A stretch of 64,000 nucleotides of DNA. It comes from Lachnospiraceae bacterium. GTDB taxonomy: Bacteria > Bacillota_A > Clostridia > Lachnospirales > Lachnospiraceae. The notes under the pieces were generated by a model. That model worked only from the letters and a program-made list of their open reading frames with translations. It was not told the DNA's origin and made no database searches. Within the stretch, counting starts at the first letter, position 1. Every line of letters starts with the position of its first letter. Positions 1-64,000 of this stretch are shown here, one piece after another. The DNA lies in contig JAQUUB010000008.1 in NCBI GenBank assembly GCA_028694115.1, forward strand, positions 59,813 to 123,812, in the 5' to 3' direction. A program made the position numbers and the translations under genes.

Positions 1-36
1 GTTATGTGGCACAATCATAACCATAAAGAGAAAACC

Positions 37-75
37 TTGTTGTGAAGAGATGAATCTTTCATTTCTTTACAACAA
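37..75 (-). terminator. Hairpin terminator after the hydrolase gene
   Basis: Seventeen-base arms (37-53 and 59-75) pair around a 5-base loop, with two positions that are G-U pairs in RNA. On the minus strand the stem is followed by GGTTTTC, a weak T-run. It lies 13 bases past the stop of the hydrolase gene. Confidence 0.6.
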
Positions 76-87
76 TTTTGGTTAAAT

Positions 88-1170
88 CTATTTTGAGTAT
101 CCCAGAGAGTTCAATACATCTTCCTTAAGTATTGAAATTGCTTTATCTGACTCTTCAAATAATGGGCTATGTGCTGAATAATCAAACGAATAAAACTTTT
201 TAACTGGAGCCTTTATGTATTCATAATATTCTTTTTGTAAGGAATAGCAACAGGTATAATCATTTACTCCTGCTAAAAAGTAAATTGGAATATCCATGGA
301 CGGTACTTCTTCAAAGGCATTAAAATTAAACTTATCCATTTCTGCTTTAAAACGATTGGAAGATATTTTACCTCTCCAGATATTGATACGCTCCAATGGA
401 GAATAAGCCTTACATCTAAGGCTGGGTAAGACCAGACCTGTTATAATAGAATTCATATCTCGTGTCGTTCCAACGCCTAAATCATGCATTGCCTTATCCC
501 TAAGAATTAAATTGGATTTATATTGTTCGTAATTTTCAAACTGCTTTACCATTTTTGTATTCCCTGCCAAACTGTATTGCTCTTTCATGTATTCATAAGC
601 CCTCTTTTCAGATTCTGGCTGATTACACATCTGTGACATAGCGATATATGCATGATATAGTTCTGGATTTTTCTGTGCTGCTTTTATTCCAACAGACGTA
701 CCATAAGAATGCCCTAAAAGGTATAATTTTTTCTGTTTAAAACGTTCCCGCAAATAATTCGTTACTGCAATAATATCTTCAACATATTGTTCTGTAGTAA
801 CCGTATCAGGATCTATAGACGAATCATAGGATAGACCCGTACCACGATACTCCAGATAGCAGACAACGAATTCATTTTCTAACCCTGTGGGATAAAACTG
901 CTCTAATAAATATTCTGGAATTCCCGGACCGCCTCCACAGATTAGTAGGACAGGTTTTGTTTCATCCTTTGCCATAATAAACATTCCAAGCGTCGTATCA
1001 TTAGCCTTTAAATAGCACTTTTCCGATATACTTCCTTTCAAAATATTTTCATTATTATCTAAAAATGGTTTTGATTTACCCGTACTTGGGGGAAGTATGA
1101 TCATTACTAAAATTACGATACCTAATAATACAATACAACTAATCATTTTTATACCTTTCTTTCTCTTCAT
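88..1170 (-). CDS. Membrane-anchored alpha/beta hydrolase (prolyl aminopeptidase-like)
   Basis: A 360-residue alpha/beta hydrolase with one N-terminal hydrophobic segment (about residues 9-28) after a lysine-rich start, so probably anchored with the enzyme domain outside. The oxyanion-hole stretch GGGPG is near residue 80, the nucleophile elbow GHSYG (Ser) near 154, a candidate Asp in AGVNDY near 303, and the catalytic His in SAHSP near 335. This order fits the proline iminopeptidase/TAP-like branch. Substrate cannot be read from sequence. It lies 40 bases downstream of a TetR gene on the same strand and is probably co-transcribed with it. Confidence 0.8.
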   Translation of the reverse strand: MKRKKGIKMISCIVLLGIVILVMIILPPSTGKSKPFLDNNENILKGSISEKCYLKANDTTLGMFIMAKDETKPVLLICGGGPGIPEYLLEQFYPTGLENEFVVCYLEYRGTGLSYDSSIDPDTVTTEQYVEDIIAVTNYLRERFKQKKLYLLGHSYGTSVGIKAAQKNPELYHAYIAMSQMCNQPESEKRAYEYMKEQYSLAGNTKMVKQFENYEQYKSNLILRDKAMHDLGVGTTRDMNSIITGLVLPSLRCKAYSPLERINIWRGKISSNRFKAEMDKFNFNAFEEVPSMDIPIYFLAGVNDYTCCYSLQKEYYEYIKAPVKKFYSFDYSAHSPLFEESDKAISILKEDVLNSLGYSK

Positions 1171-1210
1171 TTCAGGTCTCCTGTATCTTTTACATATTCT
1201 AAATTTTTGG

Positions 1211-1786
1211 TTACTCCATCAATATTTGATCAAAAACATCTTCCCATTCAAAATCCTTTGTAATATACTTCATGGACACAATTGCTGCCATCCCATGTAC
1301 TTTTGCCCACATCGCGATAATACCATATTTAATTCGATCCTCTGGAAGACCTTGCCCTCTATAGATTTCATATGCTTTTACCTTGTAGTAGTGAAATGGG
1401 AGAAATTCTTCAGAATTCGAATTCATTGACAAATCAATCTTTACGCATGGTTGTGTAAACAAAAATGTGTAATATTCTGGATGTTCCATAAAGAAAAGCA
1501 CATATGCCTTTCCCATGTTCGATATGGCAGTTACAGAATTTTGTTTATCCGTTCTTTCTACTGCATATTTTAAGCACTGTGTGAGTTGTTCCGTCACATA
1601 CTCTTGCATGGCAGCTAATAACTGGTCTTTGTTTTCAAAGTGGCTATAAGGTGCTGCTTCACTAACTCCACAGATGGAAGCCAGCTTTCGTAGGGATAAT
1701 TTTTCAATTCCATCTTGCTGTATCATTTTAATACCAGATTTAATTAACTCATTTTTCAAATCTCCATGATGATAGGATTTACTCAT
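1211..1786 (-). CDS. TetR/AcrR family transcriptional regulator
   Basis: A 191-residue TetR-type repressor. The N-terminal helix-turn-helix covers about residues 8-55 (YHHGDL start, LSLRKLASICGVSEAAPYSHF recognition region). The C-terminal half resembles the WHG ligand-binding type common in Firmicutes. It is the first gene of a probable two-gene unit with the downstream hydrolase. A short dyad upstream (1813-1825) is a candidate autoregulatory operator. Ligand unknown. Confidence 0.88.
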   Translation of the reverse strand: MSKSYHHGDLKNELIKSGIKMIQQDGIEKLSLRKLASICGVSEAAPYSHFENKDQLLAAMQEYVTEQLTQCLKYAVERTDKQNSVTAISNMGKAYVLFFMEHPEYYTFLFTQPCVKIDLSMNSNSEEFLPFHYYKVKAYEIYRGQGLPEDRIKYGIIAMWAKVHGMAAIVSMKYITKDFEWEDVFDQILME

Positions 1787-1812
1787 ATTTGTTCACTCTT
1801 TCTACTTTAATG

Positions 1813-1825
1813 TTAACGTTGTTAA
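1813..1825. promoter_or_regulatory. Candidate TetR operator
   Basis: TTAAC-GTT-GTTAA is a perfect 5-base dyad with a 3-base spacer, 27 bases upstream of the TetR start codon. Position and symmetry suit an autoregulatory site, but the arms are short and AT-rich. Confidence 0.4.
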
Positions 1826-1870
1826 GTTTAATGTAAAATATTCCATTTGTCAAGACAGAGGAATATAAAA

Positions 1871-1904
1871 TATCGCCTCATGAAACAAATAAAATGAGGC
1901 GATA
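1871..1904 (-). terminator. Terminator of the cupin-hcp unit
   Basis: Perfect 11-base arms (TATCGCCTCAT and its complement) enclose a 12-base loop, 43 bases past the hcp stop codon. It separates hcp from the TetR promoter. Confidence 0.8.
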
Positions 1905-1946
1905 CTTAATCATTATTCATTTATATTTCGATATCTACTACTCTTT

Positions 1947-3575
1947 TTATGCCATAAACAATTTGATATCATCTTCAACAGATCCTATTCCTGCTATTCC
2001 AAAGTTATCAACTAAAACTTTTGCTACATTAGGTGATAAAAATGCGGGTAGTGTTGGTCCTAGGTGAATATTTTTAACACCAAGAGACAAAAGTGCAAGA
2101 AGTACAATCACTGCTTTTTGCTCATACCATGCGATATTAAACGCAATTGGAAGATCATTAATATCCTCTAACTCAAATACTTCTTTTAGCTTTAATGCAA
2201 TGACTGCAAGTGAATAGGAATCATTACACTGACCTGCATCTAATACCCTTGGTATTCCACCGATATCTCCTAACCCTAGCTTATTGTACCTATATTTTGC
2301 ACAGCCTGCTGTAAGTATTACTGTGTCGCTTGGAAGGCTTTTTGCGAAGTCTGTGTAATATTCTCTTGACTTCATTCTTCCGTCACAACCAGCCATTACA
2401 AAGAATTTTTTAATTGCTCCCGTCTTTACTGCTTCCACCACTTTGTCTGCAAGCGCAATCACTTGATTATGAGCAAATCCTCCAACGATACTGCCTGTTT
2501 CGATTTCTTCTGGTGCTGGTAATGTTTTTGCCATTGCAATCATTTCCGAAAAGTCTTTTTTTCCATTCTCATCTGGAACAATATGAGGACATCCTGGAAA
2601 TCCTGCTGCACCTGTTGTAAAAATACGTTTCTGCACTTCTTCACTTTTAGGAGGTACTATACAATTTGTTGTAAAAAAGATTGGACCATGAAATGTTTCA
2701 AATTCTCCAACCTGTTTCCACCATGAATTTCCATAGTTGCCAACAAAGTTTTCATACTTTTTGAAAGCTGGATAATAGTGTGCTGGTAGCATCTCTCCAT
2801 GTGTATATACATCTACTCCAGTTCCCTGTGTCTGCTCTAAGAGCTGCTCTAAATCAGTCAGATCATGTCCTGAAATTAAAATAGCAGGATTATTTCTTAC
2901 TCCAATATTGACAGTCGTAATTTCTGGGTTACCATATTTTGATGTATGTGCCTCATCTAATAATGCCATGGTTTTTACACCAAATTCACCCGTTTTTAGT
3001 GTTAGGGCAACCAAATCATCGGCTGACAAAGTATCGTCAAGTGTAGCGGATAATCCTTCATAGATAAAGGAATAAATGGAACTGTCCTCCCTTCCGATAT
3101 TCAATGCATGCTCTGCATAAGCTGCCATACCTTTGATTCCATAAATAATTAATTCTCTAAGAGACCTTACATCTTCATTTTCTGTGGACAATACACCTAC
3201 TTGGGATGCTTTTTCAAGCATCTGTGCTCTTGTCTCTACTTTAAAGGATACTGCATCATGGCAGTTCCCTAATGATACTTTACTTTCCAATTCATTTCGA
3301 ATAGAAATCATTTTTATAATCTGTTTTTCAATCGTATCTTCATCGAAGTTTCCATTTGTTATGGTCATAAACAAACTGGTAAGTATATCCCTGTTTATTT
3401 CCATAATTCCAGAAACATCGAGCTTTCCTTCCACTACAATTTTCGAAATTCCTTTTGTAGTATAGATTAATAAATCCTGTAATTTTGCAACCTCTTCATT
3501 TTTCCCACATACACCTTTGATTTCACAACCTATTCCTTTTGCCGCTTCCTGACACTGATAACAAAACATACTCAT
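1947..3575 (-). CDS. hcp: Hydroxylamine reductase (hybrid cluster protein)
   Basis: A 542-residue hybrid cluster protein, the usual length for class I/II Hcp. The N-terminal cysteines ([14 protein letters not shown]...GVCGK, residues 5-25) bind the cubane cluster. Hybrid-cluster ligands are visible as the GHD...D region near 239, the NC in TTNCIVPP near 305, GCPH near 328, MAGCDGR near 400 and TAGCAKYR near 428. The known role is NO or hydroxylamine reduction in nitrosative stress in the cytoplasm. The cupin gene lies 53 bases upstream on the same strand, and a Crp/Fnr regulator is divergent from the pair. Start is backed by GGAGG 8 bases upstream. Confidence 0.96.
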
Positions 3576-3628
3576 TTTAGTAACCTCCTAATATTCTTAA
3601 TTAATAATTATTTTTCATAATTGACTTA

Positions 3629-3967
3629 CTATTTTTCTGGGAAAACCACAGTCAAAAGCATTTTAAAATCCTCTTCTGCATACACAGCATGTGGAATTGT
3701 TGCAGGCATCACAAGTGTTTCGCCTGCATTGCAGACATAGATGTTCTCTCCCACTGTAAATCTGCCTGTACCCTCTAAAACTGTTACTATTGCATCTCCT
3801 TTTGAATCGTGCATCCCAATCTCTTCATTTCTTGAAAATGCAAATAACGTAATGCTCACACAGTTATTCTGAGCTAGCGTCTTGCTAACAACCTGACCTT
3901 TTTGTATCTGCACCTCTTCTGCCAGATTGATTACCTTTTCGTGTTCAATGTTTTTAGTATAAGCCAT
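3629..3967 (-). CDS. Small cupin-domain protein
   Basis: A 112-residue single-domain cupin. Metal-site residues are visible: MHDSKGDAIVTVLEG (motif 1 with His and Glu) and PHAVYAEEDFKML (motif 2 His). The ATG at 3967 is preferred to one 33 bases further upstream because AAAGGAGG sits 5 bases before it. It is the first gene of the cupin-hcp unit. Related small cupins sit beside hcp in other clostridia, but the function is not settled. Confidence 0.85.
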   Translation of the reverse strand: MAYTKNIEHEKVINLAEEVQIQKGQVVSKTLAQNNCVSITLFAFSRNEEIGMHDSKGDAIVTVLEGTGRFTVGENIYVCNAGETLVMPATIPHAVYAEEDFKMLLTVVFPEK

Positions 3968-4081
3968 ACGAACCTCCTTTATTCTACTTGTAAAACACAT
4001 TGTTTTCTTATTATGTGGATATCATAATATAGTATTTCCTTGATTTCCTAATCTGAGTATAATATAATTCAAATAACAATT

Positions 4082-4099
4082 ATGTTGTATTGACAACAT
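4082..4099. promoter_or_regulatory. Candidate Crp/Fnr-family (HcpR-like) operator
   Basis: ATGTTGT-ATTG-ACAACAT is a perfect 7-base inverted repeat with a 4-base spacer, the geometry bound by Crp/Fnr dimers. It lies between the divergent cupin-hcp unit and the Crp/Fnr gene, 30 bases upstream of the latter's start. Confidence 0.7.
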
Positions 4100-4128
4100 T
4101 TTAATAAATTTTTTGGAGAGAATAGAAA

Positions 4129-4803
4129 ATGGATCAATATCTTTCATTATTAAAAAATACAAATATGTTTATGGGAATAAGCGAAGATGAAATCAAAAGC
4201 ATGTTAAAATGCCTATCTACCAGAGTCGTGCATTTTGAAAAGAATGAATATATCTTAAGAAGTGGTGAGCAGATACACTCCGTAGGTATGGTATTATCAG
4301 GTCTTGCTCTCATTGAAAAAGAAGACTTTTGGGGCAGACGTACTATAATTCAAGAAATAATCCCTGGTATGGCATTTGCGGAAAGCTATGCCTGCCTGTC
4401 CCAAATTCCTGTAGAAATCTGCGTTTTGGCTAGTGAAAATACAACCATTATGTTTTTTGATATCAAAAGAATCCTTTCCGTATGCACGTCTGCCTGTTCC
4501 TTTCATACCAAATTAATTCAAAACTTACTTAAAACCATGGCCCAGAAAAATGTAGACCTTACAAAGAAGATGGATTACATGACAAAAAAAACGATTCGGG
4601 ATAGACTTCTATCTTATCTGTCAACGGAATCGCAAAAGTCAGGTCGTTCTACTTTCACGATTCCATTTGACCGACAAGAGCTGGCTGATTATTTATCTGT
4701 TGATCGAAGCGCACTCTCAAATGAAATCAGCAAATTACAAAGGGAAGGTATTTTATCCTGTCAGAAAAATAAGTTTAGCATTACCAATTTCCTTCCTTAT
4801 TAA
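4129..4803 (+). CDS. Crp/Fnr-family transcriptional regulator (HcpR-like)
   Basis: A 224-residue regulator with an N-terminal cyclic-nucleotide-type beta-barrel (about residues 10-125) and a C-terminal winged HTH (about 150-215, with RQELADYLSVDRSALSNEISKL). It lacks the N-terminal cysteine cluster of FNR, so it is not an oxygen-sensing FNR. The divergent hcp unit and the shared dyad suggest it controls the nitrosative-stress response, as HcpR-type proteins do. Its stop codon overlaps the stop of the convergent MATE gene in a shared TTAA. Confidence 0.88.
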   Translation: MDQYLSLLKNTNMFMGISEDEIKSMLKCLSTRVVHFEKNEYILRSGEQIHSVGMVLSGLALIEKEDFWGRRTIIQEIIPGMAFAESYACLSQIPVEICVLASENTTIMFFDIKRILSVCTSACSFHTKLIQNLLKTMAQKNVDLTKKMDYMTKKTIRDRLLSYLSTESQKSGRSTFTIPFDRQELADYLSVDRSALSNEISKLQREGILSCQKNKFSITNFLPY

Positions 4804-6122
4804 ATTTCGATACATTTTTCATTTTTTCGTATTAAAACAAAGGTTAAGACAATTGTTAAAGCTTCTGTTACAGGTGCTACAAGCCATACTCCTGTCATAC
4901 CAAGCAAGGAAGGTAATGTGAAGATACATATTAATAATACCACCAAGCCTCTGGAGAAAGAAATAAGTGCTGACTCCTTTGCTCTTCCGATGGATGTAAA
5001 GTAGAAGGAGGTAATGGTATTGATTCCTGAAAACAAAAACGAAAACATAAAAATACCAAGACCTGAACGAATTAAGATTGCTACATTATCACTGCTAATA
5101 AAAACATTGCTATACCATTCTGAAGCAATTGATAATACAATCATTACAGCTACTCCAGATAAAAAAACAAACAGATTGGTCCGCTTTCGAATCACTTTAC
5201 TTAATTCTATTTCTTTTGCACCAAAAGAAAAGCTAATCAGAGGGCTCGCACCCTGTCCAAAACCTACAATCACCATTCCAAATAGATATGCCACATATCC
5301 TACTATGGTAAATGCAGCTACTCCCGGAATACCTACCGTTTTCATAATCGTCCAGTTATATGCAAACATAGAGATCCCCATGGACATCTGTCCAATAAAT
5401 TCTGAACTACCATTTAATACCATGTCTCTTAACAAACTTTTTGAAAATTTGAATTTCCGAAACTTATAGACACTTGATTTTTTCAGAAAAAACGTAACCA
5501 TACAAATCAATCCTATAAAAACTGATAGTAGTGACGCCGTTGCAGCCCCTTCTATACCAAAATGAAACCACCTGATGTATAAATAATCCAAAAATATATT
5601 GCTTACTACAGTCAATATATTAATCAGCATATAAAATTGCGGTTTGCCTTCTCCTCTGACAAACATGCCCATTGTTGAATTTACAATCATAATGGGATAC
5701 GCAATAATCATAATGGAATAATATTGACCAAAACAACTACTAACCTGTACATCCATATTAATTATATCCATAATAGGCCTAAAAAAAGCACTCACAAGTA
5801 TACTTAATATTACCGTTGCAATGAAAGTAGACATAACTGTTTGATTAAATACTTCATTACTTTTTTTAATATCCCCTGCTCCTAGCTCCATTCCAGCAAT
5901 TGCTATGCCACCAACGCCAAGCATGATACCCACTCCTAAATAAACATACAAAATCGGAAGACCAAAATTCACAGCAGCAATGCCTTCCTTCCCAACATAA
6001 TTTCCAATAAAGAACCCATCAACTATGGTGATGAGGGAAGTAAGTACCATTGCAATAATAGAGGGGATGGAAAACTGTAAAATCATCTGCACCGTTTTAT
6101 TTCTAATACTTTCTAAATTCAT
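4800..6122 (-). CDS. MATE family multidrug/organic-cation exporter
   Basis: A 440-residue MATE transporter with about 12 membrane helices in two related halves (N-terminal IRNKTVQMILQFSIPSIIAM, IVDGFFIGNYVGKEGIAAVN; central GFGQGASPLISFSFGA). This class exports drugs or metabolites with Na+ or H+ coupling. It lies 85 bases downstream of an AraC/GyrI regulator on the same strand, which probably controls it. Confidence 0.92.
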   Translation of the reverse strand: MNLESIRNKTVQMILQFSIPSIIAMVLTSLITIVDGFFIGNYVGKEGIAAVNFGLPILYVYLGVGIMLGVGGIAIAGMELGAGDIKKSNEVFNQTVMSTFIATVILSILVSAFFRPIMDIINMDVQVSSCFGQYYSIMIIAYPIMIVNSTMGMFVRGEGKPQFYMLINILTVVSNIFLDYLYIRWFHFGIEGAATASLLSVFIGLICMVTFFLKKSSVYKFRKFKFSKSLLRDMVLNGSSEFIGQMSMGISMFAYNWTIMKTVGIPGVAAFTIVGYVAYLFGMVIVGFGQGASPLISFSFGAKEIELSKVIRKRTNLFVFLSGVAVMIVLSIASEWYSNVFISSDNVAILIRSGLGIFMFSFLFSGINTITSFYFTSIGRAKESALISFSRGLVVLLICIFTLPSLLGMTGVWLVAPVTEALTIVLTFVLIRKNEKCIEI

Positions 6123-6207
6123 AAAAAACTCCTTTCAAATGGAACTACATCTTGTGACAGTTCTCATTATAGAAAGAAGTCCTTTTTTTAACTTCTGAAT
6201 TCTTGCC

Positions 6208-7041
6208 CTATTTAATAGGTAAACATAGATCCATTACAACGTGCTTGCAATCTCCATCAACTTCCCGATAAATATCCAACCCATATCTTTCATCCATTTC
6301 ATAACCGCTATTTGGTAGCCAGACATTAAAGAGACCTTGAAAAGAAGAAAAAATATCCTGAATGAATCCATCAAAACGGTACACTGCATATTTGCCACCT
6401 TTTATAGTGGTAACGTTAGGAAGAGAACAGCTTTTATCAACTGTGATACAGATATCATATAGACATTGTTCAACACTTGTTATGGAAGGATCATCATAGG
6501 ATCTTTCAATCAAAAGTGTATTTTCCGTAAACAAATTTTCATACTTTTGGGTAAAGGCGCACCAATTTTTTCCCAGTTCGATATAATTTCCAATGTATCT
6601 TTCATAGATAACAAAAAAATCATCCAATAAACGAATCGAAATCCGCTTATTATATTCTTCAAATGACTTAAATTGGGCAGTATTATTAGGATAAAAGGGA
6701 TGTGGCATATAAGAAGTATTCACACTCTTTCGAAATTCCGCTGGAGAAATACAATGATGCTTTTTGAAAACAGAACTGTAATTTGATGGACTATATCCAT
6801 AGTCAAATCCAATGTCCGTTATAGACTTTTCTTTTTCGATTTTCAGTCGAAAAGCACTTTGCTCCATTTTTAACCGTTTTATAAAAGCATAGATACTCTC
6901 TCCTGTTTCTGTCTTAAAAACCCTACTAAAATAGTACTTTGAAAAGTGACAGTAATTCGCAACATCCTCAATAGTAATCTCTTCATCTAAATGCTTCATT
7001 ATATAGTCTATACTCTGATTAACCAATTCATTCGTAATCAT
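6208..7041 (-). CDS. AraC family regulator with GyrI-like effector domain
   Basis: A 277-residue protein. The N-terminal AraC double HTH covers about residues 5-105 (EEITIEDVANYCHFSKYYFSR, then ITDIGFDYGYSPSNYSSVFKKHH). A GyrI-like small-molecule-binding domain covers about 125-277. The same arrangement is found in the Rob/SoxS-like and BltR-like activators of multidrug pumps. It lies directly upstream of the MATE gene, so the pump is the likely target. Confidence 0.9.
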   Translation of the reverse strand: MITNELVNQSIDYIMKHLDEEITIEDVANYCHFSKYYFSRVFKTETGESIYAFIKRLKMEQSAFRLKIEKEKSITDIGFDYGYSPSNYSSVFKKHHCISPAEFRKSVNTSYMPHPFYPNNTAQFKSFEEYNKRISIRLLDDFFVIYERYIGNYIELGKNWCAFTQKYENLFTENTLLIERSYDDPSITSVEQCLYDICITVDKSCSLPNVTTIKGGKYAVYRFDGFIQDIFSSFQGLFNVWLPNSGYEMDERYGLDIYREVDGDCKHVVMDLCLPIK

Positions 7042-7233
7042 ATTTAGGCACTCCTATTTTTTAGTATCGTTTTTCTATATTATAACACTACTATTTTGCA
7101 AATACAAAAAGTGAAAAGCATTCTTAATTTTATTGAAAATAGTTGAAAGATGATGTAGTAATTGGTAAAATATTCAAGAATGTGATTAGATTTATAAAAT
7201 ACAGATTGGAATTTTTTAAGGGGACAATTATTT

Positions 7234-8841
7234 ATGAGGATTTATAATGTGATATGTAGAATTTTTTCGATGATAATGTTGTGTATATTGTCATTTCTTT
7301 TTGTTATTTCGTTAATTAGCACTACCTATATTTCAGAGGTTGAGACAGTATATTATGTTTCTGATAGACCATATATACATTTTCTGGTGATGCTATTCGT
7401 AATCGTATGCATGTATTTTTTGAAAGACAAACTAAAACTGACTAACAAAACGATTTTTGTCATAGGCGTGATAATTACTATTGTATTAGCAATATTTATC
7501 CTTGCTTCTATGTTTTATCCCAGATTTGATCAGAGACATGTCATGAATATTGCAGCGCAGATGCTGGCTGGTGATTACACAGAGTTTAAGATAGGTGGAT
7601 ATGCAGAGATCTATCCTTATCAAAATGGTCTTTTGCTCTTTTATGAGGTTTTGGCCTTGATTTTTGGAACGAATAATTTAGTAGCGATACAGTTTATGAA
7701 TTTGTTTTTTATTATTATGGCTTACTGGGCGCTATTTTTGGTGAATAGACTTTTGATGCAAAAATACCTTTATACCGCAATGTTTACCATGCTTTTTCTG
7801 CCGCTATGGGGATTTGTAAGCCTGATTTATGGTAATGTTCCGGCGTTTTCATTTGGAATGTTTGGCTTATATTTTGCTTTGAAATTTATAAAGGATAGAA
7901 AATGGATAGAGCTACTGGCAGGGTGCGTCTGTATGATGCTTTCCTGTATACTGAAAATGAACTTTATGATTCTTCTAATTGCGATTATTATAATAACCGT
8001 TATGGATACGATTAAGAAAAAGGATTTTCGAATCCTTATCATGCCAATCGTCATGACTATTTTTGTATTGGCGGGAGATAAGGGCGTGGATTTGATCATC
8101 CATCAACAGACAGGAGCGAAAATCACAGAAGGGATTCCTGCGATTACCTATGTTGCCATGGGCCTGCATGAACATAGCTATAGGGGCGCTGGCTGGCATG
8201 ATAATTATCCGGAAAATACTTATGAACAATACAAAGGAAATGCTCAGGTAGTATCAGAGAAGGCAATGGAGGACATAAAGCTCTCATTTGAGAATTTTGA
8301 GCAGCACCCACAATATATGGTGGGCTTCTTTATCCGAAAGATTGCTTCTATGTGGAATGAACCCTCATATGACAGCCTATCCATGCAGATGGATCGAAAT
8401 TCTGTTATGGGTACGCCGCCATTTTGGATTGGAATGTTAGTGAATAAAGGCCCTGTCAATTCTTTTCTCTATCAGATTATGAATTTAATGGAGTCATGGA
8501 TCATGGTTGGCGCTTTTGCTTATTATATCTTCCATTTTAAAAAAGAAGACTTTGTGGACAATATCTTTGCTTTATTTTTCGTCGGCGGCTTTTTATGCCA
8601 TCTCCTATGGGAAGCTAGTAGTCAATACGCAATTTTCTATGTGATGCTCCTCATTCCTTACGCAACCATGGGCTTTATGGATATTGTCAATAAAATAGCT
8701 GTTACACAAAAAAAGAACCTTCTGATTTCCTTTTTTGCTGTTGCGTTTGGTATCGGCATTTTATCCATACCGGAACTGACTACGTTCCTTACATTAAACC
8801 GGAGCGATGCACTGTATTTAGAATATTTAAACATGCGATAG
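7234..8841 (+). CDS. Polytopic membrane protein, GT-C glycosyltransferase-like
   Basis: A 535-residue protein with about 12 predicted membrane helices. After the first two helices comes a large outside segment (about residues 90-130) containing FYPRFDQRHVMNIAAQ and GGYAEIYPYQNG, which resembles the acidic loop and family motifs of Firmicute GT39/ArnT-like lipid-linked sugar transferases. A role in decorating a surface polymer is inferred from the family only. It stands alone, with no other glycan gene adjacent. RBS AAGGGGA precedes the ATG. Confidence 0.65.
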   Translation: MRIYNVICRIFSMIMLCILSFLFVISLISTTYISEVETVYYVSDRPYIHFLVMLFVIVCMYFLKDKLKLTNKTIFVIGVIITIVLAIFILASMFYPRFDQRHVMNIAAQMLAGDYTEFKIGGYAEIYPYQNGLLLFYEVLALIFGTNNLVAIQFMNLFFIIMAYWALFLVNRLLMQKYLYTAMFTMLFLPLWGFVSLIYGNVPAFSFGMFGLYFALKFIKDRKWIELLAGCVCMMLSCILKMNFMILLIAIIIITVMDTIKKKDFRILIMPIVMTIFVLAGDKGVDLIIHQQTGAKITEGIPAITYVAMGLHEHSYRGAGWHDNYPENTYEQYKGNAQVVSEKAMEDIKLSFENFEQHPQYMVGFFIRKIASMWNEPSYDSLSMQMDRNSVMGTPPFWIGMLVNKGPVNSFLYQIMNLMESWIMVGAFAYYIFHFKKEDFVDNIFALFFVGGFLCHLLWEASSQYAIFYVMLLIPYATMGFMDIVNKIAVTQKKNLLISFFAVAFGIGILSIPELTTFLTLNRSDALYLEYLNMR

Positions 8842-8936
8842 ATATTCATCATTTTGTAGTAACAAACAGTCAGATTTCGCATATAATATTAGTAGGATAA
8901 CACAAAGATACATATCCTTATGAAAGGAGGGATCTT

Positions 8937-9011
8937 ATGTGTTGTTGTAGATGGTGTTGTTGTGGAAGGCGTTGTGGATGGTGTTGTTGCAGATGTTGCC
9001 GCTTCAGATAG
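8937..9011 (+). CDS. 24-residue cysteine-rich peptide
   Basis: A 24-codon ORF. Cysteines occupy positions 2-4, 7-9, 13, 16-18, 20 and 21 (12 of 24 residues), with six arginines, two tryptophans (6 and 15), two glycines and one phenylalanine between. AAAGGAGG (8923-8930) ends 6 bases before the ATG, TATAAT lies at 8882-8887, and an intrinsic terminator follows 25 bases after the TAG. This is a complete monocistronic unit. I do not recognise a family; it is not the SCIFF or lanthipeptide type. Metal binding or redox buffering is a guess from composition. An RNA-level role is the main alternative. Confidence 0.65.
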   Translation: MCCCRWCCCGRRCGWCCCRCCRFR

Positions 9012-9035
9012 TTGAATAATATTATTAATTAATAT

Positions 9036-9061
9036 AGACCGTCACTTTTTTGTGACGGTCT
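9036..9061. terminator. Bidirectional terminator, Cys-rich peptide / MFS
   Basis: AGACCGTCAC and GTGACGGTCT pair perfectly (10 bases) around a six-T loop, followed by TTCTTTCT on the plus strand. It sits between the peptide gene and the convergent MFS gene and can serve both. Confidence 0.88.
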
Positions 9062-9069
9062 TCTTTCTA

Positions 9070-10377
9070 TCATTCAGGGTTCCTCTGTAATACATAGATT
9101 TCGTTTTTCTTCTCAAGATTTCTGATTGATTTCATATTATAAAGAACAAATGATGTAATGCATAAGAGTACTCCTGCAATCATGATTAGAAATCCTCTAC
9201 CCCTTCCACTTCCGGTTCCTATAATACTCCCAACACTTCCAGCTAGAAAACCTCCTTTTATAAACAATGGTGTAAATACATAATCTGCCAATACTCCTGC
9301 TATAGAAAATGCTAGAATCTGGCCAAGCTGTGAAATCACTCCGATCATTGCCCATGCTCTTCCTTGAAGCGCATCATCAATATTTGTGCGAAGCAGATAA
9401 TCAAGACATGCATTAGCAAACGGTATCATGGCGAAGAATAAAAATCCAGAAATGGTAATCAGCACCAAATCTTCACGGAAGCCGAATCCAACCATAAAGA
9501 TTCCATCTAAAAACATGGATATGGAAAGCATCTTGACATACCCCTTCCTAACCGGCAGAAATCCAAGCAGAATACTAGATACCAGCATTCCCATGGCAAC
9601 AGCAGACTCTAGTATACCTGCAATAGCTTTCGTTGAAAATGCAAGTATCATAGGTACTGCAAGCACCTGAATAAAGCCTAAAGAAAATGTAATTAGTGAG
9701 CCCATCATAATTAATGCAAGTATCCCTCTGTTATCTGAAACTGCTTTCCAACCTTCCTTCAATTCATGGATTATGGACTTTGCCTGTTCATATTTTTTGG
9801 CAGCAATTCCGCTTCTTACTACCAGCGTTGACGTGACCGTTACAAGAAAAGTGGAAATGTCAATCATCAACAAGAGTTTGATATCTGACACTGCCAGCAA
9901 AAGTCCTGCTAGGGCAGGAGCAATTAAAAACCTAGCTGAACCTGCAATCTGAACAAGACCACTTGCTTTTGTATATTCTTCTTCTGTAAGAAGATCCGTT
10001 ACTGTTGCCTTATAGGATGGTTCCATAAGTGAAGAAAATAAAGAACTGATGGTAACTCCCACACAGATCTGCCATAACTGTGCCTCTCCCCTGAACATAC
10101 AAATTAGTATAAATAGAACACCCACTGCGGAAAGACTATCCCCTAATATCATCATAATTCTTCTATCATAGCGGTCTGCCAAGACTCCTGCAAAGACGGC
10201 CATAAAAATACCTGGCATAAACGCCAGTAACGCAACCAGGGCTGTAGCCGATGCTTTACCTGTTTGCTGAAATACATAGATCTCTAATCCAAATGCTGTT
10301 AACCCACTCCCAATAGCTGAAATTAATTCTCCTGACCACAGCAACATGAATTTATGAAATGACTTTCCTACTCTCAT
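9070..10377 (-). CDS. MFS transporter (MFS_3/EntS-like exporter)
   Basis: A 435-residue major facilitator protein with about 12 helices. The loop 2-3 signature ADRYDRRIMMILGD (near residue 66) and the N-terminal FHKFMLLWSGELISAIGSGL match the macrolide/siderophore-exporter branch. The segment near 385 (GSGRGRGF) adds a small insertion. A TetR-type palindrome lies 21 bases upstream of the start, but no TetR gene is adjacent. Substrate unknown. Confidence 0.88.
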   Translation of the reverse strand: MRVGKSFHKFMLLWSGELISAIGSGLTAFGLEIYVFQQTGKASATALVALLAFMPGIFMAVFAGVLADRYDRRIMMILGDSLSAVGVLFILICMFRGEAQLWQICVGVTISSLFSSLMEPSYKATVTDLLTEEEYTKASGLVQIAGSARFLIAPALAGLLLAVSDIKLLLMIDISTFLVTVTSTLVVRSGIAAKKYEQAKSIIHELKEGWKAVSDNRGILALIMMGSLITFSLGFIQVLAVPMILAFSTKAIAGILESAVAMGMLVSSILLGFLPVRKGYVKMLSISMFLDGIFMVGFGFREDLVLITISGFLFFAMIPFANACLDYLLRTNIDDALQGRAWAMIGVISQLGQILAFSIAGVLADYVFTPLFIKGGFLAGSVGSIIGTGSGRGRGFLIMIAGVLLCITSFVLYNMKSIRNLEKKNEIYVLQRNPE

Positions 10378-10398
10378 TTTTAATTCTCCCTAAAACAT

Positions 10399-10415
10399 AC
10401 CGACCGATGGTCGGT
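10399..10415. promoter_or_regulatory. TetR-type operator upstream of the MFS gene
   Basis: ACCGACC-GAT-GGTCGGT is a perfect 7-base inverted repeat with a 3-base spacer in otherwise AT-rich DNA. The ACCGA...TCGGT pattern is typical of TetR/AcrR operators. Confidence 0.7.
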
Positions 10416-10594
10416 TAATATTGACAAATTAACACATATATTTTTGTTTGTCAATATGGATTAAAAAATGAAGTTAAATTTTCCCTTAACATATCTATTG
10501 ACATATGCTATAAATTATATTATTATTTTATATGTTGCTATACTTTATAGTATTATATTTAATATGTTATAACAAGAAAAAAGGAGTGTAAATT

Positions 10595-11950
10595 ATGAAT
10601 GAACACAACAAAAAAATGGAGCTGCTAGGGAGTGCTCCAATGCCAAAAGCTCTCTTAGCAATGGGACTTCCCACAATGATTGGTATGATGATCAGTGCAT
10701 TATACAACCTGGTAGATGCTTACTTTGTTGGTGGACTTGGAACTAGCCAGATGGGTGCTGTATCTGTTGCATTTCCACTTGGTCAGGTTGTCGTTGGGTT
10801 AGGTCTGTTATTTGGAAATGGAGCTGCATCCTATATTGCCAGATTATTAGGGAAAGGGGAAAAGGAAAAGGCAGATAAGGTTGCCAGTACTGCTCTATAT
10901 AGCAGCATTTTTGTTGGTACGGTAATAATAATAGGTACCATAATCTTTCTAAATCCGATCCTCAGACTTTTAGGTGCAACGGAAAGCATAATGCCCTATG
11001 CAGTAACTTATACGAGTATCTATGTAATTTCATCTATTTTCAACGTGTTTAATGTTACCATGAATAATATTGTTACAAGCGAAGGTGGTGCAAAAATTAC
11101 GATGTGTACGATGTTAATAGGTGCTGTAATAAATGTAATGTTAGATCCAATCTTTATCTATACTTTTGATTTAGGTGTGGCTGGTGCTGCAATCGCAACA
11201 GCTATTTCTCAAATTATTTCCACATTCGTATATCTCGTTTATATTTTTAGTAAAAAAAGTATTTTCCATTTTCGTATCAAAGAATGCTATTTTTCAAAAG
11301 AAATTATGTCAGAAATCTTAAAAATAGGGATCCCAACTTTAATATTCCAGTTATTATCAAGTCTTGCCATTGCGCTTGTAAATATGAACGCAGCAAGCTA
11401 TGGAGACTCTGTGATTGCAGGAATGGGTACTGTAACAAGAATTATTTCTTTGGGAAGTTTGATTGTATTTGGATTTATCAAAGGTTTCCAACCTATTGCC
11501 GGATATAATTACGGAGCAAAAAATTACGAACGATTGAATGAAGCAATAAAAACTTCTGTAATATGGACAACCATATTCTGCGTAATTCTTGGTTTTATAT
11601 TGATTTTATTCCCAACAGCTATCATTTCTCAATTTACCAACGGTGATACTGAATTGATACGTGTTGGTCAGAAGGCATTACGAGCAAATGGTTTATCATT
11701 TATGTTATTTGGTTTCTGTACTGTATACTCATCACTCTTTCTGGCATTGGGGAGAGCAAAAGAAGGTTGTTTTCTTGGTGTATGCAGGCAGGGTATTTGC
11801 TTTATACCAGTTATATTAATTGCTCCGATGATATGGGGAATAAATGGAATTCTGTATGCACAACCAATTGCGGATTTCATAGCAACTATCATTGCAGTAT
11901 TTATGTCCACACGTCTTTATGGGGAATTGACTACTGCAAAATCATACTAA
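10595..11950 (+). CDS. MATE family efflux transporter (MepA-like)
   Basis: A 451-residue MATE protein with 12 predicted helices (LLGSAPMPKALLAMGLPTMIGMMISALYN start, YFVGGLGTSQMGAVSVAFP, and GFIKGFQPIAGYNYGAKNYERL in the second half). It resembles the MepA/DinF-type branch. RBS AAAAGGAGTG is 8 bases before the ATG. The 180-base upstream region is very AT-rich with short dyads (for example CTATA-CTT-TATAG at 10538-10550). It is divergent from the MFS gene. Confidence 0.92.
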   Translation: MNEHNKKMELLGSAPMPKALLAMGLPTMIGMMISALYNLVDAYFVGGLGTSQMGAVSVAFPLGQVVVGLGLLFGNGAASYIARLLGKGEKEKADKVASTALYSSIFVGTVIIIGTIIFLNPILRLLGATESIMPYAVTYTSIYVISSIFNVFNVTMNNIVTSEGGAKITMCTMLIGAVINVMLDPIFIYTFDLGVAGAAIATAISQIISTFVYLVYIFSKKSIFHFRIKECYFSKEIMSEILKIGIPTLIFQLLSSLAIALVNMNAASYGDSVIAGMGTVTRIISLGSLIVFGFIKGFQPIAGYNYGAKNYERLNEAIKTSVIWTTIFCVILGFILILFPTAIISQFTNGDTELIRVGQKALRANGLSFMLFGFCTVYSSLFLALGRAKEGCFLGVCRQGICFIPVILIAPMIWGINGILYAQPIADFIATIIAVFMSTRLYGELTTAKSY

Positions 11951-11958
11951 CAAAAAAT

Positions 11959-12018
11959 AAAATCACCTTCTGTTATAATAGTCACATTGACAAACTATCC
12001 TAACAGAAAGGTGATTTT
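11959..12018. terminator. Long-stem terminator, MATE / small protein
   Basis: AAAATCACCTTCTGTTA (11959-11975) pairs with TAACAGAAAGGTGATTTT (12001-12018), one bulged base, with an inner ATAGT/ACTAT stem. T-rich runs follow on both strands, so it can end both the MATE gene and the convergent small gene. Confidence 0.85.
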
Positions 12019-12023
12019 TAAAT

Positions 12024-12179
12024 TTATTGCATTGGTTTTGCTTTTTCTTTCCCACTTTTTGCTTTTCCCTGTATTTCAATAACGGGTTTCACTTCATTTT
12101 GGGAAATGTGTGTTTTATGATTACTTTCTGTACCATGTGGTTCTTTGGGGTCTGGTCTCCTCATTCCTGCTTTTGCCAT
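12024..12179 (-). CDS. Small basic hypothetical protein (51 residues)
   Basis: A 51-residue ORF starting MAKAGMRRPDPKEPHG and ending in a KAKSGKEKAKP tail. It has no signal peptide, membrane helix or cysteine. GAAAGGA lies 7 bases before the ATG and a terminator lies just past the stop, so it looks like a real gene. The proline-rich start (DPKEPHGTES) and the EIQGKAKSG tail resemble small conserved clostridial proteins of unknown function, from memory only. Confidence 0.65.
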   Translation of the reverse strand: MAKAGMRRPDPKEPHGTESNHKTHISQNEVKPVIEIQGKAKSGKEKAKPMQ

Positions 12180-12271
12180 ATTGTATCCTTTCTTATTTAA
12201 AATTTCAAATCACAATTTTGTTTCAATATTATTATGATTTCTAAATTGAAATTTATACAATACGGGTCAAT

Positions 12272-12433
12272 CTACTGTGATATTTTTTTTGTTCTTGTTG
12301 AGTCAATTCCTATATTTTTATTCATCTTCTCAACCTTACCTGATCCAATCTTTTTTTCTTTTTTTAAAAAGCCATCTTTCGATTTTTTCTCTTCTAAAAG
12401 CTTTTTCATCTTTTCCATATCTTTCATCGACAT
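12272..12433 (-). CDS. Small lysine-rich hypothetical protein (53 residues)
   Basis: A 53-residue ORF rich in Lys, Met and Glu (MSMKDMEKMKKLLEEKKSKD at the start, with helical, possibly coiled-coil character). GAAAGGAGG lies 8 bases before the ATG. It starts 31 bases after the antiporter stop on the same strand, so it may be the last gene of the fluoride-riboswitch transcript or be followed there by the 51-residue gene 92 bases on. No family recognised. The perfect RBS is the main support. Confidence 0.5.
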   Translation of the reverse strand: MSMKDMEKMKKLLEEKKSKDGFLKKEKKIGSGKVEKMNKNIGIDSTRTKKISQ

Positions 12434-12464
12434 TTTGTTTTCCTCCTTTCAAAAAGAATCAATA

Positions 12465-13643
12465 TTATTTGTTGGTTAATAGTTTTTTATATGAAAATTC
12501 AATACAAAATGCACCTAGAGGTGCTGTTATCAAAATTGCTAATACCGCCACCGTCAATACAATATTCCCACAAGCAAGTCCCATTGCTAGTGGAACCCCG
12601 CCAATAGCTGCCTGAACAGTTGCTTTCGGTGTATATGCAATCATACAGAATAATCGTTCCTTTAATGTTATCTTTGTTTTTAAAAGACAGCAAAATACTC
12701 CCAGCATTCGAAACAGTAGAACACCAAAAACCAAGATAATAGCTGTGATACCAGCTGCAAGTGCATAGCTTAAATCAACCGTTGCACCAACCAAAACAAA
12801 TAATAATATTTCAGCAGCTACCCATAATTTAGAGAATTTCGAAGATAATCTGACAGCAACTACTTCTCGTTTTTTTTGTAATGCTATTCCAAGACACATA
12901 ACAGCAATCAAGCCTGAAAAAGGTACGATACCTGATAATTTGTCTTCCAATGTGACTAACATAAATGCAATACTAAGTATAATCACAATCTTTGCGGTAT
13001 CCCTTATGTGCATTACTTCGAAAAATTTTGACATACCAATTCCTATGATACAGCCTACAATTATCCCTAGAATAATCGCTATTGGAATTTGAATAAAGCT
13101 TACTAGCGAAATCTCTCCTCCTTGTGCTAATCCAGTAAATGCTGTAAACATAACAATTACAAATACATCATCTACTGATGCACCAGCTAAAATAAGTTGG
13201 GGGATTCCCTTTTCTGCACCATATCCTTCATCCATAAGTTTTAGCATCTTCGGTACAATCACTGCTGGCGAAACTGCACCTACCACAGCACCCATAATTG
13301 CAGCATCAAGCCTTGATATTCCGAGTAGCATAGGTGCAAGAATTACCATTCCGATAATCTCAAAACATGCTGGAACAAAACACATCATAACAGCCGGACG
13401 TCCAACCTTCTTTAGATCGTTTAAATCCAAAGATAATCCCGCTCTAGTTAATATAATAATCAGAGCGATCCTTCTTAATTCCGAAGAAATTCCTAAAATG
13501 GAAGGATCAATCAGATTACATACATAAGGTCCTAAAATAATACCCGTAATAATCATCCCCAAAAGGCTTGGCAATTTAATTTTATTGCACGTCCATCCAG
13601 CAGACATTCCAACCAATAAAATTAAAGCAATACTAAATAACAT
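12465..13643 (-). CDS. Cation:proton antiporter (CPA family) under fluoride riboswitch
   Basis: A 392-residue antiporter with about 12 helices. The early GMIITGIILGPYV motif, LIIILTRAGLSLDL near 85 and AVVGAVSPAVIVPKML near 140 match the Na+/H+ exchanger domain of CPA1/CPA2 proteins. The acidic pair near 177 (GASVDDVFVIV) probably carries the ion. There is no C-terminal TrkA domain. Its leader holds a fluoride aptamer, and antiporters are a known, less common class of fluoride-riboswitch gene, so a role in fluoride tolerance is inferred. Confidence 0.88.
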   Translation of the reverse strand: MLFSIALILLVGMSAGWTCNKIKLPSLLGMIITGIILGPYVCNLIDPSILGISSELRRIALIIILTRAGLSLDLNDLKKVGRPAVMMCFVPACFEIIGMVILAPMLLGISRLDAAIMGAVVGAVSPAVIVPKMLKLMDEGYGAEKGIPQLILAGASVDDVFVIVMFTAFTGLAQGGEISLVSFIQIPIAIILGIIVGCIIGIGMSKFFEVMHIRDTAKIVIILSIAFMLVTLEDKLSGIVPFSGLIAVMCLGIALQKKREVVAVRLSSKFSKLWVAAEILLFVLVGATVDLSYALAAGITAIILVFGVLLFRMLGVFCCLLKTKITLKERLFCMIAYTPKATVQAAIGGVPLAMGLACGNIVLTVAVLAILITAPLGAFCIEFSYKKLLTNK

Positions 13644-13681
13644 CTTATTTCCTCCTAATTATACACAAAAAGCCAATGCTC

Positions 13682-13762
13682 TCTGTGATATATTTTACAC
13701 AGAAGTCATCAGCTTAATAAGCGGTTTAAGTGAATCACTTTGGGAGAACCTCATTCCCTTCG
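13682..13762 (-). promoter_or_regulatory. Fluoride riboswitch (crcB motif)
   Basis: Read on the minus strand, GGGA (13758-13755) pairs with UCCC (13745-13742) around AUGAGGUUC. An extra AAGUGAUUCACUU hairpin follows, then the hallmark AAACCGCUUAUUAAGCUGAUGACUUCUG region split as AAACCGCUU...AAGCUGAUGACUUC. Loop GAGGU (13752-13748) can pair with ACUUC (13706-13702), the expected pseudoknot. A second hairpin, UCUGUG/CACAGA (13703-13698 with 13687-13682), overlaps the pseudoknot's 3' strand and is the likely expression platform. The antiporter starts 39 bases further on. Confidence 0.85.
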
Positions 13763-13777
13763 ACATTTAACAGACCT

Positions 13778-13806
13778 ATATTATCACAGAACCATCAAAT
13801 TGTCTA
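13778..13806 (-). promoter_or_regulatory. Promoter of the fluoride-riboswitch transcript
   Basis: On the minus strand TAGACA (13806-13801) and TAATAT (13783-13778) are 17 bases apart, matching sigma-A spacing. The -35 overlaps the last uppP codons, so the antiporter can be transcribed independently of uppP. Confidence 0.6.
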
Positions 13807-14635
13807 GAAAAACAAAATATAGTAACACCATAATTCCCAGCATAATCCGATACCAACCAAAGAGTTTAAAATCATGCCTTTTGATATATCCCATTAAAAA
13901 TTTTATCACAAAAACAGATACCGTGAAAGCTACTGCCATGCCTATTCCCAATGCTATTAATTCTGCACTCGTAAAAGAAAAACCAAATTTTATTATTTTA
14001 ATTGCACTTAGTCCAAACATTACAGGCACCGCAAGAAAAAACGTGAATTCAGCCGCTGCTACTCTTGATACTCCAATTAACAGCGCGCCAATAATTGTTG
14101 CACCCGATCGGGATGTTCCTGGAATAATGGATAACACTTGAAACAGTCCAATCATTAATGCTGTCTGATAGGTGATATCTGATAGATTTACTACCGTTGA
14201 GGTTCTCTTTTTATTCCAATCTTCGATTAAAATAAAAGCAATTCCATAAAAAATAAGTGCGATAGCAATAACAATAGGCGTGTGTAAATGTGCATCAATA
14301 TAGTCGTCAAATAGAATTGTAACAATTGCCCCTGGAATACAGGCAACAACAACCTTAAACCAAAGTGAAAATATATCCTTTTTTATAATGGGTTTCTGTT
14401 TATCTTGAAACTGAAATGGAAACATTTTATTCCAAAAAATAACCACCACTGCAAGAATTGCTCCAAGCTGTATTACAACAAAAAACATTTCCTTAAATTC
14501 CTCACTCATATTAAGGGTAATAAACTCATCAACAAGTAGCATATGACCCGTACTGCTGATGGGAAGCCATTCTGTAATTCCCTCTACGATTCCAAGAAAA
14601 ACGACCTTAAGAATCTCTATAAAATCCAATACCAT
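13784..14635 (-). CDS. uppP: Undecaprenyl-diphosphatase
   Basis: A 283-residue BacA/UppP-type phosphatase with 8 predicted helices. The signature stretches are present: GIVEGITEWLPISSTGHMLL near residues 17-36 (Glu and Ser/His catalytic) and PGTSRSGATI near 172 (Arg). It recycles undecaprenyl pyrophosphate at the membrane for cell-wall synthesis and confers bacitracin tolerance. Length is normal. It lies between a riboswitch-controlled antiporter and an AraC regulator 71 bases upstream. Confidence 0.95.
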   Translation of the reverse strand: MVLDFIEILKVVFLGIVEGITEWLPISSTGHMLLVDEFITLNMSEEFKEMFFVVIQLGAILAVVVIFWNKMFPFQFQDKQKPIIKKDIFSLWFKVVVACIPGAIVTILFDDYIDAHLHTPIVIAIALIFYGIAFILIEDWNKKRTSTVVNLSDITYQTALMIGLFQVLSIIPGTSRSGATIIGALLIGVSRVAAAEFTFFLAVPVMFGLSAIKIIKFGFSFTSAELIALGIGMAVAFTVSVFVIKFLMGYIKRHDFKLFGWYRIMLGIMVLLYFVFLDNLMVL

Positions 14636-14706
14636 TATTTTTAATCCTCCTTATTTTGTGTGACATGCTTTCTGTATAATCACAATTTCATTATAAGGGA
14701 AAAACA

Positions 14707-15597
14707 TCATTCACACAACGTTCTCTTTTTAATTGCCCGCAACTCTATATATCCACGTTCTCCACGCGGCTCAAGTTGAATGCGTGGGTTACTGTCATCC
14801 CACTCATAACCAATCAATGTCGGATCATAGTGATTCATGGAATACTGTACTGAAAGTATCGCCTGGGCGTAATCCTCTTCCTTAAACGGTTCTCCCTGAA
14901 CAACCAGATACTCTGCAGCGGGTAGCGTAATAATATCAAAGCCTACAGGAATCTTACCGGAGTAGTTGAATTCTACCTCAACACCCTGTACATAGGTGGA
15001 GGTATTCGGCTTTTGGTAAGTTTCTGGAAGCCATAAACAAACAGGTTCCCCACAAAGGGAATCCATACTCATCAACGTTCCCCATATATCACAGCTAACT
15101 TCCCCACAATAGGCGAAATAATCCTCCGCGCTGATGCCACGTTTAATAATTACTTTTCGTTCTGGTTTCCGGATGACCTGAACAAAGACACTTTGTATAT
15201 TTTCCATATCAACGATATCCTTTCTTAGTTCTCTAAATTTAACCCCATAGGGGATGAAAAGTGCGATGGGAATAGGGTCTTTAACATATTCTCCTGGGTT
15301 ACAGCCAAATTCTTTGAAGAATGCTCGAATATAACCATCCACACTGCTAAAGCCACACTCATAGGCTGCATCAATTACAAGACATTTTTCTTTTTTCAGC
15401 CGCAAGGCGGAATGAGAAAGTCGAAGCCTGCGGATATACTCTGCTGGGGTAAAACCCAGATAATTTTTGAACAAGCGATAAGAATGCCATGGAGAAAAAA
15501 GAGAAGCCTTAGAAAGCTCGGACAATGTAATTTCCTGTTCCAAATGTTCTTTAATATAATCCTGCATCCGCTGGACAGCCATAATCTGTTCTTTCAT
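14707..15597 (-). CDS. AraC family regulator with GyrI-like domain
   Basis: A 296-residue regulator. The AraC HTH spans about residues 8-105 (EITLSELSKASLFSPWHSYRLFK, then VIDAAYECGFSSVDGYIRAFFKEFG). A GyrI-like ligand domain follows (about 135-290). The start at 15597 is chosen over one 81 bases upstream because GAGGAG precedes it and the extra residues are not AraC-like. It lies upstream of uppP on the same strand. No effector or target is evident. Confidence 0.88.
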   Translation of the reverse strand: MKEQIMAVQRMQDYIKEHLEQEITLSELSKASLFSPWHSYRLFKNYLGFTPAEYIRRLRLSHSALRLKKEKCLVIDAAYECGFSSVDGYIRAFFKEFGCNPGEYVKDPIPIALFIPYGVKFRELRKDIVDMENIQSVFVQVIRKPERKVIIKRGISAEDYFAYCGEVSCDIWGTLMSMDSLCGEPVCLWLPETYQKPNTSTYVQGVEVEFNYSGKIPVGFDIITLPAAEYLVVQGEPFKEEDYAQAILSVQYSMNHYDPTLIGYEWDDSNPRIQLEPRGERGYIELRAIKKRTLCE

Positions 15598-15689
15598 GCT
15601 ACTCTCCTCCTCTATGTCTGTTATTTTACACTTTTCAGTGCAGAATTTCTCGACTTTTTTTGCTATTCTTAAAGCCATTCAAAGGAATA

Positions 15690-15721
15690 AAGGGAGTTAG
15701 CTTTTTCAAACTAACTCCCTT
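15690..15721. terminator. Stand-alone hairpin between divergent genes
   Basis: AAGGGAGTTAG and CTAACTCCCTT form a perfect 11-base stem with a 10-base loop. It lies upstream of both the AraC gene and the divergent membrane-protein gene, where no transcript needs a terminator. It could be a leader attenuator or a relic of a lost gene. Confidence 0.55.
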
Positions 15722-15800
15722 AAGGGAAAAATGATTAACAGAATATACTGTATATTTTTTTCCACATTAGACATGCTATAGAAGAAGCGAGGTGACTTTT

Positions 15801-16343
15801 ATGTCTATATGGATAATTATTTCCTATCTAATTCTTTCTTTATTGTGTATATGGTTCGTTGTCAGAATGTATGGTAAGCAGAAAAAGCAATATGCGAATT
15901 CTATATTATCGACCTATATTTTCTTTTCTCTGGTTTTCATCGCTATATGGAGTTTAAAACTGACAGTTCCGTCATATGTTATTGGGTTTTCCATGTTGGC
16001 AGTATTTTTTACTTGCTTTTTCGGATATTATCTTGAATACTATCTACGTTCCAAAACCTTTGACCGTTTTCTTCATGCTTTCGGTTCCTTTTCTTTTGCA
16101 CAACTATCCTTTTGCATCCTTGATGACTTCATTGATACCAACAGTTCGAAAATATTCCGGTCAACTTTTATTTTTTTGCTTGGTAATACATTAGGAATTA
16201 TTATCGAACTGGCAGAAGCAAATCTTGATAAAAAAGCCAATATCAAAAATCAGAGGGGGTTAAAAGATACAAATATGGATTTATTATCTGATATGATTGG
16301 CTCCATTCTCGCCAGTATTGTTGCTTACTTTTGGCTTTTTTAA
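15801..16343 (+). CDS. Small polytopic membrane protein, unknown function
   Basis: A 180-residue protein with five to six predicted membrane helices. The C-terminal part contains ELAEANLDKKANIKNQRG and LKDTNMDLLSDMIGSILAS, a pattern like the E...N/Q...DT..D...D..G motif of VanZ/DUF2238-like membrane proteins. The ATG at 15801 is preferred to the GTG nine bases upstream, because that GTG lies within the GAGGTG RBS. Its stop shares TTAA with the convergent oxidoreductase stop. Function not known. Confidence 0.6.
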   Translation: MSIWIIISYLILSLLCIWFVVRMYGKQKKQYANSILSTYIFFSLVFIAIWSLKLTVPSYVIGFSMLAVFFTCFFGYYLEYYLRSKTFDRFLHAFGSFSFAQLSFCILDDFIDTNSSKIFRSTFIFLLGNTLGIIIELAEANLDKKANIKNQRGLKDTNMDLLSDMIGSILASIVAYFWLF

Positions 16344-17647
16344 TGGATTTTCTGTTTTAAATCACCAGTTGCTGGGTTGTCAATCAGCTTCCCGTCATTC
16401 GTAAAACGGGAACCATGACATGGACAATCCCATGTATGCTCATAGCGATTCCATTTCAGTGCACAGCCAAGATGTGGACACCGTTTTGTAGAAACAGTCA
16501 GCAAATTTGTGATAGCTTCAAATGCATTAGCAGCAAGCTGTGGTCTCAAAATGGACCTAGATGGCGAGAACACCTGGGCATATGGATTTTCTTTTCCCAT
16601 CACCATATCTGTCAGAATCATAGCCGCTACCATAGAAGAAGTCATCCCCCATTTATTTAATCCAGTTGCCACATAAAAATTGGTTGTATTTCTTGAATAA
16701 TGGCCTATATAGGGAACACTATCAAGCGTCATGCAATCCTGTGTTGCCCATCGGTATTCTTCCTTTGCATTGGGATAATGGCGTCCTGCAAAATCTGCAA
16801 GCTCCTGCCAATTTCCTCCTTGCTTCCCAGTACGATGGTCTCCACCACCGATAAGCAATAGATGATTATAGTTTCGAAAAGACATCCCATTCTTAGCTTC
16901 ATCTACATACATTCCTTTGACATCCGGCGCATTTTCCAATGCAAGCACATAGGAACGATGCTGATACATCTTTAAAAAATAGCTTCCATGCTTGTTAATA
17001 AATGGGAAGTGTGTTGTTACAATCATTTTATCTGCTATGATTTTCCCTTGATCCGTAATCGCTGTATGCTCAGTTAACTCACGAACCATTGTATGCTCAT
17101 AAATATTTAATCCTTGTGTAATTTCCGATATGAATTTCAAAGGGTTAAACTGTGCCTGTTCTTTGAATTTTACCGATCCAACAACCGAAAATGGAAGTAC
17201 AAGCTTATCATAAAATTCTGCTGAAAATCCAATTTTATTAAGTGCTGTCATTTCATTCTCTATCTTTTTCTGATTATCAAGTGAATAAACGAATGCATCC
17301 ATACTTTCAAAATCACAATCTTTATTTCTGCACAAATCGCGGTATTTTTTTAACGCTATTTCATTCACCTCAAGATACATCCGTGCTTTATCGATACCAA
17401 ATTCACGAATCAGCTTATCATAAATCAAACCGTGCTGAGATGTTATCTTTGCAGTAGTATTTTTAGTAATTCCACTGCAAATCGTATCAGCCTCCACAAG
17501 TATATAATTTACACCAGACTGTTCCATCATATATGCGCAAAGAATTCCAGCCATTCCTCCACCGATAATCAGAACATCTGTCTTAACTTCACCATCAAGT
17601 CTCTCAAATCCTGAAATTTTTGTTTTTTCTGACCATACTGAATTCAT
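16340..17647 (-). CDS. FAD-dependent oxidoreductase with C-terminal Rieske domain
   Basis: A 435-residue protein joining a DadA/glycine-oxidase-type FAD domain (GGGMAGILCAYMM near residue 29 binds FAD) to a C-terminal [2Fe-2S] Rieske domain. The cluster ligands appear as CPHLGC near 390 and CPCHGS near 408. In related proteins the FAD enzyme passes electrons through the Rieske centre, but the substrate is unknown. Known fusions are usually near 500 residues; this one ends shortly after GDLKQKIH, so the Rieske part is short but keeps all four ligands. Confidence 0.9.
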   Translation of the reverse strand: MNSVWSEKTKISGFERLDGEVKTDVLIIGGGMAGILCAYMMEQSGVNYILVEADTICSGITKNTTAKITSQHGLIYDKLIREFGIDKARMYLEVNEIALKKYRDLCRNKDCDFESMDAFVYSLDNQKKIENEMTALNKIGFSAEFYDKLVLPFSVVGSVKFKEQAQFNPLKFISEITQGLNIYEHTMVRELTEHTAITDQGKIIADKMIVTTHFPFINKHGSYFLKMYQHRSYVLALENAPDVKGMYVDEAKNGMSFRNYNHLLLIGGGDHRTGKQGGNWQELADFAGRHYPNAKEEYRWATQDCMTLDSVPYIGHYSRNTTNFYVATGLNKWGMTSSMVAAMILTDMVMGKENPYAQVFSPSRSILRPQLAANAFEAITNLLTVSTKRCPHLGCALKWNRYEHTWDCPCHGSRFTNDGKLIDNPATGDLKQKIH

Positions 17648-17800
17648 ACTATCACCGCCTTAAAGATAGTATGCCTGATTTTGTTTTTTTAATTATGATT
17701 TTTAAAAATACAAATGCAATTGTAGCTTACGGCTGGTGGGAAACAGATTAGGAATATAATTTAATTTCGTAAAATAATTGAAAACGAATTTTTTTACTTA

Positions 17801-17836
17801 AAAACACTTTGGCATTTTCTGCTGCCAAAGTGTTTT
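17801..17836 (-). terminator. Terminator of the duplicated-domain protein gene
   Basis: Perfect 14-base arms (AAAACACTTTGGCA and complement) with an 8-base loop lie 13 bases past the stop of the gene at 17850. A T-rich tail follows on the minus strand. Confidence 0.9.
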
Positions 17837-17849
17837 CTTCTTGGAATAT

Positions 17850-18434
17850 TTACACCCCTATAATCTGAACACGATATGCTGTAGTTTGCGGTGGAATACT
17901 GAATGTCATAAATGATGCATGCTCTATCCTTACCATTTGTCCAGGTCTTAAACTACATAAACAAATTCTATTTCCTCTTTGATTCAATATGATTGTATCA
18001 TTAGTAACGGTAAAACGTATTTGACTATTGATGTCATTAACATTGCCTGTAATAAAAAAACTATTGGTAGTATTCACCAGTATCACTCTATCTTCTATGG
18101 TATTAGAAGAATTATTTTTATTTAAAGAAATAATTTTAAAAGCTCTTGCCTGTGGAGGTATGGATGCCGTCATAGCACTTGAAAATTCAGCATCTACTAC
18201 CATCCCTTTTTCCAATTCTCGTAAATGCATTTCCTGTCCAAACTGATTTTGTATAACCGTATCAGGACCTACTAATAATTGCACAACTATCATATGAATC
18301 ATGTTAAATTCGCCCATCTCACCATATGATATTGTTATATATCCTATATTCCTATCTCGAACGACTTCTTCAATAAGAGCATCCCTTACACGTATTGCAT
18401 GATTGCCGCTTCTATTTCTTTGATTCGAATTCAT
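17850..18434 (-). CDS. Hypothetical protein with two internal repeats
   Basis: A 194-residue soluble protein without signal peptide or membrane helix. Two related segments of about 50 residues are visible: about 50-103 (LLVGPDTVIQNQFGQEM...SIPPQARAFKII) and about 140-192 (FTVTNDTIILNQRGNRI...SIPPQTTAYRVQII). Each ends in a SIPPQ..A/T motif and each is beta-rich. The same general pattern occurs in uncharacterised clostridial proteins, some spore-linked, but I do not recognise this one. It is monocistronic. Confidence 0.75.
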   Translation of the reverse strand: MNSNQRNRSGNHAIRVRDALIEEVVRDRNIGYITISYGEMGEFNMIHMIVVQLLVGPDTVIQNQFGQEMHLRELEKGMVVDAEFSSAMTASIPPQARAFKIISLNKNNSSNTIEDRVILVNTTNSFFITGNVNDINSQIRFTVTNDTIILNQRGNRICLCSLRPGQMVRIEHASFMTFSIPPQTTAYRVQIIGV

Positions 18435-18532
18435 ATAATCAATTCATCTTCCTTGTTACAAATTATACTATATGGTATGTATTAATTTGAAATAGTTTCA
18501 TTGATAAACCGACCAGAAAAGTATTAAAAATT

Positions 18533-18835
18533 CTATTCAATTGTTAAAATATCCGAAAATCCTGTTATTTCAAATACTTCCATAACCATTTCATTCACAT
18601 TAATTATTTTCATGCTACCTTGTTTATTCATAATTTTTTGAGCCGAAAGAATTACTCTTAATCCTGCTGAAGAAACATAAACAAGCTTAGAAAAATCCAT
18701 AGTCACTTCGGTTTTTCCTGTAAAGGATGAAGATACCTCTTCTTCAAGTTGTTTTGATGTTGTTGTATCCAATCTTCCGTCAAGTTCAAGTATCATTGAT
18801 GTTTCATTTTCAGTCTTAGTGATAATCATAATCAT
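18533..18835 (-). CDS. STAS-domain anti-sigma factor antagonist-like protein
   Basis: A 100-residue STAS domain (SpoIIAA/RsbV type). The DGRLDTTTSKQLEEE strand-helix and DFSKLVYVSSAGLRVILSAQK, with the serine that is phosphorylated in RsbV-type proteins near residue 56, are intact. Such proteins switch a partner HATPase kinase or anti-sigma factor. Here the gene directly follows (55 bases) a transporter carrying an HATPase-like domain, so that domain is the obvious candidate partner. Two ATG codons six bases apart are possible starts. Confidence 0.9.
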   Translation of the reverse strand: MIMIITKTENETSMILELDGRLDTTTSKQLEEEVSSSFTGKTEVTMDFSKLVYVSSAGLRVILSAQKIMNKQGSMKIINVNEMVMEVFEITGFSDILTIE

Positions 18836-18890
18836 ATTCTCCTATCAATTATTATTTCAAAACACATAAATTACTTTTAATTTAAAAAGG

Positions 18891-20588
18891 CTAAAATTTA
18901 TATACCGCCTTATTATCGCCTGATGTTGGTAAGTATTGACTTTTTGCTATATTCCCTAAAATCATAAGCCCCGTATAATTAGTGATGGATGTAACTTTTG
19001 AGTCTAAATCAGTAGAATTATACAGATCCGCGTTATCACGTATCGTTAGCATAATTCCTTCGTTCAAGTTTAATGTACACTCTATCATGACTTTTTTGCA
19101 TTTGTTTTTTTCTACTGTAATCATACCTTGCTCTTCGACAACAAGGATAGCCCTCAATATTCGTTTGTCGTCAAATCCATTTGAAATCAAAATATTTTCA
19201 ATCTGATCTCTTAACTTCATAACGTTTTCTTCGGTAGCAAAAATGTCAAACGAGAAAATCTGTTCATCCACCTTTTTATTGATAAGCAGTGGAATCGTAA
19301 GTCCGTTACTCATCATCTTTCCAAGCAATGGAATTAAAAATATTGTAAAAAGTTCTCCCATAACAATACCAACCCAAACTCCATTTAAATTGGATATTTT
19401 TCCAAATAGCATTGCACACAAAACACGGAAAATAAAATTACTAAAAATAGTGATTATTAAAGCTAAGCGAATTTTTTCTATATATAGGTAATAAGAAGTC
19501 ATAAGAAGCACAATGCTTGTTAATATTGTACTAAATGAAACAATCCGAATGGCAGTGGAGGCTTGTTTTATCAATTCATAATCATTGATTCCAAAACCTC
19601 TTACAATGAATTTGGCAAAGACACACAAAACGACTGTAATTACACCACCTTCAATTAAGGCAGTTTTGAAAGCTACCTCCATCGTCTTTTTAATTCCTTT
19701 TGTGTTGTTCTCCCCATAATAAATATTGATAAGGGTTTGTATGGACTGCCCAATTCCGTCAAATCCCATCAATAGGAAGGTTAGCACATTTAAAACAACC
19801 GTAAAAATAATAATTGCATGTTCTCCAAACTGACGCAGCAAAAACAAGTTTATGATTAGTGTTGCCATTCCAACAAATAGATAGGTCAATGCATCGTTTA
19901 AACTAAACTTTAATATGTCCCAAACCTTTTTGTAATCAAAATGCCATCTGAATTTTAACTGATTATCTTTTTGATGAAAATGAAGAAGCAAAATTGCAAA
20001 TGCACTCCAATTAGATACAATCGTTCCAAGCGCAACACCTGCAATGCCCATTAATTGACATAAAACAATCGATACTGCCACATTTATAACCATTTGAAAT
20101 AGGATAACAAATGATGTTAGTTTTACATTCCCCTCACTTAAAATAACCATAAACATTGTGCTGGCTATTGGTTGAATCAACGGCGTAAAAGTCAATATAT
20201 TAATATAAGTTTCAGCATATGGATGGGTACTTAATGTGACCCCTAGCAGTTGTAAAATATCATACCTAAACACGAAAGACAGCAACGTGGAAATCATTCC
20301 AAGCAACAATGACATGACAACACCTTGACTAAAATATTGATTTGCAGTTTTTCTATCTCCTTTTCCAATTACTATGGTCATTAGTATCGGAGTTCCGATC
20401 GAAACTAACATTCGTAAAAAAATGCAAAATGTATAATATGGCATCATTAAAGTAACTACAGAAAGAGCCTCTTCACCCATCACATTTCCCACAATGATGT
20501 TATCTACCAAAATTACAAAATATTCAAGAATCATACTCAAGGTCGAAACGAAAAGTAATGCCTTAAATTTTGTTCCTGCATAGGTCAT
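18891..20588 (-). CDS. MATE-like transporter fused to degenerate HATPase (RsbW-like) domain
   Basis: A 565-residue fusion. Residues 1-430 are a 12-helix MATE-type transporter (ILVDNIIVGNVMGEEALSVV near 30). The last 120 residues look like an anti-sigma/HATPase_c domain: a helix resembling the N-box (RAILVVEEQGMITVEKN) and a strand like the G1 box (LTIRDNADLYNSTD). The usual ATP-binding Asn of the N-box and DxG glycine are not there, so ATP binding may be lost. The ATG at 20588 is used, not the TTG nine bases upstream, for RBS spacing. The gene sits between a GPH transporter (17 bases) and a STAS gene. Confidence 0.85.
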   Translation of the reverse strand: MTYAGTKFKALLFVSTLSMILEYFVILVDNIIVGNVMGEEALSVVTLMMPYYTFCIFLRMLVSIGTPILMTIVIGKGDRKTANQYFSQGVVMSLLLGMISTLLSFVFRYDILQLLGVTLSTHPYAETYINILTFTPLIQPIASTMFMVILSEGNVKLTSFVILFQMVINVAVSIVLCQLMGIAGVALGTIVSNWSAFAILLLHFHQKDNQLKFRWHFDYKKVWDILKFSLNDALTYLFVGMATLIINLFLLRQFGEHAIIIFTVVLNVLTFLLMGFDGIGQSIQTLINIYYGENNTKGIKKTMEVAFKTALIEGGVITVVLCVFAKFIVRGFGINDYELIKQASTAIRIVSFSTILTSIVLLMTSYYLYIEKIRLALIITIFSNFIFRVLCAMLFGKISNLNGVWVGIVMGELFTIFLIPLLGKMMSNGLTIPLLINKKVDEQIFSFDIFATEENVMKLRDQIENILISNGFDDKRILRAILVVEEQGMITVEKNKCKKVMIECTLNLNEGIMLTIRDNADLYNSTDLDSKVTSITNYTGLMILGNIAKSQYLPTSGDNKAVYKF

Positions 20589-20605
20589 CGTTTTCAATTC
20601 TCCTT

Positions 20606-21961
20606 TCAGGAAAGTTCTGACTGATTGTTATTGATATCTATTTCTTGATATCTGCTAAAAACATATAACATAAAGATAGAAACTATCAAGCAGATAAATC
20701 CTGAACAATATAAACCAACCCTGCTTACATTAGAGCCATGAGGAGCTCCTATTTTGATAACGAAAGGTAACAGTATAAAAGCAAAGCCTTGTGAAAACTT
20801 AAATGAAAAGTTTTGGAATGCACTGTGAAAACCCGAACGATGTTTATGATTCACCTTTCTGTCATATTCCGCAATGTCTGCAAATATCACATAGGGAAAA
20901 ACTGAGAAAGCAGCATACGGATAGATCAAACACCCATAATAAATAATCATCATCGCCGTTCCACTTATGAATCTTAGTAAGAAAGGTGCCAGCAAAATAT
21001 AACTAAAGGCCAAACAACAAAAAATGGATGCAATACACAACTGTTTCTTTATGCCAGTTCGCTTCGCCACATAAACAGCTAAAAATATTGTTATGGTTGC
21101 TATGATATAGTAGATCGATTGTGCAGTTGAAAAAGCTTCTTCTGGTAAACGGAATACCATGGTTATGTAGTATAGGTCTAACGAATCAATAGCAAATGTT
21201 AAAATGTTAATAGCGAAAAAGCCAATAAACATCCCTCTAAATTGTTCAATTGAAAAAATTTCTTTGATGGTTTGCCTAATTGACAAGTGGTACTCTTCTG
21301 CTATATAATAATCCTTTTCTTTCACAATCATCATAGGCATCCATGCCATAAAACCAGCCAATAAGCTTATTGCCAACACCACTATCTTCCAAGAGTTCAT
21401 TACAGAAAAGTTTAAGTCTACCAATATACTTTTCAGTTCTGGAATAAGGATCACTACAATTGTTCCAAAAAAGTAGGTAATTGCTGAGACCATGTAGGTA
21501 TAGGTTCTTTTTTGGCCTGCTGGAACAATCTCTTGCTCTAAAGCATAATAAGAAACATAAAATAGAGAAAAAGAAATATAGTATATAATTAGAAAAAAGC
21601 CAAGCCAGAAAACATTCCAAATGTTGGATTCTTGAAATGGAACAAAAAAGATTAGTGCTGTGGATGCAACCAAGGCAATCAAACTATTTCTCATGATCGG
21701 AGCACGCCTGCCTATTTTTCCAGATTTTCTGCTATCCAGAACCCTAGAAATAAAGATATCAATGAAAAAATCAAAAACTAGTCCAATTGCTTTTACTGTA
21801 GCAAAACTTAATGCCGCCCGAGGCAATAATGTGATGATTCCCGAATCATCAGAAGGTAAAAAATAGTACATCAAGTAGGACGCTATAATGCCAGTAAAGA
21901 CAGCATCTGAGAAGTCGGTCAAAGACAGTATAAAAATCTTAAATTTAGATATTTCTTTCAT
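20606..21961 (-). CDS. GPH-type (MelB-like) MFS transporter
   Basis: A 451-residue MFS_2 protein with 12 predicted helices. The N-terminal FSDAVFTGIIASYLMYYFLP and FDFFIDIFISRVLDSRKSGKIGRR (loop 2-3) are typical of the glycoside/pentoside/hexuronide:cation symporter family. The central AEYDRKVNHKHRSGFHSAFQNF also fits. The ATG at 21961 has GGAG 6 bases before it and is preferred to one 57 bases upstream. It is the first gene of a three-gene unit with the MATE-HATPase fusion and STAS gene. No sugar enzyme is nearby, so the substrate is unclear. Confidence 0.85.
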   Translation of the reverse strand: MKEISKFKIFILSLTDFSDAVFTGIIASYLMYYFLPSDDSGIITLLPRAALSFATVKAIGLVFDFFIDIFISRVLDSRKSGKIGRRAPIMRNSLIALVASTALIFFVPFQESNIWNVFWLGFFLIIYYISFSLFYVSYYALEQEIVPAGQKRTYTYMVSAITYFFGTIVVILIPELKSILVDLNFSVMNSWKIVVLAISLLAGFMAWMPMMIVKEKDYYIAEEYHLSIRQTIKEIFSIEQFRGMFIGFFAINILTFAIDSLDLYYITMVFRLPEEAFSTAQSIYYIIATITIFLAVYVAKRTGIKKQLCIASIFCCLAFSYILLAPFLLRFISGTAMMIIYYGCLIYPYAAFSVFPYVIFADIAEYDRKVNHKHRSGFHSAFQNFSFKFSQGFAFILLPFVIKIGAPHGSNVSRVGLYCSGFICLIVSIFMLYVFSRYQEIDINNNQSELS

Positions 21962-22113
21962 GATTTCTCCTGTTATTCTATTTTTTGTATTACAAAACTC
22001 ATGGATTTTAATCTCCACCCCATTTTGTCTTTCCTTTAAGATTTGCTTTTTTAAAAAAACTTATGCTAAAGTATATCGTAAAAAAAGACAAAATTCAACA
22101 ATATTCAGTCAAT

Positions 22114-23418
22114 TTACCGCTTTTTGTCCTTTCTTGAAAATTTATTAAAATTCCCTTTTTCTTTCAATGTTCCATCTGCTGTCATTCGATACTTTTTATT
22201 TGACTCTTTCTTTGACGATAAATCCGCTGTTCTTGTTGTATCTCTTCTTGTCTGTGTAGCCTTTATCGCCGGAAAGTTTTTCATTAATGGGTATGGATGA
22301 TCTTTTACTTCTATTAATTTCTTCCCAATCAAATTTTGAATATCGGAAAGTTGTTCTTTTTCATCAAAATCGCAGAAAGAAATTGCTGTTCCACCAAATC
22401 CTGCCCTGCCTGTTCGTCCAATGCGATGTACATACGTCTCTGGTGTATCTGGCAGGTCTAAATTAATAACATGGGATAGTTCATCAATATCTATTCCTCT
22501 TGCTGCGATATCTGTTGCGACCAATATTCGCAACGTTTTATTTTTAAAATTGTTTAATGCATTCTGACGCGCTCCTTGTGACTTATCACCATGGATTGCC
22601 TGCGCAATCACGTTATTCCTTGATAATTGCTTAACAATTCGATCCGCGCCGTGCTTGGTACGTGTAAATACCAGTGCTGATACTATGTTTTTATCTTTTA
22701 GAATGTGAAGAAGCAAATCCTTCTTATTACTTTTATCAACAAAATACAGATACTGCTCGATGGTATCCACTGTTGATGATACTGGTGTGATTTCTATTTT
22801 TACAGGTGTCTTCAGAATTTTATTTGCCAGCATAGCGATGTCTGATGGCATCGTAGCTGAGAAAAGTAATGTTTGCTTCTTTAATGGTGTCTTGGCAACA
22901 ATCCTTTTTACATCATTAATAAATCCCATATCCAGCATGCGGTCAGCTTCGTCCAATATAAATACTTTAATATGTCCTATATCTACAATCTTTTGATCGA
23001 TTAAAGCCAATAATCTTCCTGGTGTTGCCACCAGTATATCTACCCTTTGTTTTAAATTTTCCTCCTGCGGTTTTTGTGATACTCCACCATAGACCACATT
23101 ACATTTTAAGTTAGTGAATTTGCCATAGGTATTAAAACTTTCATAGATTTGTAGAGCGAGCTCTCTAGTCGGTGTTACGATTAGAGCCCGTACATTTTGT
23201 TTTGCACCATTAGATGCTTTTTCTTTGCTGAGCAATTGAAGCGTTGGTATAGCAAATGCAGCTGTTTTCCCGGTACCTGTCTGGGCACAACCAAGTAAAT
23301 CCCTGCCGCTTAATATAACTGGTATTGCCTCTTCCTGTATCGGTGTAGGAATTTCATAACTTTCCTTTTCCAATGCCTTTATAATATCAGGCATAATATT
23401 TAAATCTTTAAATTGCAT
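22114..23418 (-). CDS. DEAD-box ATP-dependent RNA helicase (RhlE/CshA-like)
   Basis: A 434-residue DEAD-box helicase. Motifs in order: Q motif near residue 22, AQTGTGKT (44), PTRELA (90), TPGR (138), DEAD (155), SAT (187), the ARGID motif (about 318) and HRIGRTGR (344). A short basic C-terminal tail of about 60 residues follows, so it is a minimal RhlE-type rather than a DbpA or CsdA type. It unwinds structured RNA in the cytoplasm, typically in ribosome assembly or cold adaptation. It follows the ClC gene by 33 bases on the same strand. Confidence 0.95.
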   Translation of the reverse strand: MQFKDLNIMPDIIKALEKESYEIPTPIQEEAIPVILSGRDLLGCAQTGTGKTAAFAIPTLQLLSKEKASNGAKQNVRALIVTPTRELALQIYESFNTYGKFTNLKCNVVYGGVSQKPQEENLKQRVDILVATPGRLLALIDQKIVDIGHIKVFILDEADRMLDMGFINDVKRIVAKTPLKKQTLLFSATMPSDIAMLANKILKTPVKIEITPVSSTVDTIEQYLYFVDKSNKKDLLLHILKDKNIVSALVFTRTKHGADRIVKQLSRNNVIAQAIHGDKSQGARQNALNNFKNKTLRILVATDIAARGIDIDELSHVINLDLPDTPETYVHRIGRTGRAGFGGTAISFCDFDEKEQLSDIQNLIGKKLIEVKDHPYPLMKNFPAIKATQTRRDTTRTADLSSKKESNKKYRMTADGTLKEKGNFNKFSRKDKKR

Positions 23419-23451
23419 AATTCTCCTTTTAATCTGTATTGTTATGTCTCC

Positions 23452-25011
23452 TTACTTTGGATCATTCATTTCATCAATTATTTCTTTTATTCTACTTTCA
23501 CTGTTTACATCCGTCAGAATGGTAAGATAGTCACCTTCCTTAACTTCTGTGTTGCCTTTGGGTATAATGTTTTTATCTCCTTGTTCTACTCCGACCAGTA
23601 AGGATTTACCCGGCCATTTTATGTTCTTTACCTGACGGTTCGCAAATTTAGACCCATGTTTAACAATAAACTCCACTACGATTTTTTTACTACTTTCTTT
23701 TGTGTCTTCTACATTTTCATTTGAAAGCAAATTCTCTAAAAGCGCTTCATAAATTGGTGGGCTCTTCATTAAATCTGCTACAACATAGGCAGTAACAGCA
23801 ACCACTGTTAACGGAAGCATATTAGTAAATGAGCCTGTCATTTCCATTATTAGAACGATACCTGTTATTGGTGCTCTAACAATTGCTGTGAAATAACCTG
23901 CCATCGCAAGTATAATAAAATTATTATATAACTCCTGATCAACTCCCAAATATTTTATGGATATTCCCGCAAAAACTGCACCTATCGTTGCACCTAAAAT
24001 AATTAAAGGGAAAAATATTCCCCCTGGTGCTCCTGACCCAAAGCTTACTATTGAAAATAGAAGTTTTATAATAAAAATCATTACCAAAAACATGATTCCA
24101 TTTTTCAAAGTCAATTCTTCTACTATCCTATGTCCTCCTCCTAAAACAACAGGAAATACAATTCCAAAACCTAAAGCCACTACAAACGGAAGGATGATTT
24201 TTGTTTTTTCATTAAGAAACTTAAGTTTACCATATAACAGTTTTGTTTTTAATAATACATAATTGTATAGCGCTCCCATTCCCCCAAGCAAAATACCAAG
24301 GAAAATGAGCATCCAGTATTGGTTTAAAGGAATTGCTTTGATTATTTCGAAGTTAAAAATTGGCGACATTCCAAATACTTCTTTTGAAACGAAATCAGCC
24401 GCTACCGCAGCCGACATCATGGATAGTAATATTACTGGCGAAAAGTACTTAAATATTTCTTCCAATGCAAATACAACACCTGCCAATGGTGCATTAAAAG
24501 CTGCTGCTAACCCGGCACTTGCTCCACCTGCCATAAGAATTCTTCTTTCTAATCGCCCTTTCCCAATCTTTTTTCCAATTCCCTCTGCCACACATGCTCC
24601 AAGTTGAATGGATGGACCTTCTCTTCCCAAGGAAAGACCCGCTCCAATGGCAATTGCGCCTCCCAAAAACTTACTGCACAATGTATGTATCCATGTTCTT
24701 CTTTTTCTAAAATAGCCTTTCAGTATTCCCTCTAGTTGTGGTATTCCACTACCCGAAATCATCTTATCCTTCGAAACCAGGTATCCAACAAAATACCCCA
24801 CTAAACATAAAATTATAATTGCAATAGGAAGAAGTCTGAGATTATGTCTCAAAAAATCATATATTTGAAAAGAGAATTGTTCCGCATGGTTCAAAGTTAT
24901 CCTATAAAGGACTACAACTCCCCCCACGACCGCTCCAACAAGTAAACTCTTTAAAACAATAATAACATTTTGAAAATAATTATCTGTTAGTACCTTATAG
25001 TTGTTTTTCAT
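23452..25011 (-). CDS. ClC-family chloride channel/antiporter with TrkA-C domain
   Basis: A 519-residue ClC protein. Selectivity motifs GSGIPQLEG (near 94), GREGPSIQLGA (near 130, with the gating glutamate) and the later GAPGGIFFP (near 330) are intact. A C-terminal TrkA-C/RCK-like domain follows (about 435-515). The motifs fit the chloride type, not the fluoride-specific CLC-F type, so it does not pair functionally with the fluoride riboswitch by sequence. The ATG at 25011 is preferred to the GTG nine bases earlier. Confidence 0.94.
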   Translation of the reverse strand: MKNNYKVLTDNYFQNVIIVLKSLLVGAVVGGVVVLYRITLNHAEQFSFQIYDFLRHNLRLLPIAIIILCLVGYFVGYLVSKDKMISGSGIPQLEGILKGYFRKRRTWIHTLCSKFLGGAIAIGAGLSLGREGPSIQLGACVAEGIGKKIGKGRLERRILMAGGASAGLAAAFNAPLAGVVFALEEIFKYFSPVILLSMMSAAVAADFVSKEVFGMSPIFNFEIIKAIPLNQYWMLIFLGILLGGMGALYNYVLLKTKLLYGKLKFLNEKTKIILPFVVALGFGIVFPVVLGGGHRIVEELTLKNGIMFLVMIFIIKLLFSIVSFGSGAPGGIFFPLIILGATIGAVFAGISIKYLGVDQELYNNFIILAMAGYFTAIVRAPITGIVLIMEMTGSFTNMLPLTVVAVTAYVVADLMKSPPIYEALLENLLSNENVEDTKESSKKIVVEFIVKHGSKFANRQVKNIKWPGKSLLVGVEQGDKNIIPKGNTEVKEGDYLTILTDVNSESRIKEIIDEMNDPK

Positions 25012-25101
25012 ATTTTTCACTCCAATTTAACCATTTTCTTACCTTCAAGCGTCAATTTTACGCCACTATAACCTCTACGTCAATGTTAATGAAATTAAAA
25101 G

Positions 25102-26049
25102 CTACACGCCTTTATTTTCTGGTAGCTCCTTTTTCCAAAGGCTGGCTGTTCTAACATTTATATCGTCATAAGTTTTATAGAAGTATTCGCAGGTATTGAT
25201 ATTAATAAATGCTGTATATTTTGTATGATCATAAGTGTTTCGGTTGGTTATGACCGCTCCCTTTGGTATTGAGACACTTTCCATGATATGAAAACATGCT
25301 GCAATTGCTTCTCTACTGTCCTTCGGTATTGGTAAGTGTTCCTTTAGATAAGCCGTTCGCACAAAGCGTTCTGGAGAAGTAAATCCACCTGGCAGAGAAA
25401 CTGTTCCTCCAGCCTGCCCAAAAGGAGTTAATCGGATATTATCCCAGCAGACTTCCTCTGTCTGTGTTGGAGACGCCTCCATGTAATTTTTTAAATTAGT
25501 CATATGCCAATGAAAGTCAGGGCTATTCGACATAACTCCAATCGGATTATTTATTAACTCCAAGCACCTACCGACAGATTCAATTACTGCACAGGCTCCA
25601 CTTCTATCAGCAACAATCCAGTGTAAAGGTGCTATCGTCTTAGTAACAGGATCTGGAGTACCTACGATAGTGATATCTTTTAACAAGTAAGTTAACTCTT
25701 TTACAGAGGCACATCTGCCCAAAATATAGTGGAGAAAATCAATCGATGCAATTGGTTCGGTGTCCTTATGAATTATCGTATCATATTGGGCATAACCGGC
25801 AAAGTATAAAACTGCAGCAGCAAAACCTTTCTCATTGACACCATCAAAAAAGCCAAGAATCCCGTCAAGCTCCTGACCAAGTCCAATCAATCGATAGGTG
25901 TTTTTAATTTTCTTATTGTTTAAGTTGCTATTCCATATATATGAATCGGGAACAATATAAAGCTGTGGGATAATGTCATGTGAAAAATCCATGGTTCTCC
26001 CAAAAAAGAACTCCTTGGATTGAGATTGTAAAGTCATTGCTGTACACAT
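25102..26049 (-). CDS. Choloylglycine hydrolase/penicillin V acylase family enzyme
   Basis: A 315-residue Ntn-hydrolase beginning MCTAMT, with Cys2 as the expected nucleophile after removal of Met1. Other family residues: Arg18 and Asp21 in GRTMDF, Asn in MSNSPDFHW (near 172) and Arg in RFVRTAYL (near 228). This family cleaves linear amides: conjugated bile salts, penicillin V or N-acyl homoserine lactones. Sequence reading alone does not say which. No signal peptide. It lies 90 bases upstream of the ClC gene. Confidence 0.9.
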   Translation of the reverse strand: MCTAMTLQSQSKEFFFGRTMDFSHDIIPQLYIVPDSYIWNSNLNNKKIKNTYRLIGLGQELDGILGFFDGVNEKGFAAAVLYFAGYAQYDTIIHKDTEPIASIDFLHYILGRCASVKELTYLLKDITIVGTPDPVTKTIAPLHWIVADRSGACAVIESVGRCLELINNPIGVMSNSPDFHWHMTNLKNYMEASPTQTEEVCWDNIRLTPFGQAGGTVSLPGGFTSPERFVRTAYLKEHLPIPKDSREAIAACFHIMESVSIPKGAVITNRNTYDHTKYTAFININTCEYFYKTYDDINVRTASLWKKELPENKGV

Positions 26050-26146
26050 ATAGAAACATCCTTCAAAATGATATTTTTATAGTATATGAAAATCAACAAT
26101 GCATGTGAAAGCCCGTGGAAAAGCTATTATATACCGTGTGACGATA

Positions 26147-26695
26147 CTATGATTCTTTGTTCCAGAAGTCGACTGGTTCATATTCCTGCAGTTTTGCAAG
26201 GAAATTCAAACGTGCCAGCTCCTCCTGAATAAGATCCAATGTCTGCTCGTCCTCAGCGACAATTGTGTGATAATGGTAACCTGAAGTAACATTTTTAAGC
26301 AGACTACTCTTACCACTTTTAATCTCATTCATATAATTATTAATATCTCTTCTAGAATGAATATTCATATCAGCCTTAATAACGCCATAGACCTTGTGAT
26401 ATATGAATACGTCCTTAATCCAGCCCCCAAGGTCTACAATTGCTTTCAGCTCTGTCTCCACTTCATCATCTGAGTGTATGATCTTATATATACGTTTGCA
26501 CTCTTTCTTACACTCAATTACATAACCTTTATTAGTAGAAAATATATCTATCTCTTTTGCTCTAATCAAGGCAATATCCTGCACAATAACCTGTCGGCTC
26601 ACATCCAGCTGCTTTGCCAATGCATCGCCCGAAACAGGGGTCTGTGATTTACTTAAAATTTCAATTATCTTTTCTCGCCTCTTTTCACCATTCAT
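26147..26695 (-). CDS. niaR: NiaR transcriptional repressor of NAD synthesis
   Basis: A 182-residue repressor with N-terminal HTH_11 (about 1-55, GDALAKQLDVSRQVIVQDIALIR) and C-terminal 3H domain (about 70-175). The conserved histidines are in YHKVYGV, NIHSRRD and SGYHYHTIV, which in NiaR bind a metal and sense nicotinic acid. It is the last gene of the nadA-nadB-nadC operon (29 bases after nadC), so feedback control is expected. The ATG at 26695 follows GAGG; an ATG-like start 24 bases earlier is less suitable. Confidence 0.93.
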   Translation of the reverse strand: MNGEKRREKIIEILSKSQTPVSGDALAKQLDVSRQVIVQDIALIRAKEIDIFSTNKGYVIECKKECKRIYKIIHSDDEVETELKAIVDLGGWIKDVFIYHKVYGVIKADMNIHSRRDINNYMNEIKSGKSSLLKNVTSGYHYHTIVAEDEQTLDLIQEELARLNFLAKLQEYEPVDFWNKES

Positions 26696-26724
26696 TAATC
26701 TTATTCCTCTCTTCAACATTTCAT

Positions 26725-27591
26725 TTAATTGCTATCTTCAACAGGATGGAGGTTCTTAAGCGAAATATCCATAATTGGTGCAGAATGTGTAAGTGCACCA
26801 CTTGATATATAATCAACTCCAAGGTCAGCAAGTCTTGCAATATTCTCTTTCGTAACATTGCCTGAGACCTCAACTTCGGCTCTTCCATCGATTATGCAGA
26901 TAGCTTCCCGCATCTCCTCATGGCTCATATTATCCAACATGATAATATCGGCACCTGACTCAATAGCCTCTTTCACCATATCCAAGTTCTCAACTTCCAC
27001 TTCAACCTTTCGTACAAATGGAGCATATTCTTTCGCTTTGAGAACAGCTTTCTTAACTCCTCCAGCCGCTCCAATATGATTATCCTTTAACAGAACACCA
27101 TCCGTCAAGTTATATCTATGGTTATTACCTCCGCCAACTCTTACCGCATATTTTTCGAAAATACGGTTATTAGGTGATGTTTTTCTGGTATCAAGAAGCT
27201 TGGTTTTACTGCCATTAAGTAGCACTGCTACTGAGTTTGTATAGGTTGCAATTCCGCTCATTCTCTGAAGGTAATTAAGCGCTGTTCTCTCCCCAGACAG
27301 AAGAACTTTTATATCTCCTCTTATTTTAGCTATTAGCTGCCCTGACTTAACCATATCCCCATCTTTGGCATAAAACTCTATCTTGGTCTTAGTATCTAAC
27401 AGTTCAAATGTTCTTGCAAATACCTGCAATCCGCATATTATGCCATCCTGCTTACATATAAGATTGACCTCGCCTGGCTTTGACTCAGGCATTACGCTAT
27501 TGGTTGAAACGTCTTCACTAGTGATATCTTCTCTTAAAGCACTTAATATCAGTGGATCCATATTTAATTTTAAAGTAACCTGATCGTACAT
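26725..27591 (-). CDS. nadC: Nicotinate-nucleotide pyrophosphorylase (carboxylating)
   Basis: A 288-residue quinolinate phosphoribosyltransferase. DTRKTSPNNR (near residue 140), GGGNNHRYNL and LKDNHI are the quinolinate and PRPP-binding motifs. EVEVENLD and MLDNMSHEE complete the barrel. It makes nicotinate mononucleotide from quinolinate and PRPP, the third step of de novo NAD synthesis. It sits between nadB (26 bases) and niaR in the operon. Confidence 0.97.
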   Translation of the reverse strand: MYDQVTLKLNMDPLILSALREDITSEDVSTNSVMPESKPGEVNLICKQDGIICGLQVFARTFELLDTKTKIEFYAKDGDMVKSGQLIAKIRGDIKVLLSGERTALNYLQRMSGIATYTNSVAVLLNGSKTKLLDTRKTSPNNRIFEKYAVRVGGGNNHRYNLTDGVLLKDNHIGAAGGVKKAVLKAKEYAPFVRKVEVEVENLDMVKEAIESGADIIMLDNMSHEEMREAICIIDGRAEVEVSGNVTKENIARLADLGVDYISSGALTHSAPIMDISLKNLHPVEDSN

Positions 27592-27617
27592 ATATTTATT
27601 CTCCTTCTATCCCTTTT

Positions 27618-28931
27618 CTATGCAATTCTTGAAGCCTCATTGGCTTCCTCTATTTTCTTATTAATCAAACGCTTATACTCAGTATCCAAAGCTTTCTCGT
27701 CTTCATATGCTGACAGATCAAACTCTTCAAAGAATTTATCATCTGTCACTTTATCAATGTCTATTGTTGCCTTTGAAGTAATCATATCAAGTGCTGCCCT
27801 CTTGGCAAATACCAAGCTTTCGAGTAATGAATTACTGGCTAGTCTGTTGCGTCCATGAACACCGTTGCAGGCCGTCTCCCCCACTGCATACAGATCCTCC
27901 ATGGTTGTCTTGCTTTCATAATTAACCTTGATTCCCCCCATGAAGTAATGTTGTGCAGGAACTACGGGAATGCACTCTTTTGTTACATCATATCCCATTT
28001 GTCTGCAGTATTCAATAATATTGGGGAAATGTGACACCAGTTCCTCCTTGGGTATGGTTCTAAGATCTTCCCATACAAATTTGGTTCCATCCTTTTTCAT
28101 CTGTTCATAAATTGCCTCGGTAAGTAGGTCTCTTGGAAGAAGCTCATTTACAAATCTTTTGCCGTCCTTATTGTAAAGCTTGGCACCTTCCCCTCTTACC
28201 GACTCAGATATAAGAAATCTTCTTTCGTCCTCTCTTTCTGAATAAAATGTCGTTGGATGAATCTGCACATAATTGATGTTCTTAAGTGCCACATTGTGCT
28301 TGATGGCTATCGCCAGTGCATCTCCTGTCAGATATCTGAAGTTCGTTGACTGTCTATATAATCCACCAATTCCACCTGTAGCCAACACAACGATATCTGC
28401 CTTTACCTTTATTTGATTACCATTCTTATTTAAAACAACACCTCCAAGACAGCGGTTATCTTTACTGATAATATCTAAAAGACGCGTATATTCATATATT
28501 GTCACATTAGACAAAGTCTTTACCTGTGCTAATAAACGGCTTGTGATTTCCTTTCCGGTAACATCCTTATGAAAGATTATCCTTTTGGCAGAATGTGCGC
28601 CTTCTCTTGTATAAGCCAAAGTTCCATCTGCTTCCTTTTGAAAATCCGTACCAAAGCTTATAAGATCATTAACAACAGGCTGAGAAGAACGAATCATTAT
28701 TTCCACTGATTTTTTATCATTCTCGTAATGCCCGGCTTTTAATGTATCTTCAAAAAAGCTGTCATAATCATTTTCACTTTTTAACATACACATGCCACCC
28801 TGAGCAATAAAAGAATCACCGCTCTCGACTTCTGATTTGGTAATAATAGTTATCTTTTTGTCCCTTGGAAGGTTCCATGCGCAGTACAAGCCTGAGCACC
28901 CTGAACCAACAATCAAAATATCAGTTTTCAT
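27618..28931 (-). CDS. nadB: L-aspartate oxidase
   Basis: A 437-residue FAD enzyme. GSGCSGLYCAW near residue 9 binds FAD; QGGMC near 42, HKDVTGKEI and ESVRGEGAKLYN, then GRNRLASNSLLE, are the family motifs. It oxidises aspartate to iminoaspartate, with fumarate or oxygen as acceptor. Length is about 100 residues below the E. coli enzyme, normal for clostridial forms lacking the full C-terminal domain. The start at 28931 has GAGGG 8 bases before it; the reading frame stays open upstream into nadA, but that is not coding for nadB. Confidence 0.96.
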   Translation of the reverse strand: MKTDILIVGSGCSGLYCAWNLPRDKKITIITKSEVESGDSFIAQGGMCMLKSENDYDSFFEDTLKAGHYENDKKSVEIMIRSSQPVVNDLISFGTDFQKEADGTLAYTREGAHSAKRIIFHKDVTGKEITSRLLAQVKTLSNVTIYEYTRLLDIISKDNRCLGGVVLNKNGNQIKVKADIVVLATGGIGGLYRQSTNFRYLTGDALAIAIKHNVALKNINYVQIHPTTFYSEREDERRFLISESVRGEGAKLYNKDGKRFVNELLPRDLLTEAIYEQMKKDGTKFVWEDLRTIPKEELVSHFPNIIEYCRQMGYDVTKECIPVVPAQHYFMGGIKVNYESKTTMEDLYAVGETACNGVHGRNRLASNSLLESLVFAKRAALDMITSKATIDIDKVTDDKFFEEFDLSAYEDEKALDTEYKRLINKKIEEANEASRIA

Positions 28932-28941
28932 ATTGCCTCCC

Positions 28942-29847
28942 TCATTTAGCAAGTTCCAACATTCTTGTAAGTGGAACCATTGCTTTCTTAGCAACTTTCT
29001 CATCAATAAATATCTCATTAGTCTCATCTACTAAGACTTTCAGAATCTTCTCCTGAGTAACCTTCTTCATGTTCATACATATCTGATTATCTATAACAGT
29101 GTGGAGCTTCTTTTGAGGTGCTTTCTTTCTGATTTCACCAAATACGCCATCAACTGTTCCGATTATGAATTCAGACACATCAGCATTAACAACATAATCG
29201 ATTATCCCAGCAGTACTTCCCACATAATCTGCATGTTTAAGCACATCCTCAGTGCATTCCGGATGAGCTGCAAATTTAGCATTAGGATACTTTCTCCTTG
29301 CCTTAATCACCTTATCCTCCGTGATTGCCACATGCCTTGGGCAGAAGCCTTTATTAAGAATTATATTCTTCTCAGGAACCTGCTTGGCTACGAAGCTACC
29401 CAGATTTCTATCTGGAATAAAAAATATGTTCTTATTTGGCAGGTTCTTTACTATCTTCACTGCATTTGATGATGTAACACACACATCTGAATAAGTCTTT
29501 AATTCCGCTGTTGAATTGATGTAACAAACAACCGCCACATCAGGATACTGCTCCTTAATCTTTAATACCTCTTCCTTGTTTGCCATATGTGCCATAGGAC
29601 AGTCCGCTGTTGCATCAGGCATAAATACACGTTTTTCAGGATTAAGTATCTTAGCACTCTCTCCCATAAATTCAACTCCAGCAAACACGATAATATCTTG
29701 TGATACCTTAGCTGCTACCTTGCTAAGATAAAAGGAATCTCCTATAAAATCTGCAATCTCCTGAATATCTTCATCCACATAATAATGTGCTAGAATTACT
29801 GCATTTTTCTCTTTTTTAAGCTTTAAAATATCATCTTTCGTTGACAT
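28942..29847 (-). CDS. nadA: Quinolinate synthase A
   Basis: A 301-residue quinolinate synthase. The three [4Fe-4S] cysteines are visible in ATADCPMAHM (near 83), PECTEDV (near 195) and NQICMNMKK (near 265). It condenses iminoaspartate with dihydroxyacetone phosphate and is oxygen-sensitive, in line with an anaerobe. First gene of nadA-nadB-nadC-niaR. The ATG at 29847 has GGAGG 6 bases upstream. A NiaR-like dyad lies 47 bases upstream. Confidence 0.97.
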   Translation of the reverse strand: MSTKDDILKLKKEKNAVILAHYYVDEDIQEIADFIGDSFYLSKVAAKVSQDIIVFAGVEFMGESAKILNPEKRVFMPDATADCPMAHMANKEEVLKIKEQYPDVAVVCYINSTAELKTYSDVCVTSSNAVKIVKNLPNKNIFFIPDRNLGSFVAKQVPEKNIILNKGFCPRHVAITEDKVIKARRKYPNAKFAAHPECTEDVLKHADYVGSTAGIIDYVVNADVSEFIIGTVDGVFGEIRKKAPQKKLHTVIDNQICMNMKKVTQEKILKVLVDETNEIFIDEKVAKKAMVPLTRMLELAK

Positions 29848-29893
29848 GATCATCCTCCATATTTGTATATTGAGTAAAAGTATACTGCAAAAT

Positions 29894-29944
29894 TTTACAT
29901 CTGACAAGTTAGGTGTAAAGTTTTATGTAAAGATAGTTGTAAAG
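29894..29944. promoter_or_regulatory. Candidate NiaR operator with phased half-sites
   Basis: TTTACATC (29894-29901) and GGTGTAAA (29912-29919) form a dyad with one mismatch and a 10-base spacer. GTAAAG then recurs at 29915, 29927 and 29939, exactly 12 bases apart. It lies just upstream of nadA. NiaR recognises a TTTACA-like dyad by family knowledge, but I am not quoting its exact consensus. Confidence 0.65.
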
Positions 29945-30011
29945 ATTCAGTATTCCGATAATCTATGCCTTTTGAAATTGACAATTATGCATATATCGCC
30001 TATGATATATT

Positions 30012-30027
30012 TATTACATTTGTAATA
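30012..30027. promoter_or_regulatory. BlaI/MecI-type operator of the blaI-like gene
   Basis: TATTACA-TT-TGTAATA is a perfect 7-base palindrome with a 2-base spacer, 18 bases before the BlaI start codon. TACA..TGTA is the core of known BlaI/MecI operators. Confidence 0.78.
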
Positions 30028-30045
30028 TTTGAGGAGAAATTTGAA

Positions 30046-30432
30046 ATGATGGATTTGCCACAGATTACTGAAGCTGAATTTGAAGTTATGAAAATCGTAT
30101 GGAAACATGCCCCGATTAGTACCAATGAAATAACAGACAAATTATTACAGACCACAAGCTGGAGTCCTAAGACAATACAGACTCTGATTAAACGTCTTGT
30201 AACCAAAGGCATTCTGACTTATGAAAAGCAGAGCCGCGTATTCGTTTATACCCCAGTTGTGAAAGAAAACGAATATATCGGCCAGGAAAGCAATTCTTTT
30301 CTGGAACGTTTTTATGATGGGGATATTACTGCCATGCTGTCTGCATATTTAGAAAATGATAAACTGTCTGAAACAAAAATAGACACGCTCCGCTCCCTTC
30401 TTTCCAATAGGTCAAAAAAAGGAGGCAATTAA
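30046..30432 (+). CDS. BlaI/MecI/CopY family transcriptional regulator
   Basis: A 128-residue winged-helix repressor: LPQITEAEFEVMKIVWKHAP start, ITDKLL..TTSWSPKTIQTLIKRLVTKG recognition region, then a C-terminal dimerisation helix. In BlaI/MecI systems the paired BlaR1 sensor protease relieves repression. Here no sensor gene follows; only a 32-codon ORF does. The ATG at 30046 (RBS GAGGAG) is preferred to one 81 bases upstream, which would put the operator within the coding region. Three matching operators mark its probable regulon. Confidence 0.9.
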   Translation: MMDLPQITEAEFEVMKIVWKHAPISTNEITDKLLQTTSWSPKTIQTLIKRLVTKGILTYEKQSRVFVYTPVVKENEYIGQESNSFLERFYDGDITAMLSAYLENDKLSETKIDTLRSLLSNRSKKGGN

Positions 30433-30433
30433 C

Positions 30434-30532
30434 GTGGCTAGTTTTTCCTTAGGGATTTCCCCAATAGAGCAGGTCATACCCGATTTTTTGTTCTTCAAAT
30501 TAGTGTCCACGAATATCCAGTTCGTCAATTAG
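30434..30532 (+). pseudogene. Short ORF at the expected sensor position (possible remnant)
   Basis: A GTG-started 32-codon ORF begins one base after the blaI-like stop and has AAAGGAGG 8 bases upstream, as a translationally coupled BlaR1/M56 gene would. The product (MASFSLGISPIEQVIPDF at the start) does not resemble an M56 protease, and its end runs antisense into the next gene. It may mark a deletion of the sensor gene, or just be a chance ORF behind a real RBS. Confidence 0.3.
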
Positions 30533-30940
30533 AGAATTTTCACTTCCCCATGAATACACGATGTAATACCCGCTGTGATTTATTTCTTCTAAAAATTGTA
30601 GCGTTCCGTGGTCAATCACCTCAATAGACTGCCCTTCCTGAACTTCCACTAGATATTCCCATTCATTACTCCGATAACCCGAATAATAAGTATTCAGTTC
30701 GTCCAGAGACAACTCGCTACGAATTAGAATTGCACCAAAATATTGCATTCCATTTCCGTTCCCTGTCAGCTTCCCTGCTCGTGACAATGACTCTATCAAT
30801 TCTGTTCCCTCTGGCATTGGTGTTTCACACAATCCCTTTTCTACTTTATATGCACTATGGTTATTTATGAGTGGAATGGAAGCAGCTCCGCCTATCAGAA
30901 CGACTGCTACCAGTATTCCGACTACTTTCCATTTTTTCAT
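30500..30940 (-). CDS. Small membrane-anchored protein of the BlaI regulon
   Basis: A 146-residue protein with one N-terminal hydrophobic helix (about residues 5-24) and an extracytoplasmic domain with GKLTGNGNGMQYFGAILIRS and ELSLDELNTYYS. I recall similar domains attached to or beside M56 peptidases in clostridia, but cannot verify it. A BlaI-type operator lies 18 bases upstream of its start. Function unknown. Confidence 0.7.
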   Translation of the reverse strand: MKKWKVVGILVAVVLIGGAASIPLINNHSAYKVEKGLCETPMPEGTELIESLSRAGKLTGNGNGMQYFGAILIRSELSLDELNTYYSGYRSNEWEYLVEVQEGQSIEVIDHGTLQFLEEINHSGYYIVYSWGSENSLIDELDIRGH

Positions 30941-30957
30941 ACCATCCTCCTTTATTT

Positions 30958-30973
30958 TCTTACATCTGTAAGA
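30958..30973. promoter_or_regulatory. BlaI-type operator of the small anchored protein
   Basis: TCTTACA-TC-TGTAAGA is a perfect 7-base palindrome with a 2-base spacer, sharing the TTACA-NN-TGTAA core with the site at the blaI-like gene. Confidence 0.78.
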
Positions 30974-31021
30974 TTACTATAAAATATTACTATTATCAAA
31001 TTATTCTTTCCCTACTCGTGA

Positions 31022-32275
31022 TTACTCCACACGAATACGGTATTGGTAGTCCGGTATATCCATAATTCCATCGTCAAGGATTTCATTCCCTAAATACTGA
31101 AAACTGCCATCTTCTGCAAACCGTACCGTCAGTTCATGGGTTATAACAGCATTATCACAAATGACCATATCGCATACGGCCTCCACCGTTAACGTGACCG
31201 TCCCATCTTCATTTTCTTTGATATCAATAACCTCCGGTAAAGAAGTTCCAAAGAAAGTCGGCGCATAGTTAAAGCATCCAAGCCTCGCCCAAACATAAGT
31301 CTGGTTTTCCTCATCAAATACCGCATATTCCCGTATCTGCTCTGCTGTTACCAGAAGGTACTCTATAATCAGGCTTTCAAATTCCTCTTTTGGTATTCCA
31401 TTTGGATAATCCTCAGAATTGAACTTTTCCTGATATTTCATTTCATACAGATATTCATACATCCCATTGTAATCTAGTTTTTCCATATGGTCGGTATCCC
31501 AATTGGAACACAGAATGTTATTCCCTTGATATCCAAGACCTCGTACACATCTTTGGGACATCTCACGCTGTTCCTCCGTCATTGGCTTTACTCTGATCAG
31601 GCAGCTTCCATCCATGATTTCACTAACTTCCGGTGGTTCTGGTACGCACAACTCATAACAGAACCACCCCTTATCCGTATATTCCCACTCTTTGATTCTG
31701 GTATAAGAACTGTACGACACTCCCGGCTTGTTATTATCATTCCACACACCTCTTGTGCTTACAACATACATATCCGTTCCATCAAAAATAAATTTCATTC
31801 TCCCTATTCCACCGTCATCAGGTATCTCAAAAACTACTACAGAACCACTTTTTCCTTCCATGCAATTTTCAAGGAAGCTGTCAACGCTTTCATGATTTTC
31901 CATGTTAGAATACGTTACTATCGTGGTGACCGGACATCCCGTTTCCTTTACTTTCTTCTGCATTTTAAGAACTGTTTCATCATTCAGAACGACATTGGAT
32001 GCCTCTCCTTTGTCCGCATATTCATAACTATCAAAAATAAGTTCCATCATGTTTTTGCAGTCAATCTCAGCCTCTTCCCTTTCCTGCTCATCCACAGGAA
32101 GGTCATAGCCTTTTTCCCATTGATCTACTGCTGCTTCCTCCGAGCTTTTCGTTTCCTCTGCGGAAGATTCTTCTGTATGTAGTTTTCCCCAATAAATCAC
32201 CCCTGCTATTACTGCAATCAATATTACCAAAATCGGGAATCCACATTTCTTAAGCAACCATTTCAAATCCTCCAT
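31022..32275 (-). CDS. Membrane-anchored protein, DUF6070-like
   Basis: A 417-residue protein with an N-terminal membrane helix (about residues 12-31), an acidic Glu/Ser linker and a large extracytoplasmic domain. The C-terminal 150 residues (SEDYPNGIPKEEFESLI, YAPTFFGTSLPEV) match what I recall as DUF6070 in Lachnospiraceae, from memory only. The ATG at 32275 has AAAGG about 9 bases before it; the frame is open further upstream but there overlaps the next gene. A BlaI-type operator lies 26 bases upstream of the start. Confidence 0.75.
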   Translation of the reverse strand: MEDLKWLLKKCGFPILVILIAVIAGVIYWGKLHTEESSAEETKSSEEAAVDQWEKGYDLPVDEQEREEAEIDCKNMMELIFDSYEYADKGEASNVVLNDETVLKMQKKVKETGCPVTTIVTYSNMENHESVDSFLENCMEGKSGSVVVFEIPDDGGIGRMKFIFDGTDMYVVSTRGVWNDNNKPGVSYSSYTRIKEWEYTDKGWFCYELCVPEPPEVSEIMDGSCLIRVKPMTEEQREMSQRCVRGLGYQGNNILCSNWDTDHMEKLDYNGMYEYLYEMKYQEKFNSEDYPNGIPKEEFESLIIEYLLVTAEQIREYAVFDEENQTYVWARLGCFNYAPTFFGTSLPEVIDIKENEDGTVTLTVEAVCDMVICDNAVITHELTVRFAEDGSFQYLGNEILDDGIMDIPDYQYRIRVE

Positions 32276-32300
32276 CACACTCATCCTTTCGACAATTTTA

Positions 32301-32312
32301 TTACATATGTAA
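32301..32312. promoter_or_regulatory. BlaI-type operator of the DUF6070-like gene
   Basis: TTACATATGTAA is a perfect 12-base palindrome with the same TTACA-NN-TGTAA core as the two other sites. It lies between the symporter stop and the start of the anchored protein. Confidence 0.75.
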
Positions 32313-32349
32313 GATTTTAGAGTGAAAAAATTTGTCTGACATATACCAT

Positions 32350-33942
32350 TTATTTTTTTGAAATCAGTTGCAGTTTCTGGGCATCTATATACATTTCTTC
32401 CTGAAGACATGCTATATTGCAGGCAGTAATAAAATAGTCCATCATCAGATCAATACTAATAGCCAGCACTATCCCCTCCGCTGGAATTCCTAACTGTGTG
32501 AACAGAATCGTATAACAGGAAAGAGCGCCACCCGGAATTGGCGGTGTTGCAATAGCCAGCACTCCACTAATAAAAATCGATATCAATATAAAAAGAGGTG
32601 TAATTGTCACTCCAAAGCTTTGCCCTATACATAACGATGCAACAAAAAACATGACTGCTCCAATTGGCATATATATTACCTGTCCCAATGGAATACCAAA
32701 ATTTACAAATTTCTTATCCATTCCCAATTTCTTTTCACAGCACTCCGTATTCACACTAAAAGCCGCTACTGACGATGCTGTTGTAAGTGCCACTATGAAT
32801 GTTGGCATAAGCTCTTTGATAAATGTAAATAGCTTCTTCTTATACCGAATACTTATATATAGGGCATAAAGCATGATAATGACAAAAGAGACTGCTACAC
32901 ACATCACAACCTGTTGCAACATACTTGATAAATTTGATAAATCCTTAGATATAACAAGTTGAAATACACTAATAAAAACAAAAAAAGGAATCAGTTTACC
33001 GATTGCTATCATAAGAAATTGAACGATAATATCAATCTGTTTTATAATTTTAATCAGCTCAGATACAGAATTCCCAAGCATAAGTGCACCTATACCAATG
33101 GAAATTGCCATGAAAATTATCTGGAGGGCATTTCCTGTGCTAAAAGGTTCTACTACATTAGAAGGAATCATTGATAACATAAGTTGTAGCAGCTGTTCAA
33201 AGGAACTACTCCCCATCTGTTCAGAACTTCTTGCAACAGGAAAAAACCAGATAATCATTACCAAAGCCAGTCCCAAAGAAATGTATGTCATAATAACAAA
33301 CCTGCTTACCAATCTTTTGCCAATCTTCCCTAATGCTGAAACATCCCCTATTCCACAGATACCGGAAAACACCGCAAGAAAAATCAATGGACCCGCTATC
33401 GAACTCAATAAATTCATCAATGTATCAAATACAGGCGTAATAATAAGTACAGACATACTACTGCAGAATTGAGGAGAAACACGTCTCATCAGCATGCCAA
33501 GTAATACTGCAAAAGTAATAGATGCTAACATTACTAGAAGTTGCGATGTCATACTTATAGGCTCGCTTAGTTTTAGAATGTTATATCCACTCTCATATTT
33601 ATATTCTGCCAAAAGACCTACTGCAGACATAATTGAAGAACCATTCGAAACGTCCTGAAGCAATTCATCCTCATATTCGTTCGGATTAATAGATTTCCCC
33701 TTTACTTTAAGCTGTATATAGGAACGCCCCATTATAGATCCACTTGTATAGATACACTCTGCTTCAGTACCAAGTTCTCTGGACCAAACCCCCATAACAT
33801 CCTCAGCGCTTAACCTCAGTCTCAAAATAGTTTTCGTCTTAAGACCCATTTCATCGAATAGTTCCCTTGTTTTTTCACTCATCCTATCAATAGATTGATC
33901 ATCCAGATGATAAACTGCCGAATATTCCGTTTTTTTTCTCAT
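32350..33942 (-). CDS. DAACS dicarboxylate/amino acid:cation symporter with anti-sigma-like N-terminal domain
   Basis: A 530-residue protein. Residues about 130-530 are a DAACS (glutamate/dicarboxylate) symporter, with the serine-rich VALTTASSVAAFSVN loop (near 390) and IPGGALSCYTILF and MMDYFITACNIACL motifs. Residues 1-115 are soluble and look like a degenerate HATPase anti-sigma domain: RLRLSAEDVMGVWSREL resembles an N-box helix, and IQLKVKGKSINPNE a G1-like strand and loop, but the ATP-binding Asn and Asp are missing. This N-terminal extension is not found in classical GltP/GltT. It starts a unit upstream of the DUF6070-like gene. Confidence 0.82.
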   Translation of the reverse strand: MRKKTEYSAVYHLDDQSIDRMSEKTRELFDEMGLKTKTILRLRLSAEDVMGVWSRELGTEAECIYTSGSIMGRSYIQLKVKGKSINPNEYEDELLQDVSNGSSIMSAVGLLAEYKYESGYNILKLSEPISMTSQLLVMLASITFAVLLGMLMRRVSPQFCSSMSVLIITPVFDTLMNLLSSIAGPLIFLAVFSGICGIGDVSALGKIGKRLVSRFVIMTYISLGLALVMIIWFFPVARSSEQMGSSSFEQLLQLMLSMIPSNVVEPFSTGNALQIIFMAISIGIGALMLGNSVSELIKIIKQIDIIVQFLMIAIGKLIPFFVFISVFQLVISKDLSNLSSMLQQVVMCVAVSFVIIMLYALYISIRYKKKLFTFIKELMPTFIVALTTASSVAAFSVNTECCEKKLGMDKKFVNFGIPLGQVIYMPIGAVMFFVASLCIGQSFGVTITPLFILISIFISGVLAIATPPIPGGALSCYTILFTQLGIPAEGIVLAISIDLMMDYFITACNIACLQEEMYIDAQKLQLISKK

Positions 33943-34025
33943 ATTCTAGTCTCCTATGTATAGCCATCATGGTAAGATACTTAGTAAGTTTATCATCCGG
34001 TAACACATCGGTCAATTCCATAGTA

Positions 34026-34871
34026 TTACTTATTTTCTGTCTTCCATGATATTATATAATTTGTATTTTCTGGAATATCTATTTTTATATCCTCCTGTTT
34101 TTCAAAGTGTCCTGCTAATCCATGTTCTAAGGCTGTCTGATGGAAATGGCTTAAAGCAATTCCAAGATCCACTTTTTTAATCATTTTTTCATCTTCGCTT
34201 GCATTATTTTTATGTGTCTCAAAAAAATGATATGAGCCTTGTTTTTTTACTACTCTCCAAGGTTGTGCATTGGTAGCAGAGGGCGCCAGACGAAGCATCT
34301 CCAATGGACTAACATACTCCTTTGCATCTTTTCTTGAAAGTACATTTCCAAAAGAATCCTGAAAGAAAATTTCCTCCCATGGCTTCCGTTTATCCGACTT
34401 CATTGTTTTCCTCATCAGGCTTTCTGTAATGCTCTTTTTATCAGTTGCATATCCAATCGGGGAAATTGCAGGAAATAGTTCATCTTCTTGTATGTCCATC
34501 GCTTTTTCGAATTGTTGTCTACTAAAAGTAGCGGCAAGCCATACGGTGGCAAGACCCATATTAGTAGCAATCAGTACAAGATTTTCAAACTGATATCCAG
34601 CTGCTACAAGTCCTAACTCTGTTTTATCAGTCGTTACACCTAAAAATGTATTGGCACCCTTTATCACTCCGTAGGTTCCTAGCTTTTCTCCATTTAATAC
34701 TGTATCCTTTTCAATAAGATGAACTCGAACATTTTCTCCAAACGGATTCATTAACTGACTTATCTCATTCACTAATTTTTCTTTATCAATTTTCGAAAGT
34801 CGTTTTGGATTATAAGTTCTTGTACTAACTCTCTTTTTAATCGTTTCCTCTACTGGAATATTAAGTTTCAT
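34026..34871 (-). CDS. Nitroreductase family protein (TM1586-type)
   Basis: A 281-residue two-domain nitroreductase-like FMN protein. TRTYNPKRLSKIDKEKL near the N-terminus (FMN phosphate-binding region), GYQFENLVLIATNMGLATVWLA in the middle and APSATNAQPWRVVKK in the second domain are recognisable. It starts 18 bases after the quinone oxidoreductase stop, so the two are co-transcribed under the TetR operator. Substrate unknown. Confidence 0.85.
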   Translation of the reverse strand: MKLNIPVEETIKKRVSTRTYNPKRLSKIDKEKLVNEISQLMNPFGENVRVHLIEKDTVLNGEKLGTYGVIKGANTFLGVTTDKTELGLVAAGYQFENLVLIATNMGLATVWLAATFSRQQFEKAMDIQEDELFPAISPIGYATDKKSITESLMRKTMKSDKRKPWEEIFFQDSFGNVLSRKDAKEYVSPLEMLRLAPSATNAQPWRVVKKQGSYHFFETHKNNASEDEKMIKKVDLGIALSHFHQTALEHGLAGHFEKQEDIKIDIPENTNYIISWKTENK

Positions 34872-34889
34872 ACTTTCTACCTCACTTTT

Positions 34890-35891
34890 TTAAAATTTAA
34901 TGAGAACTTTCCCTTTTGTATGTCCTTGCGCTACAAAATTTAGTGCTTTATTAATGTCTTCAATATGAAATTCTGTAGGGTCAACAGCAGGTACAATCTC
35001 ATGATCTTCAATGATTTTCTTAATCTTTTCTAATTGTGCTCCGTCACTTCGAACAAAAATGAAGCGATATTGAACACCTTTTTTCTTTGCTTTATTATCA
35101 TATTTAGACCCAGCAATAGCAAAGAGCTTTTGTTTCCAACCAAAAATTTTATGATCTACTGCAAAACGCTTGTTAGGACCGGTACGAAGAGAAAGAAGCC
35201 TGCCTCCCTGTTTAAGAATTGAAAGTTCATGGTCAAATTCATCTGGTCCTAGAGCGTCAATCACATAATCTATGTTGCTAAGTAATTCCCAATAATTTTC
35301 TGTTGTGTAGTCGATATATTGGTCTGCACCTATCTCGATTGTCCGCTCACGTGCTTGGGGATTTCCACTAACAATCACCTTAAGTCCCATTGCCTTGGCA
35401 ATCGGAATGGCCATTTGTCCAAATGACCCCGAGCCTCCTGGAATAAAAACAGTTTCTAAAGCTTTGGCTTCTAATTCTTCATGTAACCCCTGATAAGCAG
35501 TCAATCCCGTTAATGGTGCAGCCGCCCCCGTCACAAAATCAAGATTAGCTGGCAAATGTCCGATAGCATCTACATCAATTGCAGCATATTCGGCAAAAGC
35601 ACCTATTTTTGCTAGTGGCAAGCGCGAGTATATTGCATCTCCTACTTGAAAACCTTTAACCTTTTTACCTGTTTTTTCAATCACACCTGTCAGTTCATTA
35701 CCAATCGTCAATGGAAATTCATAGTCCTGAATCAGTTTTACACTACCTGTTATAATAAGCATTTCCAAAGGATTGACTGCTGCAACTTTAACCTTAACTA
35801 AAACTTCATTGTCACCAATTTCAGGAATTGGGATATCATTAACTTCCACTGCAATTCTTTTTGAATATTTTGTAATTTGCGCTGCTTTCAT
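34890..35891 (-). CDS. NADP-dependent zinc-free quinone oxidoreductase (MDR family)
   Basis: A 333-residue medium-chain dehydrogenase/reductase. It has the N-terminal MKAAQITKYSK start, AAPLTGLTAYQGL, and FIPGGSGSFGQMAIPIAKAMG (nucleotide-binding Rossmann fold, near residue 150). The catalytic zinc cysteines of alcohol dehydrogenases are absent, so it is of the quinone oxidoreductase type. The ATG at 35891 (RBS GGAGG) is used. It is the first gene of a two-gene unit with the nitroreductase, behind a TetR operator 48 bases upstream. Confidence 0.9.
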   Translation of the reverse strand: MKAAQITKYSKRIAVEVNDIPIPEIGDNEVLVKVKVAAVNPLEMLIITGSVKLIQDYEFPLTIGNELTGVIEKTGKKVKGFQVGDAIYSRLPLAKIGAFAEYAAIDVDAIGHLPANLDFVTGAAAPLTGLTAYQGLHEELEAKALETVFIPGGSGSFGQMAIPIAKAMGLKVIVSGNPQARERTIEIGADQYIDYTTENYWELLSNIDYVIDALGPDEFDHELSILKQGGRLLSLRTGPNKRFAVDHKIFGWKQKLFAIAGSKYDNKAKKKGVQYRFIFVRSDGAQLEKIKKIIEDHEIVPAVDPTEFHIEDINKALNFVAQGHTKGKVLIKF

Positions 35892-35938
35892 AATATATAC
35901 CTCCATACTCTTTGTTTAAAATACTATCACTTTCTTTT

Positions 35939-35954
35939 TAGAACGGTCGTTCTA
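35939..35954. promoter_or_regulatory. TetR-type operator of the quinone oxidoreductase unit
   Basis: TAGAACG-GT-CGTTCTA is a perfect 7-base dyad between the TetR stop and the oxidoreductase start. A related imperfect site, TAGAACGTTCAG, lies at 36585-36596 just upstream of the TetR gene, so autoregulation is likely. Confidence 0.78.
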
Positions 35955-35970
35955 GTTTGTGCAAAAAAAT

Positions 35971-36549
35971 TTATTCAGTTATTAAATCAAGAAAAAAATT
36001 AGCAATACTATGCATTTTTTCTTTATTAGCTGATGTTTTTACAAGCACACGTAAACCTAAAAGAGCATTGTGTAAAATTTCTCCTAAAAGTACACTATCA
36101 TATTTTATGGATAATTCTCCTTTTTCCTGGCCTTGCTTTATAATTTCTGTAATAAAATTTTCTGCCTGATTAAATGCATCTTCCGTCTTCTTTAAAACCT
36201 CTTGATCCCAAGGTCCAAACTCGGTAGCAGCATTCACAAAAAGGCATCCATAATGCTTATCCTCACTTTCTTCAATAATATAATCAAAGATATACTGTAG
36301 GGCCTGATATGACGTTTTTGCTCTAAGTGTTTCGGCCTTAAATTTGGCTGTACTAAATTCACCATAGCGCTCAATTACCTTTAAATATAACGAATGCTTA
36401 TCACCAAATGTGTCATAAATGCTTTTTCTGTGAATACCCATATGTTCCACAAGGTCACTCATAGAGGTTTTTTCATATCCCTGCTGCCAGAATAATTCCA
36501 TTGCTTTCTGTAAAACTGTATTTTCTTCAAATTCTTTACTGCGTCCCAT
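35971..36549 (-). CDS. TetR/AcrR family regulator
   Basis: A 192-residue TetR protein. The HTH region is about residues 8-55 (QQGYEKTSMSDLVEHMGIHRKSIYDTFGDKHSLY), followed by a helical ligand domain. The type resembles AcrR/YxaF-like repressors that respond to quinones or other electrophiles, by inference from its neighbours. The gene is upstream of the quinone oxidoreductase and nitroreductase on the same strand, and sites with the TAGAACG half-site flank it on both sides. Confidence 0.9.
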   Translation of the reverse strand: MGRSKEFEENTVLQKAMELFWQQGYEKTSMSDLVEHMGIHRKSIYDTFGDKHSLYLKVIERYGEFSTAKFKAETLRAKTSYQALQYIFDYIIEESEDKHYGCLFVNAATEFGPWDQEVLKKTEDAFNQAENFITEIIKQGQEKGELSIKYDSVLLGEILHNALLGLRVLVKTSANKEKMHSIANFFLDLITE

Positions 36550-36645
36550 GGAAATTCCTCCTTGTATTCATAAAATAACATTTCTAGAACGTTCAGTCAA
36601 GAATTATTTTTAGAACTCCACTCACCTTTACCGCATTCTTTTATA

Positions 36646-37020
36646 CTAATTCTTATCGATATGGAATATTCCTATTTCCTTATAGTGTTCAATTTTAAAA
36701 TTAACAATATTAAGACTATTATCTAAATTCGCCATTTGTTCCTGAATTCTTGTTCGGTGCCTTATCAACAACTCTCTTCTCTCCTCTAAAGAATCCTTAC
36801 CCTTAAGACACAGTTGCATAAATTCTTTAATTTCCTGTAAAGGCATACCGGAATTCCTTAAACAGCAGATTAGGTTAATCCACTCCAAATCATCTTCAGA
36901 GAATTGGCGGATACCACTTTTTGTTCTTGTGATTAATGGTATAAGTCCTTCTCTGTCATAATATCTAATGGTATGCTCTGTTAAATTTGTTTTTTCTGAA
37001 ATTTGTTTGATTGTATACAT
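36646..37020 (-). CDS. MerR family regulator (AdhR/NmlR-like)
   Basis: A 124-residue MerR regulator: MYTIKQISEKTNLTEHTIRYYDREGLIP (HTH), then a dimerisation helix. A cysteine pair in LICCLRNSGMPLQEIKEF matches the position of the conserved redox cysteine of AdhR-type aldehyde sensors. Two adjacent ATG codons exist; the second is better spaced from GAGGGAG. It is divergent from an alcohol dehydrogenase, whose promoter has MerR architecture. Confidence 0.88.
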   Translation of the reverse strand: MYTIKQISEKTNLTEHTIRYYDREGLIPLITRTKSGIRQFSEDDLEWINLICCLRNSGMPLQEIKEFMQLCLKGKDSLEERRELLIRHRTRIQEQMANLDNSLNIVNFKIEHYKEIGIFHIDKN

Positions 37021-37118
37021 CATTCTCCCTCAATCATTCTATTCATATGATATGTGTTTTAAACATTTTGACATTTTACTAACATATTAACATAGTTTAG
37101 AAATTTTTCAACAATTAC

Positions 37119-37149
37119 TTGACTTTGAGTTAACTCTAAGTAATATAGT
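37119..37149 (+). promoter_or_regulatory. MerR-type promoter and operator for the adh/akr unit
   Basis: TTGACT (37119-37124) and TATAGT (37144-37149) are separated by 19 bases, the over-long spacing typical of MerR activation. Between them lies CTTTGAG-TTAA-CTCTAAG (37123-37140), with GAGTTAACTC perfectly symmetric. It resembles AdhR-type sites. Confidence 0.78.
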
Positions 37150-37183
37150 TGATTTAGACAAAGATTGAAAGGGGTATTGAACT

Positions 37184-38353
37184 ATGAATTTTAATTATTT
37201 CGTTCCAACAAAAATACTATTCGGTAAAGGAAAGTTAAACGAACTCCACAAGGAGTCTTTACCAGGGAAAAAAGCCATAATTGTTATTTCTTCCGGTAAA
37301 TCAATGAGAGCAAATGGATACTTGCAAAAAGTGGAAGAACAACTTCGTTTAGGCGGTGTTCAATCCATTGTTTTTGATAAAATATTACCGAACCCGATAA
37401 AAAGCCATGTCATGGAAGGTGCTGCACTGGCAAAGCAGGAGAAATGTGATTTTGTAGTAGGATTAGGTGGAGGCAGCAGTATAGATGCAGCGAAATCCAT
37501 CGCTGTGATGGCAACAAATGAAGGTGACTACTGGGATTATGTAGGAGGGGGCAGCGGAAAAGCTCTTCCTGTACCAAACGATCCTCTACCGATTGTAGCA
37601 ATTACAACCACAGCTGGTACCGGTACTGAAGCTGATCCCTGGACCGTTATTACCAAGGATGACACGAATGAAAAGATTGGTTTTGGTTATTCCAAAACCT
37701 TCCCCGTATTATCCGTAGTTGATCCAGAATTAATGTTAACAGTTCCTCCTCATTTAACTGCTTTTCAGGGCTTTGATGCTTTGTTCCATAGTACCGAGGG
37801 ATATATTAATATCACTGCCAATACGATGAGCGATCTCTACAGTTTGAAAGCAATCGAACTGTTAGCAAAAAATCTTCCGGATGCAGTGAAGGATGGCTCC
37901 AATCTTGATGCAAGAGAAAAGGTTGCACTCGGGAATACACTTGCGGGTATGGTAGAATCCACTTCCGGATGTACCTCCGAACATTCGCTTGAACATGCAA
38001 TGAGTGCCTATCATCCTGAATTACCACATGGCGCCGGTCTTATCATGATCAGTAAGGAGTACTTTACCTTCTTTGCGAAAAAGCAAGTATGTAATGCTCG
38101 TATGATCAATATGGCGAAAGCTATGGGTATAGATAACGCGAATGATCCAATAGATTTTGTAGAGGCACTGGTCAATTTACAAAAGGCATGTAATGTTCAT
38201 GAACTTAAGATGTCTGATTATGGCATTAACAAGGAAGAGATTCCTACCTTAGCAAAAAATGCATATGAGACCATGGGTGGCTTATTTGAAGTAGATCCTG
38301 CTCCGGTATCTCTCGAAGATTGTATTGCGATTTATGAAGCCTCCTACCGATAG
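37184..38353 (+). CDS. Iron-containing alcohol dehydrogenase
   Basis: A 389-residue group III alcohol dehydrogenase. GGGSSIDAAKSIA (near residue 95) binds the nucleotide; TTTAGTGTEADPWTV follows; metal ligands lie in GFDALFHSTEGY (near 198) and SEHSLEHAMSAYHPELPHGAG (near 266-286). It likely reduces aldehydes to alcohols, detoxifying or using them as electron sinks. It starts the adh-akr unit controlled by the divergent MerR protein. Confidence 0.94.
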   Translation: MNFNYFVPTKILFGKGKLNELHKESLPGKKAIIVISSGKSMRANGYLQKVEEQLRLGGVQSIVFDKILPNPIKSHVMEGAALAKQEKCDFVVGLGGGSSIDAAKSIAVMATNEGDYWDYVGGGSGKALPVPNDPLPIVAITTTAGTGTEADPWTVITKDDTNEKIGFGYSKTFPVLSVVDPELMLTVPPHLTAFQGFDALFHSTEGYINITANTMSDLYSLKAIELLAKNLPDAVKDGSNLDAREKVALGNTLAGMVESTSGCTSEHSLEHAMSAYHPELPHGAGLIMISKEYFTFFAKKQVCNARMINMAKAMGIDNANDPIDFVEALVNLQKACNVHELKMSDYGINKEEIPTLAKNAYETMGGLFEVDPAPVSLEDCIAIYEASYR

Positions 38354-38389
38354 GTATATGGTGTGAGATAAGAGAAAGGAAGATAAAAC

Positions 38390-39307
38390 ATGAAAAAAAT
38401 TAATCTTGGTAACAGTAGTCTTCAGGTACCAAATATTGCTGTTGGCTGTATGAGAATTAATAGTATTGATCCTCAGAAGGCTGAAGCATTTGTACAGAAA
38501 TCATTGGAGTTGGGCGCTAATTTCTTCGACCATGCAGATATATATGGCGGAGGCGAATGTGAGAGGATTTTTGCAGATGCAATTCATATGTCACCTCAGG
38601 TTCGTGAAAATATCATCCTTCAGTCTAAATGTGGTATACGCCCCGGCATGTTTGATTTTTCAAAAGAACATATTTTAACTTCTGTTGACGGGATCTTAAA
38701 AAGATTAAAGACTGATTATCTGGATGTACTATTACTACACAGACCGGATGCTTTAGTTGAGCCCGAGGAAGTAGCAGCAGCATTTGATGAACTTGAGACA
38801 TCCGGTAAGGTTCGTCACTTTGGTGTATCGAATCAAAAGCCGATGCAGATTATGCTTTTGCAAAAGTTTGTAAAACAACCAATCATAGCAAATCAGTTAC
38901 AGCTAAGTATCACCAATGCAACCATGATTGGTAATGGACTCGAGGTGAATATGCTTACCGATAATGCAATCGATCGTGATGGAAGTATTCTTGATTATTG
39001 CAGAGTTCATGACATTACCATTCAGCCCTGGTCTCCGTTCCAGTATGGCTTCTTTGAGGGAGTATTCCTGGATAATAATAAGTTCCCTGAGCTTAATAAA
39101 ACCGTAAATCAAATCGCAGAAAAATATCATGTTACAAATACAACAATTGCAATTGCCTGGCTCCTTCGGCATCCTGCTAATATGCAGCCGGTAATTGGAA
39201 CAATGAATCAAAACCGCTTGGAGGAAATCTGTAAGGCCTCTGATATCTATCTGACAAAGGAAGAATGGTATCAAATCTATATTTCCACAGGAAATAAATT
39301 ACCGTAA
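38390..39307 (+). CDS. Aldo/keto reductase (YdhF-like)
   Basis: A 305-residue aldo/keto reductase with a TIM-barrel pattern. Catalytic residues: Asp and Tyr in FFDHADIYGGGE (near 50), Lys in LQSKCGIRPG (near 80) and His in LLLHRPDA (near 118). NADPH-binding RLEEICKA is near the end. It is 36 bases downstream of the alcohol dehydrogenase with its own RBS (GAAAGGA), so it is in the same aldehyde-response unit. Confidence 0.93.
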   Translation: MKKINLGNSSLQVPNIAVGCMRINSIDPQKAEAFVQKSLELGANFFDHADIYGGGECERIFADAIHMSPQVRENIILQSKCGIRPGMFDFSKEHILTSVDGILKRLKTDYLDVLLLHRPDALVEPEEVAAAFDELETSGKVRHFGVSNQKPMQIMLLQKFVKQPIIANQLQLSITNATMIGNGLEVNMLTDNAIDRDGSILDYCRVHDITIQPWSPFQYGFFEGVFLDNNKFPELNKTVNQIAEKYHVTNTTIAIAWLLRHPANMQPVIGTMNQNRLEEICKASDIYLTKEEWYQIYISTGNKLP

Positions 39308-39380
39308 AATGAGTCAACTGTATTTCTAAGTAAAGTAATCGCTTAATCTTTTACTTTTAAGTTATATTTGATAAAAAGTA

Positions 39381-39417
39381 AGTGGCTGGATTCTACAAAA
39401 CAAGAATTTCAGCCACT
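39381..39417. terminator. Bidirectional terminator, aldo/keto reductase / prenyltransferase
   Basis: AGTGGCTG and CAGCCACT pair, with an inner ATTCT/AGAAT stem, between the convergent reductase and prenyltransferase stops. On the minus strand TTACTTTTT follows. Confidence 0.8.
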
Positions 39418-39423
39418 ATAGAA

Positions 39424-40080
39424 CTATCCACCCAACGTGACATCCTGATTCTGATACCATTCTAAGGATTCATATAAATGTTCCAATTTAAAGTCTGGCC
39501 ACATATCATCTAGAACATAGAAATCGGCGTATATAGACTGGATTGGTAGAAACCCACTTAATCGTCTGCGTCCACCCCAACGAATAATTAAATCAATTCT
39601 TGAGATATCTGAAGATGCAATCCTACTGCTAATATTGTCTTCATTTTTTTTACTTGTATTAATTGAATAGTTCAGATCCCAGTTCCATCCATAATTTACT
39701 AGGAAATTAACATTAATAAGACCTTTGCCAAATGAAGTACGTTTTGTATAAGGCATTAATTCCTTTGGAAATAATGGAGAGCCCGTGTTGCCAACTATTA
39801 AAAGATTTGCATCATATTCTCGGAGTTCTAATACAGAATTAACACACGCTTGTTGAAAAGCTTTTGTTTGGACAGCTGGTCGCTTTGTATTATCCTGAGT
39901 AAAACCGTAAAAAGTAATTTCTTTTATACCTAATTCTACACATTCTTTGTAAAGTTCAAATCCTGGCTTTATACCATAATCATAACCATCTTCTTTATTT
40001 AAACCATTTCTTTGTGCCCATCTTCTATTACCATCTGGAATAATGCCAATATGATTTGGCAAACGTTTCCACATACACAC
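39424..40080 (-). CDS. cis-Prenyltransferase (UppS-like, atypical)
   Basis: A 218-residue Z-type isoprenyl transferase. NHIGIIPDGNRRWAQRNGL (near residue 9) is the substrate P-loop with its key Asp. The last motif reads LIIRWGGRRRLSGFLPIQSIYADFYVLDDMWPDF split across about 168-203; the Glu of the usual RTGGE is Arg, and the Glu of AYAEL is Asp. It is about 25-30 residues shorter than UppS. The start is a GTG with AAGGAG 9 bases upstream. Product chain length is unknown; the main undecaprenyl synthase is probably elsewhere in the genome. Confidence 0.78.
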   Translation of the reverse strand: MCMWKRLPNHIGIIPDGNRRWAQRNGLNKEDGYDYGIKPGFELYKECVELGIKEITFYGFTQDNTKRPAVQTKAFQQACVNSVLELREYDANLLIVGNTGSPLFPKELMPYTKRTSFGKGLINVNFLVNYGWNWDLNYSINTSKKNEDNISSRIASSDISRIDLIIRWGGRRRLSGFLPIQSIYADFYVLDDMWPDFKLEHLYESLEWYQNQDVTLGG

Positions 40081-40108
40081 TCTATTAAGCTCCTTATAAG
40101 TTATTTTA

Positions 40109-40300
40109 TTACATTAATAGTATTAACCATTTAATATTATTTATTTCACCCTTTTTAACACATTTCTCCACATGTGGCGTTCTTCTTTGTTGAACACTTC
40201 TTCTATCTTTACAAAAAAGCATTAAAGATGAAAGCTTCTCCTTTAATGCTACTCCATTTCCTCCACCAGTTACTACAATATTCTTTCCTTGTGCTTTCAT
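40109..40300 (-). pseudogene. Truncated short-chain dehydrogenase remnant
   Basis: A 63-codon ORF starts with an intact RBS (GGAGG) and MKAQGKNIVVTGGGNGVA, the Rossmann start of an SDR enzyme, but the rest (about 45 residues) does not continue the SDR fold. An internal deletion or frameshift is likely. It lies just upstream of the prenyltransferase gene. Confidence 0.5.
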
Positions 40301-40673
40301 TGTTTTTTCCTCCAATTATTAATTTTAGTTTTTATATTGGTAATTCACTGTCTATTTATTTCTTTGCTTCTCTTTATAGCTTTATCATACCTACAAAATG
40401 TTCCTTTTTTGTTTGAGAATTGTTGCTGTTATGTTAATCCAAAAATTATTCTAATCCTGATTATCATAATAGACACGCGAAAAAAGAGACCACTCATTTT
40501 CAAAAGCTTGAAAATAAGCGGTCTCTTCGACTTTTTTATAAGTATTAAGATGTTGTTCAAGATTTATCAAATCTTTATAGTCTTTAGGAATATATGAATA
40601 TCTAGAAATAACGAAATCGGGTAAATGGTCAACGTACAACTGACCTTTATCGATTTTTAAGCTTAATTCTTTT
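40301..40673. other. Non-coding stretch with possible minus-strand gene debris
   Basis: The only notable reading frame is on the minus strand, open from just past the permease stop to about 40451. It encodes KIDKGQLYVDHLPDFVISRY and then YIPKDYKDLINLEQHLN, which looks protein-like, but it has no convincing start codon or RBS and it runs through a strong hairpin (40484-40527). It may be the tail of a lost gene. Confidence 0.3.
40484..40527 (-). terminator. Very long hairpin terminator after the permease region
   Basis: Twenty-base arms (40484-40503 and 40508-40527) pair with two mismatches around a 4-base loop AAGC. On the minus strand a T-run follows (CTCTTTTTTCG), so it can end the permease transcript. 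Confidence 0.85.
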
Positions 40674-42074
40674 CTATGTTATTTTTTTAAAATACCTGTG
40701 TCCCAAAGCAAAGACTAAGGCACAAAATGCAATAAATATACTTACATAAAACGGATTTCTGATAAACCCTCCAACAAATATGATTGCTGCTCCTGCTATT
40801 GCAAAAATAGGACATATAAATCCCCGGAAAATTCCTTTTATATCTCCGGATTTTTTCATTTTCATAACTTTTATATAAAGTATGATATAACATGCATAAC
40901 TAAATACAATTGCAATTTCACTGATATCCCCACCTTGAAGCAGATTAAACTTTTGTGTTATATAATGAATCACAAACCAAATAAGCGATGTAAAAAAGCT
41001 AATTCGAAGAGATGGTACCGATAATTGCAAACGTTTATGAAGAACACTTATCTTCTTTGCCGCTGGTATCATATTCTTACTTGCCAATGCCTGTGGCATC
41101 CGTATTCCGCCCAAAATCAGGCCATTTACCACTCCTAAAACAGAAATGACAATGAAAATCAAAATGATTTTTGTTCCGTATGTTCCAAGCAACAGTTCCC
41201 CCACTTTATTAATCGCCTGATCTTTAGTCGATAAAATATAATTTACACCCAATATTTTTGTAAGCCCAAGAAAAAAAGTCAAATAGACCCCCAGCACGAC
41301 GATTGGCCCACAGATTAACGCCAATGTCATATTTTTCTTTGGATTTTTCACCTCATTTGTTATATTGGTTGCAACAATCCAACCATCAAATGAATAAGCA
41401 ATTGGAACCAGTGCTGCAAGCCAAGCAAATCCTACATTTTGGGGGGTAACAAATTTTACACCTTCCTCCAATGCCGGATGTGGTTCCCCCCAAAAAAATC
41501 CTACAATTGCAATGACAAGCAAAGGAATTAGCTTTATCAACGTAGTAGCATTTTGAAAATATCCACCAATTTTAGCCGAAATTAAATTTATCCCATAAAA
41601 GAACAGTAAATACAAAAATCCCAACATAGACTGCATTTCCAATGTATTTGCAATTCCAAACAAAGAACAGGTATAAATTCCTGATACCCATGCTAATACC
41701 ACAATCAAGGTCGGAAAATACACAAATGTCTGAAACCAGCCAAACCCACATGCGATTTTCTCTGATATAAAAGCTTCAAAGTATCCTACAATTCCACCAT
41801 TTTTAGAGGTTCGTGTAGATAATTCCGTTATTGTAAGACTTCCAAAAATAATTCCCCATGCACCAATACAAAAAACCAATACACCAAGCCACACATTTCC
41901 GCCTGTATACGATAAAATATCATCGCTCTTAAAAAAGATTCCAGATCCAATTACAATACCAATAATCATTGCTGTTGCTGTCATAAAACCATAATGTTCC
42001 TTTATGGCTGTATTGCTTTGCTTTGTTCCATTTGTATCTGATTCAGTTGTCCCTTTATACCATTCATTATCCAT
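40674..42074 (-). CDS. APC-family amino acid permease
   Basis: A 466-residue amino acid/polyamine/organocation permease with 12 predicted helices. GFMTATAMIIGIVIGSGIFF (near residue 30) is the unwound helix-1 motif, and helix 6 has AWLAALVPIAYSFDGWIVATN. It resembles the LAT-like serine/threonine exchanger branch. The ATG at 42074 has AAGGAG 6 bases upstream and is preferred over two earlier in-frame starts. It lies 73 bases downstream of rlmD on the same strand. Confidence 0.92.
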   Translation of the reverse strand: MDNEWYKGTTESDTNGTKQSNTAIKEHYGFMTATAMIIGIVIGSGIFFKSDDILSYTGGNVWLGVLVFCIGAWGIIFGSLTITELSTRTSKNGGIVGYFEAFISEKIACGFGWFQTFVYFPTLIVVLAWVSGIYTCSLFGIANTLEMQSMLGFLYLLFFYGINLISAKIGGYFQNATTLIKLIPLLVIAIVGFFWGEPHPALEEGVKFVTPQNVGFAWLAALVPIAYSFDGWIVATNITNEVKNPKKNMTLALICGPIVVLGVYLTFFLGLTKILGVNYILSTKDQAINKVGELLLGTYGTKIILIFIVISVLGVVNGLILGGIRMPQALASKNMIPAAKKISVLHKRLQLSVPSLRISFFTSLIWFVIHYITQKFNLLQGGDISEIAIVFSYACYIILYIKVMKMKKSGDIKGIFRGFICPIFAIAGAAIIFVGGFIRNPFYVSIFIAFCALVFALGHRYFKKIT

Positions 42075-42147
42075 AGATTGCTCCTTCAATTTCATACCAT
42101 TTTTTGCCCTTTTCAGGGTCAAAACCACTATATGTTATGGACAAACC

Positions 42148-43560
42148 TTAATTTTTCGTATTAGAAGCACATTTCGTCAGTAGAACAACCGTCTCAACAT
42201 GCCCCGTCCCCGGAAACATATCTACCGCGCAGACTCTCTCTACTCCATATCCGTTCTCTAGGAATACTTCTAAATCTCTTGCAAGACTTGTTGGTTTGCA
42301 GGAGATATAAACAATTCTGTCAACACCATATTCTATGATCTTGGTTATTGCCTTCGGGTGGATGCCATCACGAGGTGGGTCCAGAATGATGAAGTCTGGC
42401 TTCTCTTCTATTGTATCAAGAACCTTTAAGACATCTCCTGCGAGAAACTCACAGTTATGTAAACCATTGAGCTCTGCATTCAGTTTTGCTGCTTCTACTG
42501 CTTCTTCTACGATTTCTACGCCAATTACTTTGGATGCTACAGGTGCCATCATTTGAGCAATCGTTCCCGTTCCACTATAGAGATCATAAATAATCTTATC
42601 TGGATGCCCCTCTGTTCCTTTGCATAAGTCTCCGATAAAGTCTCTGGCTGTTTCATAAAGGACTTCTGCACCTAAGCTATTGGTCTGGAAGAATGAAAAA
42701 GGGGTGATTTTAAAGCGAAGTCCCAGGATTTCCTCATAGATATGGTCAACTCCATAAAGAATTACGGTTTCATCATTTTGAACGACATCTGCTTCCCTGT
42801 TATTTAATGTATTGAGAATTCCCGCAATGGTTCCCTTGAGGGGGAGGTTTAAAATCGCTTGTACCAGTGGCTGCAAATCAGGGCTTTCTTGCGTTGTCGT
42901 AACAAGGTCAATTAAAATTTCTCCTGTTTTTACAGCTTTTCTAACGAGTAAGTGACGTAGATATCCACGATGTGTCATTTTATGATAAAACTTATATGGC
43001 AAACACTTGAAATAATCTGACACGCATGTCAATATCAAACGATAGTCTTCATCCACAATTTGACACTCAGAAACAGTTATAACATCATAGAAGCTTCCTC
43101 TTTTGTGCATTCCAAGTGATAAGGGACCATCTTTAATTTCATCGCCGAAAGAAAACTCCATTTTGTTGCGATAAGCATATTGTACCGGGCTACCTTTGAT
43201 TCCTTCAAACCATGGATCTTTCACCATATGTTCTTTTCCTTCAAAAACTTCCGCTAATAATTCATAAACCTGTGTCTTTTTAATCTTTAATTGCTCTACA
43301 TATGGCAGTGTTTGATAGGTACATCCACCACAGATTCCAAAATGAGGACAGGGAGAGTCCATCTCTAAGGGAGATTTCTCAAGAATCTCTAGAATTCTTC
43401 CTTCTCCTTTTCCTTTTCTAAGTTTATTAATAGAACATCGTACTTTCTGTCCAGGAATTGTATTTTTTACAATCACCCTTCCTTCCTCTGTTGCTACATA
43501 TCCTTTATTGGGAAATGTTACTTTCTCTACGATGCCTTCCAATACCTGTCCTTTTTTCAT
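42148..43560 (-). CDS. rlmD: 23S rRNA (uracil-C5)-methyltransferase
   Basis: A 470-residue RumA/RlmD-type enzyme. A TRAM domain fills about residues 1-60, four [4Fe-4S] cysteines lie in CPHFGICGGC (near 71) with a partner nearby, the SAM site in DLYSGTGTIAQMMA (near 312), NPPR-type loop ILDPPRDGIHP (near 395) and the catalytic Cys in VYISCKPTSLARDL (near 424). In Gram-positives a single enzyme (RlmCD) often methylates both U747 and U1939, so the exact target is not fixed. Confidence 0.94.
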   Translation of the reverse strand: MKKGQVLEGIVEKVTFPNKGYVATEEGRVIVKNTIPGQKVRCSINKLRKGKGEGRILEILEKSPLEMDSPCPHFGICGGCTYQTLPYVEQLKIKKTQVYELLAEVFEGKEHMVKDPWFEGIKGSPVQYAYRNKMEFSFGDEIKDGPLSLGMHKRGSFYDVITVSECQIVDEDYRLILTCVSDYFKCLPYKFYHKMTHRGYLRHLLVRKAVKTGEILIDLVTTTQESPDLQPLVQAILNLPLKGTIAGILNTLNNREADVVQNDETVILYGVDHIYEEILGLRFKITPFSFFQTNSLGAEVLYETARDFIGDLCKGTEGHPDKIIYDLYSGTGTIAQMMAPVASKVIGVEIVEEAVEAAKLNAELNGLHNCEFLAGDVLKVLDTIEEKPDFIILDPPRDGIHPKAITKIIEYGVDRIVYISCKPTSLARDLEVFLENGYGVERVCAVDMFPGTGHVETVVLLTKCASNTKN

Positions 43561-43594
43561 TGGTTCCTCCGTTTCAATATCTTCAAAATAAATA

Positions 43595-43623
43595 AGAACC
43601 CATGGATTTCCTTAGTGGGTTCT
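43595..43623 (-). terminator. Hairpin terminator after the acidic-tail protein
   Basis: AGAACCCA and TGGGTTCT pair with a 13-base loop, 18 bases past the stop of the gene at 43642, and before rlmD. The minus-strand tail is TATTTATTTTG. Confidence 0.75.
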
Positions 43624-43641
43624 CATTACTTTTAAACAATC

Positions 43642-43989
43642 TTATTTACTTTCGTCTTCTTCATCTTCGAAATAATCATCATCGAAGTCATCATTATAAT
43701 CATCTTCAAAATCATCCATATAATCTGGAGTAAAATAGCAGTATACTCCATAAGCGATTGCTGCTACCGCTGCCACAGCACCGATAATTGCAAGAGTGAT
43801 GACTACTGGATGTGTTTTCTTCTCTTCTTCTTTTTTACCCATTAGTTGATTTAATTTTAATGCATCCAAAATATCGCTGGCTTTCGCATATTTCATAATA
43901 TCTTTCTTCTTCATTTTATCAAAGATTTCTGCGGAACCATTCTTTGCGGAACTTAATAATTCTTCTATTCTATTATATTTATCACACAT
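43642..43989 (-). CDS. Small membrane protein with acidic tail
   Basis: A 115-residue protein: a soluble N-terminal region (MCDKYNRIEELLSSAKNG...), one membrane helix (about residues 63-84, VVITLAIIGAVAAVAAIAYG) and a strongly acidic C-terminus of Asp/Glu with Tyr/Phe. Similar layouts occur in uncharacterised Lachnospiraceae proteins. The second ATG (43989) is preferred over one 12 bases upstream for spacing from GGTGG. Function unknown. Confidence 0.7.
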   Translation of the reverse strand: MCDKYNRIEELLSSAKNGSAEIFDKMKKKDIMKYAKASDILDALKLNQLMGKKEEEKKTHPVVITLAIIGAVAAVAAIAYGVYCYFTPDYMDDFEDDYNDDFDDDYFEDEEDESK

Positions 43990-44069
43990 CACAAAAACCA
44001 CCTTTCTAATCTAAAATCTGTTATTATTGTATCATACTTCTTTCCTATAGCAAAGCAGAACCTCTCTTC

Positions 44070-46409
44070 TTATTCTATTTTCTTCAATTTTGCAAAGGAA
44101 GCGAACATTTTCTTTACTCCTGCCTGTTCAAAATCAACTGTCACTTCATAATCTCTTCCACCACTAACGATATTTTTAACCTCTCCCTGACCAAATTTAA
44201 TATGTGAAACACGGTCACCTACCTTATATGACAACCCTTCACTCATCCCCATATCCGAACCTCTTTGAATCATTGTTTTTGCATAGGGATTCTGCGGTGT
44301 AATCGTTTGCTTGATTGCAACAGGCTTTTTAAATGGAAACGGTTTTGAATTGAACGTCTCTTTTGCCTTTTGATAAGTAGAGGGATCTGGTTCATCTGAT
44401 AAACGCATTTTCGTGGAGGGGATTTTCATATCCAGCAATCCAAATGGAATTTCCTTAATGAACCGGGAGGTTGCTGCGTATCTTGTTTCTCCATTAATCA
44501 TCCTTTGCCTTGCACACGTAATGGTCAAATCTTCTTTTGCTCTTGTAATACCTACATAGCAAAGTCTCCTCTCCTCCTCCATTTCTGCAGGGTCATCACC
44601 AGTGATGGTCATATAACTTGGAAATAGACCATCTTCCATACCTGCCAGATAGACATGGGGAAACTCAAGTCCCTTAGCATTATGCATCGTCATAATTAAT
44701 ACTTTTCGTTCTTTACGTTCTCTTTCTTCCTCATCCGTCAGGCTGGTAATCCCCGTTTGAGCTCCATCCATAGACTTATCAAGAGACGAACCTTCTACTC
44801 CATTTAGACGCATAAACTCCATTAAATCTGGTTCCTCTGTTTCTTCTTCATATACGGTCAGTGTCTCCCGAAGTTTCGCGATATATTCTTTCATTTCTGC
44901 AAATTTTTCCTGATTATCTGCTTCTCCCTCCAGATAGTCCATATATTCGGTATCATCTACAATGGCATCCAGAAGTTCTGCTAGTCCTAGATATTTCATT
45001 TTACTACGAAGCGATTGAATCAAATAATCAAATCCTTTTATTTTTTCTGCTGCCTTTCCAAGCCCTGGTATGTCATCTGCAAATTCGCAAGATTCATATA
45101 GGCTAATCTCCCTCTTCATCGCATATTCCTGGACTTTTCCTATGCTGGTCGCTCCAATCCCTCGCTTTGGTAAATTAATAATTCTTGCTGTACGTAAATC
45201 ATTTTTTCCACTGGCAACCGTAATCAAATAAGAAGTTAAATCCTTGATTACTTTGGTATCCCAGAATTTTAATCCTTTTACTAAATCATAATCAATCTGG
45301 AATAATCGAAAAGCATCTTCGAAATCTTTACTTTGTACATTCGTACGAATTAAGATTGCACAATCTCCATAACGCATTCCACCTTCCTGCACCTTCTTTT
45401 TGATATCTTCCGCAATATACATTGCTTCTCCTTGTGCAGTATCAAGCTGTCTGAAATGTATTTTTTTCCCTTCCCCAGATTCTGTCCATAGTGATTTTAC
45501 CTTACGTCCCTTATTATTGCTTATTACTTCATTGGCAGCATCCAGAATCGTCTGTGTGGAGCGGTAATTTTGTTCCAATTTAATTACTTTTGCATCAGGG
45601 TAATACTTTTCAAAATTAAGAATATTATAAATATTGGCTCCACGAAATTTGTAGATGGACTGGTCATCATCTCCTACCACGCATAGATTGCGATATTTTC
45701 CAGCAAGCAAATGAATGAGTTGGAACTGCGCCGTATTCGTGTCCTGGTATTCATCCACCATAATGTATCGAAAGCGTTCTTGATAATAGTTTAATACTTC
45801 CGTATCTATTTTAAACAATTCTACTGTTTTCATGATTAAATCATCAAAATCAAAAGAATTATTTCTTTTTAAAGTTCTTTGATATTCGGAATAGACTTGT
45901 GCAATTTTTTCTTTTCGATAATCTCCTACTGCACTCTGTCGGAATTCTTCTGGTGAGATTAATTCATCCTTTGCAGAAGAAATCGCATTTAAGAGCATTT
46001 TTTCTTTATACATCTTCGTATCTACATTTAATCTCTTGCATACATCTTTTATGATTGATTTCTGATCCGTTGCATCGCAGATTTCAAAATTTTGATTGTA
46101 ACCTAATTTTTCTGCATGGCGAAACATGATTTGCATACAGGTAGAGTGAAACGTCGATACCCAGATATCATGGGCACCTATTCCAACCATATGGTCAATT
46201 CGTTCTCTCATTTCTTTTGCTGCTTTATTTGTAAAAGTAATGGCCATAATATTCCATGGATTTACTCCTATTTCCTCAATTAAATATGCGGTTCTATGAG
46301 TAAGCACTCGTGTCTTACCTGAGCCTGCGCCGGCTAATATCAGGAGTGGACCTTCTACCTGAAGGACTGCTTCCTGCTGCTTACTGTTCAGTGTATCATG
46401 TATACTCAT
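44070..46409 (-). CDS. pcrA: ATP-dependent DNA helicase PcrA/UvrD
   Basis: A 779-residue superfamily 1A helicase. Motifs in order: Q motif (NSKQQEAV), AGAGSGKT (near 27), TFTNKAAKEMRER, DEYQDTN (near 220), GDDDQSIYKFRGA (near 246), NYRS, TMHNAKGLEFPHVYL (near 572) and YVGITRAKEDL (near 618). A C-terminal Tudor-like region (VGDRVSHIKFGQGEV) is the RNA-polymerase-binding part of PcrA. It acts in nucleotide excision repair and replication-transcription conflict clearing. Confidence 0.97.
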   Translation of the reverse strand: MSIHDTLNSKQQEAVLQVEGPLLILAGAGSGKTRVLTHRTAYLIEEIGVNPWNIMAITFTNKAAKEMRERIDHMVGIGAHDIWVSTFHSTCMQIMFRHAEKLGYNQNFEICDATDQKSIIKDVCKRLNVDTKMYKEKMLLNAISSAKDELISPEEFRQSAVGDYRKEKIAQVYSEYQRTLKRNNSFDFDDLIMKTVELFKIDTEVLNYYQERFRYIMVDEYQDTNTAQFQLIHLLAGKYRNLCVVGDDDQSIYKFRGANIYNILNFEKYYPDAKVIKLEQNYRSTQTILDAANEVISNNKGRKVKSLWTESGEGKKIHFRQLDTAQGEAMYIAEDIKKKVQEGGMRYGDCAILIRTNVQSKDFEDAFRLFQIDYDLVKGLKFWDTKVIKDLTSYLITVASGKNDLRTARIINLPKRGIGATSIGKVQEYAMKREISLYESCEFADDIPGLGKAAEKIKGFDYLIQSLRSKMKYLGLAELLDAIVDDTEYMDYLEGEADNQEKFAEMKEYIAKLRETLTVYEEETEEPDLMEFMRLNGVEGSSLDKSMDGAQTGITSLTDEEERERKERKVLIMTMHNAKGLEFPHVYLAGMEDGLFPSYMTITGDDPAEMEEERRLCYVGITRAKEDLTITCARQRMINGETRYAATSRFIKEIPFGLLDMKIPSTKMRLSDEPDPSTYQKAKETFNSKPFPFKKPVAIKQTITPQNPYAKTMIQRGSDMGMSEGLSYKVGDRVSHIKFGQGEVKNIVSGGRDYEVTVDFEQAGVKKMFASFAKLKKIE

Positions 46410-46467
46410 TGTTTTTCCTCATCTTGTTACATCTGTTTTAATCGTTCATTGTCCTGTAAAAATATAA

Positions 46468-46525
46468 GGGTACAGATATCACCTATCATCAGATTACTCC
46501 AACTTCCAGATTTCTATTTGTACCC
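46468..46525 (-). terminator. Long-loop hairpin after the SPFH gene
   Basis: GGGTACAGATA and TATTTGTACCC can pair over 11 bases (one G-U) with a 36-base loop. The minus-strand tail is TTATATTTTT. The loop is long for an intrinsic terminator. Confidence 0.45.
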
Positions 46526-46568
46526 ATTTTATTTATGCCTGCTTTCAGTTACTCATATAAATCTTTTT

Positions 46569-47552
46569 CTATGCAAGTTTATATCCACAGTTTGAACAGA
46601 ATTTGCCTCCATTTGTAGCAGTTCCACACTCAGGACAGAATTTAGGAATCACACCACTCGTATTCTGTGCTGGCGCTGCAGCTTGATTTCCTGTTGCCTG
46701 GTTTGTCATCTGGTTTGTCATCTGGTTTACCATCTGCTGTCCCATTGCCATTCCCATCTGAATCCCTACCATATCACCCGCTACGCTGCCACCATGACCC
46801 GGATTACTCATGCCATCTGCCATTGCAATCTGCTGATATTTATTAATATCTCCTACCATAGCCTGAGATGCTGCCTTCTCCTGCATTTTCTTAATTTCCT
46901 CAGGATAGGAAAAGCTCTGAATGGCCATGCCTGTAATGCCAATACCCAGCTTACACATTTCCATGTCTAAGTCTGTTTCTATTCCTTTGGAAATTTCCAT
47001 AGCATTTGCCTGAAGGTTAAACATATCCTTTCCTTCATTTGCAATCCACTTCATTAATAATTGATCTAGCATGGATACGACACGTTCTTGTACTTCTTCA
47101 ACGGTGAACTGATTCTTGATACCAGCGATTTTCTCTACAAGAACTGCATAATCAGATACTTTACAGTTAAATGTACCAAATGCCCGGATTGGCATTCCCC
47201 CTGGTAAGCCTGCTGCCTTAATATTAATTGCATTTTTAGTACCCCATTTTACAAGCATTTCTTTTGTATTTATGAAGAGTACCTCTGCTCTCATTCCTGA
47301 ATTAAATCCAAATTTGAATCCTTTTAATGTCGATAGAAAAGGAACGATTTCTGATTCAATATCAAAGCTTCCTTCATCCTGAAAGACTCCTTCTACTTTT
47401 CCATTAAATAAAAAGATTGCATCCTGTCCAGGACGTATAATCAATTTACTACCCTTTTTAATCTCATTATTGGTCCATTTCCAAAACAGGACATCTTCAC
47501 GATATTCTTCCCATTCCACCACATTGGAAAACTGGTTACTAAATAATCCCAT
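46569..47552 (-). CDS. SPFH-domain protein with C-terminal zinc ribbon (YdjI-like)
   Basis: A 327-residue protein. An SPFH/YdjI-type domain covers about residues 20-230 (IIRPGQDAIFLFNGKVEGVF, NTKEMLVKWGT). A methionine/glutamine-rich linker follows with repeated MTNQ, and a double zinc ribbon at the end (FCPECGTATNGGKFCSNCGYKL). YdjI homologs help recruit or cooperate with PspA at stressed membranes, and here the gene is 28 bases downstream of the pspA-like gene. The ATG at 47552 has GGAGG upstream. Confidence 0.9.
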   Translation of the reverse strand: MGLFSNQFSNVVEWEEYREDVLFWKWTNNEIKKGSKLIIRPGQDAIFLFNGKVEGVFQDEGSFDIESEIVPFLSTLKGFKFGFNSGMRAEVLFINTKEMLVKWGTKNAINIKAAGLPGGMPIRAFGTFNCKVSDYAVLVEKIAGIKNQFTVEEVQERVVSMLDQLLMKWIANEGKDMFNLQANAMEISKGIETDLDMEMCKLGIGITGMAIQSFSYPEEIKKMQEKAASQAMVGDINKYQQIAMADGMSNPGHGGSVAGDMVGIQMGMAMGQQMVNQMTNQMTNQATGNQAAAPAQNTSGVIPKFCPECGTATNGGKFCSNCGYKLA

Positions 47553-47580
47553 AAAAATTTCCTCCACTATTTTTCTCTTC

Positions 47581-48266
47581 TTATAAACCCATCTCAGCTT
47601 TTAATTTTGCCAATTCATCATCAACTGCAGTGTTACTTAATCCCTCATTATACTTTGACTCTAAATCTTTGATTGTATCTTGATTACCGGATTTATTTAA
47701 CTCTGCCATCGCATTGGCTTTATCTAACATTGTGTCTACTTTACTCTCCATACGTTCAAATGCCGCCATATTACTGCCTGCCTGTGACATTCCAGATTCC
47801 ATTTTATTCAATTTCTCTTGTGTCTTTGCAACTGCAAGTTTTGACTTAATGGTATCTCTCTTACCGTTTAATTCCTGAATATCTTTTGTTAATTTGTCAT
47901 GCATTTCCTTCATGCGTTCTGCATTTGCAGATGCAAGATCATAAGCCTGTTGCAGACTTGCCTGATTCTGTGTTAATGATGATTTTTTTCTAAAAACGAA
48001 CGAGCATCATTATCGTTACCTGATTCAATTGCCTTTTTCGCATAAGTAGTCATTTTTTCTATTTCTGCATTACATTCATCTAATTTTCTTTTTGCCTGCG
48101 TCTGAGTTGCCATAACAGCAGCTGTTTCTGCCTTTACATTTCCAAGATCGCTTTCCAGATTACGAAGATACTGATCGATCATCTTTTCTGGATCCTCTGC
48201 CTTTTCTAGTAATGCGTTTACGTTTGCGGACATAATATCCTTAAATTTTGTTAAAATACCTGCCAT
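47581..48266 (-). pseudogene. PspA/IM30 family protein, frameshifted in an A7 run
   Basis: Two frames together give a PspA-like coiled-coil protein of about 228 residues: N-terminal half from 48266 (MAGILTKFKDIMSANVNALL, LEKAEDPEKMIDQYLR) and C-terminal half to 47581 (SKLAVAKTQEKLNKMESG). The first frame stops after FLEKNHH. The break is at the run of seven A (minus strand, 47989-47983); one extra A restores EKKSSLTQNQASL. It could be a true mutation, a sequencing error in a homopolymer or a slippage site. PspA protects stressed membranes; the SPFH/zinc-ribbon gene follows. Confidence 0.85.
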
Positions 48267-48315
48267 AATTATTCTCCTCCAATTTACAATTTCAGATTTA
48301 AGTTTCCTTGATATT

Positions 48316-51174
48316 CTATTTTATCACAAAATACTTCAAAAGTGACCCCTTAAAATCACCTTTTCCTATTATTTTAATAATTCCCTTACCTGGTGCTTCA
48401 TTATTGCTAATTATGTAACTATAATCCCTCTCTTCTTTCATACAATAGTTCTTATATTTTAATTCTATTGCAGGCCTGACTGGTTCTCCCTGAAACTTGT
48501 ATTTTCCAATCCCTTTTACTGTAATTCCTTTTTCTATTGTCTTGGGTTCAATTTGAAATTGCATGCTCCTGGCCCCTGTATAGTTATTGGATCCGATTAT
48601 GGTAATTGATGCAATACCCTGATGGTAATTATCACTAAAGTACACTTTATAATCATTTTTTTTCCTCAACTTTACTTTTTTTACTTTTGTAGTTCCTAGA
48701 ATCGGAATTTGATTTGTAATATTCACTTTCGGATTTATATAGCTCCCTGTAAATTCCTTTTTTATGTTATCAGTAATTATAATATTATCATCCTCAATAT
48801 TTTTCTTTTCTATCGTAAAATAAAGCTTTAGTGAACCCTTATATGGCTTTTTCCCAGTTACTATAATAATTCCAAGTCCCGCATTTTTATTATTTTTGTA
48901 GGCTACATTGTAATATTTAGTTGTTAGAATTTCTCCATCTAATGTTGAGACACAGATTTTGGGCTTTATTGCACTTCCGTTATAGAGATACCCTCCCATA
49001 TCTTTCTGATAAGCCGGATCATTTTTTACATCGATTCCAACACTTAATTTACCTATTAACTGTGTTGAATTTGCATAGATTGTAAACGTTTTTTTTACAC
49101 TTCCCCTATAATTACTTTTTCCGGTTAGCAGCATGGTTACCTTACCAGCTCTTTTTAAGTTTCCTGAATAAACCTCTGCGCTATAATCTTTTCCCTCAAT
49201 TAGAGTACCATAACTATCTTTACTATGTATTTTCGGAGTTAATTGATACCCCGTCGCGCTTTGATCTTCATACCAGATATCTACCATGCTTATTTTTCTT
49301 GGTGCGATTATAAAATCTGTTGTTTTACTCCCTTTATATTCCCCTATCCCCTGAATTATGATGATTCCCGTGCCTGCATCCTTATTATTTTGATATCGGA
49401 TTCTATAATCTCTATTTCGTACAAGTATTGTCTTTTCACTTTTGACTGTGATATCTGGATAAATTTTTTGTCCCGTATATTCTTGCTGCTTTATCTTACT
49501 AACATTGAAATTTTCTGCGTTATATTTTCCCTCTGTTTTATCTTCTTTCTCTTTCCATCTTGCATAGATTTGATAATTTTTTATAATCCCTACGGTATCG
49601 TCAAACAACAACGTATATTGTTCCTCTTCTTTCCCATACCACCCTTGAAAATCGTGATTTTCATAGATTGGCGTATCTGGCATTTCTAAGGTGCTCCCCT
49701 CTTCGATTCCAGTAACTAAATAATCTTTTTCTCCATTTTCAGGATGAAAAGTAACTTCATATCTATTTTTTACTGGCTGAATGACTATTTCTTGTGAGGG
49801 AGCTGGATTATAATTATTTGTCTCTCCCTCTTCGTCATTCGGACTTTCTGTTTTAAAAAAATTAATCTGGTATGATAAGCTTGTACCACCACTAATTTTA
49901 TTTTTAATTCCTTCCACTGTAACTTGATAGATTCCCTGATAACCGGATTGATCAAATTGAGATCCTAAATGAAAAATAATACAGTTGTTAATACCTGTAT
50001 ATTTTGTATTTACAGCTAAATACTTATCGGTATTGTCCGGATTGGAATTTGCATCTGCACTTGTAAGAACCCATTCTTTTCCATCCTCTATTCTCTTAAC
50101 GGTTACTTTTAATTCCTTTATTACAGGTGTTAGATAATAAGCTGGATTCAGAGTAATCGTCCATGGTGTCTGAACATCAAACATTTCTGTAGGAAAATTA
50201 CCAGAAGCAGGCCATGAAATAAATTCATAATCTACCTCTTTTGATGCCTGAGCTCCTTCAGGATCATCTGATGCCTTATCGCATGATCCAATCATTACCT
50301 TCATGACAGCCATGCACTTCCCACTTGAACTATCTGCCTGCCCAAATCCTGTCTGCACATTATATGGATACAACACCCACCGCCGATGTCCCATTATCAT
50401 TAGATTACTACTACTATTATTATCCTTCATATAAGAATCTATGGAACGTTTTAACACCATAGGTGCAAAAGCCTCTGTTGTCCCTGATCTTGAATAAATA
50501 TTGGAGCTTCCGGCAGCATCATAACCCCTCTTATAAAAAGTATCATTCATCCCAGCTGGTTGCGAAGGAGTATGCGTAAGTATATTGTTTGCTGCCAAAA
50601 CCACAGCCCCATATTGGGCACTTGTGTTTAAATTACTATTTAATTCCAGTTTATTGAGTCCAGCTAAATATCGTATGTAGTTTACATAACTTAATGCGCT
50701 TTCTAAATATCCATCACATAAAGTGCCAAGAGAATAGGGATTGACTGTTCCTGGGTACTGACTAAATCTTGCTGTTGCATTTGTTACTGATTGACTCATC
50801 TGACTGATTTGTTTTTGGGAGGGCTTCAAAATTGACAAATCTCCACTTTTTGATAAATTTATTGAACTTCCCGTACTTACTTCCGTATCAGAATACTCCT
50901 TCTCTATTACGGATTTATTCTCCTGATAACAAATATCATAGCAAACAGGAGCTGTTCCCAGCTCCTCTATAACCATATTTGTAGATAGGTTTTCACTTAT
51001 TTCTTTTGAGACTGCATTGGTACTTACCGTGTGTTCTTCGCCTATTTCATATGGGGTTACTTTTTCCCACTCATTTAATTCACTATCTCCATCTAATGCT
51101 TGAACAGAGTTCGTTACTAGAGTAGTAATAAGAATCGAAGCTATAACGAAAATAGTTCTCTTTCTGATATTCAT
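48316..51174 (-). CDS. Secreted CAP-domain protein with Ig-like repeats
   Basis: A 952-residue secreted protein. It has a signal peptide (about residues 1-27, cleavage after SVQA), a low-complexity region, a CAP/SCP domain (about 150-300; THTP and MGHRRWVLYP near its histidines), an InlB/flagellin-like beta-grasp repeat (about 475-540, ending in IYARWKE), then five repeats of about 75 residues ending in forms of YKGS...F.I. Such repeats are typical clostridial surface-adhesion modules. There is no LPXTG. The start overlaps little with the upstream gene, four bases away, and has a weak RBS (AGGAAC). Confidence 0.88.
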   Translation of the reverse strand: MNIRKRTIFVIASILITTLVTNSVQALDGDSELNEWEKVTPYEIGEEHTVSTNAVSKEISENLSTNMVIEELGTAPVCYDICYQENKSVIEKEYSDTEVSTGSSINLSKSGDLSILKPSQKQISQMSQSVTNATARFSQYPGTVNPYSLGTLCDGYLESALSYVNYIRYLAGLNKLELNSNLNTSAQYGAVVLAANNILTHTPSQPAGMNDTFYKRGYDAAGSSNIYSRSGTTEAFAPMVLKRSIDSYMKDNNSSSNLMIMGHRRWVLYPYNVQTGFGQADSSSGKCMAVMKVMIGSCDKASDDPEGAQASKEVDYEFISWPASGNFPTEMFDVQTPWTITLNPAYYLTPVIKELKVTVKRIEDGKEWVLTSADANSNPDNTDKYLAVNTKYTGINNCIIFHLGSQFDQSGYQGIYQVTVEGIKNKISGGTSLSYQINFFKTESPNDEEGETNNYNPAPSQEIVIQPVKNRYEVTFHPENGEKDYLVTGIEEGSTLEMPDTPIYENHDFQGWYGKEEEQYTLLFDDTVGIIKNYQIYARWKEKEDKTEGKYNAENFNVSKIKQQEYTGQKIYPDITVKSEKTILVRNRDYRIRYQNNKDAGTGIIIIQGIGEYKGSKTTDFIIAPRKISMVDIWYEDQSATGYQLTPKIHSKDSYGTLIEGKDYSAEVYSGNLKRAGKVTMLLTGKSNYRGSVKKTFTIYANSTQLIGKLSVGIDVKNDPAYQKDMGGYLYNGSAIKPKICVSTLDGEILTTKYYNVAYKNNKNAGLGIIIVTGKKPYKGSLKLYFTIEKKNIEDDNIIITDNIKKEFTGSYINPKVNITNQIPILGTTKVKKVKLRKKNDYKVYFSDNYHQGIASITIIGSNNYTGARSMQFQIEPKTIEKGITVKGIGKYKFQGEPVRPAIELKYKNYCMKEERDYSYIISNNEAPGKGIIKIIGKGDFKGSLLKYFVIK

Positions 51175-51178
51175 GTTC

Positions 51179-52084
51179 CTATAAATCCTTTTTGTCTCTC
51201 TTATTCTTATTTTTTGTTTCATTATATTTATATCCAACTATTATTAGAAATTCACAAAAAGCAAAAGTGACCCAAAACCAGATCCAACCACTTTTATCAT
51301 CATCCGGCATTAGCGGCACCGACTCATCTTTAATAATAGTAACGCCACCTTCATCTTCTGATACCGATTGCATTTTTATTTTACTATTATCTATTTCATC
51401 AGTGGCTTTTTGCGTCTTATCAATGTTTACACTTTCTTTCTCTTGTTTATTTTGTTTTTCTTCCTCATTTTCTTTTGCTTGTTTTTCCTCTTTCCATTGC
51501 TTGTTTTTCATCTTCATTTTCGTAGGGAGGATTACTGGGTTTATCACAACTGGAAGTGACTGATTGAGAATAGGTATCTGCGTTGATGTAACTATCACTA
51601 CATTAGATTCATCTTCTTCATCTTCTTCATCTTCTTCATCATCCGATCTAGACGTATCTTTTTTCTTTTTTTCAACGGCACCTCCGTTTTCTTCTTCTAC
51701 TGATTTCACAGAAAAAACAGCATGTAGCTCATAATCACATTGGATATTTTTAAAATCCTCAGCAGTTAATAGATAAATTATTTCATATTCTTTATTCACA
51801 GTCGCCCAGCCTACAAATGTATAATCACCCTTACTCGTTGAAAAATTCTCCAAGATGGGAGGTGCAATGGCTCCACCTTTTGGTACTTGATTCGCTGAAA
51901 TAAGAACTAAGTTTTTATAGAAATTCACATTGTATTGTATACTATTCCCATTTAATGGACTTATTTTAGATGAATCAGAAGTATTTATTGCTTCTTCTGC
52001 CTTTGCCGTAAATTTTATAAGAAAAATTGATACGATCAATATCACTATTGTAAAAATGATACACTTACATCTACCTCTCCTCAT
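51179..52084 (-). CDS. Membrane-anchored partner of the CAP protein
   Basis: A 301-residue protein. N-terminal signal/anchor (about residues 8-28), an InlB-type repeat (VNFYKNLVLISANQVPKGG to YELHAVFS), an acidic DEEDEEDEEDE tract, a long Lys/Glu/Gln linker, then a C-terminal membrane helix (about 268-288, WIWFWVTFAFCEFLIIVGY) and a basic end. The architecture is that of an anchored surface protein. The stop lies 4 bases before the CAP gene start, so translation is probably coupled. The ATG at 52084 follows GGGGGA. Confidence 0.8.
   Translation of the reverse strand: MRRGRCKCIIFTIVILIVSIFLIKFTAKAEEAINTSDSSKISPLNGNSIQYNVNFYKNLVLISANQVPKGGAIAPPILENFSTSKGDYTFVGWATVNKEYEIIYLLTAEDFKNIQCDYELHAVFSVKSVEEENGGAVEKKKKDTSRSDDEEDEEDEEDESNVVIVTSTQIPILNQSLPVVINPVILPTKMKMKNKQWKEEKQAKENEEEKQNKQEKESVNIDKTQKATDEIDNSKIKMQSVSEDEGGVTIIKDESVPLMPDDDKSGWIWFWVTFAFCEFLIIVGYKYNETKNKNKRDKKDL
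51611..51637. repeat. Nine-base microsatellite in the acidic tract
   Basis: Three exact copies of ATCTTCTTC, encoding the acidic Asp-Glu-Glu repeat on the minus strand. Copy number changes keep the frame, so this can vary in length without disrupting the gene. Confidence 0.85.
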
Positions 52085-52270
52085 ACCATCCCCCACATCC
52101 AAAAACCATACTATGATAGTTTATAGTTCTACTACTCGTTTATTTTACCATATTTTTCCAAACTCATCTACCATATTATATTTTTTTATTCCATGAACTA
52201 TTCCACTTTTTTCTCATTACTTACCCCTTGTAAAGTAGTTTTAAAAACTATATAATGAATATGAGAGACA

Positions 52271-52342
52271 GTTGAACAAATAACGTGTTCAACTATTGAT
52301 TTTTAATCATGCAAAAGCATGATTTGCATGCTCGAATCATGC
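52271..52342 (+). promoter_or_regulatory. Inverted-repeat leader upstream of the DUF1836 gene
   Basis: GTTGAACA...TGTTCAAC (52271-52293) and AATCATGC-AAAA-GCATGATT (52305-52324) are perfect inverted repeats. TGCATGC and a third AATCATGC (52335-52342) follow. They lie just before the start, fitting an operator or RNA hairpin. Confidence 0.6.
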
Positions 52343-52356
52343 AGATAGGTATTCAT

Positions 52357-52971
52357 ATGACATTGGATCCAAACGATATGTTAAATAGTATTTTAAAAAG
52401 TCTAGATCGAATTAATTATATAAAACCAGAGGACATTCCAAACATTGACCTTTATATGGACCAGGTTACTACTTTTATTGAACAACAACTTGGAAATACA
52501 AAACGTCATGAAGAAGATAAAATACTTACAAAAACAATGATTAATAATTACGCTAAGAACGATTTGCTACCTCCACCTATCAAAAAAAAATACAGCAAAG
52601 AGCATGTTCTTCTTTTGATATTTATTTACTATTTTAAAAATATTTTATCAATTGGTGATATTGATAAACTTCTAGATCCCATTACGGAATCAAGCTTTGA
52701 AAAAAATTCCACTATTCCTCTAGAACAAATCTATAATGAAGTATTTAGTCTGGAAAAGGATCAAGTTCGGGTTTTAGCAAAAGATATTGTCTCAAAGTTC
52801 AATATTGCAACAAAAACATTTGAAGATGCATCGGGTGATGAAGCAGATTATTTACATTACTATTCTTTTATTTGTATGTTGAGCTTTGATGTTTATGTAA
52901 AAAAATTAATGATTGAGAAACTGATTGATTTATTGCCAAATCGAGATACCACCAATAAAAAGAAAAAATAG
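52357..52971 (+). CDS. DUF1836 domain protein (HTH-like regulator)
   Basis: A 204-residue DUF1836 protein: LTKTMINNYAKNDLLPPPIKKKYSKEHVLLLIFIYYFKNILS is the MerR-like core of that family (split here at about residues 64-105), followed by helices. The family is thought to regulate transcription in Firmicutes, without known targets. The ATG at 52357 is chosen because the 48 bases upstream in frame consist of inverted repeats. It has GATAGG as a weak RBS. Confidence 0.82.
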   Translation: MTLDPNDMLNSILKSLDRINYIKPEDIPNIDLYMDQVTTFIEQQLGNTKRHEEDKILTKTMINNYAKNDLLPPPIKKKYSKEHVLLLIFIYYFKNILSIGDIDKLLDPITESSFEKNSTIPLEQIYNEVFSLEKDQVRVLAKDIVSKFNIATKTFEDASGDEADYLHYYSFICMLSFDVYVKKLMIEKLIDLLPNRDTTNKKKK

Positions 52972-52991
52972 CAGGTCATTCTGACCTGCTA
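52968..52991. terminator. Bidirectional terminator, DUF1836 / YerC-like
   Basis: TAGCAGGTCA and TGACCTGCTA pair around a 3-base loop TTC, overlapping the DUF1836 stop codon and 3 bases from the convergent regulator stop. The tail is TCTTATTT. Confidence 0.85.
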
Positions 52992-52993
52992 TC

Positions 52994-53287
52994 TTATTTA
53001 TCCATTCTTTCAAATACCATTTCGTAGCCATCATTTCCATAATTCAATGAACGATTTACTCTGCTAATCGTAGCAGTTGAGGCTCCAGTTTTCTCTGCTA
53101 TTTCTAAATATGTCTTGTGTTCTCTTAACATTCCCGCCACTTCGAATCTCTGAGATAAAGATAATAACTCATTTATGGTTGCCAAATCTTCAAAGAAAAT
53201 ATAGCACTCTTCCTTATCTCTCAAACTAAGAATGGCTTCAAATAAACTATCTACCGCATCAGTACGTAATTTCTTATTCAAATTCAT
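52994..53287 (-). CDS. YerC/YecD family TrpR-like regulator
   Basis: A 97-residue all-helical protein of the YerC/TrpR-like family. The HTH is about residues 53-80 (HKTYLEIAEKTGASTATISRVNRSL), preceded by the typical LRDKEECYIFFEDLATINELLSLSQRFEVAGML. In other Firmicutes such proteins are TrpR-like repressors with unclear ligands. RBS GAAAGGAG precedes the ATG. Confidence 0.9.
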   Translation of the reverse strand: MNLNKKLRTDAVDSLFEAILSLRDKEECYIFFEDLATINELLSLSQRFEVAGMLREHKTYLEIAEKTGASTATISRVNRSLNYGNDGYEMVFERMDK

Positions 53288-53414
53288 TCTCCTTTCATTA
53301 CTAACTTTCCTACTGTAATATGCTTAAATTTTAACATACTAAAGTCCTAAAGTAAATAGAAACATTTACGTAATTAATACATATACTACAGTACTAATAT
53401 TTTAGGAGGGCTTT

Positions 53415-54425
53415 ATGAAAAAGAAAATTTTATCACTGACTCTTATTTTGATACTTGTAGTCCTATCATTAATTGGATGCCAATATCAAAGCAAAACCAA
53501 GAGTACAAAAGGATCAACTAAGGTAGTACTTAATGAAGTAGCTCACTCCATCTTCTATGCTCCCATGTATGTAGCAATAGAAAGTGGCTATTTTGCTGAA
53601 GAAGGACTTGATGTTGAGCTTGTAACAGGATACGGTGCAGATAAAACAATGACAGCTTTACTTTCTGGCGAAGCAGATATCGGTTTCATGGGTGCAGAAG
53701 CTTCTATTTATACTTATCTTGGCGGTGCACAAGATTATGCAGTAAACTTTGCACAGCTAACACAACGTGCTGGTAATTTCCTTGTTGCTCGTGAGCCTAT
53801 GGAGAGCTTCGATTGGAGTATGTTAAAGGGCAAACAAGTATTAGGTGGCCGCGCTGGCGGTATGCCCGAAATGGTATTTGAATACATTTTAAAAAATAAT
53901 GGACTAGATCCAAAAGCTGATTTGTCCATCGATCAATCCATTGATTTTGGTTCCACAGCTGCAGCATTCTCTGGAGGTCAAGGTGATTTCACCGTAGAAT
54001 TTGAGCCAGGTGCCACTGCCCTTGAAACCAAGGGGGATGGCTATATAGTGGCTTCACTTGGAGTTGACTCAGGTTATGTTCCCTATACAGCATTTTGTGC
54101 AAAGAAAAGCTTTATAGAAGAGAATAATGATGTAATCACATCTTTTACCAAAGGACTCCAAAAAGGTATGGATTATGTAGCATCGCATACTCCTGAGGAA
54201 ATTTCAATCATCATTCAACCTCAGTTTGCTGAAACAGATTATGAAACCATTGTGACAATTGTAAACCGCTATTATGAACAGGATACATGGAAACAGAACT
54301 TAGTCTTTGAAGAAAGCAGCTTCGAACTACTTCAAAATATTTTAGAATCTGCTGGTGAATTAGATAAGCGTGCTCCATATGCTGAACTCGTAACTACTGA
54401 TTTTGCAAAAGAAGCAGCAAAATAA
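53415..54425 (+). CDS. ABC transporter substrate-binding lipoprotein (NMT1/SsuA-like)
   Basis: A 336-residue lipoprotein with a signal peptide and a lipobox (LSLIGC, Cys22). The NMT1/THI5 fold is clear: LNEVAHSIFYAPMYVAIESGYFAEEGLDVELV and GYGADKTMTALLSGEADIGFMGAE. The family binds thiamine precursors, sulfonates, nitrate or similar small molecules. No permease or ATPase gene is beside it in this window, so it is an orphan here. It is followed by its own terminator. Confidence 0.92.
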   Translation: MKKKILSLTLILILVVLSLIGCQYQSKTKSTKGSTKVVLNEVAHSIFYAPMYVAIESGYFAEEGLDVELVTGYGADKTMTALLSGEADIGFMGAEASIYTYLGGAQDYAVNFAQLTQRAGNFLVAREPMESFDWSMLKGKQVLGGRAGGMPEMVFEYILKNNGLDPKADLSIDQSIDFGSTAAAFSGGQGDFTVEFEPGATALETKGDGYIVASLGVDSGYVPYTAFCAKKSFIEENNDVITSFTKGLQKGMDYVASHTPEEISIIIQPQFAETDYETIVTIVNRYYEQDTWKQNLVFEESSFELLQNILESAGELDKRAPYAELVTTDFAKEAAK

Positions 54426-54436
54426 AAAAAATTAAT

Positions 54437-54472
54437 ATCCCACCCAAAATGCCAAAAAAATTTGGGTGGGAT
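54437..54472 (+). terminator. Terminator of the substrate-binding protein gene
   Basis: ATCCCACCCAAA and TTTGGGTGGGAT form a perfect 12-base stem with a 12-base loop, 11 bases past the stop. On the minus strand it can also close the MCP side. Confidence 0.9.
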
Positions 54473-54497
54473 TAACTATTCCTAAGAGCTCAATCTT

Positions 54498-56606
54498 TTA
54501 TTCCTTTACAACAAAGTTGGTCATTGATTGTTCCAATTCTTTCACTTGATTCTTCATGATTTCTGCTTCTCTATTCAGCGCCATTACAGAATTCATTTGT
54601 TCATTAATAATAGATGTTACCTCTTCAGTAGATGCAGCAGCCTCCTCAGATATAGCAGAAATATTTCGAATAGAATCAAGCACTTCTTCTTTTTGTTTTC
54701 CTATTTGTCCCATTTCAATTATTACTTTACGTAAATCATTTACAAGTTTTTGTACATATTGATTGATTTCTTCAAAAGATTCTACCGTACCACCAAGAGC
54801 TTTTGCCTGTGAAACAATATTTATTTTTGCATTATTTGCAGAATCTCCAGTACGATTCATTGTTATTTGAATATTTTCAATAATATTCTTAATCTGATTT
54901 CCAGCTGTCATTGATTGATCTGCCAGATTCCTGATTTCTTCTGCAACGACAGAAAATCCTTTTCCCGCATTCCCAGCTCTAGCAGCCTCAATGGATGCAT
55001 TTAAGGATAATAGATTTGTCTGTTTTGCAATTCCATTAATTGTATCCACAATCATACCTATATTTTTACTTTGATTTCTTACATCATCAATATTTTTAAG
55101 AAGAATCTCCGTTAGTTTTGTAGTTTCGGTAGCCTTTTCATTTAATTCTTCTACAATGTATCTACCTTTTTCAATCTTTCCAATTGCATTATCTGCTTGT
55201 TTTTCCATGTTTCTTGTATTTTGGCAAATTTCATTAATTTGTTCTGAAAAATCCATCATTTTATGTAAACTATTATCTGTTTCTTCGGCTTGAATTACTG
55301 CTCCTTTTGAAACGTCTCCAATTGCAATATTTATCTCTTTCATGGTTTTTGATATTTCTGCTGAGGTTTTCGTAACATCTTCCGCCGACCCTAAAACCTC
55401 ACCTCCAAATCCCTTCATTTCTGTTAATAAAACTGAAATATTGGTAATCGTATGTTCGATACTGTCAGTTAATAATTTAAATTCATCATTTCTATTTGTA
55501 TGAATATTAACTGTAAAATCACCTTCTGAAACTTTTTTCAGGGATTTTGTGATTTTAGATAATATTTTACTAATTCCAAGTGCAATTAAATATCCTACAC
55601 CAGCAGCGAGAATGCATGCTATGATAACTAATATTAGAATCATAGATTTCATACTCGAAACTTCCGTTAAAATTACACTCTTTGGAATAAGGTTGCAAAG
55701 CATCATCCCAGTTTCTCCTATTGGAGAATAAACGTATAAATATTCTTCCCCCTGATATTTAACATAACTACTATTAGCTTTTCGACCTATACTATTCTGA
55801 TAAAAAGATTCCTCTAATAAAGACTCATCCATGTTGTCTTTGCTATAGATAACCCTGCCATCCTTAGTCGTTAATGCAGAAATACTCCTATTCTCAACAT
55901 TAATTTCCCCTAGCATTTCCTTGATTGTATCTAATTGCACATCTACAATCAGGAATCCATTACCCATTGCAAACTTTCTTACATAAGATATTCCATAATC
56001 TTCATCTGTTAATTTTAAAATAGGATTTAGGAATTTTCGATTTCCCATCCATGTCGATTTTACAGATGTGTCTTGTAATATTACACCTTCTTGTTTCATA
56101 AATTCACTATAAGTAGTGTCTGGTATCAAAGTTGTTGTCGTTGTAATGGGCTGTCCACCTTGCGCAAATACATGTACATTACAGATATAGCTTACAGTTC
56201 CTTTCATATTCGCAATGCTTTCTTTTATACTTCGAAAATATGGCTGACTTTCCGATGAAGATTTCTTATAGAACTTTGTATAATACTTAATAAAATCATC
56301 GCTTACTATTTGCTCATTAACTCTTGATTCTACATTATAACAAAGACTCTCACAATATTTACTCATAGCGGCAACTGTAGAAGTTGCGGATTCTTCATAC
56401 TTTTTCATAACACTTGATGATGCTTGATGATAGGACGTAATTCCTAGAATAATCATTAAAATTACTGGGACTGCAAAGCCTAACATTAAATGATAAATTA
56501 ACTTTCCTTGCCTTTTTTCTCTAATCTTTTTACTTGTTTTTGTTATCGGTAACGTTATCGGTAACGTTACCGATTCAGCTTTCAAATCTTCTTTCTTTTC
56601 TTTCAT
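54498..56606 (-). CDS. Methyl-accepting chemotaxis protein
   Basis: A 702-residue chemoreceptor. Two membrane helices (about 42-63 and 320-343) flank an extracytoplasmic sensor of about 255 residues, probably of the Cache type. A HAMP domain (about 345-400) and the signalling domain follow, with the conserved tip [26 protein letters not shown] near 515-540. The N-terminal cytoplasmic tail is unusual: [10 protein letters not shown] is encoded by a repeated palindromic DNA motif. Ligand unknown. It follows the two LacI/GGDEF genes on the same strand. Confidence 0.93.
56543..56574. repeat. Direct repeat and 18-bp palindrome inside the MCP 5' end
   Basis: TTATCGGTAACG occurs twice in tandem (56543-56566). 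Overlapping the second copy is a perfect 18-base palindrome, ATCGGTAAC-GTTACCGAT (56557-56574). Its central CG and AAC/GTT arms resemble LacI-family operators. It lies about 32-63 bases into the coding sequence. Confidence 0.75.
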
Positions 56607-56660
56607 GCGTTTCCTCCTAAATGTATTATGCTTTGTTAATTACTTTATCCCAATCGGGAA

Positions 56661-56683
56661 CCTGCTCCACATAAAGGAGCAGG
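56661..56683 (-). terminator. Intergenic hairpin between GGDEF and MCP genes
   Basis: CCTGCTCC and GGAGCAGG pair around a 7-base loop, 8 bases past the stop of the GGDEF gene and 55 before the MCP start. The T-run is poor, so it may only weaken readthrough or protect an mRNA end. Confidence 0.55.
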
Positions 56684-56690
56684 ATGATTT

Positions 56691-58985
56691 TCACCTGTTC
56701 TTTTTCTCAATATATAACAATTCATCTGCTTCATCAATCATTGCCTTTAACTCAATACCTTTTCGGTACTCAAATTCTCTCATGCCAATTGATAGCTGTA
56801 CTTCAAAAGGTTTCTGATGCTTCTCATTAACAAGTTTTGTAATACCATCGATTCGTTTACGCAATTGCTTGATTTTATCGGCACTATCGAATCTCAAAAT
56901 CACAGCAAATTCATCACCACCGATTCGGCCAACAATTGCATTTCCAACGCAAGCTTCTTTTAAAATATCTGCACAACACCGAATTGCGAAATCTCCCTCA
57001 TCATGTCCATATGTATCATTTATCGTCTTTAGTTTGTCCATATCTGCATAGCAAACCAGGAATATTTTCCCTTCATTATCACTTCGATTCAATAATTCTT
57101 CTGCATACTGATAGAAACCACGACGATTATAGATTCCCGTCAACTCATCCATTTTTGAAATCGTACCTAATTCAATATTATGAGCCTGTAAGCGCTCTAA
57201 GCTCTCTTCTAACTTTTTTTGCGTACTTCGCTGCAACTGGAAATGATTAAGTGTACGAACAGCCAGACTCAACTGATATGTCAAATATTCAACGTAGTGT
57301 AAATAATCATATTTAATATCGCATATATAAAGACCATATTGAAGATTTTGATCATAGACATCCAGAACAAGATAGGTAAATCGATCCTCTCTCTCAAAAA
57401 AAGGATTATCACACATCTGATGCGTAGATATTTTTTGGTCTGTCCTTGGTATCGAAAAGACCTGATTTCCTTTCTGATATGCCTTTAATAATATATTTTC
57501 GGGTGGAATCCATGTCATGTCACGATTATGTTCCACGGGCTTTTCCCATACATAGAGATAACTGTTTTTAATATCTAGTGTATCTACTTTTTCGAGAGCA
57601 TTTGCATAGCTTTGTTCTGTCTCATCACTAAACATCAAAATGTCTCTGGTAATCCGATTCGTTATATGATACATTTCAAAATGCTGTTTTTCAGAAATAA
57701 CGAGCTCTATACTCATCCATTCAACAACTTTTTGTTCAAATTTTTCTTGAAGCGTGTGGAGTTCTAATCGCTGCGTTAATATCTTATTTCTTTCGCAGAA
57801 TATCTGATATATGGTATAAAATACTTGAAAAATTTTTCTAGAATCTACATATAACATAACACCACGTTCTACCATATTGTCAAAATAAGTATAAAGATCG
57901 TCTGTGGAATTTCTCTTTATAATATTATCGAAATATCTGGAAAGAAGTTTTTGAAAAAAAGTCCAAAGTACTTTCCTTTGACACTCAGCCTGATAATCAT
58001 GGTTAATATCCCGAAATACAAACTCAGTAACATTATCACATATGGCTTTCACATCAATCGAATTCTCTACTTCATCTTCAAATTTTCCAATTAATTCGTG
58101 CATATCAAAGGATTTAAATCCTACGGATTCTCTTTTAATAAATTTTGTTTTCAAAATTTTATGTATCTGTTTCTTACTTTCTAACATTTCTAAAATTGTA
58201 CAGACTGCTTCATATCCTAAATCAGATGCATCTGCACGTACCGTAGCGAGTGGTGGATTCATCTTAACACTATCAGGTACATCATCAAATCCAAGTACAG
58301 CAATATCTTTTCCTACTCGAATACCTCTTTTACTCAATGTCTCATAAACACCCTTAGCAGTGTCGTCGTTCGCACAAACGATTGCCTCTATATCCGGATT
58401 ACGATTTAATAATAGTTCTACTTTTTCTGTGCATTCTTTTGTAAAATCACCATGAACAATTAATTGATCATCAACAGCAATCCCATGTTCAATAAGTGAT
58501 TCTTTATATGCCTCCAAGCGTTCTTCTGCATCTTCATTTGTAATGGTACCAGCTATCAAACCAATTTTACGTAATCCCTGTACTGTAATTAAATAATCAA
58601 TACCTTCTTTAATACCTGTAATATTATCATACTGAATGCTAGAATATCCAGATTCCTTAGATGCAACCGATAGAATTGGAACCCCATTCGTATTCTTTAG
58701 AAATTTATCTTTCACTTCAAAATGTGCCTGACTGCAAATACTACCTACGCATGATACTAAACCATCAATACTCTCAGGATAGCAATAAGAGAACAAAGTG
58801 TTATATTGGTACTCATATAACATTTTAATATCATCTTCTTCATATCGGCGAAGATATTTTCCAGGAAAGATAATAAGATTTATATTTTTTTCTTCTGCTG
58901 CCATATAAGCTCCACGACAAATTGAATTACAAAAAACATCTTCTACATTTGCTACAAATAGTCCTATCGTTTTTCTTTGACCCAT
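56691..58985 (-). CDS. LacI-type ligand-binding domain fused to GGDEF (no HTH, no I-site)
   Basis: A 764-residue cytoplasmic protein. Residues 1-275 are a LacI/RbsB-like sugar-binding domain (KTIGLFVANVEDVFCNSICRGAYMAAEE; FDDVPDSVKMNPPLATVRAD) without the DNA-binding HTH and without a signal peptide. A helical middle region (about 290-590) contains no clear motif. A GGDEF domain follows (about 600-764, MDELTGIYNRRGF, GRIGGDEFAVIL), so it can probably make c-di-GMP. The residues at the usual RxxD inhibitory site are VGNA, so product inhibition may be lost. Tandem with a paralog. Confidence 0.9.
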   Translation of the reverse strand: MGQRKTIGLFVANVEDVFCNSICRGAYMAAEEKNINLIIFPGKYLRRYEEDDIKMLYEYQYNTLFSYCYPESIDGLVSCVGSICSQAHFEVKDKFLKNTNGVPILSVASKESGYSSIQYDNITGIKEGIDYLITVQGLRKIGLIAGTITNEDAEERLEAYKESLIEHGIAVDDQLIVHGDFTKECTEKVELLLNRNPDIEAIVCANDDTAKGVYETLSKRGIRVGKDIAVLGFDDVPDSVKMNPPLATVRADASDLGYEAVCTILEMLESKKQIHKILKTKFIKRESVGFKSFDMHELIGKFEDEVENSIDVKAICDNVTEFVFRDINHDYQAECQRKVLWTFFQKLLSRYFDNIIKRNSTDDLYTYFDNMVERGVMLYVDSRKIFQVFYTIYQIFCERNKILTQRLELHTLQEKFEQKVVEWMSIELVISEKQHFEMYHITNRITRDILMFSDETEQSYANALEKVDTLDIKNSYLYVWEKPVEHNRDMTWIPPENILLKAYQKGNQVFSIPRTDQKISTHQMCDNPFFEREDRFTYLVLDVYDQNLQYGLYICDIKYDYLHYVEYLTYQLSLAVRTLNHFQLQRSTQKKLEESLERLQAHNIELGTISKMDELTGIYNRRGFYQYAEELLNRSDNEGKIFLVCYADMDKLKTINDTYGHDEGDFAIRCCADILKEACVGNAIVGRIGGDEFAVILRFDSADKIKQLRKRIDGITKLVNEKHQKPFEVQLSIGMREFEYRKGIELKAMIDEADELLYIEKKNR

Positions 58986-59013
58986 ATACAATCCCCACTT
59001 TATATAAGTTTGT

Positions 59014-61332
59014 TTATCTTTTCAGTACATTTCTATCTTTATGGCGCTTTTCTTCGTAAAGATTAACATCTGCTTTTTCAAGCACATCTTGTATTTGGAT
59101 ATCATTATTACATATAAACTCATAAGTACCCACTGTAAGTCTAATATAATATGGTTTTGCACATCTCTCATTTAGGTCATCTGAAATATCCTTAATACGC
59201 ATTTTTACAGAATCAATATTATTTCCATGTTCTAATATCATGATTGCAGCAAATTCATCCCCACCAATACGTCCAATAATATCATTTGAACGAAATGAAT
59301 TCTTAAGAATTTCACCAATATTTTCTAAAGCAAAATCTCCATCATCATGTCCAAAGCTATCATTAATTATTTTTAAATTGTCCATATCAGCATAAAAAAC
59401 AACTGCACATTTTCCTTGATTTTCCTGAGCAGTTATCATTTGTTCTGCATTACGTAAAAAACCCCTTCGGTTTAACAAACCCGTAAGTTCATCTGATTTT
59501 GATATGGTATCAAGCTTTTTGTTACTTTCTTTAATTTTCAAAAAGCTCTCTTCTAGTTTTTCTACCATTTTATCGCGCGTTTGTAGCAGATAGATTACTT
59601 TAATGGCTGCACTGATTTGATATGTAAGTTTTTCAACATAATGATAGTATTCTGGTCGATATTCACATAAGAATAATCCAAACTGTTCATCATTGGAAAA
59701 AAGAGTGGACAATACTAAAGTATACCGACGGTTTCTAGGTAAATACGCATTATGAAAAATATTGTTTGTCTTCATTTTTTGAGCCTTTTCTGGTTGAATA
59801 AATACATCTTCTCCGCGCTGGTAAGTTTTTAAATAGGTATATTCAGGAGCTTTCCATATTTGATTTCTCTGGTGTTTGATAGGCTTTTCAAACATATATA
59901 AATAACTACTTTCAATATTCAATAATTTCATTTTCTCAAGAATGACTCCATAGCTTTCATTCTCTCCCTTGTCAAAACTAATCATATCTCTAGTAATTGT
60001 ATTCGTTATATTATTTAAATCTTGCAATGTAGATTGATAATTTAAAGAAGTAGCTGCCATCTTGTATGCAATTTTTCGATAGCCCTCTGCAAATACTGAT
60101 GATAAAAGAATTTTCTTATCTTCTCTCTTGATTTTAGAAAAAAGAATATTATAGAAGATATCCATTATGTGAAAGGCTTTATCTAATTCTGTATGAATTA
60201 ATATATTCTCATTCAAAAGTTCGTAAAAATATCTTCTTAAATCTTCTGTTTTTGAAATATCCTCTTTTTCCGTAATAAAAATATCAACAACTAATTCTAA
60301 TACCTGTGCTAATTCATTCTTAATAGATTGTATTTTTTTATCACCTTCAAATTGATCAAATAAAAAGGAATTGATTCCTTTTACTATTTCATCAAAATTA
60401 TCCTCAGATGAAAATTTTCGACCGATCAGTTTCTCTAATTCTCCCGCATCACTTGGTCCTTCCTGGCAAGAATTTCTTAAGATGAATTTAGAATTAATAT
60501 AGGGATTGCGTTTTTTCTCTCCGCACAAAATTGCATATCCCTCTTTAATAGCACGATAACCAAGTTCTTCTGCATCTGCACGAACAGTGGATAAATTAGG
60601 GGTCATACGAATAGCGAATTCCGAGTCATCAAAACCGATCACAGAAATATCTTTTCCAACTTCAATTCCTCGTTCTCTAAAAACATTGTATCCAGCTACT
60701 GCCATATGGTCATTTGAAAAAACTACAGCTTCTAAATCATCATTATCATCAAGTAATTTTCTAACAGCATCCTCACTCCAGTAAGTAAAATTTCCATGAA
60801 CAATTTTACGTTCCTCTATCGGAATATTATTCTCTTGTAGTACTCTTTTATAAACGTCTAATCTTGCATCTGCATCTTCATTTGTTAATGGACCAGCGAC
60901 AAAACCAATTTTTTGTTTTCCCAGAGATTTGATTAGATATTCGATTCCTTCTCTAAGACCAGTCTCATTGTCAAACGAAACAAAATCATGTCCCCCTACC
61001 CTTGATGCAATTGTAAGAATGGGAATCCCTGTGTATGTTTTCAGCATTTCTTCTTTCTTACTTTGTGAAAGTGTCATTGCTGAATCACCCATACATGCAA
61101 CAATTAAATCTACATTCTCCTTCATTGCATAGGAAAACAACGTATTATGCTGATATTCATATTCCACGCCTTTATCCTGAATGATATTAGAATCAATATA
61201 TTTACCGGGAAAAATAACTAAATTGGCATCAATTTCCTCTGCAGCTGGCACTGCACCCTTACAGACTTGATTACTAAAAACATCCTCCAAATTTGCTACT
61301 ATAAGCCCAATCGTTAATCTCTTTTTTTCCAT
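59014..61332 (-). CDS. LacI-type ligand-binding domain fused to GGDEF (paralog, with I-site)
   Basis: A 772-residue paralog of the next gene with the same layout: LacI-like ligand domain (about 1-275, LTIGLIVANLEDVFSNQVCKG; VIGFDDSEFAIRMTPNLSTVRAD), middle helical region, GGDEF (about 605-770, SDELTGLLNRRGFLRN, GRIGGDEFAAIM). It keeps RSND five residues before GGDEF, the RxxD inhibitory site, unlike its neighbour. Neither protein has a membrane anchor, so ligand sensing is cytoplasmic. It lies 28 bases upstream of its paralog on the same strand. Confidence 0.9.
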   Translation of the reverse strand: MEKKRLTIGLIVANLEDVFSNQVCKGAVPAAEEIDANLVIFPGKYIDSNIIQDKGVEYEYQHNTLFSYAMKENVDLIVACMGDSAMTLSQSKKEEMLKTYTGIPILTIASRVGGHDFVSFDNETGLREGIEYLIKSLGKQKIGFVAGPLTNEDADARLDVYKRVLQENNIPIEERKIVHGNFTYWSEDAVRKLLDDNDDLEAVVFSNDHMAVAGYNVFRERGIEVGKDISVIGFDDSEFAIRMTPNLSTVRADAEELGYRAIKEGYAILCGEKKRNPYINSKFILRNSCQEGPSDAGELEKLIGRKFSSEDNFDEIVKGINSFLFDQFEGDKKIQSIKNELAQVLELVVDIFITEKEDISKTEDLRRYFYELLNENILIHTELDKAFHIMDIFYNILFSKIKREDKKILLSSVFAEGYRKIAYKMAATSLNYQSTLQDLNNITNTITRDMISFDKGENESYGVILEKMKLLNIESSYLYMFEKPIKHQRNQIWKAPEYTYLKTYQRGEDVFIQPEKAQKMKTNNIFHNAYLPRNRRYTLVLSTLFSNDEQFGLFLCEYRPEYYHYVEKLTYQISAAIKVIYLLQTRDKMVEKLEESFLKIKESNKKLDTISKSDELTGLLNRRGFLRNAEQMITAQENQGKCAVVFYADMDNLKIINDSFGHDDGDFALENIGEILKNSFRSNDIIGRIGGDEFAAIMILEHGNNIDSVKMRIKDISDDLNERCAKPYYIRLTVGTYEFICNNDIQIQDVLEKADVNLYEEKRHKDRNVLKR

Positions 61333-61364
61333 ACCTTCACCCTTACCCTAGGAAATCGAACACT

Positions 61365-62744
61365 TTATGCTTCTAAAAGAAATGCCTCATATCCCCTTTT
61401 TGCTTCATAAATATCTGCTTTACTTGTTATTTCCCAGGGTGCATGCATATTTAGAACTGCAACACCGCAGTCAATTACCTCCATACCATACAAAGAAAGA
61501 ATATAAGCTATAGTTCCACCACCGCCTATATCAACTTTTCCTAATTCTGCTGTCTGATAAGCAACTTTCTTATCTTGCAAAATCTTTCTGATTACACCAA
61601 AATATTCTGCATTCGCATCATTAGATCCCGATTTTCCCCTTGAACCAGTATATTTATTAAATACAATTCCTCTTCCGAAAAATGCAGCATTTTTTTTATC
61701 AAAACAGCTTGCAAAAGATGGGTCATATGCAGCACTTACATCTGATGACAGCATTCTTGAATTTGCAAGACATCTTTTTAAAGAAAGTTCCGAATATTGA
61801 CCGCATCGGTCAATTAATTCTGCCACCATATTCTCAAAAAAATGAGATTGCATCCCCGTTGCTCCTACGCTTCCAATTTCTTCTTTGTCTACTAACAAAC
61901 AACAAGCTGTCTTCTCAACACTTTTAATACCAAGCATAGCAACTAAGGATGTATATGCACAAACGCGATCATCCTGTCCATATCCCATGATCATACTCCG
62001 ATCCAATCCGGAATCTCTGGACTTGCCAGCTGGCACCACTTCTAACTCTGCTGAAAGAAAATCTTCTTCCTCTAGCTGATAAGTATCTTTTAATATTTTT
62101 AAAATACCATCTTTTACTTCTTCTTTTTCTTTTCCCTTGATAGGTCTGCTTCCAAATAAAATATCAAGTTGTTCTCCCTCAATTACTTTATTCGCCTTCT
62201 TCTCTAGCTGTTCGCCCGAAAGATGTACGAGTAAATCCGTAATACAGAAAACCGGATCTGTGTCCTTTTCGCCAATTTCAATATTTATGACAGACCCATC
62301 AGTTTTAGCAACCACACCATGAATAGCTAATGGTATTGTGACCCATTGATATTTTTTAATTCCTCCATAATAGTGAGTATCTAAATATGCAAATCCCCCA
62401 TCTTCATATAAAGGATTTTGCTTTATATCAAGTCGAGGCGAATCCACGTGTGCACCCAGAATATTGATTCCTTGTTCTAAAGGTTTTTTACCAATATGAA
62501 AAAGTGCAATCGATTTTTTCATCCATGTCGCATAAAGTTTATCTCCTGTTTTGACCTTTTGACCTTTTCTAATTACATCAGCCAGATTTTTATATCCGGC
62601 ACTTTTCGCAACGCTCTCAGAAAATGCAATACATTCTCTTTCTGTCTTTCCAAAATCTAAAAATTCTTTATAGTTATTACAAAGTTCTTCTAACTCCGTT
62701 AATTGCTTTTTTGTATAGGATCTCCACACATTTTCGCGTTCCAT
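61365..62744 (-). CDS. M18 family aminopeptidase
   Basis: A 459-residue M18 metallo-aminopeptidase. Metal-binding residues are in LGAHVDSPRLD (near 97), DKEEIGSVGATGM (near 287), SSDVSAAYDP and MHAPWEI (near 437). The family removes acidic or neutral N-terminal residues in the cytoplasm for peptide turnover. RBS AAAGGA is 9 bases before the ATG. It is the most upstream gene of the minus-strand run with the GGDEF genes, 33 bases before the first of them, so the group could be co-transcribed. Confidence 0.94.
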   Translation of the reverse strand: MERENVWRSYTKKQLTELEELCNNYKEFLDFGKTERECIAFSESVAKSAGYKNLADVIRKGQKVKTGDKLYATWMKKSIALFHIGKKPLEQGINILGAHVDSPRLDIKQNPLYEDGGFAYLDTHYYGGIKKYQWVTIPLAIHGVVAKTDGSVINIEIGEKDTDPVFCITDLLVHLSGEQLEKKANKVIEGEQLDILFGSRPIKGKEKEEVKDGILKILKDTYQLEEEDFLSAELEVVPAGKSRDSGLDRSMIMGYGQDDRVCAYTSLVAMLGIKSVEKTACCLLVDKEEIGSVGATGMQSHFFENMVAELIDRCGQYSELSLKRCLANSRMLSSDVSAAYDPSFASCFDKKNAAFFGRGIVFNKYTGSRGKSGSNDANAEYFGVIRKILQDKKVAYQTAELGKVDIGGGGTIAYILSLYGMEVIDCGVAVLNMHAPWEITSKADIYEAKRGYEAFLLEA

Positions 62745-62873
62745 TATATCGTCCTTTCCTTTATCTATGCTTATATCATTTTATTTTTATTTTCTCCATT
62801 TTGTTTCATATTATCCTATCTGCATGCTTATGTTTATTTCTACCTTTCATCCTGCTACAATCAACTCAATGCT

Positions 62874-62994
62874 AGCGAGAAGAAGTCGCTACAAGCGGCA
62901 CTAATAATCAATGAAGAAGTCGCTTGCGACTTCAGATGTGAAACATAGAGTTTCTTAGAAGCAGTTTTATGCTTCTTAGAAACTCTTTTCACAT
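62874..62994. repeat. Cluster of direct and inverted repeats between two genes
   Basis: GAAGAAGTCGCT occurs twice (62879-62890, 62913-62924). GAAGTCGC-TT-GCGACTTC (62916-62933) is a perfect hairpin. A longer stem, AGAGTTTCTTAGAAGCA with its complement (62947-62986), is perfect over 17 bases and extends by GATGTGAAA/TTTCACATT with one mismatch. It lies between the LytM-like gene (stop 63002) and the M18 start, with no good T-run for a plain terminator. Confidence 0.75.
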
Positions 62995-63001
62995 TTCACA
63001 T

Positions 63002-63715
63002 TTAGCCCTTAATCTCAATAACTGACATAGGATCAATATATTGATTATTAAATGTAATTTGATAAATCAATTTCTGATCATCAGAATTAATTATAAATAA
63101 GGATGTCCCACGGATTACTTTATCTCCCTCAGATACAATTGGTTCCGATTCATTAAAATAATAGGAAGTATATCCATTTCCATGATCAACTTGAACTTCA
63201 TATCCATAATTTGCATTCGAAGTAACAGAAATAATTGTTCCATCCCCAGAAGCTACTATTTTTGTTCCTTCCGAAGCCTGAAAAACAACATACTGTGTGT
63301 CTTCGCTGTATTCAGAAGGTAGTGCAACTGTTCCATCCATTGGAAAACCACTTGGAATATACAATTTGCTTGCCTCCTCATCTAATTGTTCCTTTGCGGA
63401 ATTCTTTGCATCGATGGTAAGCTTCGCCTCTTTTAAACTATTATTTAACTCTTCAATATTTGCTTGTAATACGATATTCTCATCTGAAATATTTTTTAAC
63501 TCTTTATCCTTTTCAACAATCTTATCCTCCATTGTTTCCACATAAGATGCTGAATATGTCACATAGGTTACCCCTGCAAAAAGTAATGCAAATAATAAAA
63601 TAGATAGAAATAAAACAAAATCAAAGGATATTTGAAATTGTTTTATTCGATGTGCATTATTTGGTACTAACATCACTGTATACTTTAGCTTGGTCTTGGG
63701 CTGATTGTTTTCCAT
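63002..63715 (-). CDS. Coiled-coil LytM/M23-like protein with degenerate active site
   Basis: A 237-residue membrane-anchored protein. One N-terminal membrane helix (about residues 32-52), a coiled coil (about 57-115) and a C-terminal M23/LytM-like beta domain (about 150-235). DHGNGYTSYYFNE stands where active M23 enzymes have GxxxxYxHL, and the HxxxD motif is missing, so it cannot bind zinc in the usual way. Such degenerate LytM proteins (EnvC/NlpD style) activate other cell-wall hydrolases. Confidence 0.85.
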   Translation of the reverse strand: MENNQPKTKLKYTVMLVPNNAHRIKQFQISFDFVLFLSILLFALLFAGVTYVTYSASYVETMEDKIVEKDKELKNISDENIVLQANIEELNNSLKEAKLTIDAKNSAKEQLDEEASKLYIPSGFPMDGTVALPSEYSEDTQYVVFQASEGTKIVASGDGTIISVTSNANYGYEVQVDHGNGYTSYYFNESEPIVSEGDKVIRGTSLFIINSDDQKLIYQITFNNQYIDPMSVIEIKG

Positions 63716-64000
63716 ATGATCTGTCCTCTTCTCATTTCCATTAAAACTGTTTTTCTTTTCACATCAAATGCCACAAATTTCCTTACATTATACCATATCT
63801 TAGTAGAATATTAAACTATTTCAATGTTTTTCCATATAAGATATTTATTTATTTACTTTTACCAATTGATGTGATATCCTGACTTTTGCAGTTTAACAAG
63901 TATAAAAAAACCCGTCGGACCAGTAAATATACTGGCTGGCGGGTTTGTCATTTTGTCAGATTTTCATGGTGTATTTTTACTTTTTTGTATTTGCTAAAAC
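63716..64000. other. Intergenic stretch at the window end
   Basis: About 285 bases without a supported gene. It holds the upstream region of the LytM-like gene and one terminator hairpin (63908-63946), most likely of a gene lying beyond the window edge. Confidence 0.7.
63908..63946. terminator. Intrinsic terminator near the window end
   Basis: AAACCCG...CGGGTTT with inner CCAGTA/TACTGG forms an imperfect stem around AATA. T-rich or A-rich flanks lie on both sides, so the direction is not certain. Confidence 0.75.

Follow-up and report, generated by a model that had tools for sequence, protein, structure and literature searches.

Cysteine-rich proteins build and harden the envelopes of bacterial spores, and those sized in the papers cited here range from about 100 to 400 residues. 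The Clostridioides difficile protein CD1067 (CdeC) is a cysteine-rich, sigma-K dependent protein of the spore surface, whose assemblies depend partly on disulfides (PMC3738446, PMC7677010, PMC6101409); CdeM is another cysteine-rich protein of the outer spore layers in this species (PMC6101409, PMC7677010). The cysteine-rich CotY and ExsY of Bacillus form lattices in the outer spore layers (PMC4950064) and, like CsxA of Clostridium sporogenes, build a disulfide cross-linked spore envelope; the authors of the CsxA report propose a common strategy for unrelated cysteine-rich proteins of many spore formers (PMC7333573). The subject is of relevance to gut commensals, which rely on spores to pass from one host to another.

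The locus studied here lies in a 64-kb stretch of DNA from a Lachnospiraceae bacterium (hereafter the window, meaning the whole stretch analyzed). It contains a forward-strand ORF at 8937-9011 (codons 8937-9008, stop TAG 9009-9011), and translation bears out the 24 codons with 12 Cys, 6 Arg and 2 Trp reported in an earlier note on this DNA; the predicted peptide, MCCCRWCCCGRRCGWCCCRCCRFR, also holds 2 Gly. The very high cysteine content that characterizes the functional class of cysteine-rich spore-surface proteins is present in this ORF (12/24) and is far beyond chance. In first-order Markov simulations (20 sequences, each 64 kb long) the maximum per 24 codons was 5-7 Cys, while the runner-up among the 24-codon stop-free stretches of the window (six frames, non-overlapping with the ORF) holds 7. 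Both TGT and TGC are used among the last Cys codons, and the ORF is therefore not a pure TGT repeat. The strong ribosome-binding site claimed in the earlier note was located as AAAGGAGG at 8923-8930 (+), 6 nt before the ATG at 8937. The bidirectional terminator claimed there corresponds to an inverted repeat at 9036-9061 (10 pairs, 6 of them G-C), which is terminator-like on both strands and would serve as a common intrinsic terminator for the ORF and a convergent MFS gene; the region 8700-9200 contains two terminator-like sites against a shuffle mean of 0.2. Promoter, ribosome-binding site, ORF and terminator are all present, and the proposal that a tiny cysteine-rich peptide has a transcription unit of its own is supported. 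We consider the 24-codon unit a real and probably functional micro-gene, an extreme form of a known functional kind.

Compared with the described systems, the peptide differs mainly in scale. CdeC (405 aa), CdeM (161 aa) and CdeA (11.4 kDa) contain 8-9% Cys, whereas the window peptide has 24 residues and 50% Cys. The likeness consists in cysteine richness, a place at the spore surface (presumed in the case of the peptide) and origin in another member of the Clostridia, but the repeats NPC, CCRQGKGK and RREA are absent from the peptide and it shows no DUF1540 match. CdeC and CdeM are reported not to be present in Lachnospiraceae (PMC6101409). CsxA and CotY/ExsY are also larger and lattice-tiling (15 of the 161 residues of CotY are Cys), whereas a peptide of 24 residues would be unlikely to tile and could at most cross-link or cap. 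Since the peptide gave zero Pfam or NCBIfam matches up to E 10, membership of the CdeC, CsxA or CotY families, as compared via these models, is not supported. The best-supported reading by analogy is that the peptide would work like these proteins without being homologous to them.

Regarding transcription, an AC at 8862-8863 (+), matching a sigma-K-type -35 element, stands exactly 16 nt before CATATAATA at 8880-8888 (+), a -10 element of the CATANNNTA type. The features of the sigma-K promoter class, i.e., a -35 AC and a -10 CATA...TA about 16-17 nt apart according to the C. difficile consensus, are found here, and the sigK P2 promoter of C. difficile itself has CATATAAT as -10 and AC as -35 (PMC3789822). 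The AC-16-CATATAATA layout is also compatible with the computed sigma-K motif of B. subtilis, in which 14-16 nt separate a -35 element of 5 nt from a -10 element of 10 nt (PMC517825). The TATAAT box of the earlier note is indeed present at 8882-8887, but it lies within CATATAATA, and these elements favour a promoter of the sigma-K type (late mother-cell sporulation) over a plain TATAAT box. The sigma factor is not settled by sequence alone, because a sigma-A promoter, GTAACA-17-TATAAT, fits the same bases (10/12 match in a sigma-70-type reading); promoter-like sites around the ORF are no commoner than in shuffles (3 vs 2.5). Throughout the window, AC at 16/17 accompanies 4 of the 56 CATANNNTA sites. 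Three of these four sit 35-57 nt before a same-strand gene start, namely those at 8880 (this ORF), 26088 (-) (a choloylglycine-hydrolase-family gene) and 53380 (+) (an NMT1/THI5-like gene), while the fourth (61482) is inside a gene. The AC-16-CATANNNTA motif at 26049-26106 (-) lies 39 nt before the choloylglycine-hydrolase-family gene, and the one at 53362-53415 (+) lies 35 nt before the NMT1/THI5-like binding-protein gene. Beside these two sites may be placed L269, a gene of G275 that is similar at its N-terminus, has an open frame of 101 aa at that locus and shows the same layout; by PcrA, G275 is the closest relative of the window (77%) among 397 family genomes.

The earlier note had named a lack of conservation of the Cys pattern or the ribosome-binding site in close relatives as a refuting outcome, and the answer was divided: the exact spacing was found in no other genome searched, while a wider pattern recurs. 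The sequences searched yielded no orthologue of the 24-aa peptide. A search for the CCCRWCCC pattern across genome contigs returned at least 119 loci. Of the 126 matches listed, 125 fall within another frame of at least 100 codons or on the strand facing one, the exception being L068 at a locus edge, and they are therefore read as frame shadows. Among these listed matches, 43 start-codon ORFs of at most 80 aa and at least 25% Cys could be drawn in 30 loci, and no promoter of the sigma-K type lies within 220 nt of any of them; one candidate preceded by a ribosome-binding site (L085) was rejected as embedded in a 370-codon ORF of another frame. Protein searches with the peptide found nothing in 48 genomes, although an empty answer of such a search shows little, and neither tblastn against plasmids nor a search of viral contigs gave any match. 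When 8870-9070 was used in blastn, 14 plasmid records and the best 20 of 26 phage records contained only pieces covering at most 20%. The best of these plasmid and phage pieces, from Lachnospira eligens (E 4e-3), is intergenic by annotation, holds no ORF of 12-80 aa with a ribosome-binding site and 25% Cys, and was rejected. The intergenic DNA of the window has no convincing conserved copy in G275 (best E 0.228). The DNA of the peptide matched G048 (E 4e-4, corresponding to L187) and contig C22 of G349 (E 9e-4); the latter match (L273, near 90057) was discarded as a low-complexity repeat stretch without promoter. One frame of L273 reads 40 Cys in 73 residues, a trap for searches of Cys-rich ORFs. 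Homology of the peptide to L187, L186, L181, L180, L178 and P0050 was also rejected, the alignments being no better than composition (83-883 of 1000 shuffles were as good against the longer Cys-rich proteins). Given that composition explains the alignments, kinship with these longer proteins is claimed at the level of design only. At the level of titles and beginnings of abstracts, the literature yielded nothing on a short Cys-rich sigma-K spore peptide of Lachnospiraceae, which leaves absence unproven.

The wider pattern, consisting of a sigma-K-type promoter, a strong ribosome-binding site, an MCC or MCCC start and Cys blocks, does recur in other genomes. In 145 relatives, 19 sites came from a search for GGAG followed by MCCC in which no promoter was required. 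Two of these are real Cys-rich proteins, both longer than the peptide, both in G048 and both behind AC-16/17-CATANNNTA. A second pattern combined CATANNNTA, then GGAG, then ATG-Cys-Cys; it thus imposed the -10 match, GGAG and MCC but left AC free. It returned 12 sites in 11 of the 397 family genomes and 9 sites in 9 of 321 class genomes; these sets overlap and have one site in common, giving 20 distinct sites. Twelve of them are stand-alone low-complexity ORFs (L176, L178-L182, L186, L187, L191-L193, L195), and the other eight are internal methionines of long genes or ORFs of at most 18 aa. AC at 16/17 is present in front of all 12 stand-alone ORFs and of none of the other eight sites. Ten of the 12 measure 69-137 aa, one 38 aa and one (L178, MCCFFGCRRRRRRCRNRF) 18 aa, and their Cys content is 16-25% in ten cases, 6% in L182 and 3% in L193. 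A promoter-blind split (ORF of at least 35 aa, not an internal methionine) gave AC in 11/11 vs 1/9 sites (Fisher p 7e-5), or 9/9 vs 1/8 with orthologue pairs merged (Fisher p 4e-4), a split that was chosen after the hits had been seen, with counts entered by hand, and which groups the 18-aa L178 with the remaining sites. Separation of the hits was weak when stand-alone ORFs were picked automatically by the length of the ORFs next to them (8/9 vs 4/11, p 0.03).

A third pattern, again without promoter, gave 39 sites in 368 genomes, of which 38 were re-read, the 39th being L186, also with the promoter. AC-16/17-CATANNNTA was found within 220 nt of four of the re-read sites, L205, L208 and L210 (14-25% Cys) and L215 (6%). 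Possibly stand-alone but without promoter are L206 (126 aa, 6% Cys), L207 (112 aa, 4%), L211 (25 aa, 20%) and L196 (118 aa, 13%), the last of which faces a frame of 429 codons. The promoter of L205 was found only after the upstream search had been widened from 110 to 220 nt; this 132-aa Cys-rich ORF has its sigma-K-type promoter about 175 nt upstream and hence a long leader. In five proteins (L181, L187, L179, L180 and P0050) the Cys blocks are followed by a C-terminal GFxxGYxxGFxDG-like stretch, with a sigma-K-type promoter in four loci. None of the curated families matched these four loci past its cut-off, with weak Yae1_N hits below it, and homologous-protein searches found nothing for L181 and one relative, P0050, for L187 (E 3.5e-6). 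The 12 stand-alone ORFs and L205 resemble the 24-aa peptide in promoter layout and low complexity, whereas they are mostly 38-137 aa long with Gly/Asn/Ser linkers, some carry the C-terminal stretch that the peptide lacks, and there is no alignable homology.

The sporulation potential of the hosts was assessed with the sigma-K model TIGR02846 (curated cut-off 298.65 bits) in nine genomes and 14 controls including B. subtilis. No genome or control passed, B. subtilis included, and most controls give weak hits. G275 and 5 of the 7 family genomes in which the second pattern found stand-alone ORFs have one hit of 285-293 bits (291.7 bits for the best match in G275, under the cut-off) and a second of 243-253 bits. 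Because none passed the cut-off, controls included, the 285-293-bit group is read as sigma-K by rank. In G370 and G207 the 243-253-bit hit is accompanied by a sigma-K-like gene in two pieces, so that sigK-like sequence is present in all seven carrier genomes of the family search, the search from which the tested carriers were taken. The two pieces lie about 4.2 kb apart in G370 (C2:984631-989406), possibly through a skin-like insertion, and are adjacent in G207 (C46:11581-12188). G081, which ranks first among 299 genomes in its match to the gene upstream of the ORF, has only weak hits to the model (best 69.9 bits). No sporulation genes were recognized in the 64-kb window, and we infer from G275 that the window strain sporulates. 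G275 has 64 promoter-pattern sites (32 in a reversed-pattern control), of which 37 were inspected and those with AC at 16/17 kept. Among the kept sites there is only one Cys-rich gene, L235 (112 aa, 22 Cys, starting MSEL), behind AC-16-CATAGTATA. Other such promoters among the 37 of 64 sites inspected precede genes resembling YlmC/YmxH and a LysM hydrolase of the SleL/YaaH type, but also ordinary genes.

The layout is thus associated with small Cys-rich proteins in relatives that hold sigK-like sequence. Late sporulation and a structural disulfide role are preferred because the promoter type and its company point there, and we put at roughly 60% the probability that the ORF is a one-gene unit of late mother-cell sporulation, encoding a sigma-K-driven spore-envelope peptide that cross-links by disulfides. 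RNA polymerase with sigma-K would read AC-16-CATATAATA into a short mRNA for the 24-residue Arg/Trp/Cys peptide, which would be made in the mother cell and bind the developing spore via its cationic and aromatic residues. It would then be oxidised into intermolecular disulfides, perhaps only when the spore meets oxygen, and could act as a small multivalent thiol cross-linker ("staple") or cap in the coat or outer envelope. If true, a half-cysteine sigma-K-type gene of 24 residues would show how little protein suffices to take part in such an envelope.

The metal- or redox-active peptide suggested in the earlier note would be, in growing cells, a metallothionein-like or thiol redox peptide transcribed with sigma-A from GTAACA-17-TATAAT. 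Twelve cysteines in 24 residues could bind soft metals and the sigma-70-type match of 10/12 agrees with this reading, but no metal gene was recognized alongside (by eye, and by scanning the two flanking proteins) and AC-16/17-CATANNNTA fronts Cys-rich ORFs in relatives with a sigK-like gene. We therefore judge it unlikely; its vegetative setting is not supported, since promoter type and company indicate late sporulation, while the peptide may still bind metal.

Folding of the leader bears on another alternative. A predicted 5' hairpin at 8896-8946 (+), assuming a transcription start near 8895, would pair the ribosome-binding site and the start codon. The leader 8895-8952 folds at -17.6 kcal/mol (z -3.55 and -3.98 in two runs), the strongest z of 12 leaders folded (the other 11 lie between -0.91 and 1.46), and z drops to -1.14 and -1.76 once longer stretches are folded. 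As folded, this hairpin would hinder translation of the ORF, and it may represent either a translational gate or switch, or a sign of poor translation. The latter would suit a small RNA that is not translated, or an ORF kept silent by the 5' hairpin, with the peptide being incidental, a reading also favoured by the folding of the whole transcript (z -4.34, terminator included). Nevertheless, the ribosome-binding site is strong and well spaced, the Cys content is far beyond chance, MCC ORFs recur behind the same promoter, folding of the ORF by itself does not surpass that of shuffles (z 0.35) and there is no Rfam match at the gathering threshold, all of which make this reading quite improbable.

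The neighbouring genes also weigh on the interpretation. Upstream on the same strand lies a 535-aa membrane protein (7234-8841) without Pfam match, many relatives of which carry PF13231, a glycosyltransferase family. The three homologues of this protein with a stated organism come from 'Lachnospiraceae bacterium', in line with the lineage of the window. The downstream gene at 9070-10377 (-) is convergent and encodes an MFS transporter according to the Pfam/NCBIfam scan. No plausible co-directional gene was found close behind the ORF, the next plausible plus-strand gene in the ORF list starting at 10595. Cys codon runs directly before an intrinsic terminator would be expected of a regulatory leader ORF, in which they sense cysteinyl-tRNA and set terminator read-through (attenuation), yet the gene after the terminator is convergent, there is none to regulate nearby and the terminator stem is clear of the hairpins predicted for the ORF, so that such attenuation is very unlikely. 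The precursor of a ribosomally made natural product (a RiPP, SCIFF included, or a bacteriocin) would also be short, Cys-rich and stand-alone, but such a role is hardly to be expected, since the peptide has no NCBIfam match and no leader/core division and the two flanking proteins match neither a RiPP-type nor a maturase family.

Returning to the sporulation reading, its extension to other genomes is more tentative and, in our estimate, falls somewhat short of even odds. Sigma-K-driven poly-cysteine microproteins may constitute a hitherto unnoticed, fast-evolving class in spore formers of the Lachnospiraceae and other Clostridia, ranging from about 140 down to 24 or 18 aa and serving as diffusible disulfide "staples" of the spore envelope, among which the window peptide, half of it cysteine, would stand at the extreme and might be gated in translation by its 5' hairpin. 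If true, this would point to a group of genes that annotation tends to miss on account of their shortness or low complexity. The promoter-plus-MCC pattern offers a direct way to list them.

Finally, two further features of the window were observed. A fluoride riboswitch at 13693-13767 (-) scores 48.5 bits (gathering threshold 34) and lies just upstream of a gene at 12465-13643 (-) that, judged by eye, is cation/proton-antiporter-like. Two adjacent similar genes at 56691-58991 and 59014-61332 (-), also judged by eye, each resemble a fusion of GGDEF with a sensor of the LacI type and have apparently arisen by tandem duplication.
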